In this document: positions 1 to 64,000 of the stretch, one piece after another | Layout: every line of letters begins with the position of its first letter | Numbering within the stretch: position 1 is the stretch's first letter | From: Sulfurovum sp. | Lineage (GTDB): Bacteria > Campylobacterota > Campylobacteria > Campylobacterales > Sulfurovaceae | Direction of reading: 5' to 3' | Length of the DNA stretch: 64,000 bases | Assembly: GCA_027049035.1 (NCBI GenBank) | Contig: JALTVI010000066.1 | Location: 1 to 64,000 of the forward strand | Notes under the pieces: generated by a model | The model's input: only the letters and a program-made list of their open reading frames with translations | Told to the model about the DNA's origin: nothing | Database searches by the model: none | Position numbers and translations under genes: made by a program

Positions 1-112
1 ATGACAAATAAGTCTTTTATCACTCTCTGTCTATTGTGCTTTCTTAGTCTATCACTTTCTTCGTGAAGACTCTTCCGGTCACTTTTGGATTATACGATGA
101 CGGGCTGAAGTC

Positions 113-191
113 TTTGTCATCCCGCACCTGATGCGGGATCTTGACGTAGATTGGCTGATTGATGCCAAGATTCCTACTTTCGCAGGCATGA
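113..191 (-). repeat. 79-bp interspersed repeat, copy A (inverted relative to copy B)
   Basis: The reverse complement of this stretch aligns without gaps to 1264-1342. Each copy contains two internal palindromes, one reading TCATxCCTGCGAAxGxAGGA and one ending in a GGATGACAAA-type half. The two copies face each other and enclose the MoxR gene. The pattern resembles the widespread palindromic repeats that spuriously encode SFLRTQES-like peptides. Bases 1-112 to the left hold only a 21-codon hydrophobic frame that I do not call. Confidence 0.85.
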
Positions 192-203
192 CCAATAGAG
201 GTC

Positions 204-1208
204 TTATCCCAAAAGATATGCGAACTTCCGTACCCAGTCGCTCCAGGCTGCACTGCCTTCGACATCGATGCCGTTTTGCTGCAGATCCTTGACAAGCATA
301 ATAGCAAACTCTCCGGGAAGCTGCTGTGAGAAGTCCAGCACGTTCTCTATGGCATCATCTCCAGGATTCTCCCGTAGTGCGTTGACAAGCCCTACAGCCA
401 GCGCCATGAGTACGCGTGGATCCTCTTCGTCAATTTCGGTCATACTGCCTTCAAGTATGTCAGAGAGGTCGGGAAGCTGCTGCATCACTTTGACGAAACT
501 GCTGTAGCCCACAGCTGCTTCACGCCCTACTGCACCGCTGATACTATCTAATATTAAATCACTCTCAATGCCCGATTTGACGATGCTGTCGACATACTCC
601 CAGCTTCGCGGCGTGGCAAATGCCTTTTCGTTGGAGGTGGGGTCGAAAGTAAAGAGCATCGACTTGTCATAGGCAAGATATCCGATGATACTGTGGTCTA
701 TGCCGCTGCGATACGCCCACGCTTTCCAGTCATCGAAGTTGACCTCCATCTCGAAATGGACAAAACGGTTCGCAAGCGGCGGCGGCATCTTGTAGACAAC
801 ACCCCGGTCGTTCTCCCGGTTACCCGCTGCAACGATGCTCCACCCCTTGGGAAGTTCATACTCCCCTACTTTACGGTCGAGGATGAGCTGATAGGCAGAT
901 GCCTGTACCGCCGGGGGTGCCGTGTTGATCTCATCGAGAAAGAGAATGCCTTTAGAACCCGGGTCACCGGGAAGAAAACTCGGTTTTGCCCAAACCCCCT
1001 CTTTGGTTTCGGCATTGAAAAAGGGAATGCCCTTCAGGTCGGTCGGGTCAAGCAGGGAAAGGCGCAGGTCAAGAAAATAAAGCCCCTTCGTTTCGGCTAT
1101 CTGCTTGACAATGGAGGATTTCCCAATACCCGGAGCACCCCACACAAAGACCGGCAGTTTACGGTCAATAAGCTTGTCTATGACTTTTGTGATATCACTT
1201 GCTTTCAT
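204..1208 (-). CDS. MoxR-type AAA+ ATPase
   Basis: This is an AAA+ ATPase of the MoxR kind, chaperone-like enzymes that usually remodel or insert metal into a partner carrying a VWA domain. The Walker A loop GAPGIGKSS lies near residues 22-30, the Walker B run ILFLDEINTAP near 90, followed by sensor and lid segments (AAGNREND, PPPLANRF). The start at 1208 (MKASDITK) is preferred over an upstream ATG at 1241, because that ATG lies in a hairpin repeat and 1208 has an AAAGGT-like ribosome site. The LRV-protein gene lies upstream on the same strand. A VWA partner would be expected downstream but falls outside the window or is absent. The gene is closely framed by inverted repeats. The family call is secure; the substrate is unknown. 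Confidence 0.88.
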   Translation of the reverse strand: MKASDITKVIDKLIDRKLPVFVWGAPGIGKSSIVKQIAETKGLYFLDLRLSLLDPTDLKGIPFFNAETKEGVWAKPSFLPGDPGSKGILFLDEINTAPPAVQASAYQLILDRKVGEYELPKGWSIVAAGNRENDRGVVYKMPPPLANRFVHFEMEVNFDDWKAWAYRSGIDHSIIGYLAYDKSMLFTFDPTSNEKAFATPRSWEYVDSIVKSGIESDLILDSISGAVGREAAVGYSSFVKVMQQLPDLSDILEGSMTEIDEEDPRVLMALAVGLVNALRENPGDDAIENVLDFSQQLPGEFAIMLVKDLQQNGIDVEGSAAWSDWVRKFAYLLG

Positions 1209-1224
1209 TTTTATACCTTTTTTT

Positions 1225-1246
1225 GGTGCGTGGTTACACATCCTGC
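1225..1246 (-). repeat. GTGCGTAATCACGCACC-type hairpin, copy 1
   Basis: The plus strand reads GGTGCGTGGTTACACATCC, a degenerate copy of the perfect hairpin at 49965-49987. In gene orientation it ends 16 bases before the moxR start codon. Four copies occur in the window, all oriented the same way relative to the downstream gene. Confidence 0.7.
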
Positions 1247-1263
1247 ATTGTTATCATACTATG

Positions 1264-1342
1264 TCATTCCTGCGAACGCAGGAATCTTGACGCAAGTCGG
1301 CCAACCCACGTCAAGATCCTGGATCAAGTCCGGGATGACAAA
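1264..1342 (+). repeat. 79-bp interspersed repeat, copy B
   Basis: Inverted partner of 113-191, of equal length and without gaps by eye. It contains the palindromes TCCTGCGAACGCAGGA and ATCCTGGATCAAGTCCGGGAT. It sits between the moxR leader and the end of the LRV gene. Confidence 0.85.
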
Positions 1343-1346
1343 CGTT

Positions 1347-1379
1347 CCTCCCTGCTACCTATCACCTACTCCCTAACTC
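1347..1379 (-). repeat. Degenerate heptamer array at the stop codon of the LRV gene
   Basis: Read on the coding strand from the stop codon, the sequence is a series of 7-base steps containing TAGG or CAGG (TTAGGGA, GTAGGTG, ATAGGTA, GCAGGGA). Similar G-rich arrays directly follow the stop codons of the sirtuin, prs, pepQ and lipoprotein genes. Confidence 0.55.
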
Positions 1380-2784
1380 AGACGTTCATCATCGCCTTGC
1401 TCTGCTTCAGCACCGCCTCGTAGGACTTGACAAGCTGCTCGTTCTGCGCCAGTTCGGTCTGCAGACGCGTGTCTATCTTGAGGATATCAAGCAGCTCCGG
1501 CGGCAGAGAAGCATTGGTGGCAAGCCCGCGGTTGATCTCGAAGCTGTCGCGCTCGAAGAGTGCACGCAGTTTCTCTTCGGGCAGAGCGGGGTTGTGTGCC
1601 AGTGCGGCAAGCATCTGGGTATCATCTCCCGCGCTCTCGTAAAGACGTTCAAGAATGGATTGTGGCGTGGCCGGGTTTTTGGCAAGTGCCAGGTGTACCT
1701 CCCTGCCGCCCTTTTCATAAAGTTCTGAAAGCACATCGCCTGGTACCGTTCTGTTTCCCGCAAGCATCTGCCACAATATTTCATTCTCCATAACGGCAAG
1801 GGCTTCGATGACACCTGCTTCAAGAATCTCGTTCGCACCGATCAGGGCAAAACGCTCTGCATCGCTAACCGCCTTGCGTACTTTCTCAAAGCGTGTCGCA
1901 TCGATGGGCTGATGCAGCAGCAGAAGCGACACCGCTTCATCGCCCCGCTCCAGCAGGGCATCGAAGATTGCATCGTCAATGGCACTGTTGGCAGCAAGCG
2001 CCTTGTCGACAGCTTCGTCATTTTGTGAAAGCAGGTGTTTCTGCACTTCGTTGCCAATGGCACTGTTGCCGGCAAGGGCACGTAAAACGCCAATCTTGCG
2101 TGTCGCAAGGAGTTTGCGTACCGTCTCTTCATCGATGTGCGGGTTTCTGGCTATCGTCTCCTGCAGGGTTGTCTTCTCTCTTCCGCGTACGAGAAACTCG
2201 AAATTGGGAAAGTTCAGCAGCGCTTTGAGCAGTTCCGGGTCTGTCGCTTCGGTTGCAAGACGGCGCAGTGTGAGATAACTGTAGATCAGGTCCTCTTCGT
2301 TGGGTTTGATGTCGATATAGCGGCGCAGCGTATACATGATGACATCTCTGTCCTGACGGTTGTCCTCTTCCTCGCTGCTGAAAGTATAGAGCTTCAGCAG
2401 ACGTACGAAGAGCGCGTCGCTGAGGTGTTCGTTTCCAAGCAGCCGTACCACACGCTCCTGGTCGTTGCCAAGTTTGATCGCCATCAACAGCGCATCGTCG
2501 TCTATCTCTTCAGAGAGGAGCTGTTCGAATTCACTGAGTTTGTAGATGGGCATATTCCGCTCATAGGCTTCGTTGGAGATATCTTCTTCGACCGGATTGA
2601 GGCGGTGGTTTTCGACTACCCCCACAACACCCTCTTCAAGGTACTTTACCGGAGTCACCTTGAAACGCTTCAGAAAGCGTTCTATCTCTTTTTGGGTAAA
2701 TATCTGCTCTTTTCCAACCAGCAGCAGCTTTTTGCCTGCAGAGGTCTCAAGCAGTGATTTGAGTGTCGGTTTTTCGTTCATCAT
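1378..2784 (-). CDS. Leucine-rich-repeat-variant (LRV/HEAT-like) protein
   Basis: This 468-residue protein has no signal peptide. From about residue 100 it is a solenoid of units resembling LAxNPxxPxxxLxxLxE, for example GNSAIGNEVQKHLLS and ANSAIDDAIFDALLE, and later KNPATPQSILERLYE and HNPALPEEKLRALFE. Such LRV repeats form a curved helical scaffold for protein binding. The first 100 residues (EQIFTQKEIERFLKRF onward) do not show the repeat. The moxR gene follows on the same strand, separated by repeats, so the protein may be an adaptor for that ATPase; this is inference from position only. The stop codon opens a heptamer array. Start taken at 2784; an ATG one codon later is equally possible and the ribosome site is weak. 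Confidence 0.75.
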   Translation of the reverse strand: MMNEKPTLKSLLETSAGKKLLLVGKEQIFTQKEIERFLKRFKVTPVKYLEEGVVGVVENHRLNPVEEDISNEAYERNMPIYKLSEFEQLLSEEIDDDALLMAIKLGNDQERVVRLLGNEHLSDALFVRLLKLYTFSSEEEDNRQDRDVIMYTLRRYIDIKPNEEDLIYSYLTLRRLATEATDPELLKALLNFPNFEFLVRGREKTTLQETIARNPHIDEETVRKLLATRKIGVLRALAGNSAIGNEVQKHLLSQNDEAVDKALAANSAIDDAIFDALLERGDEAVSLLLLHQPIDATRFEKVRKAVSDAERFALIGANEILEAGVIEALAVMENEILWQMLAGNRTVPGDVLSELYEKGGREVHLALAKNPATPQSILERLYESAGDDTQMLAALAHNPALPEEKLRALFERDSFEINRGLATNASLPPELLDILKIDTRLQTELAQNEQLVKSYEAVLKQSKAMMNV

Positions 2785-2811
2785 AAGGTGAGTATAGCAC
2801 AGGGGATTTTA

Positions 2812-2834
2812 AATAGGAGTTAAAAACTCCTATT
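2812..2834 (-). terminator. Rho-independent-like hairpin after the GGDEF gene
   Basis: A perfect 10-bp stem, AATAGGAGTT paired with AACTCCTATT around a 3-base loop, overlaps the stop codon of the GGDEF gene. On the minus strand it is followed by TAAAAT rather than a pure U-run. It separates the cyclase from the LRV gene. Confidence 0.65.
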
Positions 2835-3876
2835 AATTAAAGGCTTTCCCTACAACACAGTTTCTCCCGAAAGATTTTGCCTCATAGAGCGCTTCATCAG
2901 CTCGCTGCAAGACCTCTTCAAAGCTCTCCGATTCAGGGTGGTAACTGCTCACACCGCAGCTGCATGTAAGCTTTACATTCTCCGAACCCATCGATGTTGC
3001 TGCAATCGTTTCACAAAGTTTCTTTCCAATATCTACAGCCTGTTCAAGTGTTGTGTCAATAAGGGTCACGGCAAACTCTTCTCCACCCACACGTCCTTCA
3101 ATATCTGTTATCCGAAGATTCTCTTTGATAATTTCCGCACTCTCTTTAAGTACACTGTCACCCATGGCATGACCATAGGTATCGTTCACTTGCTTGAAAT
3201 AGTCGATATCGAGGATCATCACGGCATAACCGCAGTCACGGTTACGTGCATTGGTATCGATGACACGGCTCTTTCCAAAGAAGGCACGGCGGTTATTCAG
3301 CCCTGTCAGCGTATCGATGTAGGAGAGGCTCATAGCACTGGCCTTCTCTGCTTCCAGCTCTGCTGTGCGTTTTCGTACCTGGTCTTCAAGTGTTTTGGCA
3401 AGATGGGCGAGCTTTATCTCGTTCTCTTTACGTTTTTTGTTCTCAGCCTCGAGCGCCTCCTGGGCCTCTTTGCGTGCGGTAATGTCTCTTCCTACACCGA
3501 TAAGTCCGCTGAAGGCACCGTTCCTGTCGTAAGATGGGACTTTAAAGACTTCATAAAAGTGAAGCTTCCCCTCCGGATCACGGGCACGCTCTTCAGATTT
3601 GCTGATGGTTCCTTTAGCAACCGCCTGCCTGTCACTCTCCATACAGGATTCGGCAAACTCTTCAGGCAGCAGCTGATCTTCTGTTTTTCCCACATAGTTG
3701 TCAGGGTCGATGCTGTAAAGGTTTAAGATAACAGGGTTTCCGTAGATCCACCGTAGATTCTCGTCTTTCATAAAAACAGGATCGGGAATGGAGTCAAGCA
3801 GATTTTTAAACTGGCCAATCAAGTGTTTCAGCTTCCGGTTCTCTTCCAAAAGCACCTCATACTCTTCTCTTTTCAT
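2833..3876 (-). CDS. PAS-domain diguanylate cyclase
   Basis: The protein makes the second messenger cyclic di-GMP from two GTP. A coiled N-terminus (about 1-25) leads into a PAS/PAC sensor (LLDSIPDPVFMKDENLRWIY, then VGVGRDITARKEAQE), a coiled coil near 130-170 and a GGDEF domain with intact GGEEF signature (RVGGEEFAV) near 265. No RxxD inhibitory site is obvious just before the signature, where the sequence is LRITDIEGRV. There is no membrane segment, so sensing is cytoplasmic. The start at 3876 (MKREEYE) has an AAAGGCGG ribosome site; a GTG at 3894 falls in a CACTTT/AAAGTG palindrome and is less likely. The HD-GYP phosphodiesterase at 14.6 kb is the degrading counterpart. Confidence 0.9.
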   Translation of the reverse strand: MKREEYEVLLEENRKLKHLIGQFKNLLDSIPDPVFMKDENLRWIYGNPVILNLYSIDPDNYVGKTEDQLLPEEFAESCMESDRQAVAKGTISKSEERARDPEGKLHFYEVFKVPSYDRNGAFSGLIGVGRDITARKEAQEALEAENKKRKENEIKLAHLAKTLEDQVRKRTAELEAEKASAMSLSYIDTLTGLNNRRAFFGKSRVIDTNARNRDCGYAVMILDIDYFKQVNDTYGHAMGDSVLKESAEIIKENLRITDIEGRVGGEEFAVTLIDTTLEQAVDIGKKLCETIAATSMGSENVKLTCSCGVSSYHPESESFEEVLQRADEALYEAKSFGRNCVVGKAFN

Positions 3877-3965
3877 GCCAAACCGCCTTTGCACTTTTTC
3901 AAAGTGTACAACGGGCGGCTTTAAAATAAGATAAATTTATTTTTTAAAGTAAGTTACCAAAAAGA

Positions 3966-6545
3966 TCAATACTTCTCAAGCGGGTCATAGCGTACGACAG
4001 TCGCTTCGGAGAAGTTTGGTACGTCATCGTAGGTAAATACCGCGTAAAACTTCTCCTTGTCGAACGACCCGAAGTTGTCGTAGGTCCAGGTGTCCTTGCC
4101 TCCGTAGAGCTTGACGCCGTCCATGAAATGGCGCGGCGGATGGAAACTGTTGCGCACGACGTAGTAGCCTTTGAGTGCTTCGTCATCGACCTTGTCCCAT
4201 GTCAGTTTGATCATCTTCTTCTCTTTGGAGATTTGTACACTTTTGACAGGCGCTACCGGATGGCGGCGCTTGGGAATGTACTTGACCACCAGTTCGGCAT
4301 CGTCCGCCCACTCGGTAATGCGGTTTTTCGCTCCCAGTGCGGAGGTTGGCTTGATAACCAGCTTGAGGGTCTTACCCTCCTGATGCATCTCGTCGAGTAC
4401 CTGCCTGGAGAGGGTATCGAAGTTGAAATACTGGTACTCTTTGGCATTGAGATCACTCTCTGCCACTTCGTAACCGATGTACTCGATCTTCTCACGGTTC
4501 TTGATGTCATCGTAGGTACCCACCTCGTCAAGTTCCACCAGCTCGACATAGAAGCGTACATCGGACTTCTTTTTGAACACGTTTTTGTTACGAATGCGCA
4601 GTGCACACTGGATGATCATCGTCTTGTCGTGCTCGGGAAGCTGTGAAAGGTCGAAGTTCAGGTAGCCGTAGACCTTGTTACCCTCAGCATCGAATCCGCT
4701 TTTGAGTACATTCTCCTCTACACCCTCTTTTGCAATGGTCGCCCTCTCCTGTGTCGGCAGCTTGATCTTCTCGTTCTCTATGGTGTACTTGATATCGAGC
4801 ATCGGACGGTAGTGGATACCCCCACCAAATTTTCCGTAACCGATGTCAAACTGCATCATCTGGCTGTCTTCACCGTCCGGCAGGTACTTTGGCCCGTCAA
4901 TGCGGAATACCGCCTGCTTGTTGGCGATCTCCTCTTCAAGCAACTGGCATTCACGCTGTGAGAACTCCCAGAAGTTCCAGATGCCCTGTGTCAGCTGGCG
5001 TGATTTGATCGCCTGCCCGATGATCCCCTTGGCTTTGGCATTTTCGATCTCGTTGAAGTCGCTGATCTCGCTGAAGCTACCGTGTTCGAGCAGACTGAGG
5101 TCCCATTGTCCGAACTTCTCTATTTTCGCACCCACACGGTTCATCGGGTAGAGATAGAAGCGTGCCGACTTGATGACGACATTGTCGGGAATGGAGCTGA
5201 GGTCGAAACTGACTACGGAGTCGCAGATACCCTTGGATTTGTTGATACCCACAAAAAGAGAGTTGTTCCCAAAGTGCGATCGGTTACTCTCCTGCGTATA
5301 CTGCCCCACATACCCCGTACCGTCCTTCGTTGCAAAGAGGAAGCGGAAGAACTCATCCTCTGCCAATGCGGTACGCGCCTTGACCACCGGTGCGAATGCC
5401 GACTTGTAGCCGCTTTTTTTGCTGACGGCACGTATGGTGTAGTGGTAGTTGGTCGAACTCTCCAGATCGGTATCGGTAAAGGTGTGGTCACCCGCGATCC
5501 CTACCCTTGTACGCTCGTCACAGGCATCCTTGTCTTTGGTGCTGCGGTAGATCTCGAAGAAGATATCGTCACGCTTCTCATACTTCCACACCAGTGTTAC
5601 ACTTGTATCACTAACACTCTCCACTCTGAACTCATCGACACGGCGCGGGGCATACTCGGAGAAATTGACCACTTCTGAGAAGGTACGGATGAGTGCGGGG
5701 ATGTTCTCGTGCACACTGCTGCTCATACTTTTCATGTAGTCGGGGATGTTCTTGGTACCAACTTCAACCACAAGTGCCTTGATACCGCGCGAATAGTAGT
5801 ACTCACGTCCGCTTCCGCTGATGAGTGCCGCGGGCGGCTTGCCGCGGTGGATACCGTAGCGCCGTCCGGTGATCTTCTCGATCTCGTCGTTCATGTTCGC
5901 AGCGATGACATTCATATCAGTACCGTCTATCTCCGCTTCGTGCTTGAACTTGTGTGCCGGGAAAAAGACATTGCCCTGTGAGTGGTAGTCCAGCGCAATC
6001 GTGATGTTCTCGTGCGCATCGACGAACTCCTTGATGGCACGTGTCTCAGCCTCCGAGAAAGGTTCTTCTCCTCCATAAACATTTGAAGCGGTATTGCTGA
6101 TCTTTTTAAACCCAATGGAGAAGTTGCGGTTCAAATCGACACCGATAGTGCCGTCATGGTTCTTTCTTCGGTTCTTTCGCCAGAAAGAGAAATGTTTTCT
6201 CGAATACTCGTATCCGTCCGGGTTGAGACACGGCACCATGTAGATCGTCGACTCTCTGAGTGCCTTTTCAAGCACCGGGTTGACATCCTGATTTACGGCC
6301 ACATGCTTGATGAACTCCAGTGCAAGCTCATGACCGATCCACTCACGGGCATGAATAGTACCGGTGTATAGAAGGGCCGGCTTCTCATCTGCTTTTTCGA
6401 CCTCTTTGGAGATCTTGGCCAGGACAATATCGCGTCCCTCGTACGTCGTACCGATTTTGATGACTTCGATCAGATCAGGGTACTCTTTTTCCATTCTGTG
6501 CAGAAAATCAAGACTCTCCTGATAAGACATATACTGGTTCTTCAT
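3966..6545 (-). CDS. Cytoplasmic M14 zinc carboxypeptidase with FN3 and DNRLRE-like domains
   Basis: The protein has 859 residues. The N-terminal third is an M14 metallocarboxypeptidase with zinc ligands HxxE at His65/Glu68 (TIHAREW) and His188 (LDYHSQG), and catalytic glutamate near 261 (LVVEVGTKN). A fibronectin type III domain follows (about 300-390), then two beta-rich modules resembling DNRLRE domains (about 395-570 and 590-750, with SVVSFDLSSIP and YLNFDLSQLP), and a second FN3 at the C-terminus. Most M14 enzymes with such accessory domains are secreted, but this one begins MKNQYMSYQESLDF with no signal peptide or membrane segment. A terminator at 6576-6622 isolates it from the ATP-grasp genes upstream. 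It may remove residues from the C-terminus of a peptide or tagged protein; the substrate is unknown. Confidence 0.85.
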   Translation of the reverse strand: MKNQYMSYQESLDFLHRMEKEYPDLIEVIKIGTTYEGRDIVLAKISKEVEKADEKPALLYTGTIHAREWIGHELALEFIKHVAVNQDVNPVLEKALRESTIYMVPCLNPDGYEYSRKHFSFWRKNRRKNHDGTIGVDLNRNFSIGFKKISNTASNVYGGEEPFSEAETRAIKEFVDAHENITIALDYHSQGNVFFPAHKFKHEAEIDGTDMNVIAANMNDEIEKITGRRYGIHRGKPPAALISGSGREYYYSRGIKALVVEVGTKNIPDYMKSMSSSVHENIPALIRTFSEVVNFSEYAPRRVDEFRVESVSDTSVTLVWKYEKRDDIFFEIYRSTKDKDACDERTRVGIAGDHTFTDTDLESSTNYHYTIRAVSKKSGYKSAFAPVVKARTALAEDEFFRFLFATKDGTGYVGQYTQESNRSHFGNNSLFVGINKSKGICDSVVSFDLSSIPDNVVIKSARFYLYPMNRVGAKIEKFGQWDLSLLEHGSFSEISDFNEIENAKAKGIIGQAIKSRQLTQGIWNFWEFSQRECQLLEEEIANKQAVFRIDGPKYLPDGEDSQMMQFDIGYGKFGGGIHYRPMLDIKYTIENEKIKLPTQERATIAKEGVEENVLKSGFDAEGNKVYGYLNFDLSQLPEHDKTMIIQCALRIRNKNVFKKKSDVRFYVELVELDEVGTYDDIKNREKIEYIGYEVAESDLNAKEYQYFNFDTLSRQVLDEMHQEGKTLKLVIKPTSALGAKNRITEWADDAELVVKYIPKRRHPVAPVKSVQISKEKKMIKLTWDKVDDEALKGYYVVRNSFHPPRHFMDGVKLYGGKDTWTYDNFGSFDKEKFYAVFTYDDVPNFSEATVVRYDPLEKY

Positions 6546-6575
6546 CGTTGGCAGCCTTTATGATAGTAGTTTGGA

Positions 6576-6622
6576 ATAAAAAAGGGTTCTTTCTCTGCAC
6601 CCGGAAGCTGGGTTGCAGAAGA
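6576..6622 (-). terminator. Rho-independent terminator after the ATP-grasp/HhH gene
   Basis: On the minus strand, TTCTTCTGCA-A-CCC pairs with GGGTGCAGA-G-AA around AGCTTCC, followed by CCCTTTTTT. Strong stem plus U-run. It ends the two-gene ATP-grasp unit just before the M14 gene. Confidence 0.8.
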
Positions 6623-6645
6623 AAAAATCGGCGAAGTGTACACCT

Positions 6646-8076
6646 TTAGAGCTTATCTTTGAATGATTTCCACTCTTTGAGCAGTTTTTTCATGAATTTA
6701 TCTTTAAACCAGGAGAGTTCCTCTCCGATCTTTTCGGGTGCTGTCTCAAGGGCATGCACCAGTTCGGTTGTGTCGAACTTCTTCATGATCTTCTCCGCTT
6801 TCTTCTCACCAATACCGTCGACGGAAGTAAGCAGTTTTTTCACCTTTTTCTCGGAGAGCTCGATGATGTTCTCCTGTGCTTCGCTATGCGCACCCTCATC
6901 GTCATCGTCATACTTGGGGTTCTTCTTCGCACTCACCTTCTCAATAGTTTTGCCGTAGTTGTCCTGGAAATTCCACTTTTCACTCGGCCACTCCTCTTTG
7001 GTGCGGGTATAGGTGTTGAGCATCGGGTAGAGGCTGTCGAGCTCATGCAGGTACATTTCACCCTCCGCCGTCTCTTTGGTCTTCTTGTCGAGGAAGAAGG
7101 CTCCGTCATAGCTTGGTGTATAGCGGCCAAAGGTAATGTAGCGCAGGGTACGCAGTACACTTGAGTCCATCTTGCCAAGCTCTTCCCAGTTGTAAAGCGG
7201 AATATTCGGCAGCGGGAAACGGCCATTGGAGAATTTCCACATCAGATACTGCCCGATCCAGTCACGGATATACGGGAAGGCGGCAAAGGCTGTCGCACAC
7301 TCCAGAATGCGGTACTTGCCATCCTCACCAACAGCCACGTCACACGCCCAGTACTCGGCGTTGGCTGCTTTGGAGACCTTAACAGCAAGGTCGAGCAGTT
7401 CTTTTGGCACGTCCATGTAGTCCATGCTTCCGCCCTGGCTTGTGTTGGTCAGCCACTCACCCTTCGGCGGGCGTCTCCAGAAGGCACACACCGGCTTGTG
7501 ACCGATGAGCATCACGCGCACATCCGCTTCCATGGGTACGAAGTCCTGCATATAGATAGGGTGGTACTTTTTCTTCTCAAGCAGTTCTTTCGCCTCTTTG
7601 GCAGAGTCCACCTTGTGGACAAAATAGCCGCCGTAGTTTGACGGACCGTAACTCTTCTTGATGATCTTGGGGTACTTCGTCTCCTCGATGAATTTCATCC
7701 CCTTTTCTCTGTCGTAGAAGATGTAGGTCTTTGGTACGGGGATGTCATACTTCCAGGCAAAACGGGTTACGTTCTCTTTGGATTTGTTGGCAAACTGTGT
7801 ATCGAGTGACGGGATGAACTGCACATGCGGCAGCTCTCTTGCGATTTCACGGAAGGTTTCGTACGCCGTTGCAGGAATGTTGCCGATGAGCACATCAATC
7901 TTCTTGCGCTTTACTTCTCTGATAAAACGGTCTTTGTCGTTCTTCCAGTGGTACACCACTGTTTCAATTTTGTCAGGCCAGCCCCTGAAGTTGCTCTTGT
8001 CAAAAAATCTCAGTACGTGATCGAGGTAGAGCAGTCCGAGTTTTGGTAGTTTTTGCTGTTTATTCTTTTTGGCCAT
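6646..8076 (-). CDS. RimK-like ATP-grasp ligase with C-terminal helix-hairpin-helix
   Basis: ATP-grasp enzymes use ATP to join a carboxylate to an amine or thiol through an acyl phosphate. Here the N-terminal part (about 1-110) is a pre-ATP-grasp fold, and the ATP-binding subdomains run from about 110 to 290 (IPVPKTYIFYDRE, IIKKSYGPSNYGGYF, MQDFVPMEADVRVM, SQGGSMDY). The usual metal-binding E-x-N near the end is here ILECATAF, so the glutamate is kept but the asparagine is replaced by alanine. An acidic, low-complexity linker (DDDDEGAHSE) leads to a helix-hairpin-helix (SVDGIGEKKAEKIMKKF) near 418-435, a motif that usually grips nucleic acid or mediates dimerisation. It lies in line with a second ATP-grasp gene. 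The acceptor is not known. Confidence 0.8.
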   Translation of the reverse strand: MAKKNKQQKLPKLGLLYLDHVLRFFDKSNFRGWPDKIETVVYHWKNDKDRFIREVKRKKIDVLIGNIPATAYETFREIARELPHVQFIPSLDTQFANKSKENVTRFAWKYDIPVPKTYIFYDREKGMKFIEETKYPKIIKKSYGPSNYGGYFVHKVDSAKEAKELLEKKKYHPIYMQDFVPMEADVRVMLIGHKPVCAFWRRPPKGEWLTNTSQGGSMDYMDVPKELLDLAVKVSKAANAEYWACDVAVGEDGKYRILECATAFAAFPYIRDWIGQYLMWKFSNGRFPLPNIPLYNWEELGKMDSSVLRTLRYITFGRYTPSYDGAFFLDKKTKETAEGEMYLHELDSLYPMLNTYTRTKEEWPSEKWNFQDNYGKTIEKVSAKKNPKYDDDDEGAHSEAQENIIELSEKKVKKLLTSVDGIGEKKAEKIMKKFDTTELVHALETAPEKIGEELSWFKDKFMKKLLKEWKSFKDKL

Positions 8077-8114
8077 ATAATACTCCTTATTTGTATTTTA
8101 GTTATGCTAAGAGA

Positions 8115-8198
8115 GGTTTCACTCGATGGCGACAAAGGTGCACTCAACCCGTAGGGCGGCTCCGCCGTTTGCACCTGCCAGAGCTATCGAGTGAAACC
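8115..8198. repeat. MITE-like long hairpin, short copy
   Basis: The ends GGTTTCACTCGATGGC and GCTATCGAGTGAAACC are inverted repeats of 16 bp with one mismatch, and AGGTGCA/TGCACCT pairs further in. A related 155-bp copy lies at 50023-50177. Between the copies one base pair of the terminal stem changes on both sides (CTCGAT/ATCGAG versus CTTGAT/ATCAAG). It lies between the two ATP-grasp genes. Confidence 0.85.
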
Positions 8199-8217
8199 TC
8201 CGATATCTCAGAAAATG

Positions 8218-9129
8218 CTATTTTTTCTTCTTTTTCTTTGTCTTGCGGTCGATCAGATCGACGATCAGGTCAATCTTTAGATCGTTGAAGTCAAGCCCCA
8301 TCTTCTCCTGCTCCGGTGTAGCGAAAGCCGGGATACCGTTGACTTCAAGCACTACGTACTCCTCACGCTCGAGGTCGTAGATGATATCCACACCCGCAAT
8401 ATCCGTACCGCACACCTTGGCTGCCTTGATCGCAAGCTCAACCACTTCATCGTTTGGCTCACGTTTAAAGACAGAGCCGCCGCTGGTGACGTTGGTACGC
8501 CAGTCGCTTTTGCTCGCTTTCCTGCCGTAGCATCCGACAAACTTTCCGTCTACAATGTCGACACGGAAATCGGTATTGTCATATTTGACGAACTTTTCAA
8601 CATAGAAAAAGCGCAGGTCGGTCTGGTTGAGGAAGGGAAGCAGCATATTGAGCGTCTCTTCATTCTCGATCTTTGTAAGCCCTACCCCGCCCCAGCCGTC
8701 AGTCGGTTTGTAGACCATCTTCTTCCACTTTTTCATAATGCGCTCAAGATGCTCTGTATCATCCCGGTGACAGAGCTGAAACTCCGGTGTGGCAATACCG
8801 TGCTGCTGCAGCAGGTATGCGGTTTGAAACTTGTCTTCTGTCAGCGCGAAGGCTTCGTAGGAGTTAACCGTCGGAATGACGCGGGCAAGTGCCTGGTACA
8901 AAAAGACCTGGTACTGTGTCTGCTCTCCGGCGTTATAGGAGAAGAAGAGATCAAGCTTGTCGACCTTTCGTTTGCCGTGGTATATGTGCCCTTTCTTGGC
9001 TACGGCATGGCGCAGATTGATATCTGTCACCGTCTCAATGCCGCGCTCTTTGAGCCTTTTGACCATCTTCTCCTCGATCTTGTCACCACCACCGTTCTTG
9101 TACATCCACATCCCGATCTTTCTACCCAT
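8218..9129 (-). CDS. RimK-like ATP-grasp ligase
   Basis: This 303-residue ATP-grasp protein resembles RimK, LysX and MptN, enzymes that add glutamate or other amino acids to a peptide, protein or cofactor. The order of motifs is typical: an N-terminal pre-grasp domain; the LTEDKFQTAYLLQQHGIATP stretch near 95; KPTDGWGGVGL near 150, which binds ATP; DFRVDIVDGKFVGCYGRK near 208; TSGGSVFK; and the intact metal site VVLEVNGIPAF near 265. The C-terminus is a lysine run. It is the first gene of the two-gene ATP-grasp unit, separated from the second only by a MITE-like hairpin. An M20 carboxypeptidase is divergently transcribed 115 bases away. The amino acid and acceptor cannot be inferred. Confidence 0.85.
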   Translation of the reverse strand: MGRKIGMWMYKNGGGDKIEEKMVKRLKERGIETVTDINLRHAVAKKGHIYHGKRKVDKLDLFFSYNAGEQTQYQVFLYQALARVIPTVNSYEAFALTEDKFQTAYLLQQHGIATPEFQLCHRDDTEHLERIMKKWKKMVYKPTDGWGGVGLTKIENEETLNMLLPFLNQTDLRFFYVEKFVKYDNTDFRVDIVDGKFVGCYGRKASKSDWRTNVTSGGSVFKREPNDEVVELAIKAAKVCGTDIAGVDIIYDLEREEYVVLEVNGIPAFATPEQEKMGLDFNDLKIDLIVDLIDRKTKKKKKK

Positions 9130-9244
9130 TCGACCATCCTTGCAATACTCTGTTCTTTAATCTCTTATTTTACTATATTTTATTAAAATATCTTCAGTGA
9201 ATCATAACAAAAGTATTACATTTTCAAAAGAAGGCAGCAGCAGT

Positions 9245-10339
9245 ATGGACTTTCACGAACTAAAAAAGATCATCGAGATCAATTCATGGACAAAAAACAA
9301 AGAAGGGGTCGATGAAAACGGCGAAATTTTTGCCTATTGGCTAGAGGAGCTTGGCTATACGCTTACACGCTACCCAAGAGAGGAGGTAGGCGACCATCTG
9401 CACCTTACTTCTCCCCGAAAAGAGGGAAAGAAACTGCTGCTGCTTGGGCATCTCGATACGGTTTTTCCTCCGGGTACCTTTGAACAGTTCAAAGAGGACG
9501 ATGCGTGGATCTACGGTCCCGGCGTATGCGATATGAAAGGGGGCAACTACGTGGCTCTCCAGGCGCTTCGTAATGTCCACAAAACATTTGGAGCCATCCA
9601 CAACATCGACTTCCTGCTTGTCAGTGACGAAGAAACCGGCAGCGATGACAGCAAGCACCTCTCGGCAAAACTGGCAAAAGAGTATGACTACTGCATGGTT
9701 TTCGAAGCGGCGGGGGTACACGATGAAGTGGTCATTGGGCGCAAAGGGGTAGGCACCTTCTTCATCGACATCGAAGGCATCGCCGCGCATGCGGGCAACC
9801 ACTATGACAAGGGGGCCGATGCCAACCTCGAAGCGGCACTCAAACTGCAAAGACTCGTCGCACTGACAGACCTTGAAAAGCAGACCACCGTCAATGTCGG
9901 TAAAATAGAGGGAGGCATCGGTGCCAACACCATCTCGCCCAAAGCGAAACTCACTTTCGAACTGCGCTACACCACGACCGACGAACGTGACAGGGTTCTT
10001 GAAGCCATCGATGAGATCGTCAACACCTCTTATGTTGACGGAACAGAGTCCAAACTCTCCGGCGGCATCCAGCGTGACGTGATGCAGCCCACCCCAGAGC
10101 AGGTAGCCTTTGTAAAAAAGATAGAAACCCTATGCAGTGTCACCCTCCCCACCGAAAAGCGCGGCGGCGTGAGCGATGCCAACATCATTGCCTCACAGGG
10201 CGTCCCTACTCTGGATGGCTGGGGACCCTACGGTGACGGTGATCATACCATCCATGAGAGAGCAAGCAAAAAAAGCTTTGAAGAGCGTATTGCGCTGGTA
10301 ACACAGATTTTCGAACATTTTCTCCAAGGAGAGATTTAA
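9245..10339 (+). CDS. M20-family metallopeptidase, glutamate carboxypeptidase (CPG2)-like
   Basis: M20 enzymes are cytoplasmic dizinc exopeptidases; the carboxypeptidase G2 branch removes C-terminal glutamate. The zinc ligands and catalytic residues are present: LLGHLDTVFPPGTF (HxD), GVCDMKGG, SDEETGSDDS (the Glu-Glu pair), FEAAGVHDE and DGDHTIHERAS near the C-terminus. The dimerisation lid lies between about 170 and 280 and includes GIAAHAGNHYD. There is no signal peptide. The start at 9245 (MDFHELKK) fits the family; an ATG at 9197 would add 16 polar residues and is less likely. It diverges from the ATP-grasp unit and converges on the ComF-like gene with a 4-base overlap of ends. It may undo a bond made by the neighbouring ligases, but this is inference. 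Confidence 0.85.
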   Translation: MDFHELKKIIEINSWTKNKEGVDENGEIFAYWLEELGYTLTRYPREEVGDHLHLTSPRKEGKKLLLLGHLDTVFPPGTFEQFKEDDAWIYGPGVCDMKGGNYVALQALRNVHKTFGAIHNIDFLLVSDEETGSDDSKHLSAKLAKEYDYCMVFEAAGVHDEVVIGRKGVGTFFIDIEGIAAHAGNHYDKGADANLEAALKLQRLVALTDLEKQTTVNVGKIEGGIGANTISPKAKLTFELRYTTTDERDRVLEAIDEIVNTSYVDGTESKLSGGIQRDVMQPTPEQVAFVKKIETLCSVTLPTEKRGGVSDANIIASQGVPTLDGWGPYGDGDHTIHERASKKSFEERIALVTQIFEHFLQGEI

Positions 10340-10911
10340 CTCTCCACATCCGCAAGCGTCAGGGCAAAGAGTACATTGACACGGTGTGCGGCAAGTACCT
10401 TCTGTGCCTCCTGCAGCGTCGTGCCTGTGGTGACGATGTCATCGACCAAAATGGCATCGATCCCCTCTTCCCCCGTATAGACGAAGTATCTCGGATTCTT
10501 CAGACGAAACTGCAGACTCTTTCCCGAATAGTTCACGCGGTTTCTGGCACGCAGTACTCCGTGCAGGGGAATACACTCAGGTGCTTTAGCCGCCCGTGTC
10601 AGCTGCGCCACATGTGAATAACCGCTTTTAACATTCTCATCGATGCCGATAACATAGACCCTTCCCGCATCGTTCTCGGCAAACTCACGCATGAAAGGTG
10701 TAAATACCATCTTCCCAAGTGTACGGTAGATACGCCACCCTTCCGGCTTGTGTTTGGTAAGCAGCAGCCCTTCTATGGTCTCATAACGGTAGAAACTGAT
10801 GACATCTAGTGTTCCAACCTTACGGGTCTTCAGCGTAGGTACAAAGAGCGTCTCTTGGCACGCTTTGCAAACCACCGAAAAACTGAGTTTCCCGCAGCTG
10901 TAACAACGCAT
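10336..10911 (-). CDS. ComF-like phosphoribosyltransferase
   Basis: This 191-residue protein has an N-terminal zinc-ribbon (CYSCGKLSFSVVCKAC) and a type I phosphoribosyltransferase domain with the PRPP loop ILVDDIVTTGTTLQE near residues 157-171. ComF family proteins are linked to DNA uptake in competent bacteria, but their reaction is not defined. The DUF2905 membrane protein lies 9 bases upstream on the same strand. Start at 10911 fits the zinc ribbon. Confidence 0.87.
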   Translation of the reverse strand: MRCYSCGKLSFSVVCKACQETLFVPTLKTRKVGTLDVISFYRYETIEGLLLTKHKPEGWRIYRTLGKMVFTPFMREFAENDAGRVYVIGIDENVKSGYSHVAQLTRAAKAPECIPLHGVLRARNRVNYSGKSLQFRLKNPRYFVYTGEEGIDAILVDDIVTTGTTLQEAQKVLAAHRVNVLFALTLADVES

Positions 10912-10920
10912 GAGATTCTC

Positions 10921-11124
10921 CTAACGATTAAAAAACCACATCAATATCGAAACCACAGCCGAGACAAGCAGCATTGACGTAATGGGAATGAATACAAATG
11001 TATTCTCACCCTTGTAGCGGATATCGCCCGGAAGATTGCCAAACCAGTCAAGCAGTCCATATTTATACGCAACACCTGCAACGATGAGTCCGATGCCAAG
11101 ATAAATCAATACATTTCCATTCAT
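10921..11124 (-). CDS. DUF2905-family small membrane protein
   Basis: A 67-residue protein with two membrane helices (about 4-22 and 45-63) joined by a loop, LLDWFGNLPGDIRYKGENT, whose GNLPGDI motif is the family hallmark. Function unknown. A hairpin repeat lies 13 bases before the start codon. The ComF-like gene follows in the same orientation. Confidence 0.88.
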   Translation of the reverse strand: MNGNVLIYLGIGLIVAGVAYKYGLLDWFGNLPGDIRYKGENTFVFIPITSMLLVSAVVSILMWFFNR

Positions 11125-11137
11125 CTTTCACCCTTAC

Positions 11138-11160
11138 GGTGCGTGATTATGCACCCTACA
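11138..11160 (-). repeat. GTGCGTAATCACGCACC-type hairpin, copy 2
   Basis: Plus strand GGTGCGTGATTATGCACC followed by CTACA. It is nearly identical to the copy at 49965-49987 and lies 13 bases ahead of the DUF2905 start codon in the shared orientation. Confidence 0.85.
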
Positions 11161-11194
11161 AAAAAAGAAGCTTTCCACAGGAAAGTACACCAAA

Positions 11195-11231
11195 ATTCCT
11201 CATTCCTCATTCCTAATTCCTAATTCCTAAT
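11195..11231 (-). repeat. Heptamer array containing the sirtuin stop codon
   Basis: On the coding strand there are three AATTAGG units, two AATGAGG units and part of a sixth. The last codons of the sirtuin gene and its TAG stop (11213-11215) lie inside the array, so the array supplies the translation end. Confidence 0.85.
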
Positions 11232-12034
11232 TTTTCAACCGCTTCCACCGCTCCCATCTCCAGCCCAATCTCCGCCCCCTGTGCTTCACGCGGATTGATG
11301 CGGATGAGCGGTACCCCGAAGTGGCGTGCCACATCTTCGCTTGTCATACGCACCGTCGGCACTGCCGTACCGGCACCAAGTTCGATGACGGCAAGTCTGG
11401 CACCTTCTTCTTCAAGCATCGCCAGCCAGTTCTGGAATCTTCGGCTCTGTGCATCGGTACGGCTGCTCTCCCAACTCCAGTCACCGAACATCAAAATGTT
11501 CGGACGCACCAAAGCACCACACTCACGACATCGTGGCAGCGGCTCCTGTGCCCTGAAATTGTCGTCTATAGTTATGTCGACACCTTCCGCCGGCCATATT
11601 TTCCCTCGACAGTTCTGTGTACACTGCAGGTGGTGGATAGAGCCGTGACACTCTATAATGCGTGCCTCATCAAACCCTGCTTTCTGGAACTGTCCGTCAA
11701 CATTTGACGTAAAGACAAAATATTTATATTTTTTAGTATCACCCAGATTTCTTAGTACTTCAAATCCCCTGTGCGGTACGGTATCACGATAAAGATGGAG
11801 TCTGTGTCCGTAAAAGGCCCACGCGAGAGCAGGATCTTTTTCGAACCACTGCGGATTGGCCATCTCTTCAAATCGAAGCCCAAGCGCTTTTGCTTTGGGG
11901 TACGCACGCCAGAATCCTTCTACCCCGCGAAAGTCCGGCAATCCGCTGTCAACACCCATGCCCGCACCGGCAGTAATAAGCAGTGCATCGGCTTGGGCTA
12001 TAAGCTCTTTGGCTTTTTGAATCTTCTCTTGCAT
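11213..12034 (-). CDS. Sir2-family NAD-dependent protein deacylase
   Basis: Sirtuins remove acyl groups from lysines using NAD. The 273-residue sequence shows the NAD motifs AGAGMGVDSGLPDFRG (about 18-33) and FTSNVDGQF near 112, the catalytic histidine in ECHGSIHHL near 132, and two cysteine pairs for structural zinc (CTQNC and CREC). The stretch between GVEGFWRAYPKAKALG and YGHRLHLYRD, and the modest length, fit a bacterial branch rather than the classical CobB form. The gene stops within a tandem heptamer array, giving the C-terminus LGIRN. The toxin gene ends 3 bases upstream of the start codon, so a common transcript is possible. Confidence 0.87.
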   Translation of the reverse strand: MQEKIQKAKELIAQADALLITAGAGMGVDSGLPDFRGVEGFWRAYPKAKALGLRFEEMANPQWFEKDPALAWAFYGHRLHLYRDTVPHRGFEVLRNLGDTKKYKYFVFTSNVDGQFQKAGFDEARIIECHGSIHHLQCTQNCRGKIWPAEGVDITIDDNFRAQEPLPRCRECGALVRPNILMFGDWSWESSRTDAQSRRFQNWLAMLEEEGARLAVIELGAGTAVPTVRMTSEDVARHFGVPLIRINPREAQGAEIGLEMGAVEAVEKLGIRN

Positions 12035-12036
12035 TA

Positions 12037-12288
12037 TTAATATACCTCTTTTCTGTGCGCTATACAGATCACAGTAATGAGCAGTATATCGTTCTCTCTC
12101 AAATAGACGATCCTATAGTTGCCTGCTCTCTTTCTGAACTTGCCTTTGTGTTTGCCCTTTAGGGGTTTGTCGTTGGCAAAAATTCCCTTTTCAAGATCTT
12201 TTATTTTGTTGAAGATAAGCTGTTGATTCTCTTTATCGATCCGAGATAGCTCTTTGAGCGCATATTTTGGTACGATCACTCTATACAT
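12037..12288 (-). CDS. RelE/ParE-family toxin
   Basis: An 83-residue RelE-fold protein. YRVIVPKYALKELSRIDK, the central KGKFRKRAGNYRIVYLREND and the C-terminal ITVICIAHRKEVY match the RelE pattern, in which basic residues on the sheet and a C-terminal histidine or tyrosine cleave mRNA at the ribosome. The start overlaps the antitoxin stop by one base, typical of translationally coupled toxin-antitoxin pairs. Target not shown. Confidence 0.88.
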   Translation of the reverse strand: MYRVIVPKYALKELSRIDKENQQLIFNKIKDLEKGIFANDKPLKGKHKGKFRKRAGNYRIVYLRENDILLITVICIAHRKEVY

Positions 12289-12515
12289 CAGTCTAATCCA
12301 AGCTGTTTTGCTACCTCATCAAGGGAATAGACTTCCACATTTCCTTTTTTGACCTCATCGATCCTTTGATCGGACACCATTTCATCAAGCGTGTCGAAAT
12401 ATGCACTGATCGCTTTTTCAATCAGATAGGTCCTTGTCCTGTCCAGCTCCTGTGCGTAGTTGTCCAGGTCTGACAGCAGCGATTCGTCGATGCGTATATT
12501 GATGGGCTTTTTCAT
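12288..12515 (-). CDS. Ribbon-helix-helix antitoxin
   Basis: A 75-residue antitoxin. The N-terminus MKKPINIRIDESLLSDLDNY is a ribbon-helix-helix DNA-binding domain, and the acidic C-terminal half (DEVKKGNVEVYSLDEVAKQL) would wrap and neutralise the RelE toxin encoded next. It precedes the toxin in the usual order and probably represses its own promoter through the TTGTAG boxes upstream. Confidence 0.88.
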   Translation of the reverse strand: MKKPINIRIDESLLSDLDNYAQELDRTRTYLIEKAISAYFDTLDEMVSDQRIDEVKKGNVEVYSLDEVAKQLGLD

Positions 12516-12524
12516 TGTACCTCT

Positions 12525-12556
12525 TTGTAGGTTGTTGTAGATACATTATACTACAA
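12525..12556 (-). promoter_or_regulatory. Candidate operator of the RelE/RHH operon
   Basis: Two direct TTGTAG boxes at 12525 and 12535, and an inverted CTACAA at 12551, lie just upstream of the antitoxin start. The reverse strand contains TATAAT between them. This is a plausible autoregulatory site for the RHH antitoxin; no binding evidence. Confidence 0.5.
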
Positions 12557-12630
12557 AAAGGTCAATCATCCAAGTAACATAGCCTAACCCAAAAACCGTT
12601 ATACTTACAAAAAAGAGAGAAACAAGAACG

Positions 12631-12834
12631 ATGCTTCCGCAAAAAGACGGCAGAAAACGCCAAAATATAAAATACGGTCTCGATGTCGCCGTTGTACTCA
12701 AAGAGGATCAGGGTACCGGCAGGCTCACCTACGGCAAAGTACAGAAAATTCTCACCAATTCACCGACCCATCCCCACGGTATCAAAGTGCGTCTGAACAC
12801 CGGAGAGGTGGGACGCGTCAAAGAGATACTGTGA
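12631..12834 (+). CDS. YwbE-family protein (DUF2196)
   Basis: A 67-residue basic protein matching YwbE: RQNIKYGLDVAVVLKEDQGTGRL, then LTNSPTHPHGIKVRLNTGEVGRV. The fold is a small beta-barrel of unknown function, conserved in many bacteria. Its stop overlaps the GTG start of the next gene in a GTGA sequence. Confidence 0.9.
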   Translation: MLPQKDGRKRQNIKYGLDVAVVLKEDQGTGRLTYGKVQKILTNSPTHPHGIKVRLNTGEVGRVKEIL

Positions 12835-13286
12835 GACTCTTCATCGACGGGGATGCCTTCCCCAACCTGCTCAAACCCATAGTTCTTCGCAGTATTCAGC
12901 GGTTACAGATACCTACAACGGTCATAGCGAACAAAAGAGTTTCTATCGGTAACGCCAAGGAGATCGAGTATGTCATTGTCGACCAGGGGGCAGATGAGGC
13001 TGATCACAATATCGTTGAACGCTGCCAAAGCGGCGACCTTATCATCACTGCAGATATTCCGCTTGCTGACAGGGTCATTGCAAAAAGGGCACATGCCATT
13101 GACCACAGAGGAGAGCTCTACTCAACGGAGAACATTAAACAGTACCTTGCCATACGCAACCTGATGGAGAGCATCAGAGAGAGCGGGGAGATGACCAAAG
13201 GGCCAAAGGCATTCGGAAGCAAAGATGCCCATGCTTTCGCCAACCAGTTCAATGCCTTTCTGGCAAAACACGAAAGCTTCCGCTAA
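12831..13286 (+). CDS. YaiI/YqxD-family protein (UPF0178, DUF188)
   Basis: This 151-residue protein has the family signature: FIDGDAFPN at the N-terminus, VDQGADEADHNIVE near 47, then GDLIITADIPLADRVIAKRA and HAIDHRGELYS. The fold is PIN/NYN-nuclease-like with conserved aspartates, but no activity is established. Translation begins at GTG, overlapping the YwbE stop by four bases, so the two are coupled. It converges with the L,D-transpeptidase; the stop codons sit within the palindrome CGCTAATTAGCG. Confidence 0.88.
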   Translation: MRLFIDGDAFPNLLKPIVLRSIQRLQIPTTVIANKRVSIGNAKEIEYVIVDQGADEADHNIVERCQSGDLIITADIPLADRVIAKRAHAIDHRGELYSTENIKQYLAIRNLMESIRESGEMTKGPKAFGSKDAHAFANQFNAFLAKHESFR

Positions 13287-13302
13287 TTAGCGAAAGAGCT
13301 TC
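13272..13302. terminator. Palindrome between convergent genes, possible shared terminator
   Basis: CGCTAATTAGCG (13281-13292) is a perfect palindrome containing both convergent stop codons; flanking AAGCT and AGCTT extend it. No U-run is seen on either strand, so terminator function is uncertain. Confidence 0.35.
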
Positions 13303-14468
13303 CACTCATACCCGTAAACATCCGGACGCATCTCAAGCTTGCCGTCCTCCCCTATCCAGGCAGTATGGTACTCTATAAAGACAGGAATCTGCTCATCGAG
13401 CGTAATCCAGCGTGTCTTGCCGGGACGGTATTCATACCCAAGTTCATGCAGCAGGTCCATCGGCCGCTCCAGACGGATACAACCGTGGGAATAGGCTCTG
13501 CGGGAACGCTTGAAGAGCGATTTTGCCGGCGTATCATGCATATAGACATTGAACTTGTTTGGAAAGAGAAATTTTACCAACCCCAAAGCGTTGCGCCGGC
13601 CTGCAGGCTGGTAGAGCTTGCCGTCACTGCCGTAGCGAAGCCCAAGCCTTCTAAGCTGCTCCGGAGACTTATGTGCATACTCTTTGGCATAGATTGACGG
13701 CGGTACGTTCCATGTGGGATTCTCGACAATAAACTTCATGTTACGGTTGAAAACCGGGGTCCGCATTTTCGGTTTTCCCACAACTGTATTCATATCGAGT
13801 ACCGGGTAACCGTCACGGTAAAAGTACATATGGTACTCCGGAATGTTTACCATTACGTATGTTCCCGGTTTTTGCTGTGTAACACGCTCTATTGTCAGGT
13901 TCTTTTTGATCTTCCTGATGATCGTATGGATGGGGGTCTTGAGTGCACGCTTTGTCTGCGGCCCAATCTCACCGTCCACGGCAAGACCGTTTCTGCGCTG
14001 AAACTCCAAAAGCGCCTCTTCAAAGGCGTAGTCACGCTCGGGGGTCTCATCCAGTCCCGCATCGTACAGCAGATTAAAAATACGCTTCATGCGGACGGTA
14101 TCTTCAGCATCATTGCCTTTGAAGTGCGGTGTCACATACTGCTTTTCTATTGTGTAAAGATAGTCAAGATATTTTCTAAGGCTTTCGTAACGCTCCGTGT
14201 GCGGCAGCTGTTCCATGGTGAACTCATAGAGTCTGCCCTCCTGTTGCGCACGGTAGATCTGTTTTGGCGAGAGATAGCGGAATGCCCGTCTGTCTCCCCT
14301 GAACATACTGAAGTTCAAATTGCCGTTGAGCAGACACGCAGCTATCTGGTAGTCGTTCTTCTTGTTGCAGACCGAGTAGCGCTGCTGGTATGCCAGCAGT
14401 CTTTCATCTACAGCGGCTGCAGAGAGAGTCAGTGATGCAAGCAGGAAGAGTGAGAGTCGTTTTTTCAT
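13287..14468 (-). CDS. L,D-transpeptidase (YkuD/YcbB type) with peptidoglycan-binding domain
   Basis: A periplasmic enzyme that forms 3-3 cross-links in peptidoglycan or attaches proteins to it. A Sec signal peptide (MKKRLSLFLLASLTLSAAA) leads to an N-terminal region with Cys residues, a peptidoglycan-binding helix bundle near 140-175 (EALLEFQRRNGLAVDGEIGP), and the YkuD catalytic domain from about 200. The active site is RAYSHGCIRLERP near 330, with the Ser-His-Gly-Cys-Ile-Arg core intact. Length (393) and order fit the YcbB branch. No partner gene is adjacent. Confidence 0.9.
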   Translation of the reverse strand: MKKRLSLFLLASLTLSAAAVDERLLAYQQRYSVCNKKNDYQIAACLLNGNLNFSMFRGDRRAFRYLSPKQIYRAQQEGRLYEFTMEQLPHTERYESLRKYLDYLYTIEKQYVTPHFKGNDAEDTVRMKRIFNLLYDAGLDETPERDYAFEEALLEFQRRNGLAVDGEIGPQTKRALKTPIHTIIRKIKKNLTIERVTQQKPGTYVMVNIPEYHMYFYRDGYPVLDMNTVVGKPKMRTPVFNRNMKFIVENPTWNVPPSIYAKEYAHKSPEQLRRLGLRYGSDGKLYQPAGRRNALGLVKFLFPNKFNVYMHDTPAKSLFKRSRRAYSHGCIRLERPMDLLHELGYEYRPGKTRWITLDEQIPVFIEYHTAWIGEDGKLEMRPDVYGYEWKLFR

Positions 14469-14609
14469 AAAAGATTTCCAGTCACTGAAAACATTCGGGG
14501 GTCACAGCATGCCCCGATATTTCAAATCAGCAATAATTTCCTTGAATTATAACATAATCAAATTATGTTAGAATAGCCATAAAGATTTCTTTATAGAAGG
14601 CACTAGACG

Positions 14610-16976
14610 ATGAAAATAAAGATACGTACCAATATACTGTTCCATTTTCTTTTTATTGTACTGATACTATCTGTCTCTTTCCTCGGCGTACAGTACTATT
14701 TCAGTGAAAAAATCGCCACAGAAGCAGTCGACAAAACTTTCCATCAAACAGCGCACACTGCAGCATTGACACTGCAACAGAAAGACCTTCTCGCAAAAGA
14801 GGTACTTTACCAGGTTGAAAGCCACCCCTCTCTCTCAAAGAAACCCTCTGGCGACGCCGCCAAAGTGATTGTCCGGCTTTTTACCCACATTCTTGAACGC
14901 TACCAAAATATGTATGCCATGTATCTCGGCTATGAAAACGGTGATTTTTTTGAAGTGGTCAATATGGCATCAAGCAAAACGATCAAAAACAGATTCCATG
15001 CACCGGATCGTACAAGATGGACCATCATCCATATTTATACCAAGCCCAACGGGAAACGTGTCCGTGAATTTGTTTTTATGGACCGGTTCCTGCAGACCAT
15101 AGAGAGCAGAACGGAACCCTCTTCCTATGTTGTTACGGTACGTCCCTGGTATCAGGATGCACTTCAGGCAACGGGTGCCGTACGCAGTGACCCTTACCTT
15201 TTCAGTAATCTGGGCGAAAAAGGTATCACCTACTCCAAACGCCTCGAGGGAAGCAAAACCGTTTTAGCCCTGGACTTCACACTTGACAACCTGCAAAAAG
15301 TCCTGGAAGATCTTCCCTTTGCCAAGGAAGGTGTCATCAGCTTTTTTGGGCGCGACAGTACACTGATTGCCAGTTCTGACCCCCAGGAGACAACTGCACA
15401 ACAGGCATTCAAATCTATGATCACAAACAATACCATCGACACCATACACAAAGTAACGTTTGAAGACAAAAGCTATTTTGCCATGGTTGTCCCCCTCTCT
15501 GTTGAGCTGGATAAAAACACCTATGTGGGGATTGCCATCGATTATGCTGTCATGATCGCACCTTACAGAAAACAGATCTATTATGCCTTCGGAATCGCTC
15601 TCCTTCTGATTATACTTTTCATTCCTCTCACCCTCCTTCTCACCCATTACATTATCAAGCCGGTCAAGGCGCTGATGGCAGAGAATGAACTGATTATGCA
15701 GCGAAAATTCGAAGCAGTAAAACCGATTCAAAGCAACATTGTCGAATTCATCGCACTCTCCAACTCCCAGATCGAAATGTCCAGAAGTATACAGAACTAT
15801 CAGAAACAGCTGGAAACACTGCTTGACTCCTTTATCAAACTCATCGCAGACACGATTGATGCCAAATCAGCCTACACCGGCACACATTGTAAAAAGGTAC
15901 CTGTTATTGCCACGATGTTGGCAGAGGCTGCCAGCAGTTCTGAAAAACCGCCGTTTGAACGTTTTTCCTTTGTCAGCGAAGAGCAGAGAAAAGCTTTTGA
16001 ACGTGCTGCATGGCTGCATGACTGCGGCAAGATCACCACACCGGAATATGTTGTCGACAAAGCGACCAAACTGGAGACCATCTACAACCGTATTCATGAG
16101 ATACGGACCCGTTTCGAAGTGCTTTGGCGCGACATCGAAATCGCTTATTATGAGCGTTTGATCAATGGCGAGGAGAGAGTGAAACTTCAAAGGTGGAAAG
16201 AGGAGGAGCAGAAGAGACTGCAGGAGGAGTTTTCTTTTGTTGCCCAGTGCAATATAGGTGCAGAATTTATGGAAGAGGAGAAGATTGAACGGCTCAAGAA
16301 AATCGCGGACCGCACCTGGACGCGCCACTTCGATGACCGTCTTGGTCTGGCACAGGAGGAGCTCGCCCGCTACAATACGACTGAACCGCTGCCTCTCCCC
16401 ACCACAGAGAGACTGCTTGATGACAAACCGTACCACCTGATCGAACGGATCGGCTTCGACAGAGAGGCGTATGAACATGAACACTTTACCCTGCCGGTAC
16501 CGCAGTACCTCTACAACCGCGGCGAACTCTACAATCTCTGCATCCAAAAAGGCACGCTGACCGAAGAGGAGCGTTTCAAAATCAACGAACACGTCATCAT
16601 GACTATCAAAATGCTCGAACGTCTCCCCTTCCCAGAGAACATGAAAGCGATACCGACAGTGGCAGGTGAGCACCATGAAACGCTTGATGGAAAAGGTTAT
16701 CCCCGTTCACTGACCGAAAACGACCTTTCCATCCCATCGCGCATCCTTGCCATTGCCGACATCTTTGAGGCGCTGACTGCATCGGACAGACCCTACAAAA
16801 AGAGTAAAACGCTCTCCGAAGCGCTTGCGATCATGAAAAAAATGAAAGAGGAGCGCCATATCGATGCCGATCTGTTCGACCTCTTCATCACTTCAGGAGT
16901 CTACAAAACATACGCCAAAGCCCATTTGAAGCCCGAACAGATCGATGAAGTGGATGAAGCAGCACTGTTAGCATAG
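14610..16976 (+). CDS. Membrane HD-GYP phosphodiesterase with Cache-type sensor
   Basis: This protein should sense a periplasmic ligand and degrade cyclic di-GMP. It has a membrane helix at about 9-28, a long extracytoplasmic domain of dCache type (about 35-305, including YAMYLGYENGDF and VVTVRPWY), a second helix near 322-346, a HAMP-like linker and an HD-GYP domain. The HD pair is in AAWLHDCGKIT near 470, and the GYP signature in DGKGYPRSL near 692 with upstream GEHHE. Between the HD site and the remaining motifs lies an unusual insertion of about 150 residues (roughly 490-645), rich in charged coiled coil. It stands alone, converging with the porin gene. Confidence 0.9.
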   Translation: MKIKIRTNILFHFLFIVLILSVSFLGVQYYFSEKIATEAVDKTFHQTAHTAALTLQQKDLLAKEVLYQVESHPSLSKKPSGDAAKVIVRLFTHILERYQNMYAMYLGYENGDFFEVVNMASSKTIKNRFHAPDRTRWTIIHIYTKPNGKRVREFVFMDRFLQTIESRTEPSSYVVTVRPWYQDALQATGAVRSDPYLFSNLGEKGITYSKRLEGSKTVLALDFTLDNLQKVLEDLPFAKEGVISFFGRDSTLIASSDPQETTAQQAFKSMITNNTIDTIHKVTFEDKSYFAMVVPLSVELDKNTYVGIAIDYAVMIAPYRKQIYYAFGIALLLIILFIPLTLLLTHYIIKPVKALMAENELIMQRKFEAVKPIQSNIVEFIALSNSQIEMSRSIQNYQKQLETLLDSFIKLIADTIDAKSAYTGTHCKKVPVIATMLAEAASSSEKPPFERFSFVSEEQRKAFERAAWLHDCGKITTPEYVVDKATKLETIYNRIHEIRTRFEVLWRDIEIAYYERLINGEERVKLQRWKEEEQKRLQEEFSFVAQCNIGAEFMEEEKIERLKKIADRTWTRHFDDRLGLAQEELARYNTTEPLPLPTTERLLDDKPYHLIERIGFDREAYEHEHFTLPVPQYLYNRGELYNLCIQKGTLTEEERFKINEHVIMTIKMLERLPFPENMKAIPTVAGEHHETLDGKGYPRSLTENDLSIPSRILAIADIFEALTASDRPYKKSKTLSEALAIMKKMKEERHIDADLFDLFITSGVYKTYAKAHLKPEQIDEVDEAALLA

Positions 16977-16981
16977 GAGAT

Positions 16982-17008
16982 GAAACGTTTAGAAAATCCA
17001 AACGCTTC
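16982..17008. terminator. Imperfect hairpin between convergent genes
   Basis: GAAACGTTT pairs with AAACGCTTC with one mismatch around TAGAAAATCC-type loop sequence. It lies between the HD-GYP and porin stops and could end both. No clear U-run. Confidence 0.35.
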
Positions 17009-17016
17009 AAAGAAGA

Positions 17017-18372
17017 TTAGAATTTGTAGTTGGCGATGACACGGTACTGCTGAAAATCATCAAGCTGTACAACCGTCCCGTCTGCACCCGCGCCGGTATT
17101 GTTCTTTACCCAGATGCCTTTGAGTGCGATAGAGAGGTGTTTGTCGTAATTGTAGGCAAGTACAACGTTGAAGTCCTGCTGGTTTCCTTTGTCAAATCTG
17201 CTGTTGTGTGCATTCATGTAGGAGAGTACTGTCTTGAAGCCGCTGTGGCCGGTAAAGTCGTATGTCTGTGTATAGGCGAGCTTAAAGGAACTGGTACCCC
17301 CGATGTAGATGGAGTCAGCCTTCAGGCCCTGCCCGTGATTAGAGGTAAAAAGATCGTTGGAAGTAATCATGTTGGTATAGAGCGGCGTACCGTCCCACGG
17401 CAAGACGAGGTTGTCATGTGCACCATCATCTTTTGTGACATAGGCGTATGCCGCCATAAACGTACTCTCATTAACATGTATATCACCTTTCAAAGAGATC
17501 GATTCCGCATTGATACGCTTACCTCCGGTCGCTGAGCCTGCTTTCGCGAGATTTGTATCGGCATTGCCGACACTACGCTGCATTATCCCCTCGATAGCAA
17601 GACCAAATAGGTACCCTTCCGCTTCGCCGTGGTAGGTTGCATTGGCATAGAGTGAATTGAGAAAATCTTTTGCATAGTAATCGTACACGGAAACCGAAAC
17701 GGCATCGTTATGCCACGCAGCGTCGAGATACCATACATCTCCTGTATCGTTACCCGTAATCTCATGTGTTTTGTCACCCAGCGCATGTGCGACAATGTTC
17801 ATGAAGCTGTCAGATGTTCGCTGCTTGAAGTGTGTCAGGTAGCTCCCGCCCACACTCCATCCGTTCGCTTTGTCCGTGTAGGAGAGCATCGCTCCCTGAA
17901 CCGCTGAAGGGAGCATACGTACCTCTTTGGCGTGAATGAGTGGTGTTTTGATAACCTGTCGCCCATAGTTCGCCATGAAGCCCTCATAGTCATACTGAAG
18001 AAGCGCTTCACCGAGTACAACAAAAGATTCCTGTGCCGCAGGACCTGAAGGGTTACCCTCAAGACGTACACCGTTATCCCTTCCGATGATGGACGCATCT
18101 ACCGGATCGTCAAGCAGAAAACCGTTACTGGTCATAAAGGTCGCTTTGGCTTTGAAGCCCATCAGTGATGCCGTCTCGAATCCAAGCTGTCCGCCGATGG
18201 CATTGGCATTTGCCGATGTATCCTTATGGGGGTTGCCATTCTGTTTGTCTGTCTGAATATAGTAGTACTTGATATTTCCGTATGCCTTCCCCTCGGTAAA
18301 CATTTCCGAAAAACTGTCAGCAGCATAGAGGCATGATGCCGCCGCCATAGAAACCAAAACTGTGCGTTTCAT
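17017..18372 (-). CDS. Opr-family outer-membrane porin
   Basis: This 451-residue beta-barrel protein starts with a signal peptide (MKRTVLVSMAAASCLYAADS). It then alternates short amphipathic strands and polar loops, such as AYGNIKYYYIQT and FMANYGRQVIKTPLIHAKEVRML, and ends in YRVIANYKF with the terminal aromatic residue required for barrel insertion. The pattern matches the OprD/Opr porins common in Campylobacterota. The substrate cannot be read from sequence. A (GAAAA)n repeat lies about 70 bases upstream. Confidence 0.85.
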   Translation of the reverse strand: MKRTVLVSMAAASCLYAADSFSEMFTEGKAYGNIKYYYIQTDKQNGNPHKDTSANANAIGGQLGFETASLMGFKAKATFMTSNGFLLDDPVDASIIGRDNGVRLEGNPSGPAAQESFVVLGEALLQYDYEGFMANYGRQVIKTPLIHAKEVRMLPSAVQGAMLSYTDKANGWSVGGSYLTHFKQRTSDSFMNIVAHALGDKTHEITGNDTGDVWYLDAAWHNDAVSVSVYDYYAKDFLNSLYANATYHGEAEGYLFGLAIEGIMQRSVGNADTNLAKAGSATGGKRINAESISLKGDIHVNESTFMAAYAYVTKDDGAHDNLVLPWDGTPLYTNMITSNDLFTSNHGQGLKADSIYIGGTSSFKLAYTQTYDFTGHSGFKTVLSYMNAHNSRFDKGNQQDFNVVLAYNYDKHLSIALKGIWVKNNTGAGADGTVVQLDDFQQYRVIANYKF

Positions 18373-18441
18373 TTCCCGTCTCCTCCACGTGAATAATAGT
18401 ATTGTGCTATTAGCCTAACGACAATACCATTAAACAAAAGG

Positions 18442-18461
18442 GAAAAGAAAAGAAAAGAAAT
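18442..18461. repeat. Pentanucleotide repeat (GAAAA, about four copies)
   Basis: Three exact GAAAA units and a fourth ending GAAAT, in the region upstream of the porin gene. Short tracts of this sort can vary in length, but four units is few. Confidence 0.6.
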
Positions 18462-18548
18462 AAAAAATATAAATATTCATCGGTATGTCTAAAAAAGTGT
18501 ATGCACACTTCAAATGTGCATAAGAAGAATATCACCAAAACTGATAGC

Positions 18549-18998
18549 TTACAGTATGTTTCGAATCACCATCGCATAGTGCAGTACAAAGAGATTGAGA
18601 ATGAAAATGCCCATAGAGGAGGTTTTTGAGAGAAAGCGCTCCATCGGTGTTTTGGGACGGTCCATCGTCTTGAAACTGATCACCATGTGGACAACAGTCA
18701 TGACAATAATGACAGCGACGATCATCAGCTTGGTACGCAGCGAATCTATAACCTCGTTGTGCACATTCATATCGAACAGCACATCTATAAGTCCGTTGTT
18801 GACGATCATCGTAATGCCCGAGATCAGAATGAGCACAAGCGCACCCGTCTCAAAGTAACCGTAAATGGGGCCGATACGCGGATAGACCGCATCCTGGTCC
18901 TCTTTCTTTCTCAAGCTGATACCCAGCATGAACATGAAGAATGCACCGCCTATCCAGGCAATGGCGGCAATGAGGTGCAAATGTATCGCCCAGCCCAT
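18549..18998 (-). CDS. CopD-like four-helix membrane protein
   Basis: A 149-residue integral membrane protein with four helices (about 4-24, 47-67, 85-108, 125-146). The first helix reads HLHLIAAIAWIGGAFFM, similar to the histidine-bearing first helix of CopD and related heme or copper membrane proteins. The start overlaps the stop of the NifX-like gene by one base, so the two are probably co-translated, together with lepA upstream. The precise function is not known. Confidence 0.65.
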   Translation of the reverse strand: MGWAIHLHLIAAIAWIGGAFFMFMLGISLRKKEDQDAVYPRIGPIYGYFETGALVLILISGITMIVNNGLIDVLFDMNVHNEVIDSLRTKLMIVAVIIVMTVVHMVISFKTMDRPKTPMERFLSKTSSMGIFILNLFVLHYAMVIRNIL

Positions 18999-19351
18999 CA
19001 GTCCTCTTTCCTCTTATGATGCCCCAGTGTACAATACGCTTTGGCATTTTCCAAAGTGATGCGCTCAAGACTGTCGGGCGTAATGCGGTTGTAGCGCTCG
19101 GCATCTTTGATGAAAAAGACCTCGACACCCAGCTTCTCAAGCTTCAGAAAAGTCTTGTACCCCAGCGCTTTGACGTAGAGTGTGTCGATACCAAGGCTAT
19201 TGAAGTAGTCGAAAAACTCGGCTGACTTTTCGTGCTTGTGTGAATTCTCCTGCACGATGATCTGCCCCTCGTCCAAAAAGGCGAACATCGGCGCTTTTCT
19301 AAAACGCGCTGCAATGGTTCTTCTGTCCTCTTCAAGCGGTATCAGTGTCAT
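18998..19351 (-). CDS. NifX/NafY-like (dinitrogenase iron-molybdenum cofactor domain) protein
   Basis: A 117-residue protein with the small Rossmann-like NifX/NifB C-terminal fold: RFRKAPMFAFLDEGQIIVQEN, then FFDYFNSLGIDTLYVKALGYKTF and LEKLGVEVFFIKDAER. Such stand-alone domains bind iron-sulfur or iron-molybdenum clusters in nitrogenase maturation; no nif gene is present here, so the role is open. It overlaps lepA upstream and the CopD-like gene downstream by one base each. Confidence 0.7.
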   Translation of the reverse strand: MTLIPLEEDRRTIAARFRKAPMFAFLDEGQIIVQENSHKHEKSAEFFDYFNSLGIDTLYVKALGYKTFLKLEKLGVEVFFIKDAERYNRITPDSLERITLENAKAYCTLGHHKRKED

Positions 19352-21162
19352 CAGCTGTCCAGCTTCAATACTGCCATAAAGGCTTCCTGAGGCACGTTTA
19401 CCTTGCCGATGGCCTTCATACGCTTCTTACCCTCTTTTTGCTTCTCGAGCAGCTTACGCTTACGGGTAATGTCACCACCGTAACATTTGGCCGTGACGTT
19501 CTTGCCCATCGACTTGACGTTGGTTCTGGCAATAATGGTGTTACCGATACTCGCCTGGATCGCCACTTCAAAGAGCTGTCTCGGAATAAGCTCCTTAAGC
19601 TTTTCGACAAAGGCAAGGCCACGCTGACGGGCTTTGTCTCGCGGTACGATGATGGAGAGGGAGTCGACCACTTCTCCTGCGACACGGATGTCAAGCTTGA
19701 CCAGATCGCCGGGGCGGAACTCTATGGGCTCGTAGTCGAAACTCGCATACCCCTTGGTAACGGTCTTGAGACGGTCGTAGAAATCCATGACGATCTCGTT
19801 CATCGGAATGTCGTACTCCATCAGCACACGCGACTCGTTGAGGTAGTCCATCTTCACCTGCACCCCGCGGCGGTCATTGAGCAGCTTGATGAGGTTGCCC
19901 ACATACTCCTGCGGCGTGAGGATGGTCGCCTTGACGTAGGGTTCGTAGATGGTGTCTATCTTCTGCACTTCGGGCATCTCTGAGGGGTTTTGAATGGTCA
20001 CCTCTTCACCGTTGGTCAGCTTGACACGGTAGACAACCGTCGGTGCGGTGGCGATAAGCTCAAGGTCGAACTCACGCTCCAGACGCTCCTTGACCACCTC
20101 CATGTGTAGCATTCCAAGGAAACCGACACGGAAACCAGAACCCAGTGCCATCGAACTCTCCGGTTCGAAACTGAGCGCGGAATCGTTGAGCTTGAGCTTG
20201 TTGAGCGCGTCACGCAGATCTTCGAACTTATCCGTCTCGATGGGGTAGATACCCGCAAAGACAAAAGGTTTTGCCGGCTCGAAACCGCCGATCGCTTCTG
20301 GTGTCGGGTTCTTCGCATCGGTGATGGTATCTCCCACCTGAAGCCCCTCGACGGTTTTCAGACCCGTAACGACAATACCGACTTCTCCGGTATCGATGCT
20401 TTGGGTTTTGATAGGCTTGATGGGGTTTGGGTACATCAGATCAAGCACCTGATGCTCCTCTTTGGTACCCATAATCTTGATGCTCTGCCCCTTCTCTATC
20501 TTGCCTTCAAAGACGCGCACCAGCGCCAGTGCCCCAAGGTAGTTGTCGAACCAGCTGTCGTAAATGAGCGCCTTTGTCGGTGCACTCTCGTCACCTTCAG
20601 GTGCAGGAATCTTCTCGACGATCATATCGATGAGTTCGGGCACCCCCTGCCCTGTCTTTGCCGAAACCAGCGCATGCTCGGTTGCATCGATACCGATGGC
20701 CTCTTCAAGCTCTGTCAGTACACGGTCAGGGTCTGCAGCCGGCAGGTCGATCTTGTTTACCACGGGAATGAGTTCAAGGTCGTTCTCGATGGCGATGTAG
20801 ACATTGGCGATGGTCTGTGCTTCGACACCCTGTGCGGCATCGACGATAAGGAGTGCCCCTTCGCATGAAGCCAAAGAACGGCTTACTTCGTAGGAGAAGT
20901 CGACGTGGCCCGGAGTGTCTATGAGGTTGAGGATGTAGTGCTCACCGTCTTTGATGTAGTCCAGACGTACCGACTGTGCTTTGATGGTGATGCCGCGCTC
21001 TTTTTCGATATCCATCGTATCCATCACCTGTGCGCTCATCTGGCGGTCGCTCACCGCACCGCACTCCTGAATGATACGGTCAGCCAGCGTCGACTTTCCG
21101 TGGTCAATGTGGGCGATAATGGAGAAGTTACGGATATTCTTCTGCGGTACTTTCTTAGTCAC
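19351..21162 (-). CDS. lepA: Elongation factor 4 (LepA)
   Basis: LepA is a ribosome-associated GTPase that affects translocation and ribosome assembly. The 603-residue length is typical. The GTPase motifs are [13 protein letters not shown] (G1), RGITIKAQ (G2), DTPGHVDF (G3) and NKIDLPAA (G4). The LepA-specific C-terminal domain ends in [20 protein letters not shown], which sets it apart from EF-G and BipA. It is the first gene of a set with the NifX-like and CopD-like genes. Start at 21162. Confidence 0.97.
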
Positions 21163-21216
21163 ACGTTTCCTTAATCATTAATATTTTTCAAAGACATCGT
21201 AAACGATACCTCTGCC

Positions 21217-21249
21217 TTAATCCTTAACCCTTAGCCCTTAAACCTAAAC
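21217..21249 (-). repeat. Heptamer array following the prs stop codon
   Basis: The plus strand reads TTAATCC, TTAACCC, TTAGCCC, TTAAACC and TAAAC in exact 7-base register, which is G-rich on the coding strand of prs. It occupies the spacer between prs and lepA. Confidence 0.8.
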
Positions 21250-22184
21250 TAATTGGTTTCAAAGAGCGAATTGACACTCTCGTTGTTATGTACACGTCTG
21301 ATCACTTCTCCAAGCATCGAAGCAGTGGAGAGCATCTTGATCTTCTTGGATGGCTTGGTCATCGGAATGGTGTTTGCGACAACCAGCTCGTCAAGTTCAC
21401 CCTCTTCGATGCGCTCATACGCAGGTCCGGAGAGTACCGGGTGGGTACAGCACGCCATGACCGATGTCGCGCCCAGCTTCTTGAGTGCGGCAGCAGCTTT
21501 GACCATGGTACCTGCCGTATCGACCATATCATCGATGAGAATAACATCTTTGCCGTCAACGTCACCGATAATGTTCATCACTTCCGACTCGTTGGCCTTT
21601 TCACGGCGCTTGTCGACAATAACCATATCCAGCCCCAGTTTGTTGGCAAAGTAACGCGCACGTGCTACACCACCGATATCAGGAGAGGCGATGATGGGGT
21701 TGGCGAAGTTCTTTGCCTTAATGTAGTCCATAAAGAGAATTGCCCCGTACAGGTTGTCAACCGGAATATCGAAAAAGCCCTGAATCTGCGAAGCGTGCAG
21801 ATCTACCGTCACCACACGGGTAATACCCGCCGTCTCCATCAGGTTGGCAACCAACTTTGCAGAGATAGGTACACGCGGTGCCGCTTTTCTATCCTGTCTT
21901 GCGTAGCCGTAGTACGGTACCACTGCCGTGATGGACTTTGCGGAGGAGCGCTTGAGTGCATCGGTCATGATGAGCAGTTCCATCAGATTCGCATTGGCAG
22001 GCGCGGAGGTAGGCTGAATGATGAATACATCTTTTCCCCGTACACTTTCAGCGATCTGCACGGAGATCTCGCCGTCACTGAAACGGTTGATGTTCGCTTT
22101 GGAGAGAGGCATCTCGAGATAGGTTGCGATCTCTTCTGCCAGCTGCGGGTTGGATGTGCCTGAAAATATCATATATCCGCTCAT
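21249..22184 (-). CDS. prs: Ribose-phosphate pyrophosphokinase
   Basis: The enzyme makes PRPP from ribose 5-phosphate and ATP for nucleotide, histidine and tryptophan synthesis. The 311-residue protein has the expected motifs: GTSNPQLAEEIATYL at the start, NRFSDGEISVQI, the flexible-loop region GYARQDRKAAPRVPIS near 98-112, VTVDLHASQIQGFFDIP, and the PRPP loop VILIDDMVDTAGT near 215. Heptamer repeats follow the stop codon. Confidence 0.97.
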   Translation of the reverse strand: MSGYMIFSGTSNPQLAEEIATYLEMPLSKANINRFSDGEISVQIAESVRGKDVFIIQPTSAPANANLMELLIMTDALKRSSAKSITAVVPYYGYARQDRKAAPRVPISAKLVANLMETAGITRVVTVDLHASQIQGFFDIPVDNLYGAILFMDYIKAKNFANPIIASPDIGGVARARYFANKLGLDMVIVDKRREKANESEVMNIIGDVDGKDVILIDDMVDTAGTMVKAAAALKKLGATSVMACCTHPVLSGPAYERIEEGELDELVVANTIPMTKPSKKIKMLSTASMLGEVIRRVHNNESVNSLFETN

Positions 22185-22303
22185 AAATGCGCCTTTGCTA
22201 TGGAGTATTGGAGGGGTATTTTACTCAAATGTTGATAAAAAGGGGATTTAAAGGGCTTTGATACTACACTAATGCAAATCAATTGCATAAGCACGGGTTA
22301 ACA

Positions 22304-22798
22304 ATGATACGACAGTTTTTCAGAAAGATCGCCACGCACAAAGACAAGTTCGACCATATTCTCGACAAGTACCACATCCCCAGAGAGTATTTCAATATCA
22401 ACCGGAAAATGGTCACCAAAGGTGTGCTTGTCGGCCTCTTCTGGGGCTTCATCCCAATGCCTATGCAGATGGCAGGGGTGATGATCACCACCCCTCTGAT
22501 GCGCTTCAACGTCCCTATCGGACTGGCTACCGTATGGCTCTCAAATCCTGTTACCTATCCCCCGCTGTGGTATCTGGAATATTTGACGGGAAACCTCATA
22601 CTGGGATATGAGGGTATCGACCACGTAGAGCTGACCATGCAGTGGTTCCAGGACAACTGGGACCATATTGTCCTGCCTCTCTATGTAGGCACTGCATTCT
22701 ACTCCACTGTCGTCGCCTACCTCATCTACCTTCTGCTAAACTGGCTCTGGAAACGCTCGGCCATGAGAGAGTGGCGTGAGAGAAAGTGCAAAAAGTAA
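22304..22798 (+). CDS. DUF2062-family membrane protein
   Basis: A 164-residue protein with the DUF2062 core: VTKGVLVGLFWGFIPMPMQM, TPLMRFNVPIGLATVWLSNPVTYPP and a C-terminal helix LPLYVGTAFYSTVVAYLIYLL. About three membrane segments; function unknown. ATG at 22304 is chosen over a TTG at 22283. It converges on the HEPN/SH3 gene, whose stop is 13 bases away. Confidence 0.85.
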   Translation: MIRQFFRKIATHKDKFDHILDKYHIPREYFNINRKMVTKGVLVGLFWGFIPMPMQMAGVMITTPLMRFNVPIGLATVWLSNPVTYPPLWYLEYLTGNLILGYEGIDHVELTMQWFQDNWDHIVLPLYVGTAFYSTVVAYLIYLLLNWLWKRSAMREWRERKCKK

Positions 22799-22811
22799 GT
22801 TCTCTTTCGGC

Positions 22812-24119
22812 TCATTTTTTGTAGCAGTTGACAATACGGCACGGTACCTCGGTCTGTCTGCGTATTTCACACTGATGCAGCGCACCTTTCTTAGCTGCTT
22901 CCAGCCCTGTTCTTTCTACCCATCCGCTTGCACGTTTGCTCTTCGCTGTACAGTGCCATATGACGACAGGCTTATGTTTGCGAACCGGTCTCTTTTTTGC
23001 GGGAACATGCTGTTGCGAACTCGTATGGTGCGCCTTTGACACATACTTTTTTGTCTGCTTCTCTGTTGTTGCAGTTGCTCTGTTCCCGGCATATTGCTTT
23101 TCAGGTGAAAGATAACGCGTATACACCCATCCCTTTCCTTTGACATATGCCCATTTTCCTTTTGTCCGGGTCACACATACCCTCGCATTGCGCAATAGGC
23201 GGGCTACGCGATTGGCAGAGGTTGAGGCATGCGCTCTTACATTGAGCCTGTCGGCATTGACTACATAATAGGTACACGTTTCTGCATCCGCCACGGCACT
23301 TGAGGAGAGCTGTTTTTTGTTTCCTGAACAGGAGTGACCCAAAAATATCGATCCAAAAAAGATGACCCCAGCACCGAAAATGACCGCTTTCATATTCTCT
23401 TCCGAACGAAATGCAAACCTGAGAATATCCAAAGCCATAAACAGCATCGGGTAGAAAAGGAGTGAGACAATACCGATCCATCCATATCTGACCGTTTCCG
23501 AACACACACTACACACGTTGAAGTAGTGAAACAGCCAATAGACAATAGGCACGGTAATCATTATACGCAGCCAAAAGGAGGGAGCATCCCAGGCAAACGT
23601 CGTCAAACGGTTACGCAGCGAGTGGTTCCTATGCAGGTTGATAATCCCAAAACGGGGCCGTTTGTTTTTTTCCAGAAAGTCAATGACCTGATAGCAGGCT
23701 TTTTTAAACCGGGGAAAGTTTTTGATCTTGTAGTTACCCTGATGCAGAAGATTGTTTCTCTCAAAAGCGATCGAACGCAAATTGTTGTAAAATCCGCCGA
23801 TCAAATCCTTTTTGTAGGCCATATATCGCGCATACTCTTCACGGCACTCCCGATAGCTCCTCAAATCCTCGAAAATACCATGCTCCTTGAGATACTTGTC
23901 TTTAATATTGTAGGTACCTTTATCCCGGTCATAGTAAAACTTGTACCCCATTCTGTCGGCACGCTGCTTTGCTGCCTTGATCTCTGCCTCTTTACCCAGA
24001 TAGGCATTGAAACTCTTCACCAGATCACTGAAACTCTCTCCCTCTCCACCACGCTGGCGCAAAAGTGTTTCAATACGGTTAAAAAGGAAAATGGCTTCTG
24101 CCAACGATTTTTTATCCAT
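22812..24119 (-). CDS. Membrane protein with HEPN-like N-terminus, bacterial SH3 and Cys-rich tail
   Basis: I do not recognise this 435-residue protein as a known family. The N-terminal 155 residues are helical and end in IAFERNNLLHQGNYKI, an R-x4-H motif (Arg121, His126) of the kind that forms the RNase site in HEPN domains. Three membrane helices follow (about 182-202, 213-234, 244-262). Then comes a bacterial SH3 domain (about 283-340, DRLNVRAHASTSANRVARLL, GWVYTRYLSP), a basic linker, and a terminal module with spaced cysteines (WHC, HQCEI, VPCRIVNC). The topology places HEPN inside and SH3 outside the membrane. It is the third gene after the SAVED-like and small HEPN-like genes, overlapping the latter by 8 bases. 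A cell-envelope-linked effector is possible. Confidence 0.6.
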   Translation of the reverse strand: MDKKSLAEAIFLFNRIETLLRQRGGEGESFSDLVKSFNAYLGKEAEIKAAKQRADRMGYKFYYDRDKGTYNIKDKYLKEHGIFEDLRSYRECREEYARYMAYKKDLIGGFYNNLRSIAFERNNLLHQGNYKIKNFPRFKKACYQVIDFLEKNKRPRFGIINLHRNHSLRNRLTTFAWDAPSFWLRIMITVPIVYWLFHYFNVCSVCSETVRYGWIGIVSLLFYPMLFMALDILRFAFRSEENMKAVIFGAGVIFFGSIFLGHSCSGNKKQLSSSAVADAETCTYYVVNADRLNVRAHASTSANRVARLLRNARVCVTRTKGKWAYVKGKGWVYTRYLSPEKQYAGNRATATTEKQTKKYVSKAHHTSSQQHVPAKKRPVRKHKPVVIWHCTAKSKRASGWVERTGLEAAKKGALHQCEIRRQTEVPCRIVNCYKK

Positions 24120-24501
24120 ACCGGTATATCTCCCATATACCCACAGCTACAGCCAGCAGCACTGTCATCACAGCAAAAGATTTAAAAAAGAGAAGCCTCT
24201 TTTTGGGCTTTGTATTCCGGTCAATCACCTTTTCAAGCTCTTTGCACAACTTGAAAACTGTACGGGGGTTTTCTATCTTCGGATTACCATGAACGACCCT
24301 GTTTCGTATTGTTCCAAGTTCAATGATCTTCTCTTCCGTTTCAGGCGGGAAAAAGTGGGCGAGTCTTTTATACTTCTCATAAATACCGTTCCCGCTACCT
24401 CCGCAAGTTTCAAGCTTGCTCTCTATACGGGCTGTACGGCGCACAACTTCTGCCGCGTCATAGTAAGCCCTGCGCTCTTTTCGTATTCTGACAAACCACA
24501 T
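24112..24501 (-). CDS. Small HEPN-like protein with C-terminal membrane anchor
   Basis: A 129-residue protein. The helical body ends in GTIRNRVVHGNPKIEN, an R-x4-H motif (Arg66, His71) closely matching the RNNLLHQGNYKIKN stretch of the next protein, so the two probably share a HEPN-like domain. A single membrane helix lies at about 103-126 (FFKSFAVMTVLLAVAVGIW). It starts 8 bases after the SAVED-like gene stop and overlaps the following gene by 8 bases, which implies one operon. HEPN domains are often toxic RNases or their regulators; catalytic activity is not shown here. Confidence 0.6.
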   Translation of the reverse strand: MWFVRIRKERRAYYDAAEVVRRTARIESKLETCGGSGNGIYEKYKRLAHFFPPETEEKIIELGTIRNRVVHGNPKIENPRTVFKLCKELEKVIDRNTKPKKRLLFFKSFAVMTVLLAVAVGIWEIYRYG

Positions 24502-24509
24502 TGTTCAGC

Positions 24510-25523
24510 CTAAAAGTAGTATTTGATTTTCTGAAGATTTATCACGTTGCGATACTCTCCCCTGTCGAACTGGTAGACATCGATATTCCAGTAGTTTTCC
24601 AACGCCATCCCCAATATCACTCCCACAGCTTCGGGCATGGAGTGTACCAAAGTAATGGCATCGAATTCACCTTTGTACTGGTTGATGATGTTGTATATCT
24701 CCTGTGCATGTTCCACCCAGACATCATTTTCAAAACTTTCGGCATTAGGAGGAATGGTGCCGTTGAGTACAGAGTCAAGCACAATGACATTCCTGAATTT
24801 TCGCAGCACAGGGTGTTCCAGAGAGACAGCATGGCTCGATATCTGTACCGCCACCAGAAGATGTCTCGCTTTTTTGTCTTTGAGTTTTTTGATAATCTCA
24901 AAATGCTTAAAAGAAGAGACCTTCTCTTTGTACTTTCTTGAATCTATCTTCGCCACTTTGTCCAGGGTATTGGAGTAGTCATTGTTCTGATACACCACAA
25001 TGCCGTCCGTACGGAACATTCCGCCAAGGGCCACACCCACTGCCGGACGTCTCAAAAAGAAAAGATGGAAGCAGGCTTTATTGTCCAGTCTGCGCTGAAT
25101 GTCATTGAGTACATACCGGATAATCTGTAGAAAACTGATCAGTCTGGCCTGGTCATACATATCGCCATCATACTTGAATGTCAGCATCTGCTCAGAGATG
25201 TTGAAATAACTCTCCAGTTTTTTTTCAAGTCCGTCAAACCGCCTGTCATCTTCAGCAATGCGGGCCAAAAGGGCTTTGAAATGTATCTCAATCGGAGTAT
25301 TGTCATCCACACTTACAACAATAGGTATGGGGATGGTCTCACTGGCATAGAGATGCTGAATCCTACGCTCTTTGACAAAGGCAAGCAGAAGAAAGAAAAG
25401 CGCTGCCGCCAGTGTTACAATGAATCCCGCTTTTCCAAAAAACGCGTCAGCGAACAGACCGCCAAAACCGGCAATGGTCGTTGCCAATATGCCATACGTG
25501 CTTGAAAGTACCCTGTTTAACAT
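24510..25523 (-). CDS. Two-TM SAVED-like sensor/effector protein
   Basis: This 337-residue protein has two N-terminal membrane helices (about 8-28 and 31-50) and a soluble domain from about 65. The soluble part shows two similar halves: CFHLFFLRRPAVGVALG with IVVYQNNDY near 151-182, and DAITLVHSMPEAVGVILG with IDVYQFDRGEYRNV near 288-326. This doubled CARF-like pattern, ending in a Y-x-x-x-I/L strand, fits the SAVED domain, which binds cyclic oligonucleotides in CBASS and some CRISPR systems; two-TM SAVED proteins are known membrane-disrupting effectors. No cyclic-nucleotide synthase is adjacent. The start has a strong GGGGAGGGAG ribosome site and lies 39 bases after mnmA, so it may be read from the mnmA promoter. 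Confidence 0.65.
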   Translation of the reverse strand: MLNRVLSSTYGILATTIAGFGGLFADAFFGKAGFIVTLAAALFFLLLAFVKERRIQHLYASETIPIPIVVSVDDNTPIEIHFKALLARIAEDDRRFDGLEKKLESYFNISEQMLTFKYDGDMYDQARLISFLQIIRYVLNDIQRRLDNKACFHLFFLRRPAVGVALGGMFRTDGIVVYQNNDYSNTLDKVAKIDSRKYKEKVSSFKHFEIIKKLKDKKARHLLVAVQISSHAVSLEHPVLRKFRNVIVLDSVLNGTIPPNAESFENDVWVEHAQEIYNIINQYKGEFDAITLVHSMPEAVGVILGMALENYWNIDVYQFDRGEYRNVINLQKIKYYF

Positions 25524-25562
25524 CTCCCTCCCCTTTTGAGCCTATTGCTGTTTCAAACAGTT

Positions 25563-26582
25563 TTAAACAATCACCCCGCCGCCAAGCAGACGCCGTCCGT
25601 CGTAAAATGCTGCCACCTGCCCTTTGGCAAGACCGAATACCGGCTCTTTAAGCGTTACCTTCGCGCGTTCCCCCTCTATTTTGACATGGCATGGCACTGC
25701 AGTGGTGCGGTAGCGTACTTTCACTTCACAGTCGAACTCCGTCAGCTCTTCAAAAAGGTTGATCTGCTTGACTTCAAAATCGAACACTTCCAGCTTCTCG
25801 CGTGTGCCGACGACAATCTGGTTTTTCTCGGGCTTGATATCCACCACAAAGTGCGGATCGTGTGCACCGTGCACGAAGAAGCCGCGGCGCTTGCCGATGG
25901 TATAGTGCATGTATCCTTTATGGGTACCGACCACGTTGCCTTCGGTATCGACCGTCTCACCGGGCTGGTCTATGTCCATGTGGCGTGCCAACACCTCGTC
26001 ATAGGTGTTCTCCACAAAGCAGATCTCGCTGCTTTCAGGCTGTGTAGCGAACTCTTTGAGCACTTCGATGTTTGCCGCATACGCCTTGACATCGGGCTTT
26101 TTCCAGGTACCAAGCGGGAAGATGAGGCGCGGAAGCACCTCTTTTTTCACTTCGCTCAGAAAATAGCTCTGGTCCTTGTTGGGATCGTCCGCCGCGTAAA
26201 TGTACTCTCCGTCACACTGGATGTAGTGTCCTGTCGCGACGAAATCTGCACCGACACTGTCTGCAAACTCCACCATCTTGCCGAACTTGATGGTACGGTT
26301 GCACATCACACAGGGGTTTGGCGTGAGTCCTGCCTTGTAGCTTTCGACAAAGTAGCTGTAGACCTCTTTGTTGAACGCTTCGCTCAAATCGTAAAAGTGT
26401 GCTTTAATGCCAAGATAGTCGGCAACCTTCTGCACCTTTCGCCAGTTCTCTTCATGGTAGCCGGGTTTGTCGTGGAGTTTCATATAGACCCCCTCGACCT
26501 CATACCCCTCTTTCTGCAACAGTACGGAGGTGACAGTCGAATCGACACCGCCGCTCATCCCAACCAAAACTTTCTTTTTCAT
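25563..26582 (-). CDS. mnmA: tRNA-specific 2-thiouridylase
   Basis: MnmA puts sulfur on uridine 34 of tRNAs for Lys, Glu and Gln. The ATP loop is [15 protein letters not shown] at residues 8-22, the first catalytic cysteine is in [17 protein letters not shown] near 100, and the second in [15 protein letters not shown] near 200. The C-terminal barrel ends in [14 protein letters not shown]. Length 339 is slightly short of the E. coli form. It overlaps the preceding 156-codon gene by four bases and is followed by the SAVED-like operon. Confidence 0.96.
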
Positions 26583-27049
26583 CGATATACCTTTTCTATT
26601 TTTATTGCGATTGTTCCCTCATACTCAACCAGTTTCCCCTCAGCCACACTTTCATTCGCCCGTTCCAGCGTGACACGGGTAAGTTCCAAATGGGAGATAT
26701 CCACTGTGGCACCTTTTCGAACCCTGTCGGACTCCAGACTTCCAAGTGTTGGAAGAAGGGTTTCATATTTTTTAGTATGTTCCAATATTTCAGGCTTTTC
26801 AAGGAGTGTGACTTCACACTCACCTCCTTCGTTCAAAGGCACCCCTTTTGCAAACACACTGTGCTCTTCGACGAACACTATCTCAAAACGTGTCATCTCA
26901 AGCAGCAGCAAATCACCCGCCTCGAGCGCTTTAAGTGTGCTTCTTTTCAGTTGTACGGGCGGCAGTGCCACCTCACACAGCTGCTCTTTTCGTTTTTGAC
27001 GCATCATCCGCTCAAGACGGCTTGCCTGCGTTTCAACCTTCATGCACAT
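26579..27049 (-). CDS. Conserved hypothetical protein between flhF and mnmA
   Basis: I do not recognise this 156-residue soluble protein. The second half, with [26 protein letters not shown] and a final IKIEKVYR strand, has a vague resemblance to the SpoA fold of FliM/FliN proteins, which would fit its place after flhF; this is weak. It overlaps the flhF end by about 17 bases and mnmA by four, so it is surely part of the operon. A start at 27043 (MKVETQ) is equally possible. Confidence 0.55.
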
Positions 27050-28115
27050 CCCCGATGAAGCGTTCCAGCAGATACTCCTTGCTGGCAGGCAGCAGATCGT
27101 CCGGCACCTCCTGCCCTACGGAGAAGTAGCTCATCGGCAGTCCATAAAGCAGCATGAAGTTCAACAGCGTACCAAAATGCTTCGTTTCGTCAAATTTGCT
27201 GACGATCACCGCATCAGGATTGAGAAAGGAGAAGTTCTTGTAGATATCCGCCATATCCTCGTACTTCACCGTCGCAGCCAGTACCAGATGTACTTCCATA
27301 TCGCGCACCGTCTCGGACTTGATGAACTCGATTGTTTTGACGAACTTCTGCGTATCGTACGGAGACATTCCTGCCGTATCGACCAGCACGATATCGTACG
27401 ACTCGAGTGCTGCAACCTGCGCCTTGAAATCTTCCGGCGTAGAAACCGAAAAGTGCTCTATCTGCATAATGTCCGCATAGTGTGCCAGCTGCTCGGCAGC
27501 ACCGACCTTGTAAGTGTCGAGGTTGACAAGCGCCACTTTGTAGGGGCGGTCAAGCAGATAGGCGTAGCGCGCGGCCAGTTTGGCAATGGTGGTGGTCTTG
27601 CCCACCCCTGTGGGGCCTACCAGCATGATCACCTTGGGTTTGCCAAGCATCTCGTCACGTACTTTCAGTGTATCGTCAATCTCTTCAAGAATGTAGGAGA
27701 CAAGCAGGGCTTCATCCTCAAGCAGCGGTGTGCCTGTGAGTGAGTCAAGCACGCTGTCAAGCCACTCGGAAGCAATGCCCTTTTTCAGAAAGAGGCTGCG
27801 TACTTTCTCTGCCGCGCCCTGTGTACCTGTAAGCTGCGTGCGCATCGCTTCAAGCTCCCGGCGCATGGTGCTGACCTCATCAAGCATCGCCTCCTCTTCA
27901 CTCACAGCTGTTGTACCCGGCAATTTTTTCCCAAACGACTTCTCCATAAAGAGCGCTTTGGGTACGGCAAAGACCACCTCCGCACGGATCTCCCCGCTCT
28001 CGTCTTTGGTCTGCTTTGCCGAAACGATGGTCAGCTCCGCCGCGTCGCCATACTTTCTCTTTGCCTGTTCATACGCCTCTGTGGGTGTCGAAGCGACAAA
28101 TGTTTCATTGATCAT
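27033..28115 (-). CDS. flhF: FlhF, SRP-type GTPase of flagellar placement
   Basis: FlhF is an SRP-family GTPase that sets the position and number of polar flagella. The 360-residue protein has a B domain with coiled coil (about 1-150), then the NG domain: GPTGVGKTTTIAKLAARY, NLDTYKVGAAEQL, LVDTAGMSPYD and VSKFDETKHFG. The ATG at 28115 overlaps the folK stop in ATGA; an upstream frame to 28172 would run into folK and is rejected. In relatives flhG, fliA and fliM follow, but here the operon turns to a hypothetical gene and mnmA, so this is an orphan in the window. Confidence 0.93.
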   Translation of the reverse strand: MINETFVASTPTEAYEQAKRKYGDAAELTIVSAKQTKDESGEIRAEVVFAVPKALFMEKSFGKKLPGTTAVSEEEAMLDEVSTMRRELEAMRTQLTGTQGAAEKVRSLFLKKGIASEWLDSVLDSLTGTPLLEDEALLVSYILEEIDDTLKVRDEMLGKPKVIMLVGPTGVGKTTTIAKLAARYAYLLDRPYKVALVNLDTYKVGAAEQLAHYADIMQIEHFSVSTPEDFKAQVAALESYDIVLVDTAGMSPYDTQKFVKTIEFIKSETVRDMEVHLVLAATVKYEDMADIYKNFSFLNPDAVIVSKFDETKHFGTLLNFMLLYGLPMSYFSVGQEVPDDLLPASKEYLLERFIGDVHEG

Positions 28116-28612
28116 ACTACTGCCTTTTTCATCATCGCAAGCGGTATCAGCACCGATGGCCGCTGCATCCACCCTGGATGCGGCAGCGTCAGTCTTTCAC
28201 TCTCTACACTTGCTGTGTCATAAAATATTATATCGATATCAAGCGTCCTCGGCCCGTCCTTAAAAAGCCGCTTTCTGCCAAACCGCTTCTCGGTATGGAG
28301 CACATACCGCAGCAGCGCTTTGGCAGAGAGCTCTGTCTCTATTAGAATCAAGGTATTGAGAAAATCCTCCTGCTCCATGTAGCCAAAAGGAGGATTCTTC
28401 AGTATCGGCGCCGTTTCAACAATCTCCACCAGCGGACTGCGCTCAAAAAAGACAAAAAGATGCTCGAAACGCCGAAGCACATCACCGACATTCCCGCCGA
28501 TACCAAGCAGCGCCCTGTGACGTTTTTTTGTATCTCTTTTTGCATTATAGGGAAAATGGGGCGTAAAAATCAATGTCAATGCATCATTGAGCTTTTTTCT
28601 TTTTACCATCAT
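28112..28612 (-). CDS. folK: 2-amino-4-hydroxy-6-hydroxymethyldihydropteridine pyrophosphokinase
   Basis: FolK transfers pyrophosphate from ATP to the pterin in folate synthesis. Motifs: LGIGGNVGDVLRRFEHL at residues 36-52, APILKNPPFGYMEQEDFLNT, the ATP-binding FGRKRLFKDGPRTLDIDIIFY and LTLPHPGWMQRPSVLIPL. The extra 30 N-terminal residues (KRKKLNDALTLIF) are seen in some relatives. It overlaps flhF by ATGA. Confidence 0.93.
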   Translation of the reverse strand: MMVKRKKLNDALTLIFTPHFPYNAKRDTKKRHRALLGIGGNVGDVLRRFEHLFVFFERSPLVEIVETAPILKNPPFGYMEQEDFLNTLILIETELSAKALLRYVLHTEKRFGRKRLFKDGPRTLDIDIIFYDTASVESERLTLPHPGWMQRPSVLIPLAMMKKAVV

Positions 28613-28665
28613 TCCCTACTTAATATGGATATCAATAAAAGCTTTTCGCAAGAAAAGCATACCAC

Positions 28666-28701
28666 AACTCTTCACTCTTCACTATTCACCCTTAACTCTC
28701 A
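28666..28701 (-). repeat. Degenerate heptamer array at the pepQ stop codon
   Basis: Coding-strand units after the TGA stop read AAGGGTG, AATAGTG, AAGAGTG and AAGAGTT in 7-base register. Another member of the stop-codon array group. Confidence 0.65.
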
Positions 28702-29718
28702 GAGGATTTTCGCTCTTCCCTCCACCATCGCGACCATATCTTCGATACGGATGCCGAATTCCCCCGGAATGTAAATGCCCGGCTCTATGGTAAAGACCAT
28801 ACCGTCTTCGATGACAGTTTCGGACTTTGAAGCGATGTAGGGCATTTCGTGAATGTCAAGCCCTACGCCGTGTCCCGTGGAGTGGACGAAGTACTCCCCG
28901 AAGCCTGCCTTTTCAATGATGTCGCGTGTCAGGGCATCGACCTCTTTGGCTTTCATGCCGCTTCTTGCTTTTTCAATGGCGTTGTCGTGCGCTTTGAGCA
29001 CCGTGTCATACGCCTTTTGGATCTTCTTTTTCCCAAAACGCTGTTTGGTTTTAAACTCGAACCCATTTTCAGCATAAACCGTTCGGGTACGGTCGGAGCA
29101 GTAGCGCTTGTACTTCAGCCCCGCATCGACCAGCAGCAGATCGCCCTTTTTGAGCCTCTTCTTTGTCGGGGTAGCGTGGGGCTTTGCAGCATTGGCGTTG
29201 ATGGCGACAATGGGATCGAAACTGAGGTCATACTTCCCGTAGCCGCTCAACGCGCCTTTGGCCATATAGGTAAGAGCATACTCGTCTTTGCCAAACCCCC
29301 CTTTCTGTACCGCTTTTGCAAAGGATTTGAACGCCTTTGCACCCAGCTTTGCCGCTTTGGCAAGCAGGGCAAGCTCCTCTTCGGTTTTGATGATACGCTT
29401 TTTGTGTGAGAAGTCAGGCTCGGCAACGAACTTTACTTTGCACTTGCTTTGTATCGTCTCAAAACCGTAGACACTCCACTCTTTGGGGTCGAACAGCACC
29501 TTCTTTACCCTGCTTTTGGAGAGTATCTGGGCAGCCTTTTCATAGAGGTTGCGCACTATGACCACTTTCGCTCCGCGCACATTGCTCTTGGCGTCAAGCG
29601 TATAACGGCTGTCGGTCAGAAACCACGCCTCTTTTCCCAAACGCAGGTAGAGTGCATTGTCGCAGCTGTAGCCGCATTCATAATAGATAGCGTTTTCATC
29701 TTTGAGCATGTAGTTCAT
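28699..29718 (-). CDS. pepQ: Xaa-Pro aminopeptidase/dipeptidase (M24)
   Basis: A cytoplasmic dinuclear-metal peptidase that splits bonds involving proline. The creatinase-like N-terminal domain (about 1-115) precedes the pita-bread fold with metal ligands in LLVDAGLKYKRYCSDRTRTV (two aspartates), STGHGVGLDIHEMP (histidine), FTIEPGIYIPGEFG (glutamate) and IRIEDMV (glutamate). Length 339 matches the short bacterial form. The gene lies between aroQ and folK, the usual order in Campylobacterota. Confidence 0.92.
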   Translation of the reverse strand: MNYMLKDENAIYYECGYSCDNALYLRLGKEAWFLTDSRYTLDAKSNVRGAKVVIVRNLYEKAAQILSKSRVKKVLFDPKEWSVYGFETIQSKCKVKFVAEPDFSHKKRIIKTEEELALLAKAAKLGAKAFKSFAKAVQKGGFGKDEYALTYMAKGALSGYGKYDLSFDPIVAINANAAKPHATPTKKRLKKGDLLLVDAGLKYKRYCSDRTRTVYAENGFEFKTKQRFGKKKIQKAYDTVLKAHDNAIEKARSGMKAKEVDALTRDIIEKAGFGEYFVHSTGHGVGLDIHEMPYIASKSETVIEDGMVFTIEPGIYIPGEFGIRIEDMVAMVEGRAKIL

Positions 29719-29784
29719 AGGTTGCCTTTAAAGGGGAGAGTAAGAGGCACGGACGCGCCCCTCGTTGCCGGAGAGCTGAAGTGC

Positions 29785-30273
29785 CTACTTCTGCTGTGCA
29801 GCTTCCTGTGCCTGCTGCTGCGCTTGACGCATCGCATTGACCTGGTTGAAGATCTCCAGCATTCCGATCATCGCAAGGTGGTAGCCAAACGGCCCCATGC
29901 CCACAATCTGTCCTGCGCATACCGGCGCGGTCAGAGAGGTGTGTCTGAACTCCTCTCTTGCATGGATGTTGCTAAGATGCACTTCGATCGCAGGGATCTT
30001 CACCGCCGCAAGCGCGTCACGGATCGCAATGGAGGTGTGCGTGTAAGCTGCCGGGTTGATGATGATACCGTCGGCATCTCCCATACACTCCTGAATACGG
30101 TCTACGATCTCGCCTTCGAGGTTGCTCTGGAAGAATTCGATCTCTACCTTGTTCTGCTCGGCAAAGCCCTTCATCTGCGCGTGAATATCTTCAAGCTTCA
30201 TCGGTCCGTAGACATTCTGGTCTCTGACACCGAGCATATTGAGGTTTGGTCCCTGGATTACGACTATTTTCAT
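29785..30273 (-). CDS. aroQ: Type II 3-dehydroquinate dehydratase
   Basis: AroQ dehydrates 3-dehydroquinate in the shikimate pathway. The catalytic tyrosine lies in [17 protein letters not shown] at residues 7-23, followed by [29 protein letters not shown], and the catalytic histidine in [19 protein letters not shown] near 100. The C-terminus is an alanine/glutamine-rich tail ([13 protein letters not shown]). It is transcribed towards pepQ. Confidence 0.96.
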
Positions 30274-30348
30274 TGTTACTGCCTTCTTGTTGTATTATTT
30301 TCGGTATTATTTTATCCAAATAGGTTTAAACCCAAGGAAAGTGACACT

Positions 30349-31572
30349 ATGAAGATCATCATCGCAGACTATCTCTATATCGACGGAAAATTCGTCGAAA
30401 ACCTCGCCATCGCGTTCGACAGCCGCATTCAGGCAGTCGACCTGCCCGAAAAACTGCTCGAAATCTACCCCGATGCAACGCTTATTCGCGCCAAACCCTA
30501 CACCGTCCTCTACCCCGGTTTCATCAACACCCACGTGCACCTGGAGTTCTCCGCGAACATCACTTCGCTCAAATACGGTTCCTTCATGCCGTGGCTCGAT
30601 TCGGTCATAGAGCACCGCGACGACCTGCTGCAGGAGTGCGACAACGCCATGATGCAAAAGGAGTGTGACCAGATGCTGCGCTCGGGCATCACCACGTTTG
30701 GGGCCATCTCCAGTTTCGGTACGGAGCTTGAAGTGTGCGAAAATGCCGCACAGCGTGTGGTCTTCTTCAACGAACTCATCGGCTCGAACGCCCAGTACGC
30801 CGACATGCTCTACAACGATTTCCTTGAACGTGTCAAAGCGTCGCAAAGCTGTGAGCCGGACAGCCGCATCATCCCCGCCGTTGCCGTCCACTCTCCCTAC
30901 TCCGTCCACCCGGTCATCCTCCAGCGTGCGGTGACTCTTGCCAAGCAGCACAAGATGCCGCTGACCGCACACTTTCTGGAGTCCGCCGCAGAGCGGGAGT
31001 GGCTGGAAAAGGGCAGTGGGGAGTTCAAAGCCTTTTTCGAAAAGTTCTTCAACACCTCTACCCCGGTAACCACCATCGAAGAGTTCCTCAACGCCTTTGA
31101 CACCTACCCCACCCACTTCGTCCACTGTGTCCAGGCCAACGACGAAGAGCTTGCGCATATCAAAGAGAAAGGCCACACCATCGCCCACTGTCCGCGCTCC
31201 AACCGTTACCTTGGCGTAGGGAGGCTGGCTGTCGAGAAGCTGCATGCACAGGATATCCCCTACACCATCGCTACCGACGGGCTAAGCTCCAACGATTCGC
31301 TCAGTATCTTCGATGAGTTCAGGGCCGCGCTGATGCTCCACCACAAAGCACCTCTGCAGGAGTTCGCACTCAAACTCATCAAGTCCGTCACCTCTGACGC
31401 GGCAGAGGCGCTGCATCTTGAGTGCGGCTCTCTGAAAGTGGGTAACTACGCCGACTTCGCACTGGTGACACTGCCCGAACTCCCAAGACGCCCCGAAGAG
31501 ATCGCCCTGTGGACCATTCTGCACACCAGAGAGGTTGAGAGTGTCTACATAGAGGGAGAGATGTATGTTTAA
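30349..31572 (+). CDS. mqnF: Aminodeoxyfutalosine deaminase (amidohydrolase)
   Basis: In Campylobacterota this amidohydrolase deaminates 6-amino-6-deoxyfutalosine in the futalosine route to menaquinone; related proteins were first labelled chlorohydrolases. Metal-binding motifs are NTHVHLEFSA near 62 (HxH), LTAHFLESAAE near 205, FVHCVQANDEELAHI near 255 and YTIATDGLSSNDS near 305. The ATG at 30349 has an AAGGAAA ribosome site; the frame is open far upstream but that part runs antisense over aroQ and pepQ. It overlaps sppA by 8 bases. The substrate is inferred from the family. Confidence 0.85.
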   Translation: MKIIIADYLYIDGKFVENLAIAFDSRIQAVDLPEKLLEIYPDATLIRAKPYTVLYPGFINTHVHLEFSANITSLKYGSFMPWLDSVIEHRDDLLQECDNAMMQKECDQMLRSGITTFGAISSFGTELEVCENAAQRVVFFNELIGSNAQYADMLYNDFLERVKASQSCEPDSRIIPAVAVHSPYSVHPVILQRAVTLAKQHKMPLTAHFLESAAEREWLEKGSGEFKAFFEKFFNTSTPVTTIEEFLNAFDTYPTHFVHCVQANDEELAHIKEKGHTIAHCPRSNRYLGVGRLAVEKLHAQDIPYTIATDGLSSNDSLSIFDEFRAALMLHHKAPLQEFALKLIKSVTSDAAEALHLECGSLKVGNYADFALVTLPELPRRPEEIALWTILHTREVESVYIEGEMYV

Positions 31573-32419
31573 AAAAATCAGCGACGCGCTCAAATGGATC
31601 GGCGAGCACTTCAAGGGGCTGCTCTTTGTGCTTATCCTGCTTTTGATATTCATGCCCTCGGCCGAAGCGCCTTTGAAAAAGCCCAATCTTCAGGAGATCA
31701 AACTCTTTGGCCCCATAATGGATGCCGAGAAAATCGTCAAACAGATAGACGAAGCGGCCAAAGATAGAGATATCAAAGGGGTGCTTCTCAACGTCAACTC
31801 CCCCGGCGGTGCCGTGCCGCCCTCCATCGAAATCAGCTACGCCATCCACAGACTGCAGAAGAAAAAGCCGGTCATCGCCTATGCATCGGGCATCATGGCA
31901 AGCGGCAGCTACTACGCCAGCATCTATGCCCAGAAGATCATCGCCAACCCCGGTGCCATCGTCGGCTCCATCGGTGTCATTATGGAGAGTGCCGACATCA
32001 AGGGACTGCTTGACAAGGTCGGTGTCCAGCCACAGATCGTCAAAGAGGGAAAATACAAAGAGGCAGGTACCTTCACACGCAAATGGACTCCCGAAGAGCG
32101 TGCAGAGCTCGAACGCCTCACCAAAGATACCTACAACCTATTTGTCAGCGATGTCGCAAAAGCCCGTAAGCTGGACATCAACGCTTCAGAACGCTACGCC
32201 AACGCCCACATCTTCCTCGCCTCACGCGCCAAAGAGGTTGGGCTCATCGATGCGGTCGGCACCAAGAGCGAAGCCAAAACCACACTGATCAAAGCTGCAA
32301 AGGTCAAAAAACCGGTATGGAAGCAAAAAGACAAACTCGAATCGTTCATGGAGAAACTGACCTCAAAGGCGCTCTTTCAGATACAGAGCTACTTTTACGG
32401 GTTGAAGGCGGAATTATAA
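31565..32419 (+). CDS. sppA: Signal peptide peptidase SppA
   Basis: SppA is an inner-membrane serine protease that degrades leftover signal peptides. The single N-terminal membrane helix is FKGLLFVLILLLIFMPSA (about 18-35). The S49 protease domain contains NSPGGAVPPSIEISYAI, and the nucleophile serine in YASGIMASGSYYAS near 115. The 284-residue length fits the short form, which works as a multimer. It overlaps mqnF upstream. Confidence 0.93.
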   Translation: MFKKISDALKWIGEHFKGLLFVLILLLIFMPSAEAPLKKPNLQEIKLFGPIMDAEKIVKQIDEAAKDRDIKGVLLNVNSPGGAVPPSIEISYAIHRLQKKKPVIAYASGIMASGSYYASIYAQKIIANPGAIVGSIGVIMESADIKGLLDKVGVQPQIVKEGKYKEAGTFTRKWTPEERAELERLTKDTYNLFVSDVAKARKLDINASERYANAHIFLASRAKEVGLIDAVGTKSEAKTTLIKAAKVKKPVWKQKDKLESFMEKLTSKALFQIQSYFYGLKAEL

Positions 32420-32452
32420 GCTGAATCGTTAGAAATTGGGCAAACAGAAGCA

Positions 32453-33706
32453 CTAAAGCACTTCTGCCGCCTGAAGGAAATCTTTGGCAATCTCTTCGGG
32501 GTCTTCAAGCCCTATGGAGACACGGATGAGTCCTTCGGTAACACCGAGGAACTTGCGGGTTGCAGCGTCAAAATCGCTGTAGATCGTGCTCTGCATATGG
32601 AGAGCAAGGGTACGGTTGTCGCCGATGTTGGCAGTGAGTGTCGCCATATTCAGTGCATTGAGGAAAGCAAAGGCGCGCTCCGGTGTGCCGCAGTCGATGG
32701 TCATCAGAGGACCGCAGCCGTTTGGAAAGTCGCTGAGGTAGCGTGCGTGGTCCTCGCTTTTAGCAAGAGACGGGTGGTTGACCTCGATGCCTTCGGGCAG
32801 GTTCTCCTCAAGTATCTGCGCAACACGTGCAACCGACTTGTTGACACGCTCGACCCTGAGCGAAAGCGTCTCCAGCCCCAGCATCGTCAAAAACGAGCCA
32901 AAGGCGTTGGCGGTCATCCCCACATCACGGATGGCACGCTTTTTACAGATGGGAATGAAGGCTTTGTGCCCCATTTTGTTGACAATTTTGTGCAGGTCGG
33001 CATACTTTTCGTTGTGCAGTTTGTCCCCTTCGGCCTTGACCGCACGGAATACGGCAATGCCGCCCAGTGCGGCGGAGTGGCCGCTCATATTTTTGGTGCT
33101 GGAATGCACGACAATATCCGCGCCAAGCTCCAGCGGACGCACCAGCAGCGGTGTGGCGGTATTGTCCACAACCAGAAGGGTCTCATAAGTATTGCAGAGA
33201 TCGGCAATGCGTTTAATGTCTGGCAGGCGCAGGCTTGGATTGCCCACACTCTCCATCAGTACCATCTTCACACCCGCTTTGAGTTTCGCTTCGATATGCG
33301 CGAAGTCATCGACTTCACAGAAACTGTTGCTCACACCGAAGCGCTTGAGGGTTTCGTTCACCAGCGTGTAGGTACCGCCGAAGAAGCCGCCGATGCAGAG
33401 CACTTCATCGCCGGCTTTGAGCATCGCGGTCGTCACCATGGCAAGCGCACCCATCCCCGAAGCGGTGGCAATGGCACCGAAACCGCCCTCCATCTTGGCG
33501 ACAATGCCTTCAAGCTTGCCGTTGGTAGGGTTGCCCACACGGGCGTAGAGCGGTTTGTTCACTTCACCTGCGAAGATCCCTTCTGCCTCCTGGGCATCTG
33601 CATAACCGTATGCGGCGGAGGGTACGACAGTCGGCGCGATGGGGCCTGTTTTGGCCCCCACGCTTTGCACAAGAAGGGTGTTGTAGTAGTCAAAATCTTT
33701 GGTCAT
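32453..33706 (-). CDS. metY: O-acetylhomoserine sulfhydrylase (MetY type)
   Basis: A PLP-dependent enzyme that makes homocysteine from O-acetylhomoserine and sulfide. The PLP lysine is in VHSSTKNMSGHSAALGG near 215. Other family motifs are YARVGNPTNGKLEGIVAKMEGG, SGMGALAMVTTAMLKAGDE, LVVDNTATPLLVRPLELGAD and LIRVSIGLEDPEEI near the end. Length 417 is typical. It is the third gene after DUF4395 and Rrf2, with a 10-base gap, so the regulator is encoded in the operon. Confidence 0.93.
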   Translation of the reverse strand: MTKDFDYYNTLLVQSVGAKTGPIAPTVVPSAAYGYADAQEAEGIFAGEVNKPLYARVGNPTNGKLEGIVAKMEGGFGAIATASGMGALAMVTTAMLKAGDEVLCIGGFFGGTYTLVNETLKRFGVSNSFCEVDDFAHIEAKLKAGVKMVLMESVGNPSLRLPDIKRIADLCNTYETLLVVDNTATPLLVRPLELGADIVVHSSTKNMSGHSAALGGIAVFRAVKAEGDKLHNEKYADLHKIVNKMGHKAFIPICKKRAIRDVGMTANAFGSFLTMLGLETLSLRVERVNKSVARVAQILEENLPEGIEVNHPSLAKSEDHARYLSDFPNGCGPLMTIDCGTPERAFAFLNALNMATLTANIGDNRTLALHMQSTIYSDFDAATRKFLGVTEGLIRVSIGLEDPEEIAKDFLQAAEVL

Positions 33707-33716
33707 TTTGGTTCCT

Positions 33717-34130
33717 CTATATGGAGTAGTTGAGTGTCTGGTTCGCTTTCATCTCGTAGTTTTTCAGTTCGGAAAGAGGAATGTCGAATGCCTCGGAGAC
33801 ACTCTTCTGGACAGCCTGCCAGAAGAGCTTGAGGCCCGGATTGTCAGTACGGCAGATCTCCCCGAAGGCATCGGCTTCAAGAATATGCACCACCTCTTTG
33901 AGGGAAATATCTTTGAGGTCGCGCGCCAGACGGTAACCCCCGTGCGCTCCCTTGATACTTGTAAGCATCCCCTGCTTTTTGAGTTCAAGTAGAATCTGCT
34001 CCAGAAAGCTCTGCGGAATATTCGCGCGTGCGGCGATCTCTTTGATCTTGAGTACCTCATCGGACTGGATCGATCCCAGTTCGTTGAGGGCTGCTACCGC
34101 ATAAATGGTTTTAGTTGAAATTCCTATCAT
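33717..34130 (-). CDS. Rrf2-family regulator, CymR-like
   Basis: This 137-residue winged-helix regulator has the Rrf2 form: TKTIYAVAALNEL, KEIAARANIPQSFLEQILLELKKQGMLTSIKGAHGGYRLAR, then a dimerisation helix. IscR-type members use three cysteines for an iron-sulfur cluster; here only one cysteine (EICRTDNPG) is present, as in the CysK-linked regulator CymR. The gene next to it is metY, so control of sulfur assimilation is likely. It overlaps DUF4395 by 20 bases. Confidence 0.87.
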   Translation of the reverse strand: MIGISTKTIYAVAALNELGSIQSDEVLKIKEIAARANIPQSFLEQILLELKKQGMLTSIKGAHGGYRLARDLKDISLKEVVHILEADAFGEICRTDNPGLKLFWQAVQKSVSEAFDIPLSELKNYEMKANQTLNYSI

Positions 34131-34566
34131 GTTTTATTACCTTGGTTAATTGTAAGACGTAGTATAGCTTACATCCAATACAAAAATCGAATAAAACTTC
34201 AAGAATTGCACAAATCATCAGGATAAATGCAACGAAGAGTGCCGTTTTTACCAAACCAAGGAGTGCAAAAAGCGTAATGGCTATAGAGGTGATAAAACCA
34301 AGGTAGAGGGCAAAACGCTTGGGGGATTCGTCCGAAAAATTCGGTGTAACGTCCCAGTGTTTCAAAACAGTCTTCGCAATCTGTGCAAACGGACTGTAGC
34401 GCTCCTGACGAAATACCCTTGCGGCAAAGTCGTAAAGGACGACAAAAATGAAAAGATCGTTTCGCGTTACGGCAAAAAGCAGTGTAAAGAGAAAGAGCTG
34501 AAATGAGACGACCCTGACAATATTGGTGTCGATGCGTCGCTGGGAGATAGGACATGAAGGAGACAT
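34111..34566 (-). CDS. DUF4395-family membrane protein
   Basis: A 151-residue protein with the family start CPISQRRIDTNIVRVVSFQLF, four or so membrane helices, and the closing FCIGCKLYY with its two cysteines. DUF4395 proteins often accompany thioredoxin or sulfur-metabolism genes, but their activity is unknown. The ATG at 34566 has an AAAGGA site five bases ahead; upstream frame positions to 34623 lie in the structured leader. First gene of the operon with Rrf2 and metY. Confidence 0.85.
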   Translation of the reverse strand: MSPSCPISQRRIDTNIVRVVSFQLFLFTLLFAVTRNDLFIFVVLYDFAARVFRQERYSPFAQIAKTVLKHWDVTPNFSDESPKRFALYLGFITSIAITLFALLGLVKTALFVAFILMICAILEVLFDFCIGCKLYYVLQLTKVIKHDRNFN

Positions 34567-34583
34567 GAACGTCCTTTGTAGTA

Positions 34584-34735
34584 TGCGCAAAGCACCTCTA
34601 AAGACCCTGGGTACCCACAACATCCGGTTTTGCTTCTAGATTTTAACAATATAAAGGGGAGACTACAACAATCTTAGAAACCGGATGCCCTTGTCCGTGT
34701 GGGGCTGCCAGGGTTTTCACAAGTGCTTTTCTGCA
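34584..34735 (-). ncRNA. Structured leader RNA of the DUF4395-rrf2-metY operon (possible 6S-like RNA)
   Basis: Read on the minus strand, nested complementary segments form a long rod. Outer TGCAGAAAAGCACTT (34721-34735) pairs with AGGTGCTTTGCGCA (34584-34597). Next come ACCCTGG (34708-34714 with 34604-34610), CCCACA (34698-34703 with 34614-34619), and AAACCGGAT-type arms (34678-34686 with 34622-34630). The top is TTCTA/TAGAA and GATT/AATC. An 11-base one-sided bulge interrupts the middle. A strong sigma-70 promoter lies immediately upstream, and the DUF4395 start is 17 bases downstream with no terminator between. This fits a cis-acting leader; a processed 6S-like RNA is possible but no large central bubble is evident. 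I match it to no known riboswitch class. Confidence 0.6.
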
Positions 34736-34747
34736 TTTGTTGACGCC

Positions 34748-34776
34748 ATTTTAACAAAAAAGTTTTTCATTGTCAA
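34748..34776 (-). promoter_or_regulatory. Sigma-70 promoter of the structured leader
   Basis: On the minus strand, TTGACA (34771-34776) and TAAAAT (34748-34753) are separated by exactly 17 bases, a near-consensus housekeeping promoter. Transcription would begin near 34741, giving a leader of about 175 bases. Confidence 0.8.
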
Positions 34777-34816
34777 GTAAATCCATTGATTTTATTGTTT
34801 TTTAAAAAAAATGATC

Positions 34817-34848
34817 TGCACACAACCTGCACGCAAACGTGTTATCAT
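34817..34848 (+). promoter_or_regulatory. TGCAC direct-repeat operator and promoter, site 1
   Basis: TGCAC at 34817-34821 and 34828-34832 (11-base period), then 10 bases to TATCAT (34843-34848). The same geometry occurs at 37912-37943 and 38264-38295. One-turn direct repeats overlapping the -35 region are typical of OmpR-family regulators. It drives the DUF302-SHOCT-copA-copB genes. Confidence 0.75.
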
Positions 34849-34878
34849 GCTCCTATAAATACATTGAAGGAGCCGGTT

Positions 34879-35265
34879 ATGATCTACACAGTCACCACCG
34901 ATATTTCACCCGCACAGATCAAAGAGGAGATGGAAGCACACGCCAAAGAACACGGATTTGGTGTGCTTCAGACCTACGATTTTAAAAAAATTCTGCACGA
35001 CAAAGGCTTCCCCATCGAAAAGGAGATTACCGTCTTTGAACTCTGCAACCCTCCCGGCGCACAGCAGGCACTTACCGAAATCTCCGCTATTTCGGTCTAT
35101 CTACCCTGCCGTATCTCGCTTTACGAAGAGGATGGTATCACCAAACTCTCCACTATTGGTTTTGAAGAGATACTCGGCGCCGTCGATGTCGAAGAGGATT
35201 TCAAAGCCTTTATGAGCATCCTCTTTGTCAACCTCAAAGCAGTCATGCACAGCTGGGACTACTGA
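34879..35265 (+). CDS. DUF302-family protein
   Basis: A 128-residue soluble protein with the DUF302 core: HAKEHGFGVLQTYDFKKIL, ITVFELCNPPGAQQAL, ISVYLPCRISLYEEDG. The family forms a small beta-sheet fold, often near metal or sulfur genes, without a known reaction. Start at 34879 follows a GAAGGAG site, downstream of operator site 1. First gene of the copper-oxidase operon. Confidence 0.88.
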   Translation: MIYTVTTDISPAQIKEEMEAHAKEHGFGVLQTYDFKKILHDKGFPIEKEITVFELCNPPGAQQALTEISAISVYLPCRISLYEEDGITKLSTIGFEEILGAVDVEEDFKAFMSILFVNLKAVMHSWDY

Positions 35266-35276
35266 AGGAGCCAAAG

Positions 35277-35501
35277 ATGAACGGATATTTTCACGGATGG
35301 GGCATGGGATTTGGATGGATCGTACCGATCCTGCTTATTTTGCTGATCCTCTACATTCTACAAGGCAGAGATGAAAAGAGAGATGAGGAAAAGAGTGATG
35401 CACAGTCAATACTCGACCGGCGTTTCGCTGCCGGTGAGATCAGCCAAGAGGAGTACGAAGAGCGTACACGACTGCTCAAAAAGAATGGAGAGAAAAGGTG
35501 A
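35277..35501 (+). CDS. Small membrane protein with SHOCT domain
   Basis: A 74-residue protein: one membrane helix (about 12-30, GWIVPILLILLILYILQG) followed by a SHOCT domain, SILDRRFAAGEISQEEYEER. SHOCT tails promote oligomerisation. Its TGA stop overlaps the GTG start of the multicopper oxidase gene. Confidence 0.85.
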   Translation: MNGYFHGWGMGFGWIVPILLILLILYILQGRDEKRDEEKSDAQSILDRRFAAGEISQEEYEERTRLLKKNGEKR

Positions 35502-37201
35502 AACGAAGAACATTTGTCAAAGGGGCCGCTGCAGTCTCACTCGCAGCTGTCACGGCAAGCGGGCGTGAAGCCAAAACGCTTCCTAAGCAGGCTGGCACTG
35601 CAAACATCCTGGAAGGAAGAGAGTTCTTTCTTGACATCGATTATGCCCCGGTGAACTTTACAGGGAAACGGGCCGTGGCAACCGCCATCAACGGACAGAT
35701 CCCCGGCCCCACATTGGTATGGCAGGAGGGTGAAACCGTCACCATTCATGTCACCAATCACCTCAAAAAGAGCTCTTCCATCCACTGGCACGGCATTATT
35801 TTGCCTGCACCCATGGATGGCGTGCCCGGCATAAGCTATGAGGGTATAGCGCCGGGTGAGACCTTCACCTACCGTTTCAAGGTCAGACAGCACGGCACGT
35901 TCTGGTATCACAGCCACTCAGGCTACCAGGAGCAGACAGGCATGTATGGTGCCATTGTCATCAAACCCAAACGCAAAGAGCCGTTTGCCTACGACAGGGA
36001 CTACACCATTGTACTCTCGGACTGGAGTGATGAGAAACCGACCTCCATCTACCGCAAACTCAAACTCAGCAGCGACTACTACAACTACAACCGGCGCACC
36101 GTCGGCGACTTCTTTTCAGAAGTGGGTAAAAAGGGCTTTACCAAGGCATTCAGTGACAGGGAAATGTGGAACACAATGCGTATGAGCGACAGGGACCTCA
36201 GTGACGTGACAGGATACACCTACACCTACCTTATGCACGGCAACACTCCTGCCACACAGTTCAAGGCGCTCTTTAAAAAAGGCCAGAAAATACGCCTGCG
36301 CTTCATCAACGGTGCGGCGATGAGCATCTTCGATGTACGCATTCCCGGACTCAAAATGACGGTGGTAGCAGCCGATGGCAATCATATCAAACCTGTCACT
36401 GTCGATGAGTTCCGCATCGGTGTAGCGGAGACCTACGATGTCATTGTAGAGCCCAAGTCCCAAAGAGCCTACGCCATTTTCGCACAGAGCATCGAACGCA
36501 GCGGCTATGCTCTGGGCTCTTTGACACCCTCTGCGGACAAACTCGCCAGGGCACCCAAAATGGACAAACCCCAGCCGCTTACCATGGCGGACATGGGTAT
36601 GGATATGGCAAAAGTAGGCTCGCAAAAAGGGATGAAGATGCCTATGAAGCCCTACCGCTGGAAAGCGATGGAGGCGCAAAAGTACCCTGTTACGCCGCTG
36701 CCGATGGCAACCGGACCACAGAATACAATGAAGGCGATGTCACCCAAATACCGTCTGGAGGATCCCGGTGTGGGGCTGAGAAACAACGGCAGACGCGTAC
36801 TGACCTATGCCGATTTGAAAAACCGCTACTCGACCCGTCATGCCAAAAAGCCAGACAGAGAGATCATTCTGCATCTGACGGGGAATATGGAGCGCTATAT
36901 GTGGTCGATCAACGGTATCAAGTATGCCGATGCCAAACCGCTGCTTTTCCATTACGGAGAGCGCCTGCGCATCACTTTCATTAACGATACGATGATGAAC
37001 CACCCGATGCACCTGCACGGCATGTGGAGCGACCTCGAGAGCGGAGATGACAACCACCTGGTACGAAAGCATACCGTACTGGTCCAGCCGGGCTCGAAGA
37101 TCAGCTACCGAGTCACCGTCGATGCCAAAGGGGCATGGGCCTACCACTGCCACCTGCTCTACCATATGGCCGGCATGTTCAGAAAAGTCGTCGTGGTCTA
37201 A
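35498..37201 (+). CDS. copA: Multicopper oxidase, CopA/PcoA type
   Basis: A periplasmic oxidase that converts Cu(I) to less toxic Cu(II). The N-terminus MKRRTFVKGAAAVSLAAVTA is a Tat signal, so the protein is exported folded. Copper ligands are seen in SSIHWHGI and FWYHSHSGYQ (first domain), HPMHLHGMW, and AYHCHLLYHMAGM at the end (T1 Cys-His-Met). A methionine-rich stretch (MADMGMDM, GMKMPMKP, about 365-415) precedes the last domain and likely collects Cu(I). Start is GTG, overlapping the SHOCT stop. The symbol denotes the oxidase CopA, not the ATPase. Confidence 0.92.
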   Translation: MKRRTFVKGAAAVSLAAVTASGREAKTLPKQAGTANILEGREFFLDIDYAPVNFTGKRAVATAINGQIPGPTLVWQEGETVTIHVTNHLKKSSSIHWHGIILPAPMDGVPGISYEGIAPGETFTYRFKVRQHGTFWYHSHSGYQEQTGMYGAIVIKPKRKEPFAYDRDYTIVLSDWSDEKPTSIYRKLKLSSDYYNYNRRTVGDFFSEVGKKGFTKAFSDREMWNTMRMSDRDLSDVTGYTYTYLMHGNTPATQFKALFKKGQKIRLRFINGAAMSIFDVRIPGLKMTVVAADGNHIKPVTVDEFRIGVAETYDVIVEPKSQRAYAIFAQSIERSGYALGSLTPSADKLARAPKMDKPQPLTMADMGMDMAKVGSQKGMKMPMKPYRWKAMEAQKYPVTPLPMATGPQNTMKAMSPKYRLEDPGVGLRNNGRRVLTYADLKNRYSTRHAKKPDREIILHLTGNMERYMWSINGIKYADAKPLLFHYGERLRITFINDTMMNHPMHLHGMWSDLESGDDNHLVRKHTVLVQPGSKISYRVTVDAKGAWAYHCHLLYHMAGMFRKVVVV

Positions 37202-37212
37202 GGAGATACATC

Positions 37213-37908
37213 ATGAAAACACTATTGAAACGCGCCCTGCCGATACTGGCAACGGGAGTGGTACTCACCCAGCAGCTCTGGAGTGCGGGAGCGGACGATC
37301 CGCTGCGCGCGACACTCATTATGGACAAGTTCGAAGTGCTCGACAACAGCGAAAAGAGCCGGGAGTGGGAAGGCAGCTTCTATGTAGGCTACGACCTTGA
37401 CAAACTCTATGTCTACTCTCAGGGGGCGGCGACATCTGAGGGTCTGGAGTGGAGCCAGAACGAATTTGTCTACTCCCGCGCCATTGCACCCTTTTGGGAT
37501 ATTCAGGCGGGAATCGCCTATGACAAAAATGCCGATGCATCCAAAACCTGGGCAGAGCTGGCCATTGCCGGACTGGCACCCTACTTTTTCGAAACGCGTG
37601 CGGCCTTGCTGCTCAACAGTGACGGCAATGTCGGGCTGCGTCTTGAAGCCGAATATGAGGCACTGCTGACACAGAAACTCATTCTTACTCCCTCGCTCGA
37701 AGCGGACTTTTACACCAAAGAGGACCCCGAACTTCGCATTGGATCGGGGCTTTCAAATATCGAAGCGGGTTTAAGACTTCGGTATGAGTTTGTCAGAGAG
37801 TTCGCACCCTACATCGGTGTGACATGGGAGAAAACTTTTGGCACAACACGGGACTACAATCCGGTTGATGAGACCTCATTTCTTGTCGGTGTCCGGTTCT
37901 GGTTTTAA
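37213..37908 (+). CDS. copB: CopB/PcoB-family outer-membrane copper protein
   Basis: CopB proteins are outer-membrane beta-barrels co-encoded with the CopA oxidase. This 231-residue protein has a signal peptide (MKTLLKRALPILATGVVL), then strands such as FYVGYDLDKLYVYSQG, DIQAGIAYDK, PYFFETRAALLL and YIGVTWEKTFG, ending SFLVGVRFWF with a terminal phenylalanine. The methionine/histidine-rich N-terminal extension seen in many CopB is missing. The oxidase gene ends 11 bases upstream. Confidence 0.87.
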   Translation: MKTLLKRALPILATGVVLTQQLWSAGADDPLRATLIMDKFEVLDNSEKSREWEGSFYVGYDLDKLYVYSQGAATSEGLEWSQNEFVYSRAIAPFWDIQAGIAYDKNADASKTWAELAIAGLAPYFFETRAALLLNSDGNVGLRLEAEYEALLTQKLILTPSLEADFYTKEDPELRIGSGLSNIEAGLRLRYEFVREFAPYIGVTWEKTFGTTRDYNPVDETSFLVGVRFWF

Positions 37909-37911
37909 ACC

Positions 37912-37943
37912 TGCACGCTCTCTGCACGCAACACTGGTACAAT
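37912..37943 (+). promoter_or_regulatory. TGCAC direct-repeat operator and promoter, site 2
   Basis: TGCAC at 37912-37916 and 37923-37927, then 10 bases to TACAAT (37938-37943). It starts four bases past the copB stop and serves the HMA chaperone gene. Confidence 0.75.
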
Positions 37944-37971
37944 ACCTTTAACGAAATAAAAGGAGTGTACG

Positions 37972-38259
37972 ATGAGACAGACATTCGAAGTACAAAACGT
38001 CAAATGTGAAGGGTGCGCGGCGACACTGAGAAAAAAACTCGCACCGCAGTTTGGAGAGGTTGAAGTGGACCTAAACAGCTTTCCGCGAAAGATCACGCTC
38101 GATATCGAAACCTCGCAGATTGAAGCACTTGCCCAGGCGCTTCGCGCTCTTGGGTACCCTCTGGTAACCGAAGAGCTTGGCACCATGGAGAATGCCGAAG
38201 CGAAGCTCAAAAGTTTCGTCTCCTGCGCTGTCGGCAAGTTCGATACCAAAAAACCGTAA
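37972..38259 (+). CDS. Heavy-metal-associated (HMA, CopZ-like) domain protein
   Basis: A 95-residue cytoplasmic protein whose first 65 residues form an HMA domain with metal site VKCEGCAATL (Cys13, Cys16). The pattern departs from the usual MxCxxC only at the methionine, which is valine-lysine here. The last 25 residues (MENAEAKLKSFVSCAVGKF) add a third cysteine. It likely carries Cu(I) to an exporter. It has its own TGCAC operator. Confidence 0.87.
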   Translation: MRQTFEVQNVKCEGCAATLRKKLAPQFGEVEVDLNSFPRKITLDIETSQIEALAQALRALGYPLVTEELGTMENAEAKLKSFVSCAVGKFDTKKP

Positions 38260-38263
38260 CATA

Positions 38264-38295
38264 TGCACAAACCCTGCACACTTGCAGGGTATACT
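38264..38295 (+). promoter_or_regulatory. TGCAC direct-repeat operator and promoter, site 3
   Basis: TGCAC at 38264-38268 and 38275-38279, then 10 bases to TATACT (38290-38295). It precedes the CusC-like gene and so the CusCBA operon. The frame upstream of the CusC start codon overlaps this site, which supports the start at 38329. Confidence 0.75.
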
Positions 38296-38328
38296 CCCCT
38301 ATATAAAAGTTTTAAAGGACTCAAAACC

Positions 38329-39525
38329 ATGCGTACCCTTTTTCTTGCCCTGCTGCTCTTTTCCGTGCTGCAAGCACAAAGCATCGATTCTCTCGTAGCA
38401 CGGGCTATCAAGAACCACCCTTCGCTTGAAGCGATCAAGCACCGGCTTACCGCCATGGATGCACGTATCGCAAAGTCGCAGAAGTGGGCAAATCCGGACC
38501 TCTCCGTAACCATTAACGACATACAGTTCAGCGACATCTCCAACCGCTCCATCGAACCGATGCAGTTTGAAGCCTTCAACGTCAAACAGAAGTTTCCATG
38601 GTTCGGGAAGACCGATGCGAAACAGCGCATCGAAGAGGCGCGCAAGCACCTGCTGCTTGAGAGTTACGATGCGGCCAAAGTCGCGCTTGCCCTCCAGATA
38701 CGCCAGAGCGCCTACACCATCAAGGAGCTTGAACGCCGCATTGCCATTTTGCACAAATACATACAGCTGGCGCGCACCAACATTACACTCTTTACCGACA
38801 CCATCGCAACTGACAGCATGAGCCATGCCGACAGTGTGACTGCCGAACTCTCCCTCTACAAGATCGAAGTGCGGATGGAGCGCTACCGTGCCATTCTCAA
38901 AGCGCAGCGTGAGAAGCTTGCCTATCTCGTCGGCCAGAAAGTAACGAACATCAGCACGCCCCTGCGTCTGCACAAGCCCCCTTCACTTGGCTATTACCTT
39001 AACAAGATGATGCACAACCCCTCGCTCGGTATGAAAGCGAAGCAGACCGATGTTGCTCAGGCTAAAGAGAAGCTTACAGACCTTGAAGCGATGCCCGACC
39101 CCTATGTGAAGATGGGGTATTACCACAGAGAGAGTTTCGAAGACTACGGTGCCCTCACTGTCGGCATCGCCGCACCACTGTACGGTACCGAAGCGCTCAA
39201 CTCCGAAATCGCGCGCAAAGAGCGTCTGAGTTCACAAAGCGACTACCTCGACTACAAAGCCAGGCTCGAAAGCGAGATACGCGCAGAGTATGTCAGGCTG
39301 ACGGAATCGTACCGTATCTACTACATCATCAAGGACAAAAGCCTGCCGCAGCTTGACCATATGCTCGAACTGAGTGCCGCCGCCATCGAAAAGGGGGCGG
39401 ACCTCTTTACCTACACCAACATTCTCGAACAGAAACTCGCACTTGAAGAGGAGCGCATCGCCGCCGCTGCCGAATTTATGCGTACCAAAGCCAAACTCAA
39501 AGCCCTTACAGGAGAGATTAGATGA
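38329..39525 (+). CDS. cusC: CusC/TolC-family outer-membrane efflux protein
   Basis: The outer-membrane channel of a three-part metal efflux pump. The 398-residue protein starts with a signal peptide (MRTLFLALLLFSVLQAQS) and consists of long alpha-helices with two OEP repeats (IDSLVARAIKNHPSLEAIK, and YYLNKMMHNPSLGMKAKQ). The AAAGGAC ribosome site supports 38329. The stop overlaps the CusB start by four bases. Confidence 0.9.
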   Translation: MRTLFLALLLFSVLQAQSIDSLVARAIKNHPSLEAIKHRLTAMDARIAKSQKWANPDLSVTINDIQFSDISNRSIEPMQFEAFNVKQKFPWFGKTDAKQRIEEARKHLLLESYDAAKVALALQIRQSAYTIKELERRIAILHKYIQLARTNITLFTDTIATDSMSHADSVTAELSLYKIEVRMERYRAILKAQREKLAYLVGQKVTNISTPLRLHKPPSLGYYLNKMMHNPSLGMKAKQTDVAQAKEKLTDLEAMPDPYVKMGYYHRESFEDYGALTVGIAAPLYGTEALNSEIARKERLSSQSDYLDYKARLESEIRAEYVRLTESYRIYYIIKDKSLPQLDHMLELSAAAIEKGADLFTYTNILEQKLALEEERIAAAAEFMRTKAKLKALTGEIR

Positions 39526-40688
39526 AACCCCTTACACTGCTGCTGAGCCTTACACTGCTCAGTCCTCTGGCGTATGCCGAAATGAAATGCGAAAGCGGAA
39601 AATGTACTTCTGGCAAAGCGACCAATGAGAAAAAAGTGCCGTCAAAGCCGACATCACAGGCTGCTTCAAAAAAGAGTACCGACACGCCGCTGCCAAAAAA
39701 GACAAAGCCTGAAGCAAACAAGCCCAAAAAAGAAAGAACTGTCCGTCCGACCGTCAAACAGCTCTTCAATGTCACCACCACACGCGTCTTTAGAGAGACG
39801 GTCGTTCCCGAACAGGTCAACTACGGCTACATCGTCGCCGATGAAGCAAAAAGAACCGATGTCGTCGCCTGGTACAGCGGCTATGTCATCGAACTCTATG
39901 TCGATACGCGCTACCGAAAAGTCAAAAAGGGTGAAGCACTGGCACTCGTCTATGCGCCCGAAGTCTACAAGGCCAAGCAGGACTACCTTAATTCTCTCAA
40001 TTTCAATGCCAAACGCCCCTCTCCCGCCATGGTACGTAGCAGCCGTCTGAAACTAAAACTGCTCAACGTCAGCGAAAAAGAGATAGCGAGAATCAGACCC
40101 GGCGGTGTAGTAGAAAAGTACACCACCCTCTACGCACCTGCGGACGGCTGGCTCTTTGACAAACGTATCGAAGCGGGTTCGGCATTTAAAAACGGTATGA
40201 AACTCTTTGAGATCGTCGATCTTGGCACAGTCTGGATGGAAGCCAAGCTCTATCAGGAGCAGCTTGCGAAGCTGGACCGGTTCATACGATTCAGCGTTAT
40301 TCCGGAGGGCTTCTCAGAGCAGTTCGAAGCGAAAAAGGAACTGCTCTACCCCAGGCTCGATCCCAAAGAGGCAACGGCAACGCTGCGACTTCGCATAGAG
40401 AACCCAAAAGGTGTGCTGCTGCCTGGAATGTACGCAAAGCTCTACGCTTCGACAAAACCGAAAGCGCGCCTGCTCGTACCCCGCTCAGCGGTCATTCGCA
40501 AAAAGGGGGAGTGGTACGCCTTTTTGGCAACGGAGTTCAAAGGCGAGTATGAACCGGTCAAGGTCCAAGTCGCACCGCTGGACAACCGCTACTTCGAAGT
40601 GCTTGACGGTCTGAACGAGGGTGAAGAGGTGGTCAACAACGCACTCTTTATGATGGATTCCGATGCGCAGATCAACAGCATCTATTAA
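39522..40688 (+). CDS. cusB: CusB-like periplasmic adaptor
   Basis: The membrane-fusion protein linking the inner and outer membrane parts. Signal peptide at 1-20, then the metal-like motif MKCESGKCTSGK (about 21-32) and a lysine/proline-rich linker to about 80. The adaptor core includes WYSGYVIELYVDTRYRKVKKG (lipoyl half), helical hairpin around KAKQDYLNSLNF, and YAPADGWLFDKRIEAG. The N-terminal motif recurs in the lipoprotein and the DsbD-like protein. Classical CusB uses methionines there, so a cysteine site is a variant. Confidence 0.9.
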   Translation: MKPLTLLLSLTLLSPLAYAEMKCESGKCTSGKATNEKKVPSKPTSQAASKKSTDTPLPKKTKPEANKPKKERTVRPTVKQLFNVTTTRVFRETVVPEQVNYGYIVADEAKRTDVVAWYSGYVIELYVDTRYRKVKKGEALALVYAPEVYKAKQDYLNSLNFNAKRPSPAMVRSSRLKLKLLNVSEKEIARIRPGGVVEKYTTLYAPADGWLFDKRIEAGSAFKNGMKLFEIVDLGTVWMEAKLYQEQLAKLDRFIRFSVIPEGFSEQFEAKKELLYPRLDPKEATATLRLRIENPKGVLLPGMYAKLYASTKPKARLLVPRSAVIRKKGEWYAFLATEFKGEYEPVKVQVAPLDNRYFEVLDGLNEGEEVVNNALFMMDSDAQINSIY

Positions 40689-40700
40689 CAGGAAACAAAA

Positions 40701-43700
40701 ATGATAGAAAAACTTATCGCTTTCAGCGTCAAAAACCGTTTTCTGGTACTGATGGCCACGCTCTTCATCGTGCTGGGCTCCGTCTGGTCGATGAAGAACA
40801 CACCTCTGGATGCCCTGCCCGACCTCTCCCCGCCGCAGGTGATCGTACAGGTGACATGGAAAGGGCAGAGCCCGGAGATCATTGAAGATCAGGGTACCTA
40901 CCCGCTGGTCTCACAGTTTCTTGCCATCTCCAACATCGAGACGGTGCGCGGCTTCTCCACCTACGAGAATGCGCTCATCTACATCATATTCAAAGAGGGA
41001 ACCGACCTCTACTGGGCGCGTTCCCGTGTGCTCGAACAGCTTGCCTCCGTACAGAGCCAGCTGCCTGCCGGCATGGAGGTTACCCTGGGACCCGATGCAT
41101 CGGGGGTCGGCTGGGCCTATGAGTATGCGCTCACCTCCCAGACAAAAACGCTTGAAGAGCTGCGTACGCTCCAGGACTACTACTACAAGTATGCTCTGAT
41201 GGGTGTAGACGGCGTCTCGGAAGTAGCGACTATCGGCGGATTCATTCCAACCTTTCAGGTAACGGTCAACAACGATGCCCTGGTACGCTACAACCTCTCC
41301 ATCAAGGATGTCGCTCGTACCCTCAAAGCCAATAACAACGACACCGGCGGTCGCATCGTCATCCAGAACGGGTATGAGTGGATGGTACAGGCGAAGGGGT
41401 ACATCAAAGACCTCGATGATATACGCAACCTGGTTATTACTACAAAGAACGGTATTCCCGTCACCATCGCTCAGGTAGGCCGCGTAGAGAAGGTACCGGC
41501 TGCACGGCGCGGTATGGCAGATCTCAACGGTGAAGGCGAAGTCGTCGGCGGCATCGTGATGCTGCGCTACGGTGAGGATGTCTACCGTGCACTGGAGCGT
41601 ATCAAAGCGAAGATGAAAGAACTTAAGGTCGATGGGGTCGATGTGGTCACCACCTACGACCGTTCCGATCTCATCGGCAAGGCTGTCGGCACGCTCAAGG
41701 GGACGCTCATAGAAGAGAGTATCATTGTCGTTGTCATCATCGGTCTTTTCCTGATGCACCTTCGCTCGTCACTCATCGTGCTGCTGGTTCTGCCGCTGAC
41801 GATCGGGCTTACCTTTCTGTTGATGAAACTCTTTGGCATCGGCAGCAACATTATGAGCCTCGGCGGTATCGCCATCGCCATCGGTGCGATGGTGGATGCC
41901 TCCATTGTTATGATCGAAAATGCCCACAAAGCCATCCACAAGCAGGAGGGGAAACTCGGCAGACCTCTGGAGAACAAAGAGCGCATCGCTGCCATCGTCG
42001 GCGCGGCACAGGTTGTCGGACGTCCCATCTTCTTTGCTTTGGCACTGGTAGTGGTCTCGTTTCTGCCTATCTTCGCGCTTTCAGGCCAGGAGGGGCTGCT
42101 TTTTTCTCCCCTTGCCTACACCAAAACCTTTGCGATGACCGCAGGCGCGCTGCTTGCCGTCACCCTCGTACCGGTGCTGATGATCTACTTTGTAAGAGGC
42201 AAGATAACCCCGGAGTCGAAAAACCCGCTCAACCGCTTTTTCATCTGGCTCTACCACCCTGTGCTGGTGTGGGGACTTAAGCTCAAATACCTTGTCATCG
42301 GCATTGCAGCAGCCCTGCTCATACTCGCCGTGCCGCTCTATGAGAAGCTCAACTGGGAATTCATGCCGATGCTTGATGAGCAGACGGTGATGTATATGCC
42401 TGTCACCCCTTACGGCATCTCCGTCGACCAGTCCAAAGCGCTGACGCAAAAGACCGACGCCATCATCAAAAGCTTTCCCGAAGTGGCCACGGTATTCGGC
42501 AAGGGGGGACGTGCCAACTCCGCTACCGACCCCGCACCGCTTGGGATGATCGAGACCATCATCATCTTCAAACCCAAGTCACAGTGGCGTCCGGGCATGA
42601 CCACCGAAAAGCTGATGGCAGAAATGGACAAAGCACTTCAGGTACCGGGTCTCGTCAACTCCTGGACCTACCCCATCAGAGGGCGTATCGATATGCTGCT
42701 CTCAGGTATCAGGACACCGCTTGGCATCAAGCTTTACGGCAAGGATACCAAAGGACTGCAGCAGGTCGCACAGCAGATCGAAGCGAAACTAAGAAACCTC
42801 AAAAGCACGCAGAGCGTTATCGCCGACCAGGCGAGTGCAGGCTACTTCATCGATATCGACATCGATACCGAAGCGCTCAAGCACTACGGTATCAGCAAAG
42901 ACCTGCTGCTGGAGTACACCTCCACAGCCATTGGAGGCAAGCAGCTGACAACGATGTACAAGGGGCTGGAGCGCTACCCCATCGCCCTGCGTCTGGAAGA
43001 GGATGAGCGCCGCAATCTGGACGAGATACGCAACATTCAGATAAAGACACCGCTTGGTTTCGTACCGCTCTCCACCTTCGCCAAGGTCGCTTACCGTGAA
43101 AGCGCCTCGGTCATCAAGAGTGAAATGGCCACGCCGGTGACCTTCATCTACATCACGCCGAAGCTTGGTATGAGTGTCGTCACCTACAAAGAGGAAGCCA
43201 TCAAGGCACTCAAAGACCTTAAACTGCCCGCAGGCTACCACATCGAGTGGGCAGGACAGTCGGAGTACCTCGCTTCGGCAATGCAGAAGATCATCTGGAT
43301 CGTTCCGACCGTACTGCTGGTCATTCTGGTACTCATCTACTTCGCACTCAAAGAGATGACACCGACACTCATCGTCTTCTTCACACTGCCGTTTGCACTG
43401 CTTGGAGGACTGCTCTACATCGACCTGCTGGACTTCAATATGAGTATCGCCGTCATTGTCGGTTTCCTCGCCCTGCTTGGGGTTGCGGCTGAGACCGCCA
43501 TCGTGATGATAGTCTACCTCAAAGAGAGTGTAGAGGAGGCCAAAGCGCGACTTGGCGACAAATTCGATGCCAAAGCGCTCAACGACGCCATCTACGAAGG
43601 TGCCGTACAGCGTGTCCGCCCCAAACTGATGACCGTCTTCGCTATCCTCGCAGGATTGCTGCCCATCATGTACACCCACGGCGTAGGATCGGAAGTGATG

Positions 43701-43817
43701 CAGCGTATCGCTGCGCCTATGATAGGCGGTGTGGTGACCTCTGCAGTGCTCAGCTTGCTTTTGATACCGATTTTCTATATGATGTATGAGAAGAGAAAAT
43801 TAAAAGATAAAAATTAA
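40701..43817 (+). CDS. cusA: CusA/CzcA-family heavy-metal RND transporter
   Basis: The proton-driven inner-membrane pump of the efflux complex. The 1038-residue length and 12-helix RND layout are normal. It starts MIEKLIAFSVKNRFLVLMAT, has the porter loop GRIDMLLSGIRTPLGIKLYG, where the methionine after RID matches one of the three Cu(I)-binding methionines of CusA, and GGIAIAIGAMVDASIVMIENA in the fourth helix. The third methionine position, in SASVIKSEMATP, appears to be valine, so the site may differ from the E. coli one. Copper or silver is the likely substrate given the neighbours. Confidence 0.92.
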   Translation: MIEKLIAFSVKNRFLVLMATLFIVLGSVWSMKNTPLDALPDLSPPQVIVQVTWKGQSPEIIEDQGTYPLVSQFLAISNIETVRGFSTYENALIYIIFKEGTDLYWARSRVLEQLASVQSQLPAGMEVTLGPDASGVGWAYEYALTSQTKTLEELRTLQDYYYKYALMGVDGVSEVATIGGFIPTFQVTVNNDALVRYNLSIKDVARTLKANNNDTGGRIVIQNGYEWMVQAKGYIKDLDDIRNLVITTKNGIPVTIAQVGRVEKVPAARRGMADLNGEGEVVGGIVMLRYGEDVYRALERIKAKMKELKVDGVDVVTTYDRSDLIGKAVGTLKGTLIEESIIVVVIIGLFLMHLRSSLIVLLVLPLTIGLTFLLMKLFGIGSNIMSLGGIAIAIGAMVDASIVMIENAHKAIHKQEGKLGRPLENKERIAAIVGAAQVVGRPIFFALALVVVSFLPIFALSGQEGLLFSPLAYTKTFAMTAGALLAVTLVPVLMIYFVRGKITPESKNPLNRFFIWLYHPVLVWGLKLKYLVIGIAAALLILAVPLYEKLNWEFMPMLDEQTVMYMPVTPYGISVDQSKALTQKTDAIIKSFPEVATVFGKGGRANSATDPAPLGMIETIIIFKPKSQWRPGMTTEKLMAEMDKALQVPGLVNSWTYPIRGRIDMLLSGIRTPLGIKLYGKDTKGLQQVAQQIEAKLRNLKSTQSVIADQASAGYFIDIDIDTEALKHYGISKDLLLEYTSTAIGGKQLTTMYKGLERYPIALRLEEDERRNLDEIRNIQIKTPLGFVPLSTFAKVAYRESASVIKSEMATPVTFIYITPKLGMSVVTYKEEAIKALKDLKLPAGYHIEWAGQSEYLASAMQKIIWIVPTVLLVILVLIYFALKEMTPTLIVFFTLPFALLGGLLYIDLLDFNMSIAVIVGFLALLGVAAETAIVMIVYLKESVEEAKARLGDKFDAKALNDAIYEGAVQRVRPKLMTVFAILAGLLPIMYTHGVGSEVMQRIAAPMIGGVVTSAVLSLLLIPIFYMMYEKRKLKDKN

Positions 43818-43830
43818 AAAGGAAAAACCG

Positions 43831-44244
43831 ATGTATAAATATATTTTTCTATCACTATCACTCATCACTATCACTTCCCTCTTTACAGGATGTAATGAGA
43901 AGGAAAAAACCAAGTCCCTGACTGAGGGCGGCATGAAGTGCGGCGCGGGCAAATGCGGCTCCTCCATGGTTGACGGCTCTGCGGTACTGGTAAAAAAGAA
44001 ACTCAACATCCTCAACCAGATGGATAAGAAAGACCCGCGAAGAGACTGCGTGCTCAAAGCCAAAAGCACCAAAGCGCTCTACAACTGTGTCCGTGACCCC
44101 AAAACCGGAAGACTGACCATCAAACCCAAAGAGACCAACACCACCACTTTCAAAAATAAAATCACCGTAGAGAAAAAAGCACCGGCAAAAGAGAAGAATG
44201 CTACGATGAAATGCCAGGCAGGGAAATGCAGCGGAGGGAAATAG
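43831..44244 (+). CDS. Cys-rich lipoprotein with MKCxxGKC motifs
   Basis: A 137-residue lipoprotein: signal peptide and lipobox LFTGC (lipidated Cys near 21). Two copies of the motif follow, MKCGAGKCGS near 35 and MKCQAGKCSGGK at the C-terminus. Two further cysteines (RRDCVLKA, YNCVRDP) lie between. It is the last gene of the CusCBA operon, 13 bases after cusA. A periplasmic metal-binding buffer is a fair guess, based only on the motif and place. A heptamer array follows the stop. Confidence 0.8.
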   Translation: MYKYIFLSLSLITITSLFTGCNEKEKTKSLTEGGMKCGAGKCGSSMVDGSAVLVKKKLNILNQMDKKDPRRDCVLKAKSTKALYNCVRDPKTGRLTIKPKETNTTTFKNKITVEKKAPAKEKNATMKCQAGKCSGGK

Positions 44245-44276
44245 GATTGAGGATTGAGGATTGAGGATTGAGGAAA
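44244..44276 (+). repeat. Heptamer array following the lipoprotein stop codon
   Basis: Four ATTGAGG units in exact 7-base register directly after the TAG stop. G-rich on the coding strand, as in the other arrays. It is followed by a mixed non-coding gap to 44539. Confidence 0.85.
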
Positions 44277-44313
44277 TTTTGCATGTGTTGGTTGAAGTGA
44301 AGCTTAAATTTCT

Positions 44314-44367
44314 TTGGAAGCGCGAATTCATTCGTGCTAAGGGCTGGAAATTAATTTCTGCTTCCAA
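44314..44367. repeat. Hairpin in the gap between the copper and cytochrome genes
   Basis: TTGGAAGC (44314-44321) and GCTTCCAA (44360-44367) form an 8-bp stem around a GCGAATTCATTCGTGCT-type palindrome, resembling REP elements. Outer AAGCTTAAA copies sit on both sides. The stretch 44277-44539 has no gene; it holds this hairpin and a CCAATAA-type repeat. Confidence 0.6.
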
Positions 44368-44390
44368 AAAGATTAGGCAAGCTTAAACAT

Positions 44391-44424
44391 CCAATAACCA
44401 ATACACCAATTACCAATAACTACA
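44391..44424. repeat. CCAATAA-type short tandem repeat
   Basis: Four imperfect units of 7-8 bases: CCAATAA, CCAATACA, CCAATTA, CCAATAA. Unlike the other arrays it does not touch a stop codon. Confidence 0.6.
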
Positions 44425-44539
44425 CACATCAAGCGTGAGATGACAAGAATATTATAATGATCTATCTAAAATATGAAAAAAGTGGGAATGATATAGAGAG
44501 GAGATTCAAAAGCCCGAAGGCTTTTGAGAGGTGCGGGTC

Positions 44540-44836
44540 TTACTTGAGACCTGCGATGTAGTCAGCTACTTCCTGAATCTGAGCGTCAGAGAGAGAAGCA
44601 ACCTGACCTTTCATCAGCGCACCCATTCCGTGCTGGTTCAGTGTACCTGCTTTATAACCTTTGATCTGCTCAACAGTTTTGGCAGCATCCTGACCTTTGA
44701 TTACTGCAGACTTACCGAGTGCAGCTTTTTCTCCGTTTTGACCGTGGCATCCTGCACACTTAGCGAAGATTGCTGCACCGTCAGCCATCAGAAGTGAAGA
44801 ACCAGCGAAGATCATTGCGATTGCGATTTTTTTCAT
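44540..44836 (-). CDS. Small class I c-type cytochrome (c553-like)
   Basis: A 98-residue periplasmic monoheme cytochrome. Signal peptide MKKIAIAMIFAGSSLLMADG, heme site IFAKCAGCHGQNGEKAALG, and the distal methionine probably in GMGALMKGQVASLSD. The helix EVADYIAGLK closes the fold. Start at 44836 (MKKIAIA); an ATG 11 codons earlier would spoil the signal peptide. Confidence 0.9.
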   Translation of the reverse strand: MKKIAIAMIFAGSSLLMADGAAIFAKCAGCHGQNGEKAALGKSAVIKGQDAAKTVEQIKGYKAGTLNQHGMGALMKGQVASLSDAQIQEVADYIAGLK

Positions 44837-44921
44837 GTTTGTATCCTTTTTAAATAAAATTTGGTCCAAATTATATCGGCCATAATTTAAAGTTAACTTA
44901 GGAGGGACAGGCCCTCACAGC

Positions 44922-45236
44922 TTAACAAGAGGGAACGTTTCCTGAATCAGACGCGTACTCATGCGCGAAGTCATAGACATCATTGACGTACTTGTCTTTG
45001 AGCTTCAGACCCGGGCATATCTTTTCCGCCTCTTCCTTGAACTTTCCGGCACCCTTGATTGCTTCCCACTCCGACTGAGTGTGTTTGACTGCGAACTTCG
45101 CACCGGAGAAACCGCAGGCAGCTTTCATCTTCTTCATATAGATCTTTTTACCTCTTTCGATGTCAGCCATCGCCGAAGTAGAAAGGACTGCTATACCAAG
45201 AAGCGCCGCTGCTGCAACTTTTGTCATCTGTGTCAT
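44922..45236 (-). CDS. Cytochrome c-like periplasmic protein lacking a CxxCH heme site (paralog 1)
   Basis: A 104-residue protein with a signal peptide ending near STSAMA. The body reads IERGKKIYMKKMKAACGFSG, then KFAVKHTQSEWEAIKG, KFKEEAEKICPGLKLK, VYDFAHEYASDSGNVPSC. The layout recalls a small cytochrome c (GKKIY start, ACxx core, YASD tail), but the second heme cysteine and histidine are missing: only Cys-Gly-Phe-Ser-Gly remains. Three cysteines are shared with its neighbour at 45372. Function unknown; it may bind metal or form disulfides. Confidence 0.75.
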   Translation of the reverse strand: MTQMTKVAAAALLGIAVLSTSAMADIERGKKIYMKKMKAACGFSGAKFAVKHTQSEWEAIKGAGKFKEEAEKICPGLKLKDKYVNDVYDFAHEYASDSGNVPSC

Positions 45237-45371
45237 TGTATGTCCTTTATGTCGTTTTGCAACAAGGGAATAATAGCACGAAATTGTGAATAGATTGTGA
45301 ATAAAAGAGAGAAAGCAGTGACTTTAGCGCGTCAACTGCTTCCGGAAGTTACAAAGTATCGATGGTGTCTC

Positions 45372-45692
45372 TTAACATTTCGGTACGACACCGTCACTTG
45401 CATATTTATAGGAGAAGTCATAGACATGCTTCCACCATGACTTTCGGATCTTTTTGGTGTTCAGCTTCGGACAGATCTTTTTAGCTTCTTCTTTAAACTT
45501 GCCGTCATCCCAAATCTCTTCCCACTCTGCCTGTGTATGGTTTCTTGCAAAACGTACACCTGAAAATCCGCATTTTTTACGAAACTTCTTTTTAAAAATC
45601 TTCTGACCCTTTTTCGCATTCGCCATTACCGCAGTCGGCATGGAGGCAGAGACAAAGAGCGCAAGTGCCAAAATGGTAAACAGTTTTTTCAT
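45372..45692 (-). CDS. Cytochrome c-like periplasmic protein lacking a CxxCH heme site (paralog 2)
   Basis: Paralog of the 44922 gene, 106 residues. It shares KKCGFSGVRFARNHTQAEWEEI, GKFKEEAKKICPKL and VYDFSYKYASDGVVPKC. Signal peptide MKKLFTILALALFVSASMPT. Same three conserved cysteines and no CxxCH. It is more basic than its sister (RKKCGF, FKKKFRKK). The two genes form a tandem pair on the same strand. Confidence 0.75.
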   Translation of the reverse strand: MKKLFTILALALFVSASMPTAVMANAKKGQKIFKKKFRKKCGFSGVRFARNHTQAEWEEIWDDGKFKEEAKKICPKLNTKKIRKSWWKHVYDFSYKYASDGVVPKC

Positions 45693-45749
45693 CCGTAACC
45701 TTCTATAATCATAAATTATCGCATAATATGCGACTCTGAAATATTATAA

Positions 45750-46082
45750 CTACTTCAACTTATCAAAAACCTTAAACTTTTCCCAATAAATGCTAATTGC
45801 TTCATCAAGTTCCTTTTCCGAAAGCGTTGTCGGCGATTTGATGCCGTAGGTATCGAGAAAAAGCTTTGACATTTGCGAAATACTCCGTGACGGATGCTTC
45901 AAATAGTGCTTGATTCCAGCCTTGACAAACCGTTCGCTGCTGTAGACAAGCAGGTAGTTTTTGAACATCTGCTGCAGGGAAGTCGGCAAATTCTGGTGAC
46001 ACGGCACACAGTTGCGTTCATACACATTCTCCCCGTAAGCCAGAGAAACAAGCATACACACTGCTATCAACCCTTTTTTCAT
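45750..46082 (-). CDS. Periplasmic monoheme c-type cytochrome downstream of the histidine kinase
   Basis: A 110-residue protein with a signal peptide (MKKGLIAVCMLVSLAYG) and heme site YERNCVPCHQNLPTSL near 24-29. The remainder is helical (FVKAGIKHYLKHPSRSISQMSK). The start overlaps the kinase stop in ATGA, so it is co-translated with the two-component genes, which suggests a role in their signal or response. Confidence 0.82.
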   Translation of the reverse strand: MKKGLIAVCMLVSLAYGENVYERNCVPCHQNLPTSLQQMFKNYLLVYSSERFVKAGIKHYLKHPSRSISQMSKLFLDTYGIKSPTTLSEKELDEAISIYWEKFKVFDKLK

Positions 46083-47278
46083 GCTACACCCTTCCAGTAA
46101 ATTGTAATGGTTGTACCCTCACCTATTTTTGAATCAACTGCTACTTCCAAACAATATTCATCAAGAATCTTCTTGACAATGCTCAGGCCTACACCAAATC
46201 CTCCTTCGCTGCTGTTAAAACGCAGATAGCGGTCGAACATCAGCGGAATCTTCTCTTCGGCAATACCGATACCCGTGTCATGAATGCTGATCTTCTCTTT
46301 GTCTAACACAATTGTAATGCTTCCATTGCGCTTGTTGTATTTGATGGCATTGCTGATCAGGTTGTCAATGACCCTGGTCATCTTTCGTCTGTCCATCACA
46401 ACGGTTACGCTGTCAAGCTCCAGCGTAAATGCTATCTGTTTCGAACGTGCAAGCACTTCGAAGTACTCTACTCTGTCCCTTATCAACCGGGAAACATCGA
46501 TGGGCTCATCTTTATTCTCTTTCTCCTGCTCAAGGGTCAGATAGGTCAGGTCTTTGTAGAGTGTCGAAACAGTCCGCGCCGCAATATCGATACGCTCGAG
46601 CTTTTTACGGTTCTTTTCGACCATTACCGACTTGTCCATTGTTTCTATATTGGCCAAGATGGCCGAAAGCGGCGTATTGAGCTCATGTGTCGTATCTTTG
46701 ATGAAGCGGTCAAGGAGCATGATAGAATCACGCATCGGCCGTAAAAAGAGTTTTGCCAGATAGAGACCGAGCAGCATGAAGAGCACAAATGCCATACCTC
46801 CGTAGAGTGCGATCTGCCTCCATGTCTTCACTGCCCAACTCTTGTCTTCGGGGATCTCAATGACAAGGTAGCGTGTACCAAGATAGTAGGTATCAAGCCC
46901 CTTGACAAAATGGATGTAACCCTCTTTGATGGACATCTCATCGTCGAAATTGTGCTCTTCTCGCTGATTGAGAGAAAAGATCTTGTTGTACTCAATGTCA
47001 TATATGGCGGAGGTGAAACTGGGGTCTCTGGGGTAGGTGGTACGCTCAGGGAAGAAGTAGTGCAAGACCTTCAGACGCTTGACCTGCACATAGGCATACT
47101 GCGCCATCGTCGCACGTTTGTCCGAAAGCATCAGTTTGCGCTGGCTCTCGTAGTAGTAGAGTGACAGCAGTGCAATAGCGGTAAGGACCATCGCCACATA
47201 GAGTGTCAAAAACCGGCGAAGTGACTTTTTCTCACTTCTGAGTAACGAACTTGTAGCCCTGCTTCTTGATGCTGACAA
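46079..47278 (-). CDS. Sensor histidine kinase
   Basis: A membrane histidine kinase of about 399 residues, with membrane helices near 24-44 and 172-192, a periplasmic loop between, and cytoplasmic catalytic part. The phosphorylated histidine is in TTHELNTPLSAI; the ATP-binding boxes are NLISNAIKYN (N), IHDTGIGI (G1) and GFGVGLSIVK (G2). The TTG at 47278 has a GGAAGGA site six bases before it and overlaps the regulator gene by 47 bases; no ATG or GTG precedes the first membrane helix. The downstream partner is a cytochrome. It probably phosphorylates the adjacent OmpR-type regulator. Confidence 0.85.
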   Translation of the reverse strand: MSASRSRATSSLLRSEKKSLRRFLTLYVAMVLTAIALLSLYYYESQRKLMLSDKRATMAQYAYVQVKRLKVLHYFFPERTTYPRDPSFTSAIYDIEYNKIFSLNQREEHNFDDEMSIKEGYIHFVKGLDTYYLGTRYLVIEIPEDKSWAVKTWRQIALYGGMAFVLFMLLGLYLAKLFLRPMRDSIMLLDRFIKDTTHELNTPLSAILANIETMDKSVMVEKNRKKLERIDIAARTVSTLYKDLTYLTLEQEKENKDEPIDVSRLIRDRVEYFEVLARSKQIAFTLELDSVTVVMDRRKMTRVIDNLISNAIKYNKRNGSITIVLDKEKISIHDTGIGIAEEKIPLMFDRYLRFNSSEGGFGVGLSIVKKILDEYCLEVAVDSKIGEGTTITIYWKGVA

Positions 47279-47903
47279 TGGTATCCTTCCCGACCAGTTT
47301 GCGAAGATTTTTAATGTAGGTTCTAAGTGCCGAGTCGCTCGGCTCCTCTTCATAGTCCCAGAGGTGGCTGTAGATGCGCTCATGTGAGAGCACTTCGCCT
47401 CTTGCGGACATAAAGAGCTTGAGCAGCTTCGACTCTTTGTTGCCAAGCATCACAGTCTGCCCGTTGACAAGCAGCTCTTCGTTTTTGGGGTTGTAGGCGA
47501 TATTCTCTCTGATCTGAATCTCTTCAGCGACATCGTGATAGAAGTTGCGCTTGAGCAGTGTCTCTATACGAATAAGAAGCTCTTTCATTGCAAAGGGTTT
47601 GCGGATATAGTCGTCACATCCGCTTGCAAAGCCTCTTTCAAGGTCATCGACACTGTCCATCGATGTAATGTAGATGGCCGGTGTTCCGACCCCCTCTTCT
47701 CTGCTCTCTTTGAGTAGTTCAAGTCCGTCTATGCCGGGGACATTGATGTCAAGCAGCAGCAGGTCGAACTTCGTCTCATAGAGCTTCTCCTGCGCTTCAT
47801 AACCGTCATAAACAGACACCACCGCATAGCCGTTCTCTTCGAGGAACTCCGCAACGGTGTCGTTCAGGTTGGCATCATCTTCAAGCAGCAGTATCTTGCG
47901 CAT
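47232..47903 (-). CDS. OmpR-family response regulator
   Basis: A 223-residue regulator. The receiver domain has LLEDDANLNDT, the phosphate acceptor in LLLLDINVPGIDG near 51, and IRKPFAMKELLIR near 104 (conserved Lys). The C-terminal winged helix shows LLKLFMSARGEVLSHERI, ALRTYIKNLRKLVG and IKKQGYKFV. OmpR-type regulators bind direct repeats spaced one helical turn, matching the TGCAC-N6-TGCAC sites of the copper genes; this link is inference. Start at 47903 (MRKILLLED) is preferred to one 14 codons upstream. Confidence 0.9.
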   Translation of the reverse strand: MRKILLLEDDANLNDTVAEFLEENGYAVVSVYDGYEAQEKLYETKFDLLLLDINVPGIDGLELLKESREEGVGTPAIYITSMDSVDDLERGFASGCDDYIRKPFAMKELLIRIETLLKRNFYHDVAEEIQIRENIAYNPKNEELLVNGQTVMLGNKESKLLKLFMSARGEVLSHERIYSHLWDYEEEPSDSALRTYIKNLRKLVGKDTIVSIKKQGYKFVTQK

Positions 47904-47966
47904 TCTCTTCCCTCTCACAATATCTATGAGAGGATAATAGCACAACTCTCTTTGAAGTGCACTTCT

Positions 47967-48395
<429 letters not shown>

Positions 48396-48512
48396 TTTTT
48401 ACCTCCAGGTTAAACTGATTTCAGTCTTCTTTCATATAGTGTAAGTATTATAGCACACAGAGCAAAAGCCGAATGTGCCTTTGGTTGCATTTTGTCTGGC
48501 TTTACCAGTAGA

Positions 48513-48530
48513 GTGCGCAACCACGCACCA
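48513..48530 (+). repeat. GTGCGTAATCACGCACC-type hairpin, copy 3
   Basis: GTGCGCAACCACGCACC on the plus strand, 17 bases ahead of the msrA start codon. Orientation relative to the gene is the same as in the other three copies. Confidence 0.75.
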
Positions 48531-48547
48531 AAAAAGAAGGATGAAAA

Positions 48548-49078
48548 ATGGCAGTAAAAGAGTTGATTGTAGGCGGAGGATGTTTCTGGTGTACCGAAGC
48601 GGTGTTTGAGAGACTGAGAGGTGTCATCGATGTAGAGAGCGGTTATGCCAACGGTGAGGTGCCCAACCCCACCTATCGTCAGGTCTGCAGCGGTGATACA
48701 GGGTATGCCGAAGTGATCAAGATCACCTACGATGACAGCGTCATCGATCTGGACACACTCTTTGATGTCTTCTTTGCTACCCACAACCCGACCACGCTCA
48801 ACCGTCAGGGCGCCGATGTAGGCACACAGTACCGATCCTGCATCTGCTACCAAAACGATGAGCAGCTTGAAGCGGCCAAACGCGCCATAGCGCGTGCGCA
48901 GACCGACTACGCCGACCCCGTCGTCACCACACTCGAACCGCTGAAAAACTACTACCCGGCAGAGGAGTACCATCAGGACTACTACAGACAGAATCCGATG
49001 CAGGGCTACTGCAATGCTGTCATCCCGCCGAAGATCGCGAAGCTGATGGAGAAGTTCGGAGACAAGGTGGCGGAGTAG
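48548..49078 (+). CDS. msrA: Peptide-methionine (S)-S-oxide reductase
   Basis: MsrA repairs oxidised methionine. The nucleophile cysteine is in VGGGCFWCTEAVFERL near 11-18, followed by YANGEVPNPTYRQVCSGDTGYAE and QYRSCICYQNDEQ. The final part, EEYHQDYYRQNP, is the family tail. Length 176 is typical. Start at 48548 follows an AGAAGGATG-type site. Confidence 0.95.
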   Translation: MAVKELIVGGGCFWCTEAVFERLRGVIDVESGYANGEVPNPTYRQVCSGDTGYAEVIKITYDDSVIDLDTLFDVFFATHNPTTLNRQGADVGTQYRSCICYQNDEQLEAAKRAIARAQTDYADPVVTTLEPLKNYYPAEEYHQDYYRQNPMQGYCNAVIPPKIAKLMEKFGDKVAE

Positions 49079-49414
49079 CTACGCTATAATGCCCTCTTTT
49101 TTCAGTATGCCCACTATCTTCTCATCTGAAACAGTGGCCAAATCGCTTTTTGAATAGATCGACAGCAGATAGACTGTTCCGTTATTGTCAACATAATAGT
49201 AGATTACACGGAATCCGCCACTTTTCCCTGTAGGCACAGAACTGTTGGCAATCCTTATCTTGTAACAGTTGTGTGCAAGCGCTATACCCGCTTTAGGGTT
49301 ATCCGTTAACGTCTCTTTGAGCTGCTTTAGATCTTTTCCAATGTTTTTGTAACGTTTATGAAGTGCTTTCAGCTCTTTTAGAAACTGATTGACACTAAAT
49401 ATGTTCAAGCTCAT
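49079..49414 (-). CDS. RelE/ParE-family toxin, second pair
   Basis: A 111-residue toxin-like protein: FLKELKALHKRYKNIGKDLKQL, then YKIRIANSSVPTGKSGGFRVIYYYVDNN and VYLLSIYSKSDLATVSD. The sequence fits the RelE superfamily, close to mRNA-interferase relatives with the SGGFRVIYY core. The frame overlaps the antitoxin end by 20 bases. It converges with msrA with adjacent stop codons. Confidence 0.85.
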   Translation of the reverse strand: MSLNIFSVNQFLKELKALHKRYKNIGKDLKQLKETLTDNPKAGIALAHNCYKIRIANSSVPTGKSGGFRVIYYYVDNNGTVYLLSIYSKSDLATVSDEKIVGILKKEGIIA

Positions 49415-49673
49415 CGATCAACTCATCCAGTGTGGTTAGTTCGGATTTATCTCTTTTCCCGTCAAGTATCTCTTTAAGCTCTTTGGCACTCTTTTCAAAG
49501 CTTTCATAGAGCATTTTTTCTTTCTCTCTTTGAATATATGACTTCACCGCTTCAGTGATGATATCGGTACGGTTGACCGCATACTCCTGTGTAAAGGCAT
49601 CGATCTCCTCTATGAGATACTTCGGCAGCCTCAACCCGACCTGCTGTTTTTCAAGCTGTGATATACTGTGCAT
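49395..49673 (-). CDS. Ribbon-helix-helix antitoxin, second pair
   Basis: A 92-residue protein: QQVGLRLPKYLIEEIDAFTQEYAVNRTDIITEAVKSYI is a ribbon-helix-helix domain, and the acidic C-terminus (LDGKRDKSELTTLDELIDELEHI) would bind the toxin. A perfect 11-bp inverted repeat lies just upstream as the likely operator. Confidence 0.86.
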   Translation of the reverse strand: MHSISQLEKQQVGLRLPKYLIEEIDAFTQEYAVNRTDIITEAVKSYIQREKEKMLYESFEKSAKELKEILDGKRDKSELTTLDELIDELEHI

Positions 49674-49683
49674 GACTGTTCCT

Positions 49684-49714
49684 ATATATACTATTGTTTT
49701 TTTATAGTATATAT
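49684..49714. promoter_or_regulatory. Inverted-repeat operator of the second toxin-antitoxin operon
   Basis: ATATATACTAT (49684-49694) and ATAGTATATAT (49704-49714) are perfect inverted 11-bp arms around a T-rich 9-base centre. It lies 10 bases upstream of the antitoxin start, matching autoregulation by RHH antitoxins. Confidence 0.7.
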
Positions 49715-49738
49715 TATTTATATCATAATGTCAAACAG

Positions 49739-49939
49739 TCAGCGCTCACCCAACGGATTGTCGCTGCGCTTCTTCACTTTCTGTTCCTGCTCCTCGTCGA
49801 TATGCGGCTGACTGAACTCTACCTTTCCGTAGATGATACATCCCTTGCATCCGGGATCGCAGGGGTGGTTTAGTTTGATACACCAATCTTTGATATCGCC
49901 GTTCTTGCCCAGAAACTGACATCCCCATCCGCTTGCCAT
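49739..49939 (-). CDS. Small Cys-rich conserved protein
   Basis: A 66-residue protein with five cysteines: WGCQF, KDWCIKL, NHPCDPGCKGCII. The CxxxCxxC cluster suggests zinc or iron-sulfur binding. The C-terminus is charged. Unrecognised family. A hairpin repeat lies 25 bases upstream of the start codon, and a TAGGAGTAGCG-type ribosome site is present ahead of the ATG. Confidence 0.65.
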   Translation of the reverse strand: MASGWGCQFLGKNGDIKDWCIKLNHPCDPGCKGCIIYGKVEFSQPHIDEEQEQKVKKRSDNPLGER

Positions 49940-49964
49940 GCGCTACTCCTTACTTTTGTGAATT

Positions 49965-49987
49965 GGTGCGTGATTACGCACCCTACA
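49965..49987 (-). repeat. GTGCGTAATCACGCACC-type hairpin, copy 4 (perfect)
   Basis: Plus strand GGTGCGTGATTACGCACC is a perfect 7-bp stem with a 4-base loop, followed by CTACA. It lies ahead of the small Cys-rich gene in the shared orientation. Confidence 0.9.
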
Positions 49988-50022
49988 AGTTTCATTCTCT
50001 TCTCTTGATTATTGATTACCAA

Positions 50023-50177
50023 GGTTTCACTTGATGGCGACAAAGGTGCACCCAACCTGCAGGGCGGCACCTCCATGGCTGCGCTTCGCTCCGACCGTTT
50101 CGGTTCCGAAGCTATGAAAGAGAAGCAGTTCTCTTCCATTAAACGCTTCTCACCTGCCAGAGCCATCAAGTGAAACC
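50023..50177. repeat. MITE-like long hairpin, long copy
   Basis: Ends GGTTTCACTTGATGGC and GCCATCAAGTGAAACC are a perfect 16-bp inverted pair. The inner GACAAAGGTGCAC and CACCTGCCAGAGC also match the copy at 8115-8198. About 70 extra bases occupy the middle and carry their own small palindrome (CCGTTTCGG). The region 49940-50205 otherwise holds only the hairpin repeat; an open frame through it is not considered real. Confidence 0.85.
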
Positions 50178-50205
50178 GATTATTTTTCAATAAACGCTGT
50201 GACAA

Positions 50206-50487
50206 TCAATATCTGATTTCAAATCCGTCCGTCTCTATCTCGACATCGTCAATAATCTCATAGTCGATCTTCTCGACCTCACTCATGGGGGATCCCTCCT
50301 CGAGAATTTTCAGTACCTTGGGAAGCTCACTCTCCTCATCGGCAATGAACACTACTGTCTCCACTGTCCCATCATCGAGATTCCGCACATAGCCGTTGAA
50401 TCCTTCACGCATCAGTGCCTGGGAGACGAACTTGCGGTAAAAAACATGCTGCACACGTCCATATGAGATAAACCGGTACCACTCCAT
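50206..50487 (-). CDS. acyP: Acylphosphatase
   Basis: A 93-residue acylphosphatase, which hydrolyses acyl phosphates. The catalytic loop is YGRVQHVFYRKFVSQAL near 9-25, with the phosphate-binding Arg in YRKF, and NGYVRNLDDGTVETVVF supplies the catalytic Asn. The usual QGV is here QHV, a minor change in the loop. The start overlaps the stop of the gene upstream by one base. Confidence 0.9.
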   Translation of the reverse strand: MEWYRFISYGRVQHVFYRKFVSQALMREGFNGYVRNLDDGTVETVVFIADEESELPKVLKILEEGSPMSEVEKIDYEIIDDVEIETDGFEIRY

Positions 50488-50927
50488 TACGCGTTACACT
50501 CCTCTTTAAGTCCCTGAAGAAACTCGATGATACGCATCTGAAAAAGTCTCTCCTCTTCATCCTCTTCATCAATGCAGTCGTGCAACTCCATCAAAAGACC
50601 GATATCGATCTTCTGACAGAAGCGCTTCACCTCTTTGACCTCTTTAGCCACCTGCTGTACCAAATGTTCAAAATCAAGCCCGTTGTCGGTAACAATCTTG
50701 GTATGGAACTCCTTGACGGTATCGACCAGCAGTTCGGCACGCTCGTCATCATCGCTATAGATGCGGTGAGCAATCTCTTTGAGCTTCTGCTTCTCACATT
50801 CACTCATCTCCCCGTCTGAAGATACAATCAGTGTCAGCAGCTTGGCGCGAAACTCCAGCGAACTGTTATGATAAACCAGAAATTCGCGGAACATTTTCAT
50901 GAAACTGCGTTTGAGAGATTTGAACAT
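50487..50927 (-). CDS. TerB-like protein
   Basis: A 146-residue helical protein. FRAKLLTLIVSSDGEMSECEKQKLKEIAHRIY fits the TerB/DUF533 pattern, with an acidic metal-site-like SDGEMSE. A second repeat around FCQKIDIGLLMELHDCIDEEDEEERLF continues the pattern. It is the first gene ahead of acyP. Role unknown. Confidence 0.65.
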   Translation of the reverse strand: MFKSLKRSFMKMFREFLVYHNSSLEFRAKLLTLIVSSDGEMSECEKQKLKEIAHRIYSDDDERAELLVDTVKEFHTKIVTDNGLDFEHLVQQVAKEVKEVKRFCQKIDIGLLMELHDCIDEEDEEERLFQMRIIEFLQGLKEECNA

Positions 50928-51003
50928 AGGCTTCCTTGGTTGAAATTAACACTATTTTAACAAAAAAATACTATAGTTTGATAATTTTTTACCGGGGCAG
51001 CAT

Positions 51004-51792
51004 ATGAGCGACATGGACCTTCTTATTATTCTGAGTACCGCATTTCTTGGAAGTGTGGGACACTGTATCGGTATGTGTGGCGGCATTGTCGTTGCCTACA
51101 GTTCAAGCAAGATCGACCCGGCCTCACCATGGAGCCGTCAGACACTCTCTCACCTGGCTTACAACTTCGGACGCGTTACCACCTACACGATTCTGGGAGC
51201 GGTTTTCGGTCTTGTCGGCCAGGTCATCGCTTTTACCCCTACCACCAAAGGGGTGCTCTTTGTGCTTACGGGTCTGCTGATGCTGCTGGCGGGTGCTTCC
51301 CTGCTTGGCAACTTTAAATTCCTCAACTCGGCCGAGTTTGCCGTCTCCAAATACGGCTGGTTCCAAAAAGCCTTCAAAACGCTTATTCAGAGCCGCTCCA
51401 TCCCAAGTTTTTATATGCTGGGGATGCTAAACGGACTCATTCCCTGTGGTCTGGTCTACTCCTTTGCTATCTTTGCTGCAAGTACAGCAAGCCCGCTCTG
51501 GGGTGCCATAGTCATGGCAACGTTTGGTCTGGCGACCATCCCCGCGCTCTTCTTTCTCGGTACCATCACCAAGTTTCTACAGCGCGGCTCACTGCGCGGG
51601 ACAATGATGAAGCTGGCTGCGATGCTGGTCATCCTCTACGGACTCATGACCCTCTACAAAGGGTACAAGTTCATCGCACACCCGCAGCAGATGCAGCAGA
51701 TGATCGACAGTATGCAACAGGGAAGCGTCAAAAGCAAGCTGGAGGGCAAATGCGGCGGTACGATGAAGTGTGCTCCGGGAAAATGCGGATAG
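51004..51792 (+). CDS. DsbD_2/TauE-like membrane protein with C-terminal MKCxxGKC tail
   Basis: A 262-residue membrane protein with about six helices. AFLGSVGHCIGMCGGIVVAY near 12-31 is the hallmark of the DsbD_2 family (formerly labelled sulfite exporter or urease accessory), and NGLIPCGLVYSFAI carries a second cysteine. These proteins are linked to copper delivery to cytochrome oxidases. The C-terminus ends GGTMKCAPGKCG, the same motif found in CusB and the Cys-rich lipoprotein. Possibly a copper carrier; no oxidase gene is in the window. Confidence 0.85.
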   Translation: MSDMDLLIILSTAFLGSVGHCIGMCGGIVVAYSSSKIDPASPWSRQTLSHLAYNFGRVTTYTILGAVFGLVGQVIAFTPTTKGVLFVLTGLLMLLAGASLLGNFKFLNSAEFAVSKYGWFQKAFKTLIQSRSIPSFYMLGMLNGLIPCGLVYSFAIFAASTASPLWGAIVMATFGLATIPALFFLGTITKFLQRGSLRGTMMKLAAMLVILYGLMTLYKGYKFIAHPQQMQQMIDSMQQGSVKSKLEGKCGGTMKCAPGKCG

Positions 51793-51849
51793 GCTGACAG
51801 ATAACTGCCGCTAAGTGGCACTGCTGCCTGCTTACGCTATACTTTCGGT

Positions 51850-52947
51850 ATGAATTTTCACAAACAGTATGCCTACCCCCACTCCCCCATCCGCTTCGAT
51901 TTCAAACAGACCATAGAGCGTTTTTTTGTCGAAGAGATCCCGCTTTACCCTTTCACAGGAAAAGGCAATTACCTCATTTTAAAACTCAAAAAACGCGATA
52001 TGAGCACCCACAAACTGCTCAGCGTGCTTGCCAAAGCGACGGAGCTGAACGAACGGGATATCGGCTATGCCGGCCTCAAGGACAAGAGTGCCACGACCAT
52101 CCAGTACATCTCCATTCCCAAACAGGCGGAGAAACTGCTCAACAAAAATCTCACGACCGAACGGGTGGAGATTCTGGATCGCACCTACAACAAGGCACCG
52201 CTTAAAATAGGCCACCTCAAAGGCAACCGCTTCGAAATCGTGCTGCACAATGTAGCAAAGAAAGATGCGACCTTTTTCAACACCACTGCCAAGATGATGC
52301 AAAAAAAGGGGATACCCAACTACTACGGCTATCAGCGCTTCGGAGAAGACAGCAAAAGCTACGAACAGGGAAAAGAGATCGCCCATTCAGGAAAACGCCT
52401 CAAGGGCAGCCGCGAAAAACTGCTCGTTGCCGCCTACCAGAGCTACCTCTTCAACCGCTGGCTCGCTTCACGGGTGAAGCTCTCTGCCGTCATCGCTGCC
52501 GAGGGTACCGACAAGGCCTCCAAAACGCTTGGCTACCCCCAACCGCTGGTTGAAGTCCTGGCAAAGCAGCCGCAATTTTTCAAACTTTTTCTGGGGGATG
52601 TCATGATGGCCTACCCGCACGGCAAACCGACATTCGTTAACGATATGCTTCAGGCAGCTTCTCCCTTTGCTTCAGGCAAAACGGCTCCTACCGGACTGCT
52701 CTGCGGAGAGCGCGCCTTGCGCGCACGAAGCGATGCAAGGCACCTTGAAGAGCCCTTTGACGATAATGAGTTAAGGGCATTGAGAGGCGACAGGCGTTTT
52801 GCCTGGATATGGCCAAAAGAGGTTGAGACAAGCTACGATGAAAATACGAAGATGCTGCGTGTAGGCTTCTTTTTGCCAAAAGGCGCCTACGCAACAACCT
52901 TTCTTGAAGAGATAGGAAAGTTTCCGCTGCATAGAGGCAGCCTGTAG
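51850..52947 (+). CDS. truD: tRNA pseudouridine(13) synthase
   Basis: TruD modifies uridine 13 of tRNA-Glu. The catalytic aspartate lies in GYAGLKDKSATTIQYIS near 75, preceded by GNYLILKLKKRDMSTHKLL, and followed by PNYYGYQRFGEDSKSYEQGK. The 365-residue length and the C-terminal LRVGFFLPKGAYATTFLEEI fit. It converges on the small Cys-rich gene at 52949. Confidence 0.94.
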   Translation: MNFHKQYAYPHSPIRFDFKQTIERFFVEEIPLYPFTGKGNYLILKLKKRDMSTHKLLSVLAKATELNERDIGYAGLKDKSATTIQYISIPKQAEKLLNKNLTTERVEILDRTYNKAPLKIGHLKGNRFEIVLHNVAKKDATFFNTTAKMMQKKGIPNYYGYQRFGEDSKSYEQGKEIAHSGKRLKGSREKLLVAAYQSYLFNRWLASRVKLSAVIAAEGTDKASKTLGYPQPLVEVLAKQPQFFKLFLGDVMMAYPHGKPTFVNDMLQAASPFASGKTAPTGLLCGERALRARSDARHLEEPFDDNELRALRGDRRFAWIWPKEVETSYDENTKMLRVGFFLPKGAYATTFLEEIGKFPLHRGSL

Positions 52948-52948
52948 A

Positions 52949-53122
52949 CTACGACTCTTCCTTTTTTCGTGGTATGAATTTTCCGCAGCCCTTTTTTGGG
53001 GTACCGCCAAAGGTTTTTACCGATGCTGCCGTTTTATTGAGATAGATCTCCTTACGGTGGCAGTTTGGCCCCTCCACACACTCCATATTGTCACAGCCCA
53101 CATTTTCGGGTATTTGTGCCAT
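52949..53122 (-). CDS. Small Cys-rich protein (57 residues)
   Basis: A 57-residue frame with ATG start at 53122 and a GGAAATCAAATG context. It begins MAQIPENVGCDNMECVEGPN, contains CHRKEIYLNK and ends with GCGKFIPRKKEES. Four cysteines in a C-x4-C-x5-C pattern plus a later one suggest a metal site. Codon use and convergent packing against truD (one-base gap) support it as real. No family recognised. Confidence 0.65.
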   Translation of the reverse strand: MAQIPENVGCDNMECVEGPNCHRKEIYLNKTAASVKTFGGTPKKGCGKFIPRKKEES

Positions 53123-53227
53123 TTGATTTCCTTTTCATTTTTATAGTTTGGAATGATACATAAAAAAGTTAAACCGTTAGGGTAATTTTGCTATGATTTT
53201 CAAAACAAAAAGCAAGAAGGCAGCCCC

Positions 53228-54814
53228 ATCAAACCCTTTACACAAACCCGGCTCATTGTTGTTGTCTCCCTCTTTTTTGTACTTGTTGACAACTATACTT
53301 TTTTTAAAAATGTACTAAAAGTCTACCCCTTTGCAGAGAATGCGGGCTTTGTCCTCTCACTGGGAGTCGTTCTCTTTGCTTTGACGGTATTTTTCTTCAC
53401 ACTGTTCAGTTCCCGATGGACCACCAAACCGCTGCTCATTGTCGCCCTGCTTATCTCCTCGCTGACCAACTACTTTATGAACACCTACCATGTCATCATT
53501 GACGACAGTATGATACGAAATGCCGTGCAGACAGACTTTGCCGAATCAAGCGATCTGCTGACCCTCAAGCTTGTACTCTACTTCGTTTTTCTTGGTCTTC
53601 TTCCGGCCTATTTGGTCTACCGTACCAAGGTTGTCTACAGAAACTGGAAAAGTGAACTCTGGTCAAAAACAAAGACCATCCTTCTTGCACTTGCGATCAT
53701 TGCAGCATCTCTCTTTGCCTACAGTAAGTACTACACCTCTTTCTTCCGCGAGCACAAACCGCTGCGCTTCAGTGTCAATCCGCTTTACTGGATCTTTGCC
53801 AGCGGGAAATATGTCTACCTGACCTACAACAGCGGTCCGGTTATCGTAAAACCCATCGGTACCGATGCCGTTATCCCCGATCGCAAAGGGGCGCACAGAC
53901 TGATCATCATGGTCGTCGGTGAAGCGGCACGCGCCGACCATTTTTCACTTAACGGCTATAACAGAGAGACAAACCCGAAACTCAAACAAGAAGCTATCAT
54001 CAACCTCTCCAACACCTACTCCTGCGGTACCGCAACGGCAGAGTCGGTCCCATGTATGTTCTCTGTCTATCCAAGAAGCGAATACACCTACAAAAAGGGA
54101 ATCAGCACGGAGAATGTACTGGATGTACTCAAGCACACAGGCAAGGTTGCCCTGCTGTGGCGTGACAACAATTCAGACTCCAAAGGGGTTGCACTGCGCA
54201 TCCCCTACGAGAACTATAAAATTCCGGCACACAACACTGTCTGCACTGAAGGGGAATGCCGTGATGTCGGCATGCTCGTAGGACTGGACACGTTCATTGC
54301 CAAACACCCCGACAAAGACATCCTCATCGTCCTGCACCAAATGGGCAACCACGGACCTGCCTACTACAAACGCTACCCAAAAGCATATGAAAAATTCACA
54401 CCGGTTTGCGAAACGAACCAGCTGGAGTCATGCAGCCGCGAAGCCATCACCAACGCCTATGACAACGCCCTGCGCTACACCGACACGTTCCTGGCAAAAA
54501 CCATTGACTTTCTGAAAAAATATGAGGGGAAATACCAGACAGCGATGCTCTACATGTCGGACCACGGTGAAAGCCTCGGAGAGAACGGTCTTTATCTGCA
54601 CGGCCTGCCCTACTTTATGGCACCCGATGCCCAGAAACACATTGGTGCACTCTTCTGGTTTGGTCCTGCATTCAGACAAACCCCCGAAGTACAATCACTC
54701 CAAAAGTACAAAGAAGCACGCTTCAGCCACGACTATCTCTTCCATACGCTACTTGGACTTTTCGGTGTCCAGACAAAGGTTTATGACAAAAAGCTGGATA
54801 TGCTCGCACAGTAG
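53228..54814 (+). CDS. eptA: EptA-like lipid A phosphoethanolamine transferase with no standard start codon
   Basis: An inner-membrane enzyme that transfers phosphoethanolamine to lipid A and gives resistance to polymyxins. The 528-residue protein has five membrane helices in the first 180 residues and a periplasmic sulfatase-like domain with GEAARADHFSLNGYNRETNP, the nucleophile threonine in SCGTATAESVPCMFS, HQMGNHGPAYY and SDHGESLGENGLYLHG. The frame reads well back to IKPFTQTRLIVVVS, but there is no ATG, GTG or TTG before a TTG at 53381, which would cut the first helix. An ATC at 53228 has an AGAAGG ribosome site seven bases ahead. Either a rare ATC start or a base change. Confidence 0.85.
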   Translation: MKPFTQTRLIVVVSLFFVLVDNYTFFKNVLKVYPFAENAGFVLSLGVVLFALTVFFFTLFSSRWTTKPLLIVALLISSLTNYFMNTYHVIIDDSMIRNAVQTDFAESSDLLTLKLVLYFVFLGLLPAYLVYRTKVVYRNWKSELWSKTKTILLALAIIAASLFAYSKYYTSFFREHKPLRFSVNPLYWIFASGKYVYLTYNSGPVIVKPIGTDAVIPDRKGAHRLIIMVVGEAARADHFSLNGYNRETNPKLKQEAIINLSNTYSCGTATAESVPCMFSVYPRSEYTYKKGISTENVLDVLKHTGKVALLWRDNNSDSKGVALRIPYENYKIPAHNTVCTEGECRDVGMLVGLDTFIAKHPDKDILIVLHQMGNHGPAYYKRYPKAYEKFTPVCETNQLESCSREAITNAYDNALRYTDTFLAKTIDFLKKYEGKYQTAMLYMSDHGESLGENGLYLHGLPYFMAPDAQKHIGALFWFGPAFRQTPEVQSLQKYKEARFSHDYLFHTLLGLFGVQTKVYDKKLDMLAQ

Positions 54815-56170
54815 CTACTTGCGCTTTTTGCCCCGGCTGTTCTGTTTCTCCGTCTTCCTGGAAGCATCCAGGATCTTGAATCCGTCACGTTTGGTCGTCT
54901 TACGCTTCTTCCCTTTCTTGTTCAGTGGGGAAGATGCACCCTTCTTGCTATCTGGTTTAGGCGTGCGTCTGCGCCGCTGCGGAGGCTGCATGAGGTAGCC
55001 TCTGGACTTGACATCTTTGGGGGCGTAGTCGGGCAGAATCACCTCTTTTATCTTGCTGCCAAGCACCTTTTGCAGGTCTTTGAGCTGCTCTATCTCCTCA
55101 GGGCTTACCAGCGTCATGGCAATGCCCTCTTTCCCCGCCCTGCCGGTACGCCCCACACGGTGAATAAAGTCATGTTTGACATGGGGGATGTCATAATTGA
55201 TGACCACATCCAGATCCGATATATCCAGCCCCCTTGCGGCAATATCCGTTGCCACAAGAATCTGATACTCCCCCTCCCTGAAGGCACGCAGCGCCTTTCT
55301 GCGCTCCTGGTGCATCCGCTCTCCATGCAAGATACCCACCTTGTAGTCCCACGCTCTCAGTGCTTCGGCCACACCGTCGGCCAGCTCTTTTTTACGCACA
55401 AAAACAAGTACGCGTTTGAGGTTCTCAGAAGAGATGAGCCAGGCAAGCAGTGCACTCTTTTTGCTTTTGACCACCGGGTAGAGCATCTGCGTCACACTGT
55501 CGGCAATCTTGCCCGGCGGGTCCAGCTCAATGCGCCGCAGTGCTTTGATGTGTGCCTTGGCCAGTTTGACCACCCTTGGTGTAATGGTTGCGGAGACGAT
55601 CACCTTTTGCGAACGCTCCGTCATCATACCAAATATCTTTTCAAGGTAGGAAACAAACCCCATATCGAACATCATATCGGCTTCATCAACAACCAGGTGC
55701 TTGAGTCCCTTTACATCAATATGGCGTGCTTCAATATGTTCCAGTGCACGTTGGGGGGTAGCAATGACTACATCCACCCCCTGCTCCAGCTTTCTGCTCT
55801 CCTCATTTCGCTTGCCGCCGCCTTGCAGCAGCACACTGCGAAACCCAAGTTTTCGCACAAAGGGCATACTCACTTCGAAAATCTGCTGTGCCAGCTCTTT
55901 TGTCGGAGAGAGGATGAAGAGTCGCGGATAGTGGTTGGTCACAGGCAGGGCATCAGGGTTCATCTGCTGCAGGGCAGGCAGCAGAAATGCGAGCGTCTTG
56001 CCGCTGCCAGTCTGTGCAGAAGCAACAGCGCTTGTACCCGCAAGGAGCACCGGGATGAGCCGCTGCTGTACAGGCGTAGGTGTTTCGTACCCCTGCCTCT
56101 CCAGTACCTGCAGCAGTGCAGTGTTAAGCTTCAGTCCGCCAAAGCTTCGTTTGTTGCCCTTCTCTTCCAC
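54815..56170 (-). CDS. DEAD-box RNA helicase (RhlE-like)
   Basis: An ATP-dependent RNA helicase of 451 residues. Motifs in order: Q motif YETPTPVQQRLIP, Walker A ASAQTGSGKTLAF, PTKELAQQI, TPQRALEHIE, VDEADMMFDMGF, VSATITPR, and HRVGRTGRAGKEG. The C-terminal tail from about 385 is strongly basic (QRRRRTPKPDSKKG, GKKRKTTKRD) and likely binds RNA. It converges head to head in stop codons with EptA. Confidence 0.92.
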   Translation of the reverse strand: MEEKGNKRSFGGLKLNTALLQVLERQGYETPTPVQQRLIPVLLAGTSAVASAQTGSGKTLAFLLPALQQMNPDALPVTNHYPRLFILSPTKELAQQIFEVSMPFVRKLGFRSVLLQGGGKRNEESRKLEQGVDVVIATPQRALEHIEARHIDVKGLKHLVVDEADMMFDMGFVSYLEKIFGMMTERSQKVIVSATITPRVVKLAKAHIKALRRIELDPPGKIADSVTQMLYPVVKSKKSALLAWLISSENLKRVLVFVRKKELADGVAEALRAWDYKVGILHGERMHQERRKALRAFREGEYQILVATDIAARGLDISDLDVVINYDIPHVKHDFIHRVGRTGRAGKEGIAMTLVSPEEIEQLKDLQKVLGSKIKEVILPDYAPKDVKSRGYLMQPPQRRRRTPKPDSKKGASSPLNKKGKKRKTTKRDGFKILDASRKTEKQNSRGKKRK

Positions 56171-56254
56171 ATATGCCCCTTCTTGATTTCATTGCACCAT
56201 TTTAGCTGAATTGGGGTTACAGATGCAATACTGTCTGCCCTTTCCAAAAAATGC

Positions 56255-56260
56255 TATAAT
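56255..56260 (+). promoter_or_regulatory. Consensus -10 box upstream of the DUF3617 gene
   Basis: TATAAT at 56255-56260, about 28 bases before the ATG at 56288. The -35 region is weak (TGTCTG). Confidence 0.5.
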
Positions 56261-56287
56261 AGGACAGGAAATCATAAAGGAGTACCT

Positions 56288-56722
56288 ATGAAAAATCGAT
56301 TCAAAATAACACGTATTATGGCAGCGCTGCTGGTGAGCGGTGGTATCGGATATGCAGATGTCAACATGCAGGAAGGGCTGTGGGAGACCGTTTCGACAAT
56401 GGAAATGACAGGTATGCCGATGCCGATGTCCATGCCCCCTATGACTTATCGGCAGTGCATTACAAAAAAGGAACTTATTCCAAAACAGAAAAAAGAGGAA
56501 GAGCAAAATTGCAAAATTACAAAGCAGGAAACCGATGGGGATACCGTCAAGTGGGAAATTATCTGCAGCGGAGAGGGTGCAATGAAAGGGAAAGGAGAGA
56601 TCACCTACCGCGGCAAGACATTTGAAGGTACTATTATTACCGAAGTGAACAATCCGGAAATGGGTACGATGAAAATGACCACCCACCTTAAAGGCCAGTA
56701 TATCGGTGAGTGTAAAAAGTAG
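56288..56722 (+). CDS. DUF3617-family periplasmic protein
   Basis: A 144-residue protein with a signal-type N-terminus (KITRIMAALLVSGGIGYA) and the DUF3617 core QEGLWETVSTMEMTG, then YRQCITKKELIPKQ, CKITKQETDGDTVKWEIIC and GKGEITYRGKTFEG. Methionine-rich MTGMPMPMSMPPM sits near 40. Function unknown. It is followed by the PPK2 gene after 17 bases. Confidence 0.85.
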   Translation: MKNRFKITRIMAALLVSGGIGYADVNMQEGLWETVSTMEMTGMPMPMSMPPMTYRQCITKKELIPKQKKEEEQNCKITKQETDGDTVKWEIICSGEGAMKGKGEITYRGKTFEGTIITEVNNPEMGTMKMTTHLKGQYIGECKK

Positions 56723-56739
56723 AAAAGGTAATCAGTACA

Positions 56740-57617
56740 ATGAGAACTGAAAAGATTATTGAGAAGTGTATCGATCGTTGCAAAAAAGAAGCAGAACGGA
56801 TCGCACAAGGCAAAAAACCGAGACTACCCGTCTGGAAAAAGAGAAGCACACTCGAATATGAGAAAGAGCTCGAACTCTTACAAAGAGAGCTGCTGAAACT
56901 GCAGAACCATGTCAAAGAGACAGGGATGAAACTGCTTATCATCTTCGAGGGACGTGACGCAGCAGGCAAAGGAGGGACCATCAAGCGGATCATGGAGCAT
57001 ATGAATCCAAGAGGTACACGGGTCGTTGCCCTCAACAAACCTTCAGATGTCGAAAAGACACAGTGGTACTTCCAGCGCTACACTGCCCACTTGCCAAGCG
57101 GCGGGGAGATCGTACTCTTTGACAGAAGCTGGTACAACCGTGCCGGTGTCGAACCGGTCATGGGATTTTGCACCGAAGCCGAACACTCGCGCTTCCTTCA
57201 CGAAGTGCCTTCTACGAAGAGATGCAGGTGGGCTCGGGTACCCGTCTGATCAAATTCTACCTCTCGGTCTCCAAAGAGGAGCAAGCCAAACGGTTCGAAG
57301 AGCGCCGCACCAACCCACTAAAACACTACAAGATTTCACCGGTCGATGAAAAGGCACAGGAGCTGTGGGACAAATACACCATCGCCAACTACTCGATGCT
57401 GCTGGCATCCCACACAAAAAGTGCGCCATGGACCATTGTCGACTCCAACTCCAAGAAAAAAGCGCGCATCAATGTCATCAAACACATTCTCTCAACAATC
57501 GATTATGAGGGAAAATCCGATGCTGTTGATCTGACACCCGATCCTGAGATACTCTACGACGGTGCAGCAGAGATCCGCCGCCTTGAAAAGATCATTTCAG
57601 AAGAGATGGAAGACTAA
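56740..57617 (+). pseudogene. ppk2: PPK2-family polyphosphate kinase, frameshifted
   Basis: PPK2 enzymes transfer phosphate between polyphosphate and nucleotides. The first frame (56740-57249) has the Walker A IIFEGRDAAGKGGTIKRI, MNPRGTRVVALNKPSD and DRSWYNRAGVEPVMGF, then breaks near 57207. The rest is in another frame to 57617 (FYEEMQVGSGTRLIKFYLSV, FEERRTNPLKHYKISPVDE). The transition, HEVP in one frame to FYEEM in the next, needs one extra base, so one base is missing. All motifs on both sides are intact, which suggests a recent mutation or a sequencing error. Intact length would be near 292. Confidence 0.85.
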
Positions 57618-57625
57618 ACGTTTCT

Positions 57626-58678
57626 TTAGTGAAGGTTCAGGTCTTTCTCCTGGCGTTTGCGCTGCAGACGCATCTTCAGCTTGGCAAGCTCCCGCATATC
57701 CACATGTGCATCACTCTCGTCAACAATCTCGACACCAAGGATCGTCTCGACACAGTCTTCAAGTGTGACGATACCCTCTACCTGGTCATATTTATCCAGT
57801 ACCAGGAACATATGCTCCTTCTTCTCAATGAAGAGGTCAAGCGCCCATGAAACCGGCACCTGCTCGTTGATACGATAGATATCTTTCTGAATGGTTTTCA
57901 GTGTCACACTGTCATCTTTGAGTGCCTGAGCAAAGAGCTGTTTGGTAAGAATCATTCCCGTCACATTTTCAATATTACCGTCAAAAACCGGAATACGCGA
58001 ATACTTGAAAATATCCGCTTCGTTCTTGACAATATCTGCAATGGTACGGTTTCCTTCCAGCGCAAAAACGACGCTTCTTGGCGTAAGAATATCATGTACT
58101 TTAATATCGTCCAGTTTGAGGATGTTTTCGATAATATCAGACTCCTGCTCGTCAAGCACCCCTTCATCTTCACTCAAAAGCGCGCTTTCAAGCAGCTCCT
58201 CTTTGCTCAAACTGTGCCCTTCATCTCCCTTTTTGATACGATTAGTCACAAAAAGCGTCATCAGAATGACCGGATAGGTAAACCAGATGAAGAAACGGAT
58301 AATGTAGGCTGCCAGCGGTGCCAGCTGCTTCCAGAAGGTTGCACCGATGGTTTTTGGAATGATCTCTCCGAAGAAGAGAATGGCAAAGGTCAGTACCGCG
58401 GAGACCCAGAAGAGCGCCCCCGAACCGAATACACGTTCCGCCTGTGCACCAACGGCTGCAGCACCAACCGTATTGGCAACGGTGTTCAGAATAAGAATAG
58501 AGGCTATCGATTTGTTGATGTTCTGCTTGTGCTGTTTAAGCAGTGTACCCGCCTTAGGCTTCTCTTTCTCCATCAGCGAAATAAACGGCATTGTGACAGA
58601 GAGCAGGACCGATTCGAGTACCGAACAGACAAAGGAGACAATCACCGCTCCAAGAAAATAGATAACTAACAAGTCCAT
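57626..58678 (-). CDS. CNNM/HlyC-CorC-like magnesium or cobalt transporter
   Basis: A 350-residue protein with a DUF21 membrane domain (about 1-165) and two CBS modules (ILTPRSVVFALEGN, and DIYRINEQVPVSWALDLFIEKKEHMFLVL). It ends RMRLQRKRQEKDL without the CorC_HlyC domain common in longer members. CNNM proteins export Mg or regulate its transport. It lies 17 bases downstream of mgtE, in the same direction, so the two likely work together. Confidence 0.9.
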   Translation of the reverse strand: MDLLVIYFLGAVIVSFVCSVLESVLLSVTMPFISLMEKEKPKAGTLLKQHKQNINKSIASILILNTVANTVGAAAVGAQAERVFGSGALFWVSAVLTFAILFFGEIIPKTIGATFWKQLAPLAAYIIRFFIWFTYPVILMTLFVTNRIKKGDEGHSLSKEELLESALLSEDEGVLDEQESDIIENILKLDDIKVHDILTPRSVVFALEGNRTIADIVKNEADIFKYSRIPVFDGNIENVTGMILTKQLFAQALKDDSVTLKTIQKDIYRINEQVPVSWALDLFIEKKEHMFLVLDKYDQVEGIVTLEDCVETILGVEIVDESDAHVDMRELAKLKMRLQRKRQEKDLNLH

Positions 58679-58695
58679 AATCTTTTATGATCCTT

Positions 58696-60024
58696 TTAGA
58701 GTAGAATAATGGTCGCAAGACCAAGGAATGCAAAGAAACCGACAATGTCGGTCACTGTCGTCAAAATAACCGTACTACCGATAGCCGGGTCAACCCCGAA
58801 CTTCTTCAAAAGCAGCGGAATGACCGATCCGAAGAAACCGGCACTGAGCAGATTGATCACCATCGCCATAGCGATCACCACACCAAGCATCCCCTTATCA
58901 AACCAGATTGCTGCGATAACACCGATGACCACAGCGAAAATAAGCCCGTTGGCAAGAGAGAGGATCACCTCTTTCTTGATAGTACGGTAGGCATCGTGCT
59001 TGGCGATCTCGCCAAGTGCAAGCTGGCGTACGACTACTGTCAGCGACTGCGTTCCTGCATTGCCGCCCATAGAAGCGACAATGGGCATCAGAACTGCAAG
59101 TGCCACATACTGCTGGAGCGTTCCTTCAAAGAGTCCGATCACCAAAGAGGCGGCAATAGCGGTAAGGAGGTTGACACCAAGCCAGATCGCCCGTGACTTT
59201 CCGGCTTTAAGCAGGTCGTCATCCTCTTCCGCTTCATCACTAACCCCTGCCAGGTGGTACATCTGATCGGTAGCATGTTCACTGATAACATCGTATATAT
59301 CATCGGAAGTAATACGCCCCAGTAGTTTGCCGTACTCATCAACAATCGGCATGGATCCGAGATCATACTCCTGGAACTTCTGTACGATCTCCTTGATGTC
59401 GTCATGGTCATGACCGATGATCGGCTTGTACTTTTCAGGATTCTCCTGAATGTTCTCCCGCAGTGTCTTCTCCGGATCGAAGACGATCAGGTCATCAAGC
59501 CCTACGCCGTAACGTAGATATCCGTCTTCATCGGTGACAAAGAGGTAGTTGATATTCTCAAGTTCCCCCTCGCGTTTGAGCTTTGCAAACTCCTTAATGA
59601 CATCTGAGACTTTCTGGTCGAGCTTGGCAGAGTAAACCTCCACCTGCATGTAGGCACCCGCCTCATCCTCGTCATACTGCTTGAGCTGAAGAATGTCTTC
59701 CTGGTCTTCCTTGTCAAGCTGATCGAAAACCTCTTTAGCCTTGGAGTCATCATGCTCCTCAAGCTCCTGAATAAAGTCGGTCTGGTCATCCGATTCCATC
59801 TCCGAGAGTGACTCGGCAATCTCTTCGGGGGTAAAGTTTTCGACGATGTCTCCAAAATAGCGATCAGGAAGTTCCAACGCAACATCGGCAATAAGCTCTT
59901 TCGGAATGGACGTAACCGCTTCGTCAAACTGCTCATCATTCAGGTCTTTCAGAAGGTTGGCAATCTCGGAAGGGTGCAGCTCTTCGTCCGTATGGGTACG
60001 CAGATAGTGTTCCAGTTTGTCCAT
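58696..60024 (-). CDS. mgtE: MgtE magnesium transporter
   Basis: A 442-residue Mg channel. The N-terminal MgtE_N superhelix (about 1-115, ELHPSEIANLLKDLNDEQ), two CBS domains (about 130-255) and five membrane helices follow, with the pore motif VLMPIVASMGGNAGTQSLTVVVRQLA near 320-345. The acidic linker senses cellular Mg. It is followed by a CNNM gene. Confidence 0.95.
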   Translation of the reverse strand: MDKLEHYLRTHTDEELHPSEIANLLKDLNDEQFDEAVTSIPKELIADVALELPDRYFGDIVENFTPEEIAESLSEMESDDQTDFIQELEEHDDSKAKEVFDQLDKEDQEDILQLKQYDEDEAGAYMQVEVYSAKLDQKVSDVIKEFAKLKREGELENINYLFVTDEDGYLRYGVGLDDLIVFDPEKTLRENIQENPEKYKPIIGHDHDDIKEIVQKFQEYDLGSMPIVDEYGKLLGRITSDDIYDVISEHATDQMYHLAGVSDEAEEDDDLLKAGKSRAIWLGVNLLTAIAASLVIGLFEGTLQQYVALAVLMPIVASMGGNAGTQSLTVVVRQLALGEIAKHDAYRTIKKEVILSLANGLIFAVVIGVIAAIWFDKGMLGVVIAMAMVINLLSAGFFGSVIPLLLKKFGVDPAIGSTVILTTVTDIVGFFAFLGLATIILL

Positions 60025-60117
60025 CAGCCTATGCTCCTTGAAACAGATGCCGCATTATACTTGAAAACAGGAGAGAAAAGAAGAGACAAAAGTTGCATTT
60101 GTCTCCTGTATGTAGAT

Positions 60118-60321
60118 CTATTTTTCAGGAATATCACACTTTTTGGTAATGATACAGAGCGGACAGAAGTTGGCAATGCCGGCGATAAGAGGGATGATTC
60201 CCAAAAAGAGCCACTTTGACCACGTTGCGTCAATTGTCAATGCACCGATAATCAGTGCAAAACCCAGAATAATACGAAAAACACGACAAAAACTGCGTAT
60301 CTTGTTGTAATTGATAGCCAT
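60118..60321 (-). CDS. DUF2892-family (YgaP-like) small membrane protein
   Basis: A 67-residue protein with two membrane helices (VFRIILGFALIIGAL, WLFLGIIPLIAGIANFCPLCII) and the family's FCPLC motif. DUF2892 domains often accompany rhodanese or sulfur genes. The start MAINYNK at 60321 is used; an earlier ATG would add eight residues. Confidence 0.85.
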   Translation of the reverse strand: MAINYNKIRSFCRVFRIILGFALIIGALTIDATWSKWLFLGIIPLIAGIANFCPLCIITKKCDIPEK

Positions 60322-60415
60322 ACTATACCCTTTTGATGAATTCAAACTATTATCATGTAACTATACACTATCTTGCTTAGATTAAAATAAGAGAGAGAAT
60401 GTCCGAATTGAACTG

Positions 60416-60435
60416 GAAGCGTCAGGAGACGCTTC
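60416..60435. terminator. Hairpin after pckA
   Basis: GAAGCGTC and GACGCTTC form a perfect 8-bp stem with a 4-base loop just after the pckA stop. No U-run follows on the minus strand, so it may protect or terminate the mRNA weakly. Confidence 0.5.
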
Positions 60436-60438
60436 TTG

Positions 60439-62031
60439 CTAAAGTTGCGGTCCTGCAGAAGCAAAGTCGAACTTGCCACCTTTATCTTCATAGCGTTTGA
60501 AGTTCTCAATGAACATACCCGCCAGTTTTGCAAGACTGGCATCGTATTCTGCTTTATCTTCCCAGGTATTTCTTGGATTGAGTACCGTATTGTCCTGTAC
60601 TCCTGCCAGTGCTTTAGGCATCTGCAGGTTGAATGTAGGCAGCGTTTCAAACTCCGCATCATTGATTGACCCGCTGAGAATGCCGTCGATACAGGCGCGG
60701 GTATCTTTGATACTCATACGTTTGCCCACACCGTACGGTCCGCCTGTCCAGCCCGTGTTGACCAGATAGACGTTGACATTGTGCTCGTCGATCTTCTTTC
60801 CTAGTAGTTCGGCATAGACTGTAGGGTGCAGCGGCAGGAACGCTTCACCGAAACATGCAGAGAAGGTCGCAACAGGCTCGGTAATGCCTCGCTCAGTACC
60901 TGCAACCTTTGCGGTATAGCCGCTGAGGAAGTAGTACATCGCCTGCTCTTTGGTCAACTTGCTCACCGGAGGCAGTACACCGAAGGCATCGGCCGTGAGG
61001 AAGATAATGTTGTTGGGGTGACCCGCCTGCAGATCAGGCTTGTGGTTGGCGATGTGCTCGATTGGGTAGGAGACGCGGGTGTTCTCCGTTTTGGAACCGT
61101 CACTGTAGTCGACATTGCCGTTCTCGTCTGCCACAACATTTTCAAGCAGTGCATCTTTGGTGATGGCACCGTAAATTTCGGGCTCCGATTTAGGATCGAG
61201 GTTGATCACCTTCGCGTAACATCCCCCCTCGAAGTTGAAGACGCCGTTGTCGTCCCATCCGTGCTCGTCATCACCGATGAGTGCACGGTTTGGGTCGGTG
61301 GAGAGTGTCGTCTTACCGGTTCCCGAGAGTCCGAAGAAGAGACAGACATCGCCCTCTTTTCCTACGTTTGCCGAACAGTGCATGGAAAGTTTTCCCTCAA
61401 GCGGCAGCCAGTAGTTCATCATCGAGAAGATACCCTTCTTCATCTCACCGCCGTACCAGGTACCGCCGATGATAGAGACATTGTCCTCGATGTTAAAGAC
61501 GACGAAGACATCTGAATTGAGTCCGTGCTCCTTGTACTTCTCATCAACCGCTTTACAGGCATTATAGACAGTAAAATCAGGTTCAAAGTTTTCCAGCTCT
61601 TCTTCGGTAGGACGGATGAACATATTCTTGACAAAGTGCGCCTGCCATGCCACCTCCATAACGAATCGGATGGAGCGTCTGCTCTCCAGACTTGCACCGG
61701 TAAAGACATCCATCACATAGATCTTCTTTCCGGAAAGCTGCTTTTTGGTAATATCAAAGAGCTCTTCATAGATCTCTCTCTTGATCGGACGGTTCACGTC
61801 ACCCCAGGCAATATGCTCATTTGAGGGCGGCTGATCTACGAAGTATTTATCTTTGGGGCTTCTTCCTGTGAAGATGCCGGTATCGCACATTGCGGTGCCC
61901 GAAGTTGAGATCTTGCACTCGCGTCTGTTGATCTCATGCGCCTGCAGCTCGTCATAGCTGAGGTTGTAGTAGACCTCTTCGACGTCTGTCAGTCCAAGCT
62001 TCTCAAATCCGTTGGGCATTCTGGTACTCAT
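60439..62031 (-). CDS. pckA: Phosphoenolpyruvate carboxykinase (ATP)
   Basis: PckA interconverts oxaloacetate and phosphoenolpyruvate with ATP. Motifs: [12 protein letters not shown] near 75, [19 protein letters not shown], Walker [20 protein letters not shown] near 235, [21 protein letters not shown] and [14 protein letters not shown]. Length 530 is normal. It follows oadB, an arrangement that ties oxaloacetate decarboxylation to the C4 pool. Confidence 0.96.
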
Positions 62032-62072
62032 AGTATCCTCTTTTTAAATATGTAGTTTCACTATGCCAAAGC

Positions 62073-62144
62073 ATACTTCAGAAAAACACTGTTTCTCTGA
62101 AGTATACTTTTGCCGAATGATAGAGCAAGCAAGCTTACTCTATC
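62073..62144 (-). terminator. Two tandem hairpins between oadB and pckA
   Basis: GATAGAG/CTCTATC (62119-62125 with 62138-62144) lies directly after the oadB stop, and ATACTTCAGA/TCTGAAGTAT (62073-62082 with 62096-62105) follows. Neither has a long U-run. They may attenuate or process the oadB-pckA transcript. Confidence 0.5.
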
Positions 62145-62151
62145 TTGAATT

Positions 62152-63501
62152 TTACTTGAAAATCGACAGCAAAACACCGGCTGCGACTGCAGAACCGATC
62201 ACTCCGGCCACGTTTGGTCCCATCGCATGCATCAGCAGGATGTTGCCAGGCTTCGCTTCCGAACCGACACGGCTTGAAACACGTGCTGCCATAGGTACGG
62301 CAGAGACACCCGCTGAACCGATAAGCGGATTGATAGGCTCTTTGGAGAACTTGTTCATGATCTTGGCCATAAGCACACCTGCCGCAGTACCTGCAGCAAA
62401 TGCCAGCAGACCGATCACCATAATTCCCAGCGTTTCGGCGACAAGAAACTTGTCCGCCTGCAGTGTCATACCGACACCGAATCCAAGGAAGATCGTAACG
62501 ACATTGATCAGCGAGTTTTGCATCTCGTTGCTCAGTCTGTCTACTACGCCAGACTCTTTTGCAAAGTTACCAAACGCGAACGCTCCCATCAGCGGTGCCG
62601 CATCAGGCAGTACCAGTGCAATCATCATAATGACAACGATCGGAAAGACAAGCTTCTCGAGTCTGTGTACCTTTCTGCTTGTCTTCATCACGATCTTACG
62701 CTCCTCTTCCGTTGTCAGTGCCTTCATGATCGGAGGCTGAATGACCGGAACAAGCGCCATATAGGAGTATGCCGCAACCGCAATCGCACCCAGCATTTCA
62801 GGTGCGAGTGCCGAAGCGATAAAGATCGATGTCGGGCCGTCGGCACCACCGATGATAGAGATGGCCGCAGACTGCTTCATCGTAAAGTCCACCATACCGG
62901 TGTACTGTGAGAGTGCCGCCGCACCGACCAGTGAACCGAAGATGCCAAACTGTGCCGCACCGCCAAGCAGTGCCGTCTTCGGGTTGGCAAGCAGCGGTCC
63001 GAAGTCGGTCATCGCCCCTACCCCCATGAAGATCAGCAGCGGGAAGAATTCATTGGCAATACCCATATTGTAGATAATCCCCAGCATCCCGTGCGGTCCT
63101 GTCATATTGGCGATCGGGATGTTCGCAAGCAGTCCCCCAAACGCAATCGGCAGCAGCAGCAGCGGCTCGAAGCCCTTGGCAATGGCAAGGTAGAAGAGAA
63201 TGAAGACGATGATAAACATAATTACACGTCCCCAGCTCTGCGCAAAGAGACTTACCTCCTGGCCCTGGCCGTTCTTAACCCCTTCTTTCGGGTTGATGAT
63301 AGCATTGAGACCTGTCGTGTGGAAGAAGCTGACGATCAGTTCTCCGACACTCTTCTCTTTGTAGGTCGCCTTCTCTTCAGCGATCAGCTCCTGCTGCGTC
63401 TTGAATTGTTTCGCCGTTGTCTCATGCTCGCTCGCTGTCGCCGCACTGCTTAAGAAGGCGAAAGCGAAGAAAACAGAGAGTAGCAGATGTTTGATCTTCA
63501 T
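62152..63501 (-). CDS. oadB: Oxaloacetate decarboxylase beta subunit, sodium-pumping
   Basis: OadB is the membrane subunit that uses decarboxylation of the biotin-bound carboxyl group to pump sodium ions out. The 449-residue protein has a signal-like N-terminus ([20 protein letters not shown]) before the usual start, about nine membrane helices, [17 protein letters not shown], and the sodium-site motif [16 protein letters not shown] near 220. C-terminal part includes [15 protein letters not shown] and [18 protein letters not shown]. It follows the biotin-carrying subunit by 2 bases. Confidence 0.92.
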
Positions 63502-63503
63502 GA

Positions 63504-64000
63504 TTACTCCATTGTTGCGAGAAGTTGTCCGTCGGCTACTGAATCATTGACGTTGACATTGATGGTTTTGATGGTTCCTGCCTGAGGTGCGGCAATGTCG
63601 ATTTCCATCTTCATCGCTTCAAGGATCATGATCACTTCACCCTCTTCTATCTTGTCGCCCGGATTTTTCAGGATCTTCCAGACGTTACCCGGAGTCTGTG
63701 AGTGAATCTCGATGCTGCCTGCACCGCCGGCTGCAGGTGCAGGTGCAGCGGCAGCCTCTGCCGCCGGTGCCGCGTTCGCTGCCGGAGTGATCTGAACGTC
63801 ACCGCTTCCTTCGACTACCTGAACACTGTACTGCTTGCCATCTACCACTACTGTATAATTTCCTGCCATATTCTCTTCTCCACAATCTTTTTCTTTTCCT
63901 TTTCTTACCATCAACGGTGATTCACCCTTGAGGAACGCAATACCCTTCTTGTCACAAGATGCCGCAATGAAGATGTTCTCTTCGCTTGTCTCAAGCCCCT
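63504..64000 (-). CDS. oadA: Oxaloacetate decarboxylase alpha subunit, C-terminal part (cut by window edge)
   Basis: The frame is open past the right edge; the last 165 residues are visible. The upstream end reads [18 protein letters not shown], as in OadA/PycB proteins, followed by a short linker, an Ala/Pro hinge ([15 protein letters not shown]), and the biotin domain with [12 protein letters not shown], where the lysine is biotinylated. ATG codons inside the frame, such as [11 protein letters not shown], are probably internal. In relatives without oadB this subunit serves pyruvate carboxylase; the adjacent oadB favours decarboxylase. Confidence 0.85.

Follow-up and report, generated by a model that had tools for sequence, protein, structure and literature searches.

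A conserved hairpin leader RNA, probably of MITE origin, upstream of the DUF4395-rrf2-metY operon in Sulfurovum

Many representatives of the genus Sulfurovum come from deep-sea vents. In the Sulfurovum sp. genome studied here, the minus strand of the window (the whole 64,000-nucleotide stretch of DNA that was analysed) carries a three-gene sulfur operon, preceded by a promoter and a long hairpin leader, in the following arrangement from upstream to downstream:

34769..34786, minus strand: promoter-upstream block ATGGATTTACTTGACAAT (genus form ATCTATAGATTTACTTGACATT), overlapping the -35 element
34748..34776, minus strand: sigma-70-type promoter TTGACA-N17-TAAAAT, with 11 of 12 consensus matches, kept in relatives
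34589..34729, minus strand: hairpin leader RNA (P1-P2-bulge-P3-apical loop), 141 nt, recognised by its fold, a covariance model match of 127.5 bits and covariation
34708..34729, minus strand: P1 5' arm AAAGCACTTGTGAAAACCCTGG, matching the left terminal inverted repeat (TIR) of an IS5-type MITE
34687..34696, minus strand: unpaired bulge motif GGACAAGGG with its neighbours, conserved across homologues
34654..34663, minus strand: apical loop motif around GTCTCCCC (genus core GUCUCCC), conserved across homologues
34589..34610, minus strand: P1 3' arm CCAGGGTCTTTAGAGGTGCTTT, matching the right MITE TIR and the top TIR-profile match in the window
34114..34566, minus strand: DUF4395 membrane protein gene (PF14340, 2e-28), the first gene of the operon
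33717..34130, minus strand: Rrf2-family regulator gene (PF02082)
32453..33706, minus strand: gene for a MetY-like Cys/Met PLP enzyme (PF01053, 9e-91)

The protein family matches bear out the gene order DUF4395-rrf2-metY that the original prediction had placed downstream of the leader. The nearest NCBIfam model to the Rrf2 protein is CymR, at 75 bits and so below the cut-off of 195, and the MetY-like enzyme is best matched by O-acetylhomoserine/O-acetylserine sulfhydrylase, at 296 bits and under the cut-off of 495. The DUF4395 gene starts with ATG, with the Shine-Dalgarno sequence AAAGGA, 22 nt beyond the hairpin end. Divergent genes on the plus strand (34879-37201) encode, to judge from their sequences, a small protein resembling DUF302, a short one resembling SHOCT and one resembling multicopper oxidases; of the 14 loci compared first, that of the closest relative (L002) is the only one with these neighbours in place.

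The consensus promoter was found as described, with TTGACA at 34776, a 17-nt spacer and TAAAAT ending at 34748 on the minus strand, and the range first proposed (34584-34776) thus covers promoter and hairpin together, given the match at 34729..34589. The block at 34769-34786 contains the palindrome ATCTATAGAT and occurs once in the source genome when up to one mismatch is allowed, while across the genus the form ATCTATAGATTTACTTGACATT is present in operons both with and without the hairpin RNA. The block is a candidate operator, possibly for the operon's own Rrf2 regulator.

The minus-strand segment 34747..34567 folds at -64.3 kcal/mol, as against -45.9 +/- 3.6 kcal/mol for shuffled sequences (z -5.2), none of 200 shuffles folding as well. 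This free-energy fold recovers the nested helices anticipated from the single sequence, including those of 9 bp and 7 bp; from the outside in, its helices measure 9, 4, 7, 6 and about 11 bp and are followed by an apical part. Comparative anatomy gives a P1 of 20 pairs with small mismatches, a P2 of 6 pairs and a P3 that varies in length and sequence. The one-sided bulge, put at some 11 bases in the original prediction, spans 9 nt when folded by free energy, whereas the comparative analysis gives about 11 nt.

Comparison with relatives confirms the hairpin and shows it to be conserved genus-wide. When 60 relatives were searched at the DNA level, homologues came up in the same genus, and the first 14 that were aligned all lie upstream of DUF4395-rrf2-metY. 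With a covariance model (R1) applied to 399 genomes of the order, matches other than MITEs were obtained in 12 genomes, every one of them in the same genus. Our genus survey, in which DUF4395 was searched for in 78 genomes and the upstream stretches were fetched and scanned, yielded a clear copy of the hairpin in 43 genomes and a degenerate one in four others (L024, L119, L128 and L132), which have retained the loop and lost the bulge. One of the carriers is the cultured strain Sulfurovum sp. AR (L183). Each genome has a single leader copy. RNA copies scoring above 60 bits, leaving out the MITE match L048, always precede DUF4395-rrf2-metY, with one exception (L044). The operon at that locus (genome G013) is decaying: DUF4395 has been lost, only a C-terminal fragment of metY survives, and the hairpin precedes the remaining rrf2. 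Occurrence of the leader RNA outside the genus was rejected, since the matches in other families are MITE copies.

The helices are kept in relatives with compensatory changes. In an alignment of 42 sequences, 93.4% of cells are paired and 27 of the 37 pairs show two-sided changes; the covariation score is 0.372, whereas shuffles give 0.167 and slid partners no more than 0.108, in an alignment fitted to the covariance model and hence somewhat favouring the structure. Chance is nevertheless an unlikely source of this covariation, because the gap to the slid controls is so large. The unpaired segments are conserved as well: among the 42 aligned homologues the bulge carries GACAA in 41 and GGACAAGGG in 32, and the apical loop carries YCUCC in 40 and GUCUCCC in 35. 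A scan of the 78 genus genomes with an extended loop pattern returned no further occurrence.

In other families the covariance model gave weaker matches, which are short palindromic elements bounded by AGGGCACCTCTAAAAACCCT...AGGGTTTTTAGAGGTGCCCT. When 100 relatives were searched for these ends as a pattern, 29 had them, with a maximum of 41 per genome and often paired about 265 bp apart; the reversed control gave none. The fold of the 265-bp MITE is a stem that encloses two hairpins (z -15.3). This family with IS5-type ends is present in many Campylobacterales (L088, L089, L101 and L097, for example L101:89-354), and in Rfam nothing came near threshold for these four loci. Some of the paired ends enclose a full insertion sequence, as at L058, where the element measures 1,270 bp and encodes an IS5-family transposase (264 bits). 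At another locus (L098, on contig C31 of genome G042), a tandem array with an exact 800-bp period lies beside MITE ends, and in it a 124-aa coiled-coil-like reading frame recurs several times; the array may be an assembly artefact.

Several lines of sequence comparison tie the leader to this MITE family. The best match of the TIR profile in the window is the 3' arm of the leader, at 16.9 bits against a maximum of 16.2 in 4 Mb of random sequence, and both leader arms reach p about 1e-6 at most loci. The similarity continues inward, collinear and with the same polarity, the 5' side of the leader resembling the left end, with CATAATGGG, and the 3' side the right end, with CATAACAT. In an nhmmer search with the MITE profile, 35 leader matches score better than the best of 2,100 shuffles, their 5' ends falling at MITE positions 2-34 and their 3' ends at 214-266. 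Taken singly, a leader shows modest homology to the MITE (nhmmer E 7e-4 at best), so the case for a MITE origin is built on consistency over many sequences. Taken together, the similar ends, their polarity and the nhmmer ranking make the leader correspond to a MITE, and on these comparisons we read the hairpin ends as descending from an element of about 265 bp whose ends are also those of an IS5-family insertion sequence. The alignment further suggests that one inner MITE hairpin was reduced to the bulge and that the other became P3. The flanks of the hairpin are AT-rich, with TTAA on both sides at some loci (L008, L005), in an element too old for proof by target-site duplication. The MITE TIR is absent from the source genome at up to one mismatch; the leader is a descendant of a MITE and not a mobile MITE.

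Seven copies of the operon (L123, L124, L126, L127, L129, L130 and L136) have an empty site, where the promoter block, as ATCTATAGATTTACTTGACATT or a near variant, is followed within a few tens of bases by the Shine-Dalgarno sequence and start codon; the block is weaker at L127. In the DUF4395 tree, which has weak support at several deep branches, L129 is basal and the remaining RNA-less copies are nested among RNA-bearing ones, which suggests one gain of the hairpin and several losses. On this tree the gain appears to date from near the root of the operon lineage; the repeated losses show that the hairpin is dispensable.

Starting from the structure, covariation, synteny, MITE homology and empty sites observed here, we hold, with slightly more confidence than doubt, that the leader is a domesticated MITE remnant acting in cis, most likely in the processing or stability of the mRNA. 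A MITE would have inserted between the promoter and the Shine-Dalgarno sequence of DUF4395-rrf2-metY, near the base of the operon lineage; one of its two inner hairpins would have collapsed to the bulge, P1, P2 and P3 would derive from the terminal repeats together with the base of the second hairpin, and the apical loop GUCUCCC would be new. Transcribed as the first ~150 nt of the mRNA, the hairpin would act post-transcriptionally, its long 5'-end helix of the RNase III type serving as a processing or stability element, and the bulge and loop may be bound by a trans-acting factor with a signal. An RNase III gene is present in the source genome. Operon linkage and conservation point to action in cis, which we favour over action in trans because the hairpin is bound to the operon and absent from genus members lacking it.

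More tentatively, and with doubt prevailing, the bulge and loop might constitute a specific binding site that reports sulfur status (by way of a metabolite, an RNA or a protein) and controls the DUF4395-rrf2-metY mRNA, in which case the leader would represent a new class of regulatory RNA, and its emergence from a MITE could be traced stepwise within one genus.

The most serious alternative, though in our judgement an unlikely one, is a trans-acting small RNA derived from the 5' UTR, excised by RNase III-type cleavage and seeding with its C-rich loop GUCUCCC on G-rich ribosome-binding sites of other mRNAs. The loop, which resembles an anti-Shine-Dalgarno sequence, is indeed the best-kept part of the RNA, even in the four degenerate copies without a bulge, and both RNase III and a near-consensus promoter are at hand. 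However, the hairpin is never found away from the operon and is missing in genus members without DUF4395-rrf2, it has no terminator of its own, and Hfq was not found in the genome. An Hfq-dependent small RNA (no PF17209 match in the genome) and a CsrA-regulated leader (no PF02599 match) were both rejected.

A new metabolite riboswitch governing sulfhydrylase synthesis, with methionine, SAM, cysteine, O-acetylhomoserine or sulfide as the signal, we regard as improbable. The position at the head of a sulfur operon, the compensatory helices and the conserved but unpaired nucleotides of bulge and loop would all suit such a role. Yet there is no visible expression platform, as the leader contains no terminator and the Shine-Dalgarno sequence lies outside the hairpin and is accessible (mean unpaired probability 0.60 with the hairpin present). 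The distance from hairpin to start codon ranges from 12 to 122 nt across copies, and it and the variable spacing between bulge and loop are unlike a compact aptamer; covariation between bulge and loop was not seen. The cognate energies for pairing of the loop with the bulge or with the Shine-Dalgarno sequence were no better than with permuted or shuffled partners; a bulge-loop pseudoknot and loop-Shine-Dalgarno pairing were both rejected, and no partner of either motif came to light, which counts against the cis-acting reading. The original statement that no known riboswitch class is recognisable agrees with Rfam 15, which gave no gathering-score match to any family in the window or in seven relatives, and nothing relevant in 34540-34830 at E 10. 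A T-box was likewise rejected: UGGA occurs in the bulge of some copies, and its U is variable in the alignment. A leader peptide was also discarded, because the bulge and loop motifs share no reading frame, the distance between them falling in all three modulo-3 classes (16, 13, 12). Reading frames of the form MDKGI...SPLYC exist in some genomes, with variable start codon and frame, and the frame differs between L036 and L109 although their DUF4395 tree rows are identical.

Very improbable, in our view, is an inert fossil, that is, a functionless MITE remnant surviving through slow decay alone. The MITE origin and the absence of the hairpin from some lineages fit this reading, whereas the two-sided changes at 27 of 37 pairs and the near-invariant unpaired motifs argue against it, as does conservation spanning DUF4395 proteins down to about 45-55% identity with that of the window, over which the adjacent spacers are hardly alignable.

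The suggestion of a 6S-like RNA fell away: RF00013 has no match in 34540-34830 at E values up to 10. In C. jejuni and H. pylori, 6S RNA is encoded ahead of purD (PMC3847290). The 6S/purD-type RNA of the source genome is found upstream of purD too, on a different contig (L031, about 1120-1316), where RF01069 matches strongly (84.9 bits) and RF00013 scores 20.4 bits, below its gathering score; the leader, which matches neither model, is for that reason not the genome's 6S RNA. That a second 6S-like RNA happens to occupy the leader is scarcely credible, since beyond the size and the long interrupted hairpin nothing speaks for it, the bulge being one-sided rather than a central bubble and the hairpin being bound to one operon and to a MITE. 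What stands of the original interpretation is a conserved structured leader before a sulfur operon; its origin from a transposon had not been foreseen.

The leader may be a point at which sulfur assimilation in Sulfurovum is controlled. It shares with the 6S/purD RNAs (RF00013, RF01069) the character of a Campylobacterota hairpin RNA of about 150-190 nt, and differs from them in its locus, the absent model match and the absent central bubble. Among its closest counterparts are the IS5 family (NF033581 transposase) and the MITEs of Campylobacterales that share its TIR GGGCACCTCTAAAAACCC, which corresponds to the P1 arms with few differences and whose inner ends agree with the leader in polarity; unlike these elements, the leader has no transposase and no further copies in the genome, and its outer TIR end is degenerate, reading AAGCAC instead of GGGCAC. 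The ERIC/IRU elements of enterobacteria, for which an effect on mRNA stability was described in Yersinia (PMC2229807), are likewise MITE-type hairpins inside transcripts with a proposed role in mRNA stability, but they have another sequence and TIR and are multicopy and intergenic, in contrast to the fixed 5' position of the leader. The Correia/NEMIS elements of Neisseria, MITE hairpins in mRNAs with a proposed RNase III route (PMC2229807), resemble the leader as transposon-derived hairpins with terminal inverted repeats, co-transcription with genes and a long helix suited to RNase III. They exist as many mobile copies, whereas the leader is a single ancestral copy at one operon, genus-wide, with a decayed interior, new conserved loop and bulge motifs, and RNase III cleavage that is here only predicted. 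That bacterial MITEs bring hairpins into mRNAs is thus known already; a MITE copy fixed, reshaped and selected throughout a genus appears to be rare, a limited literature search having turned up no example. With the ancestral MITE, the autonomous insertion sequence, empty sites and both intact and decaying leaders available, the way in which a regulatory RNA arises from a transposon becomes directly testable. What sets the Sulfurovum leader apart from known MITE hairpins is the keeping of a single ancestral copy at one operon, together with its new unpaired motifs.
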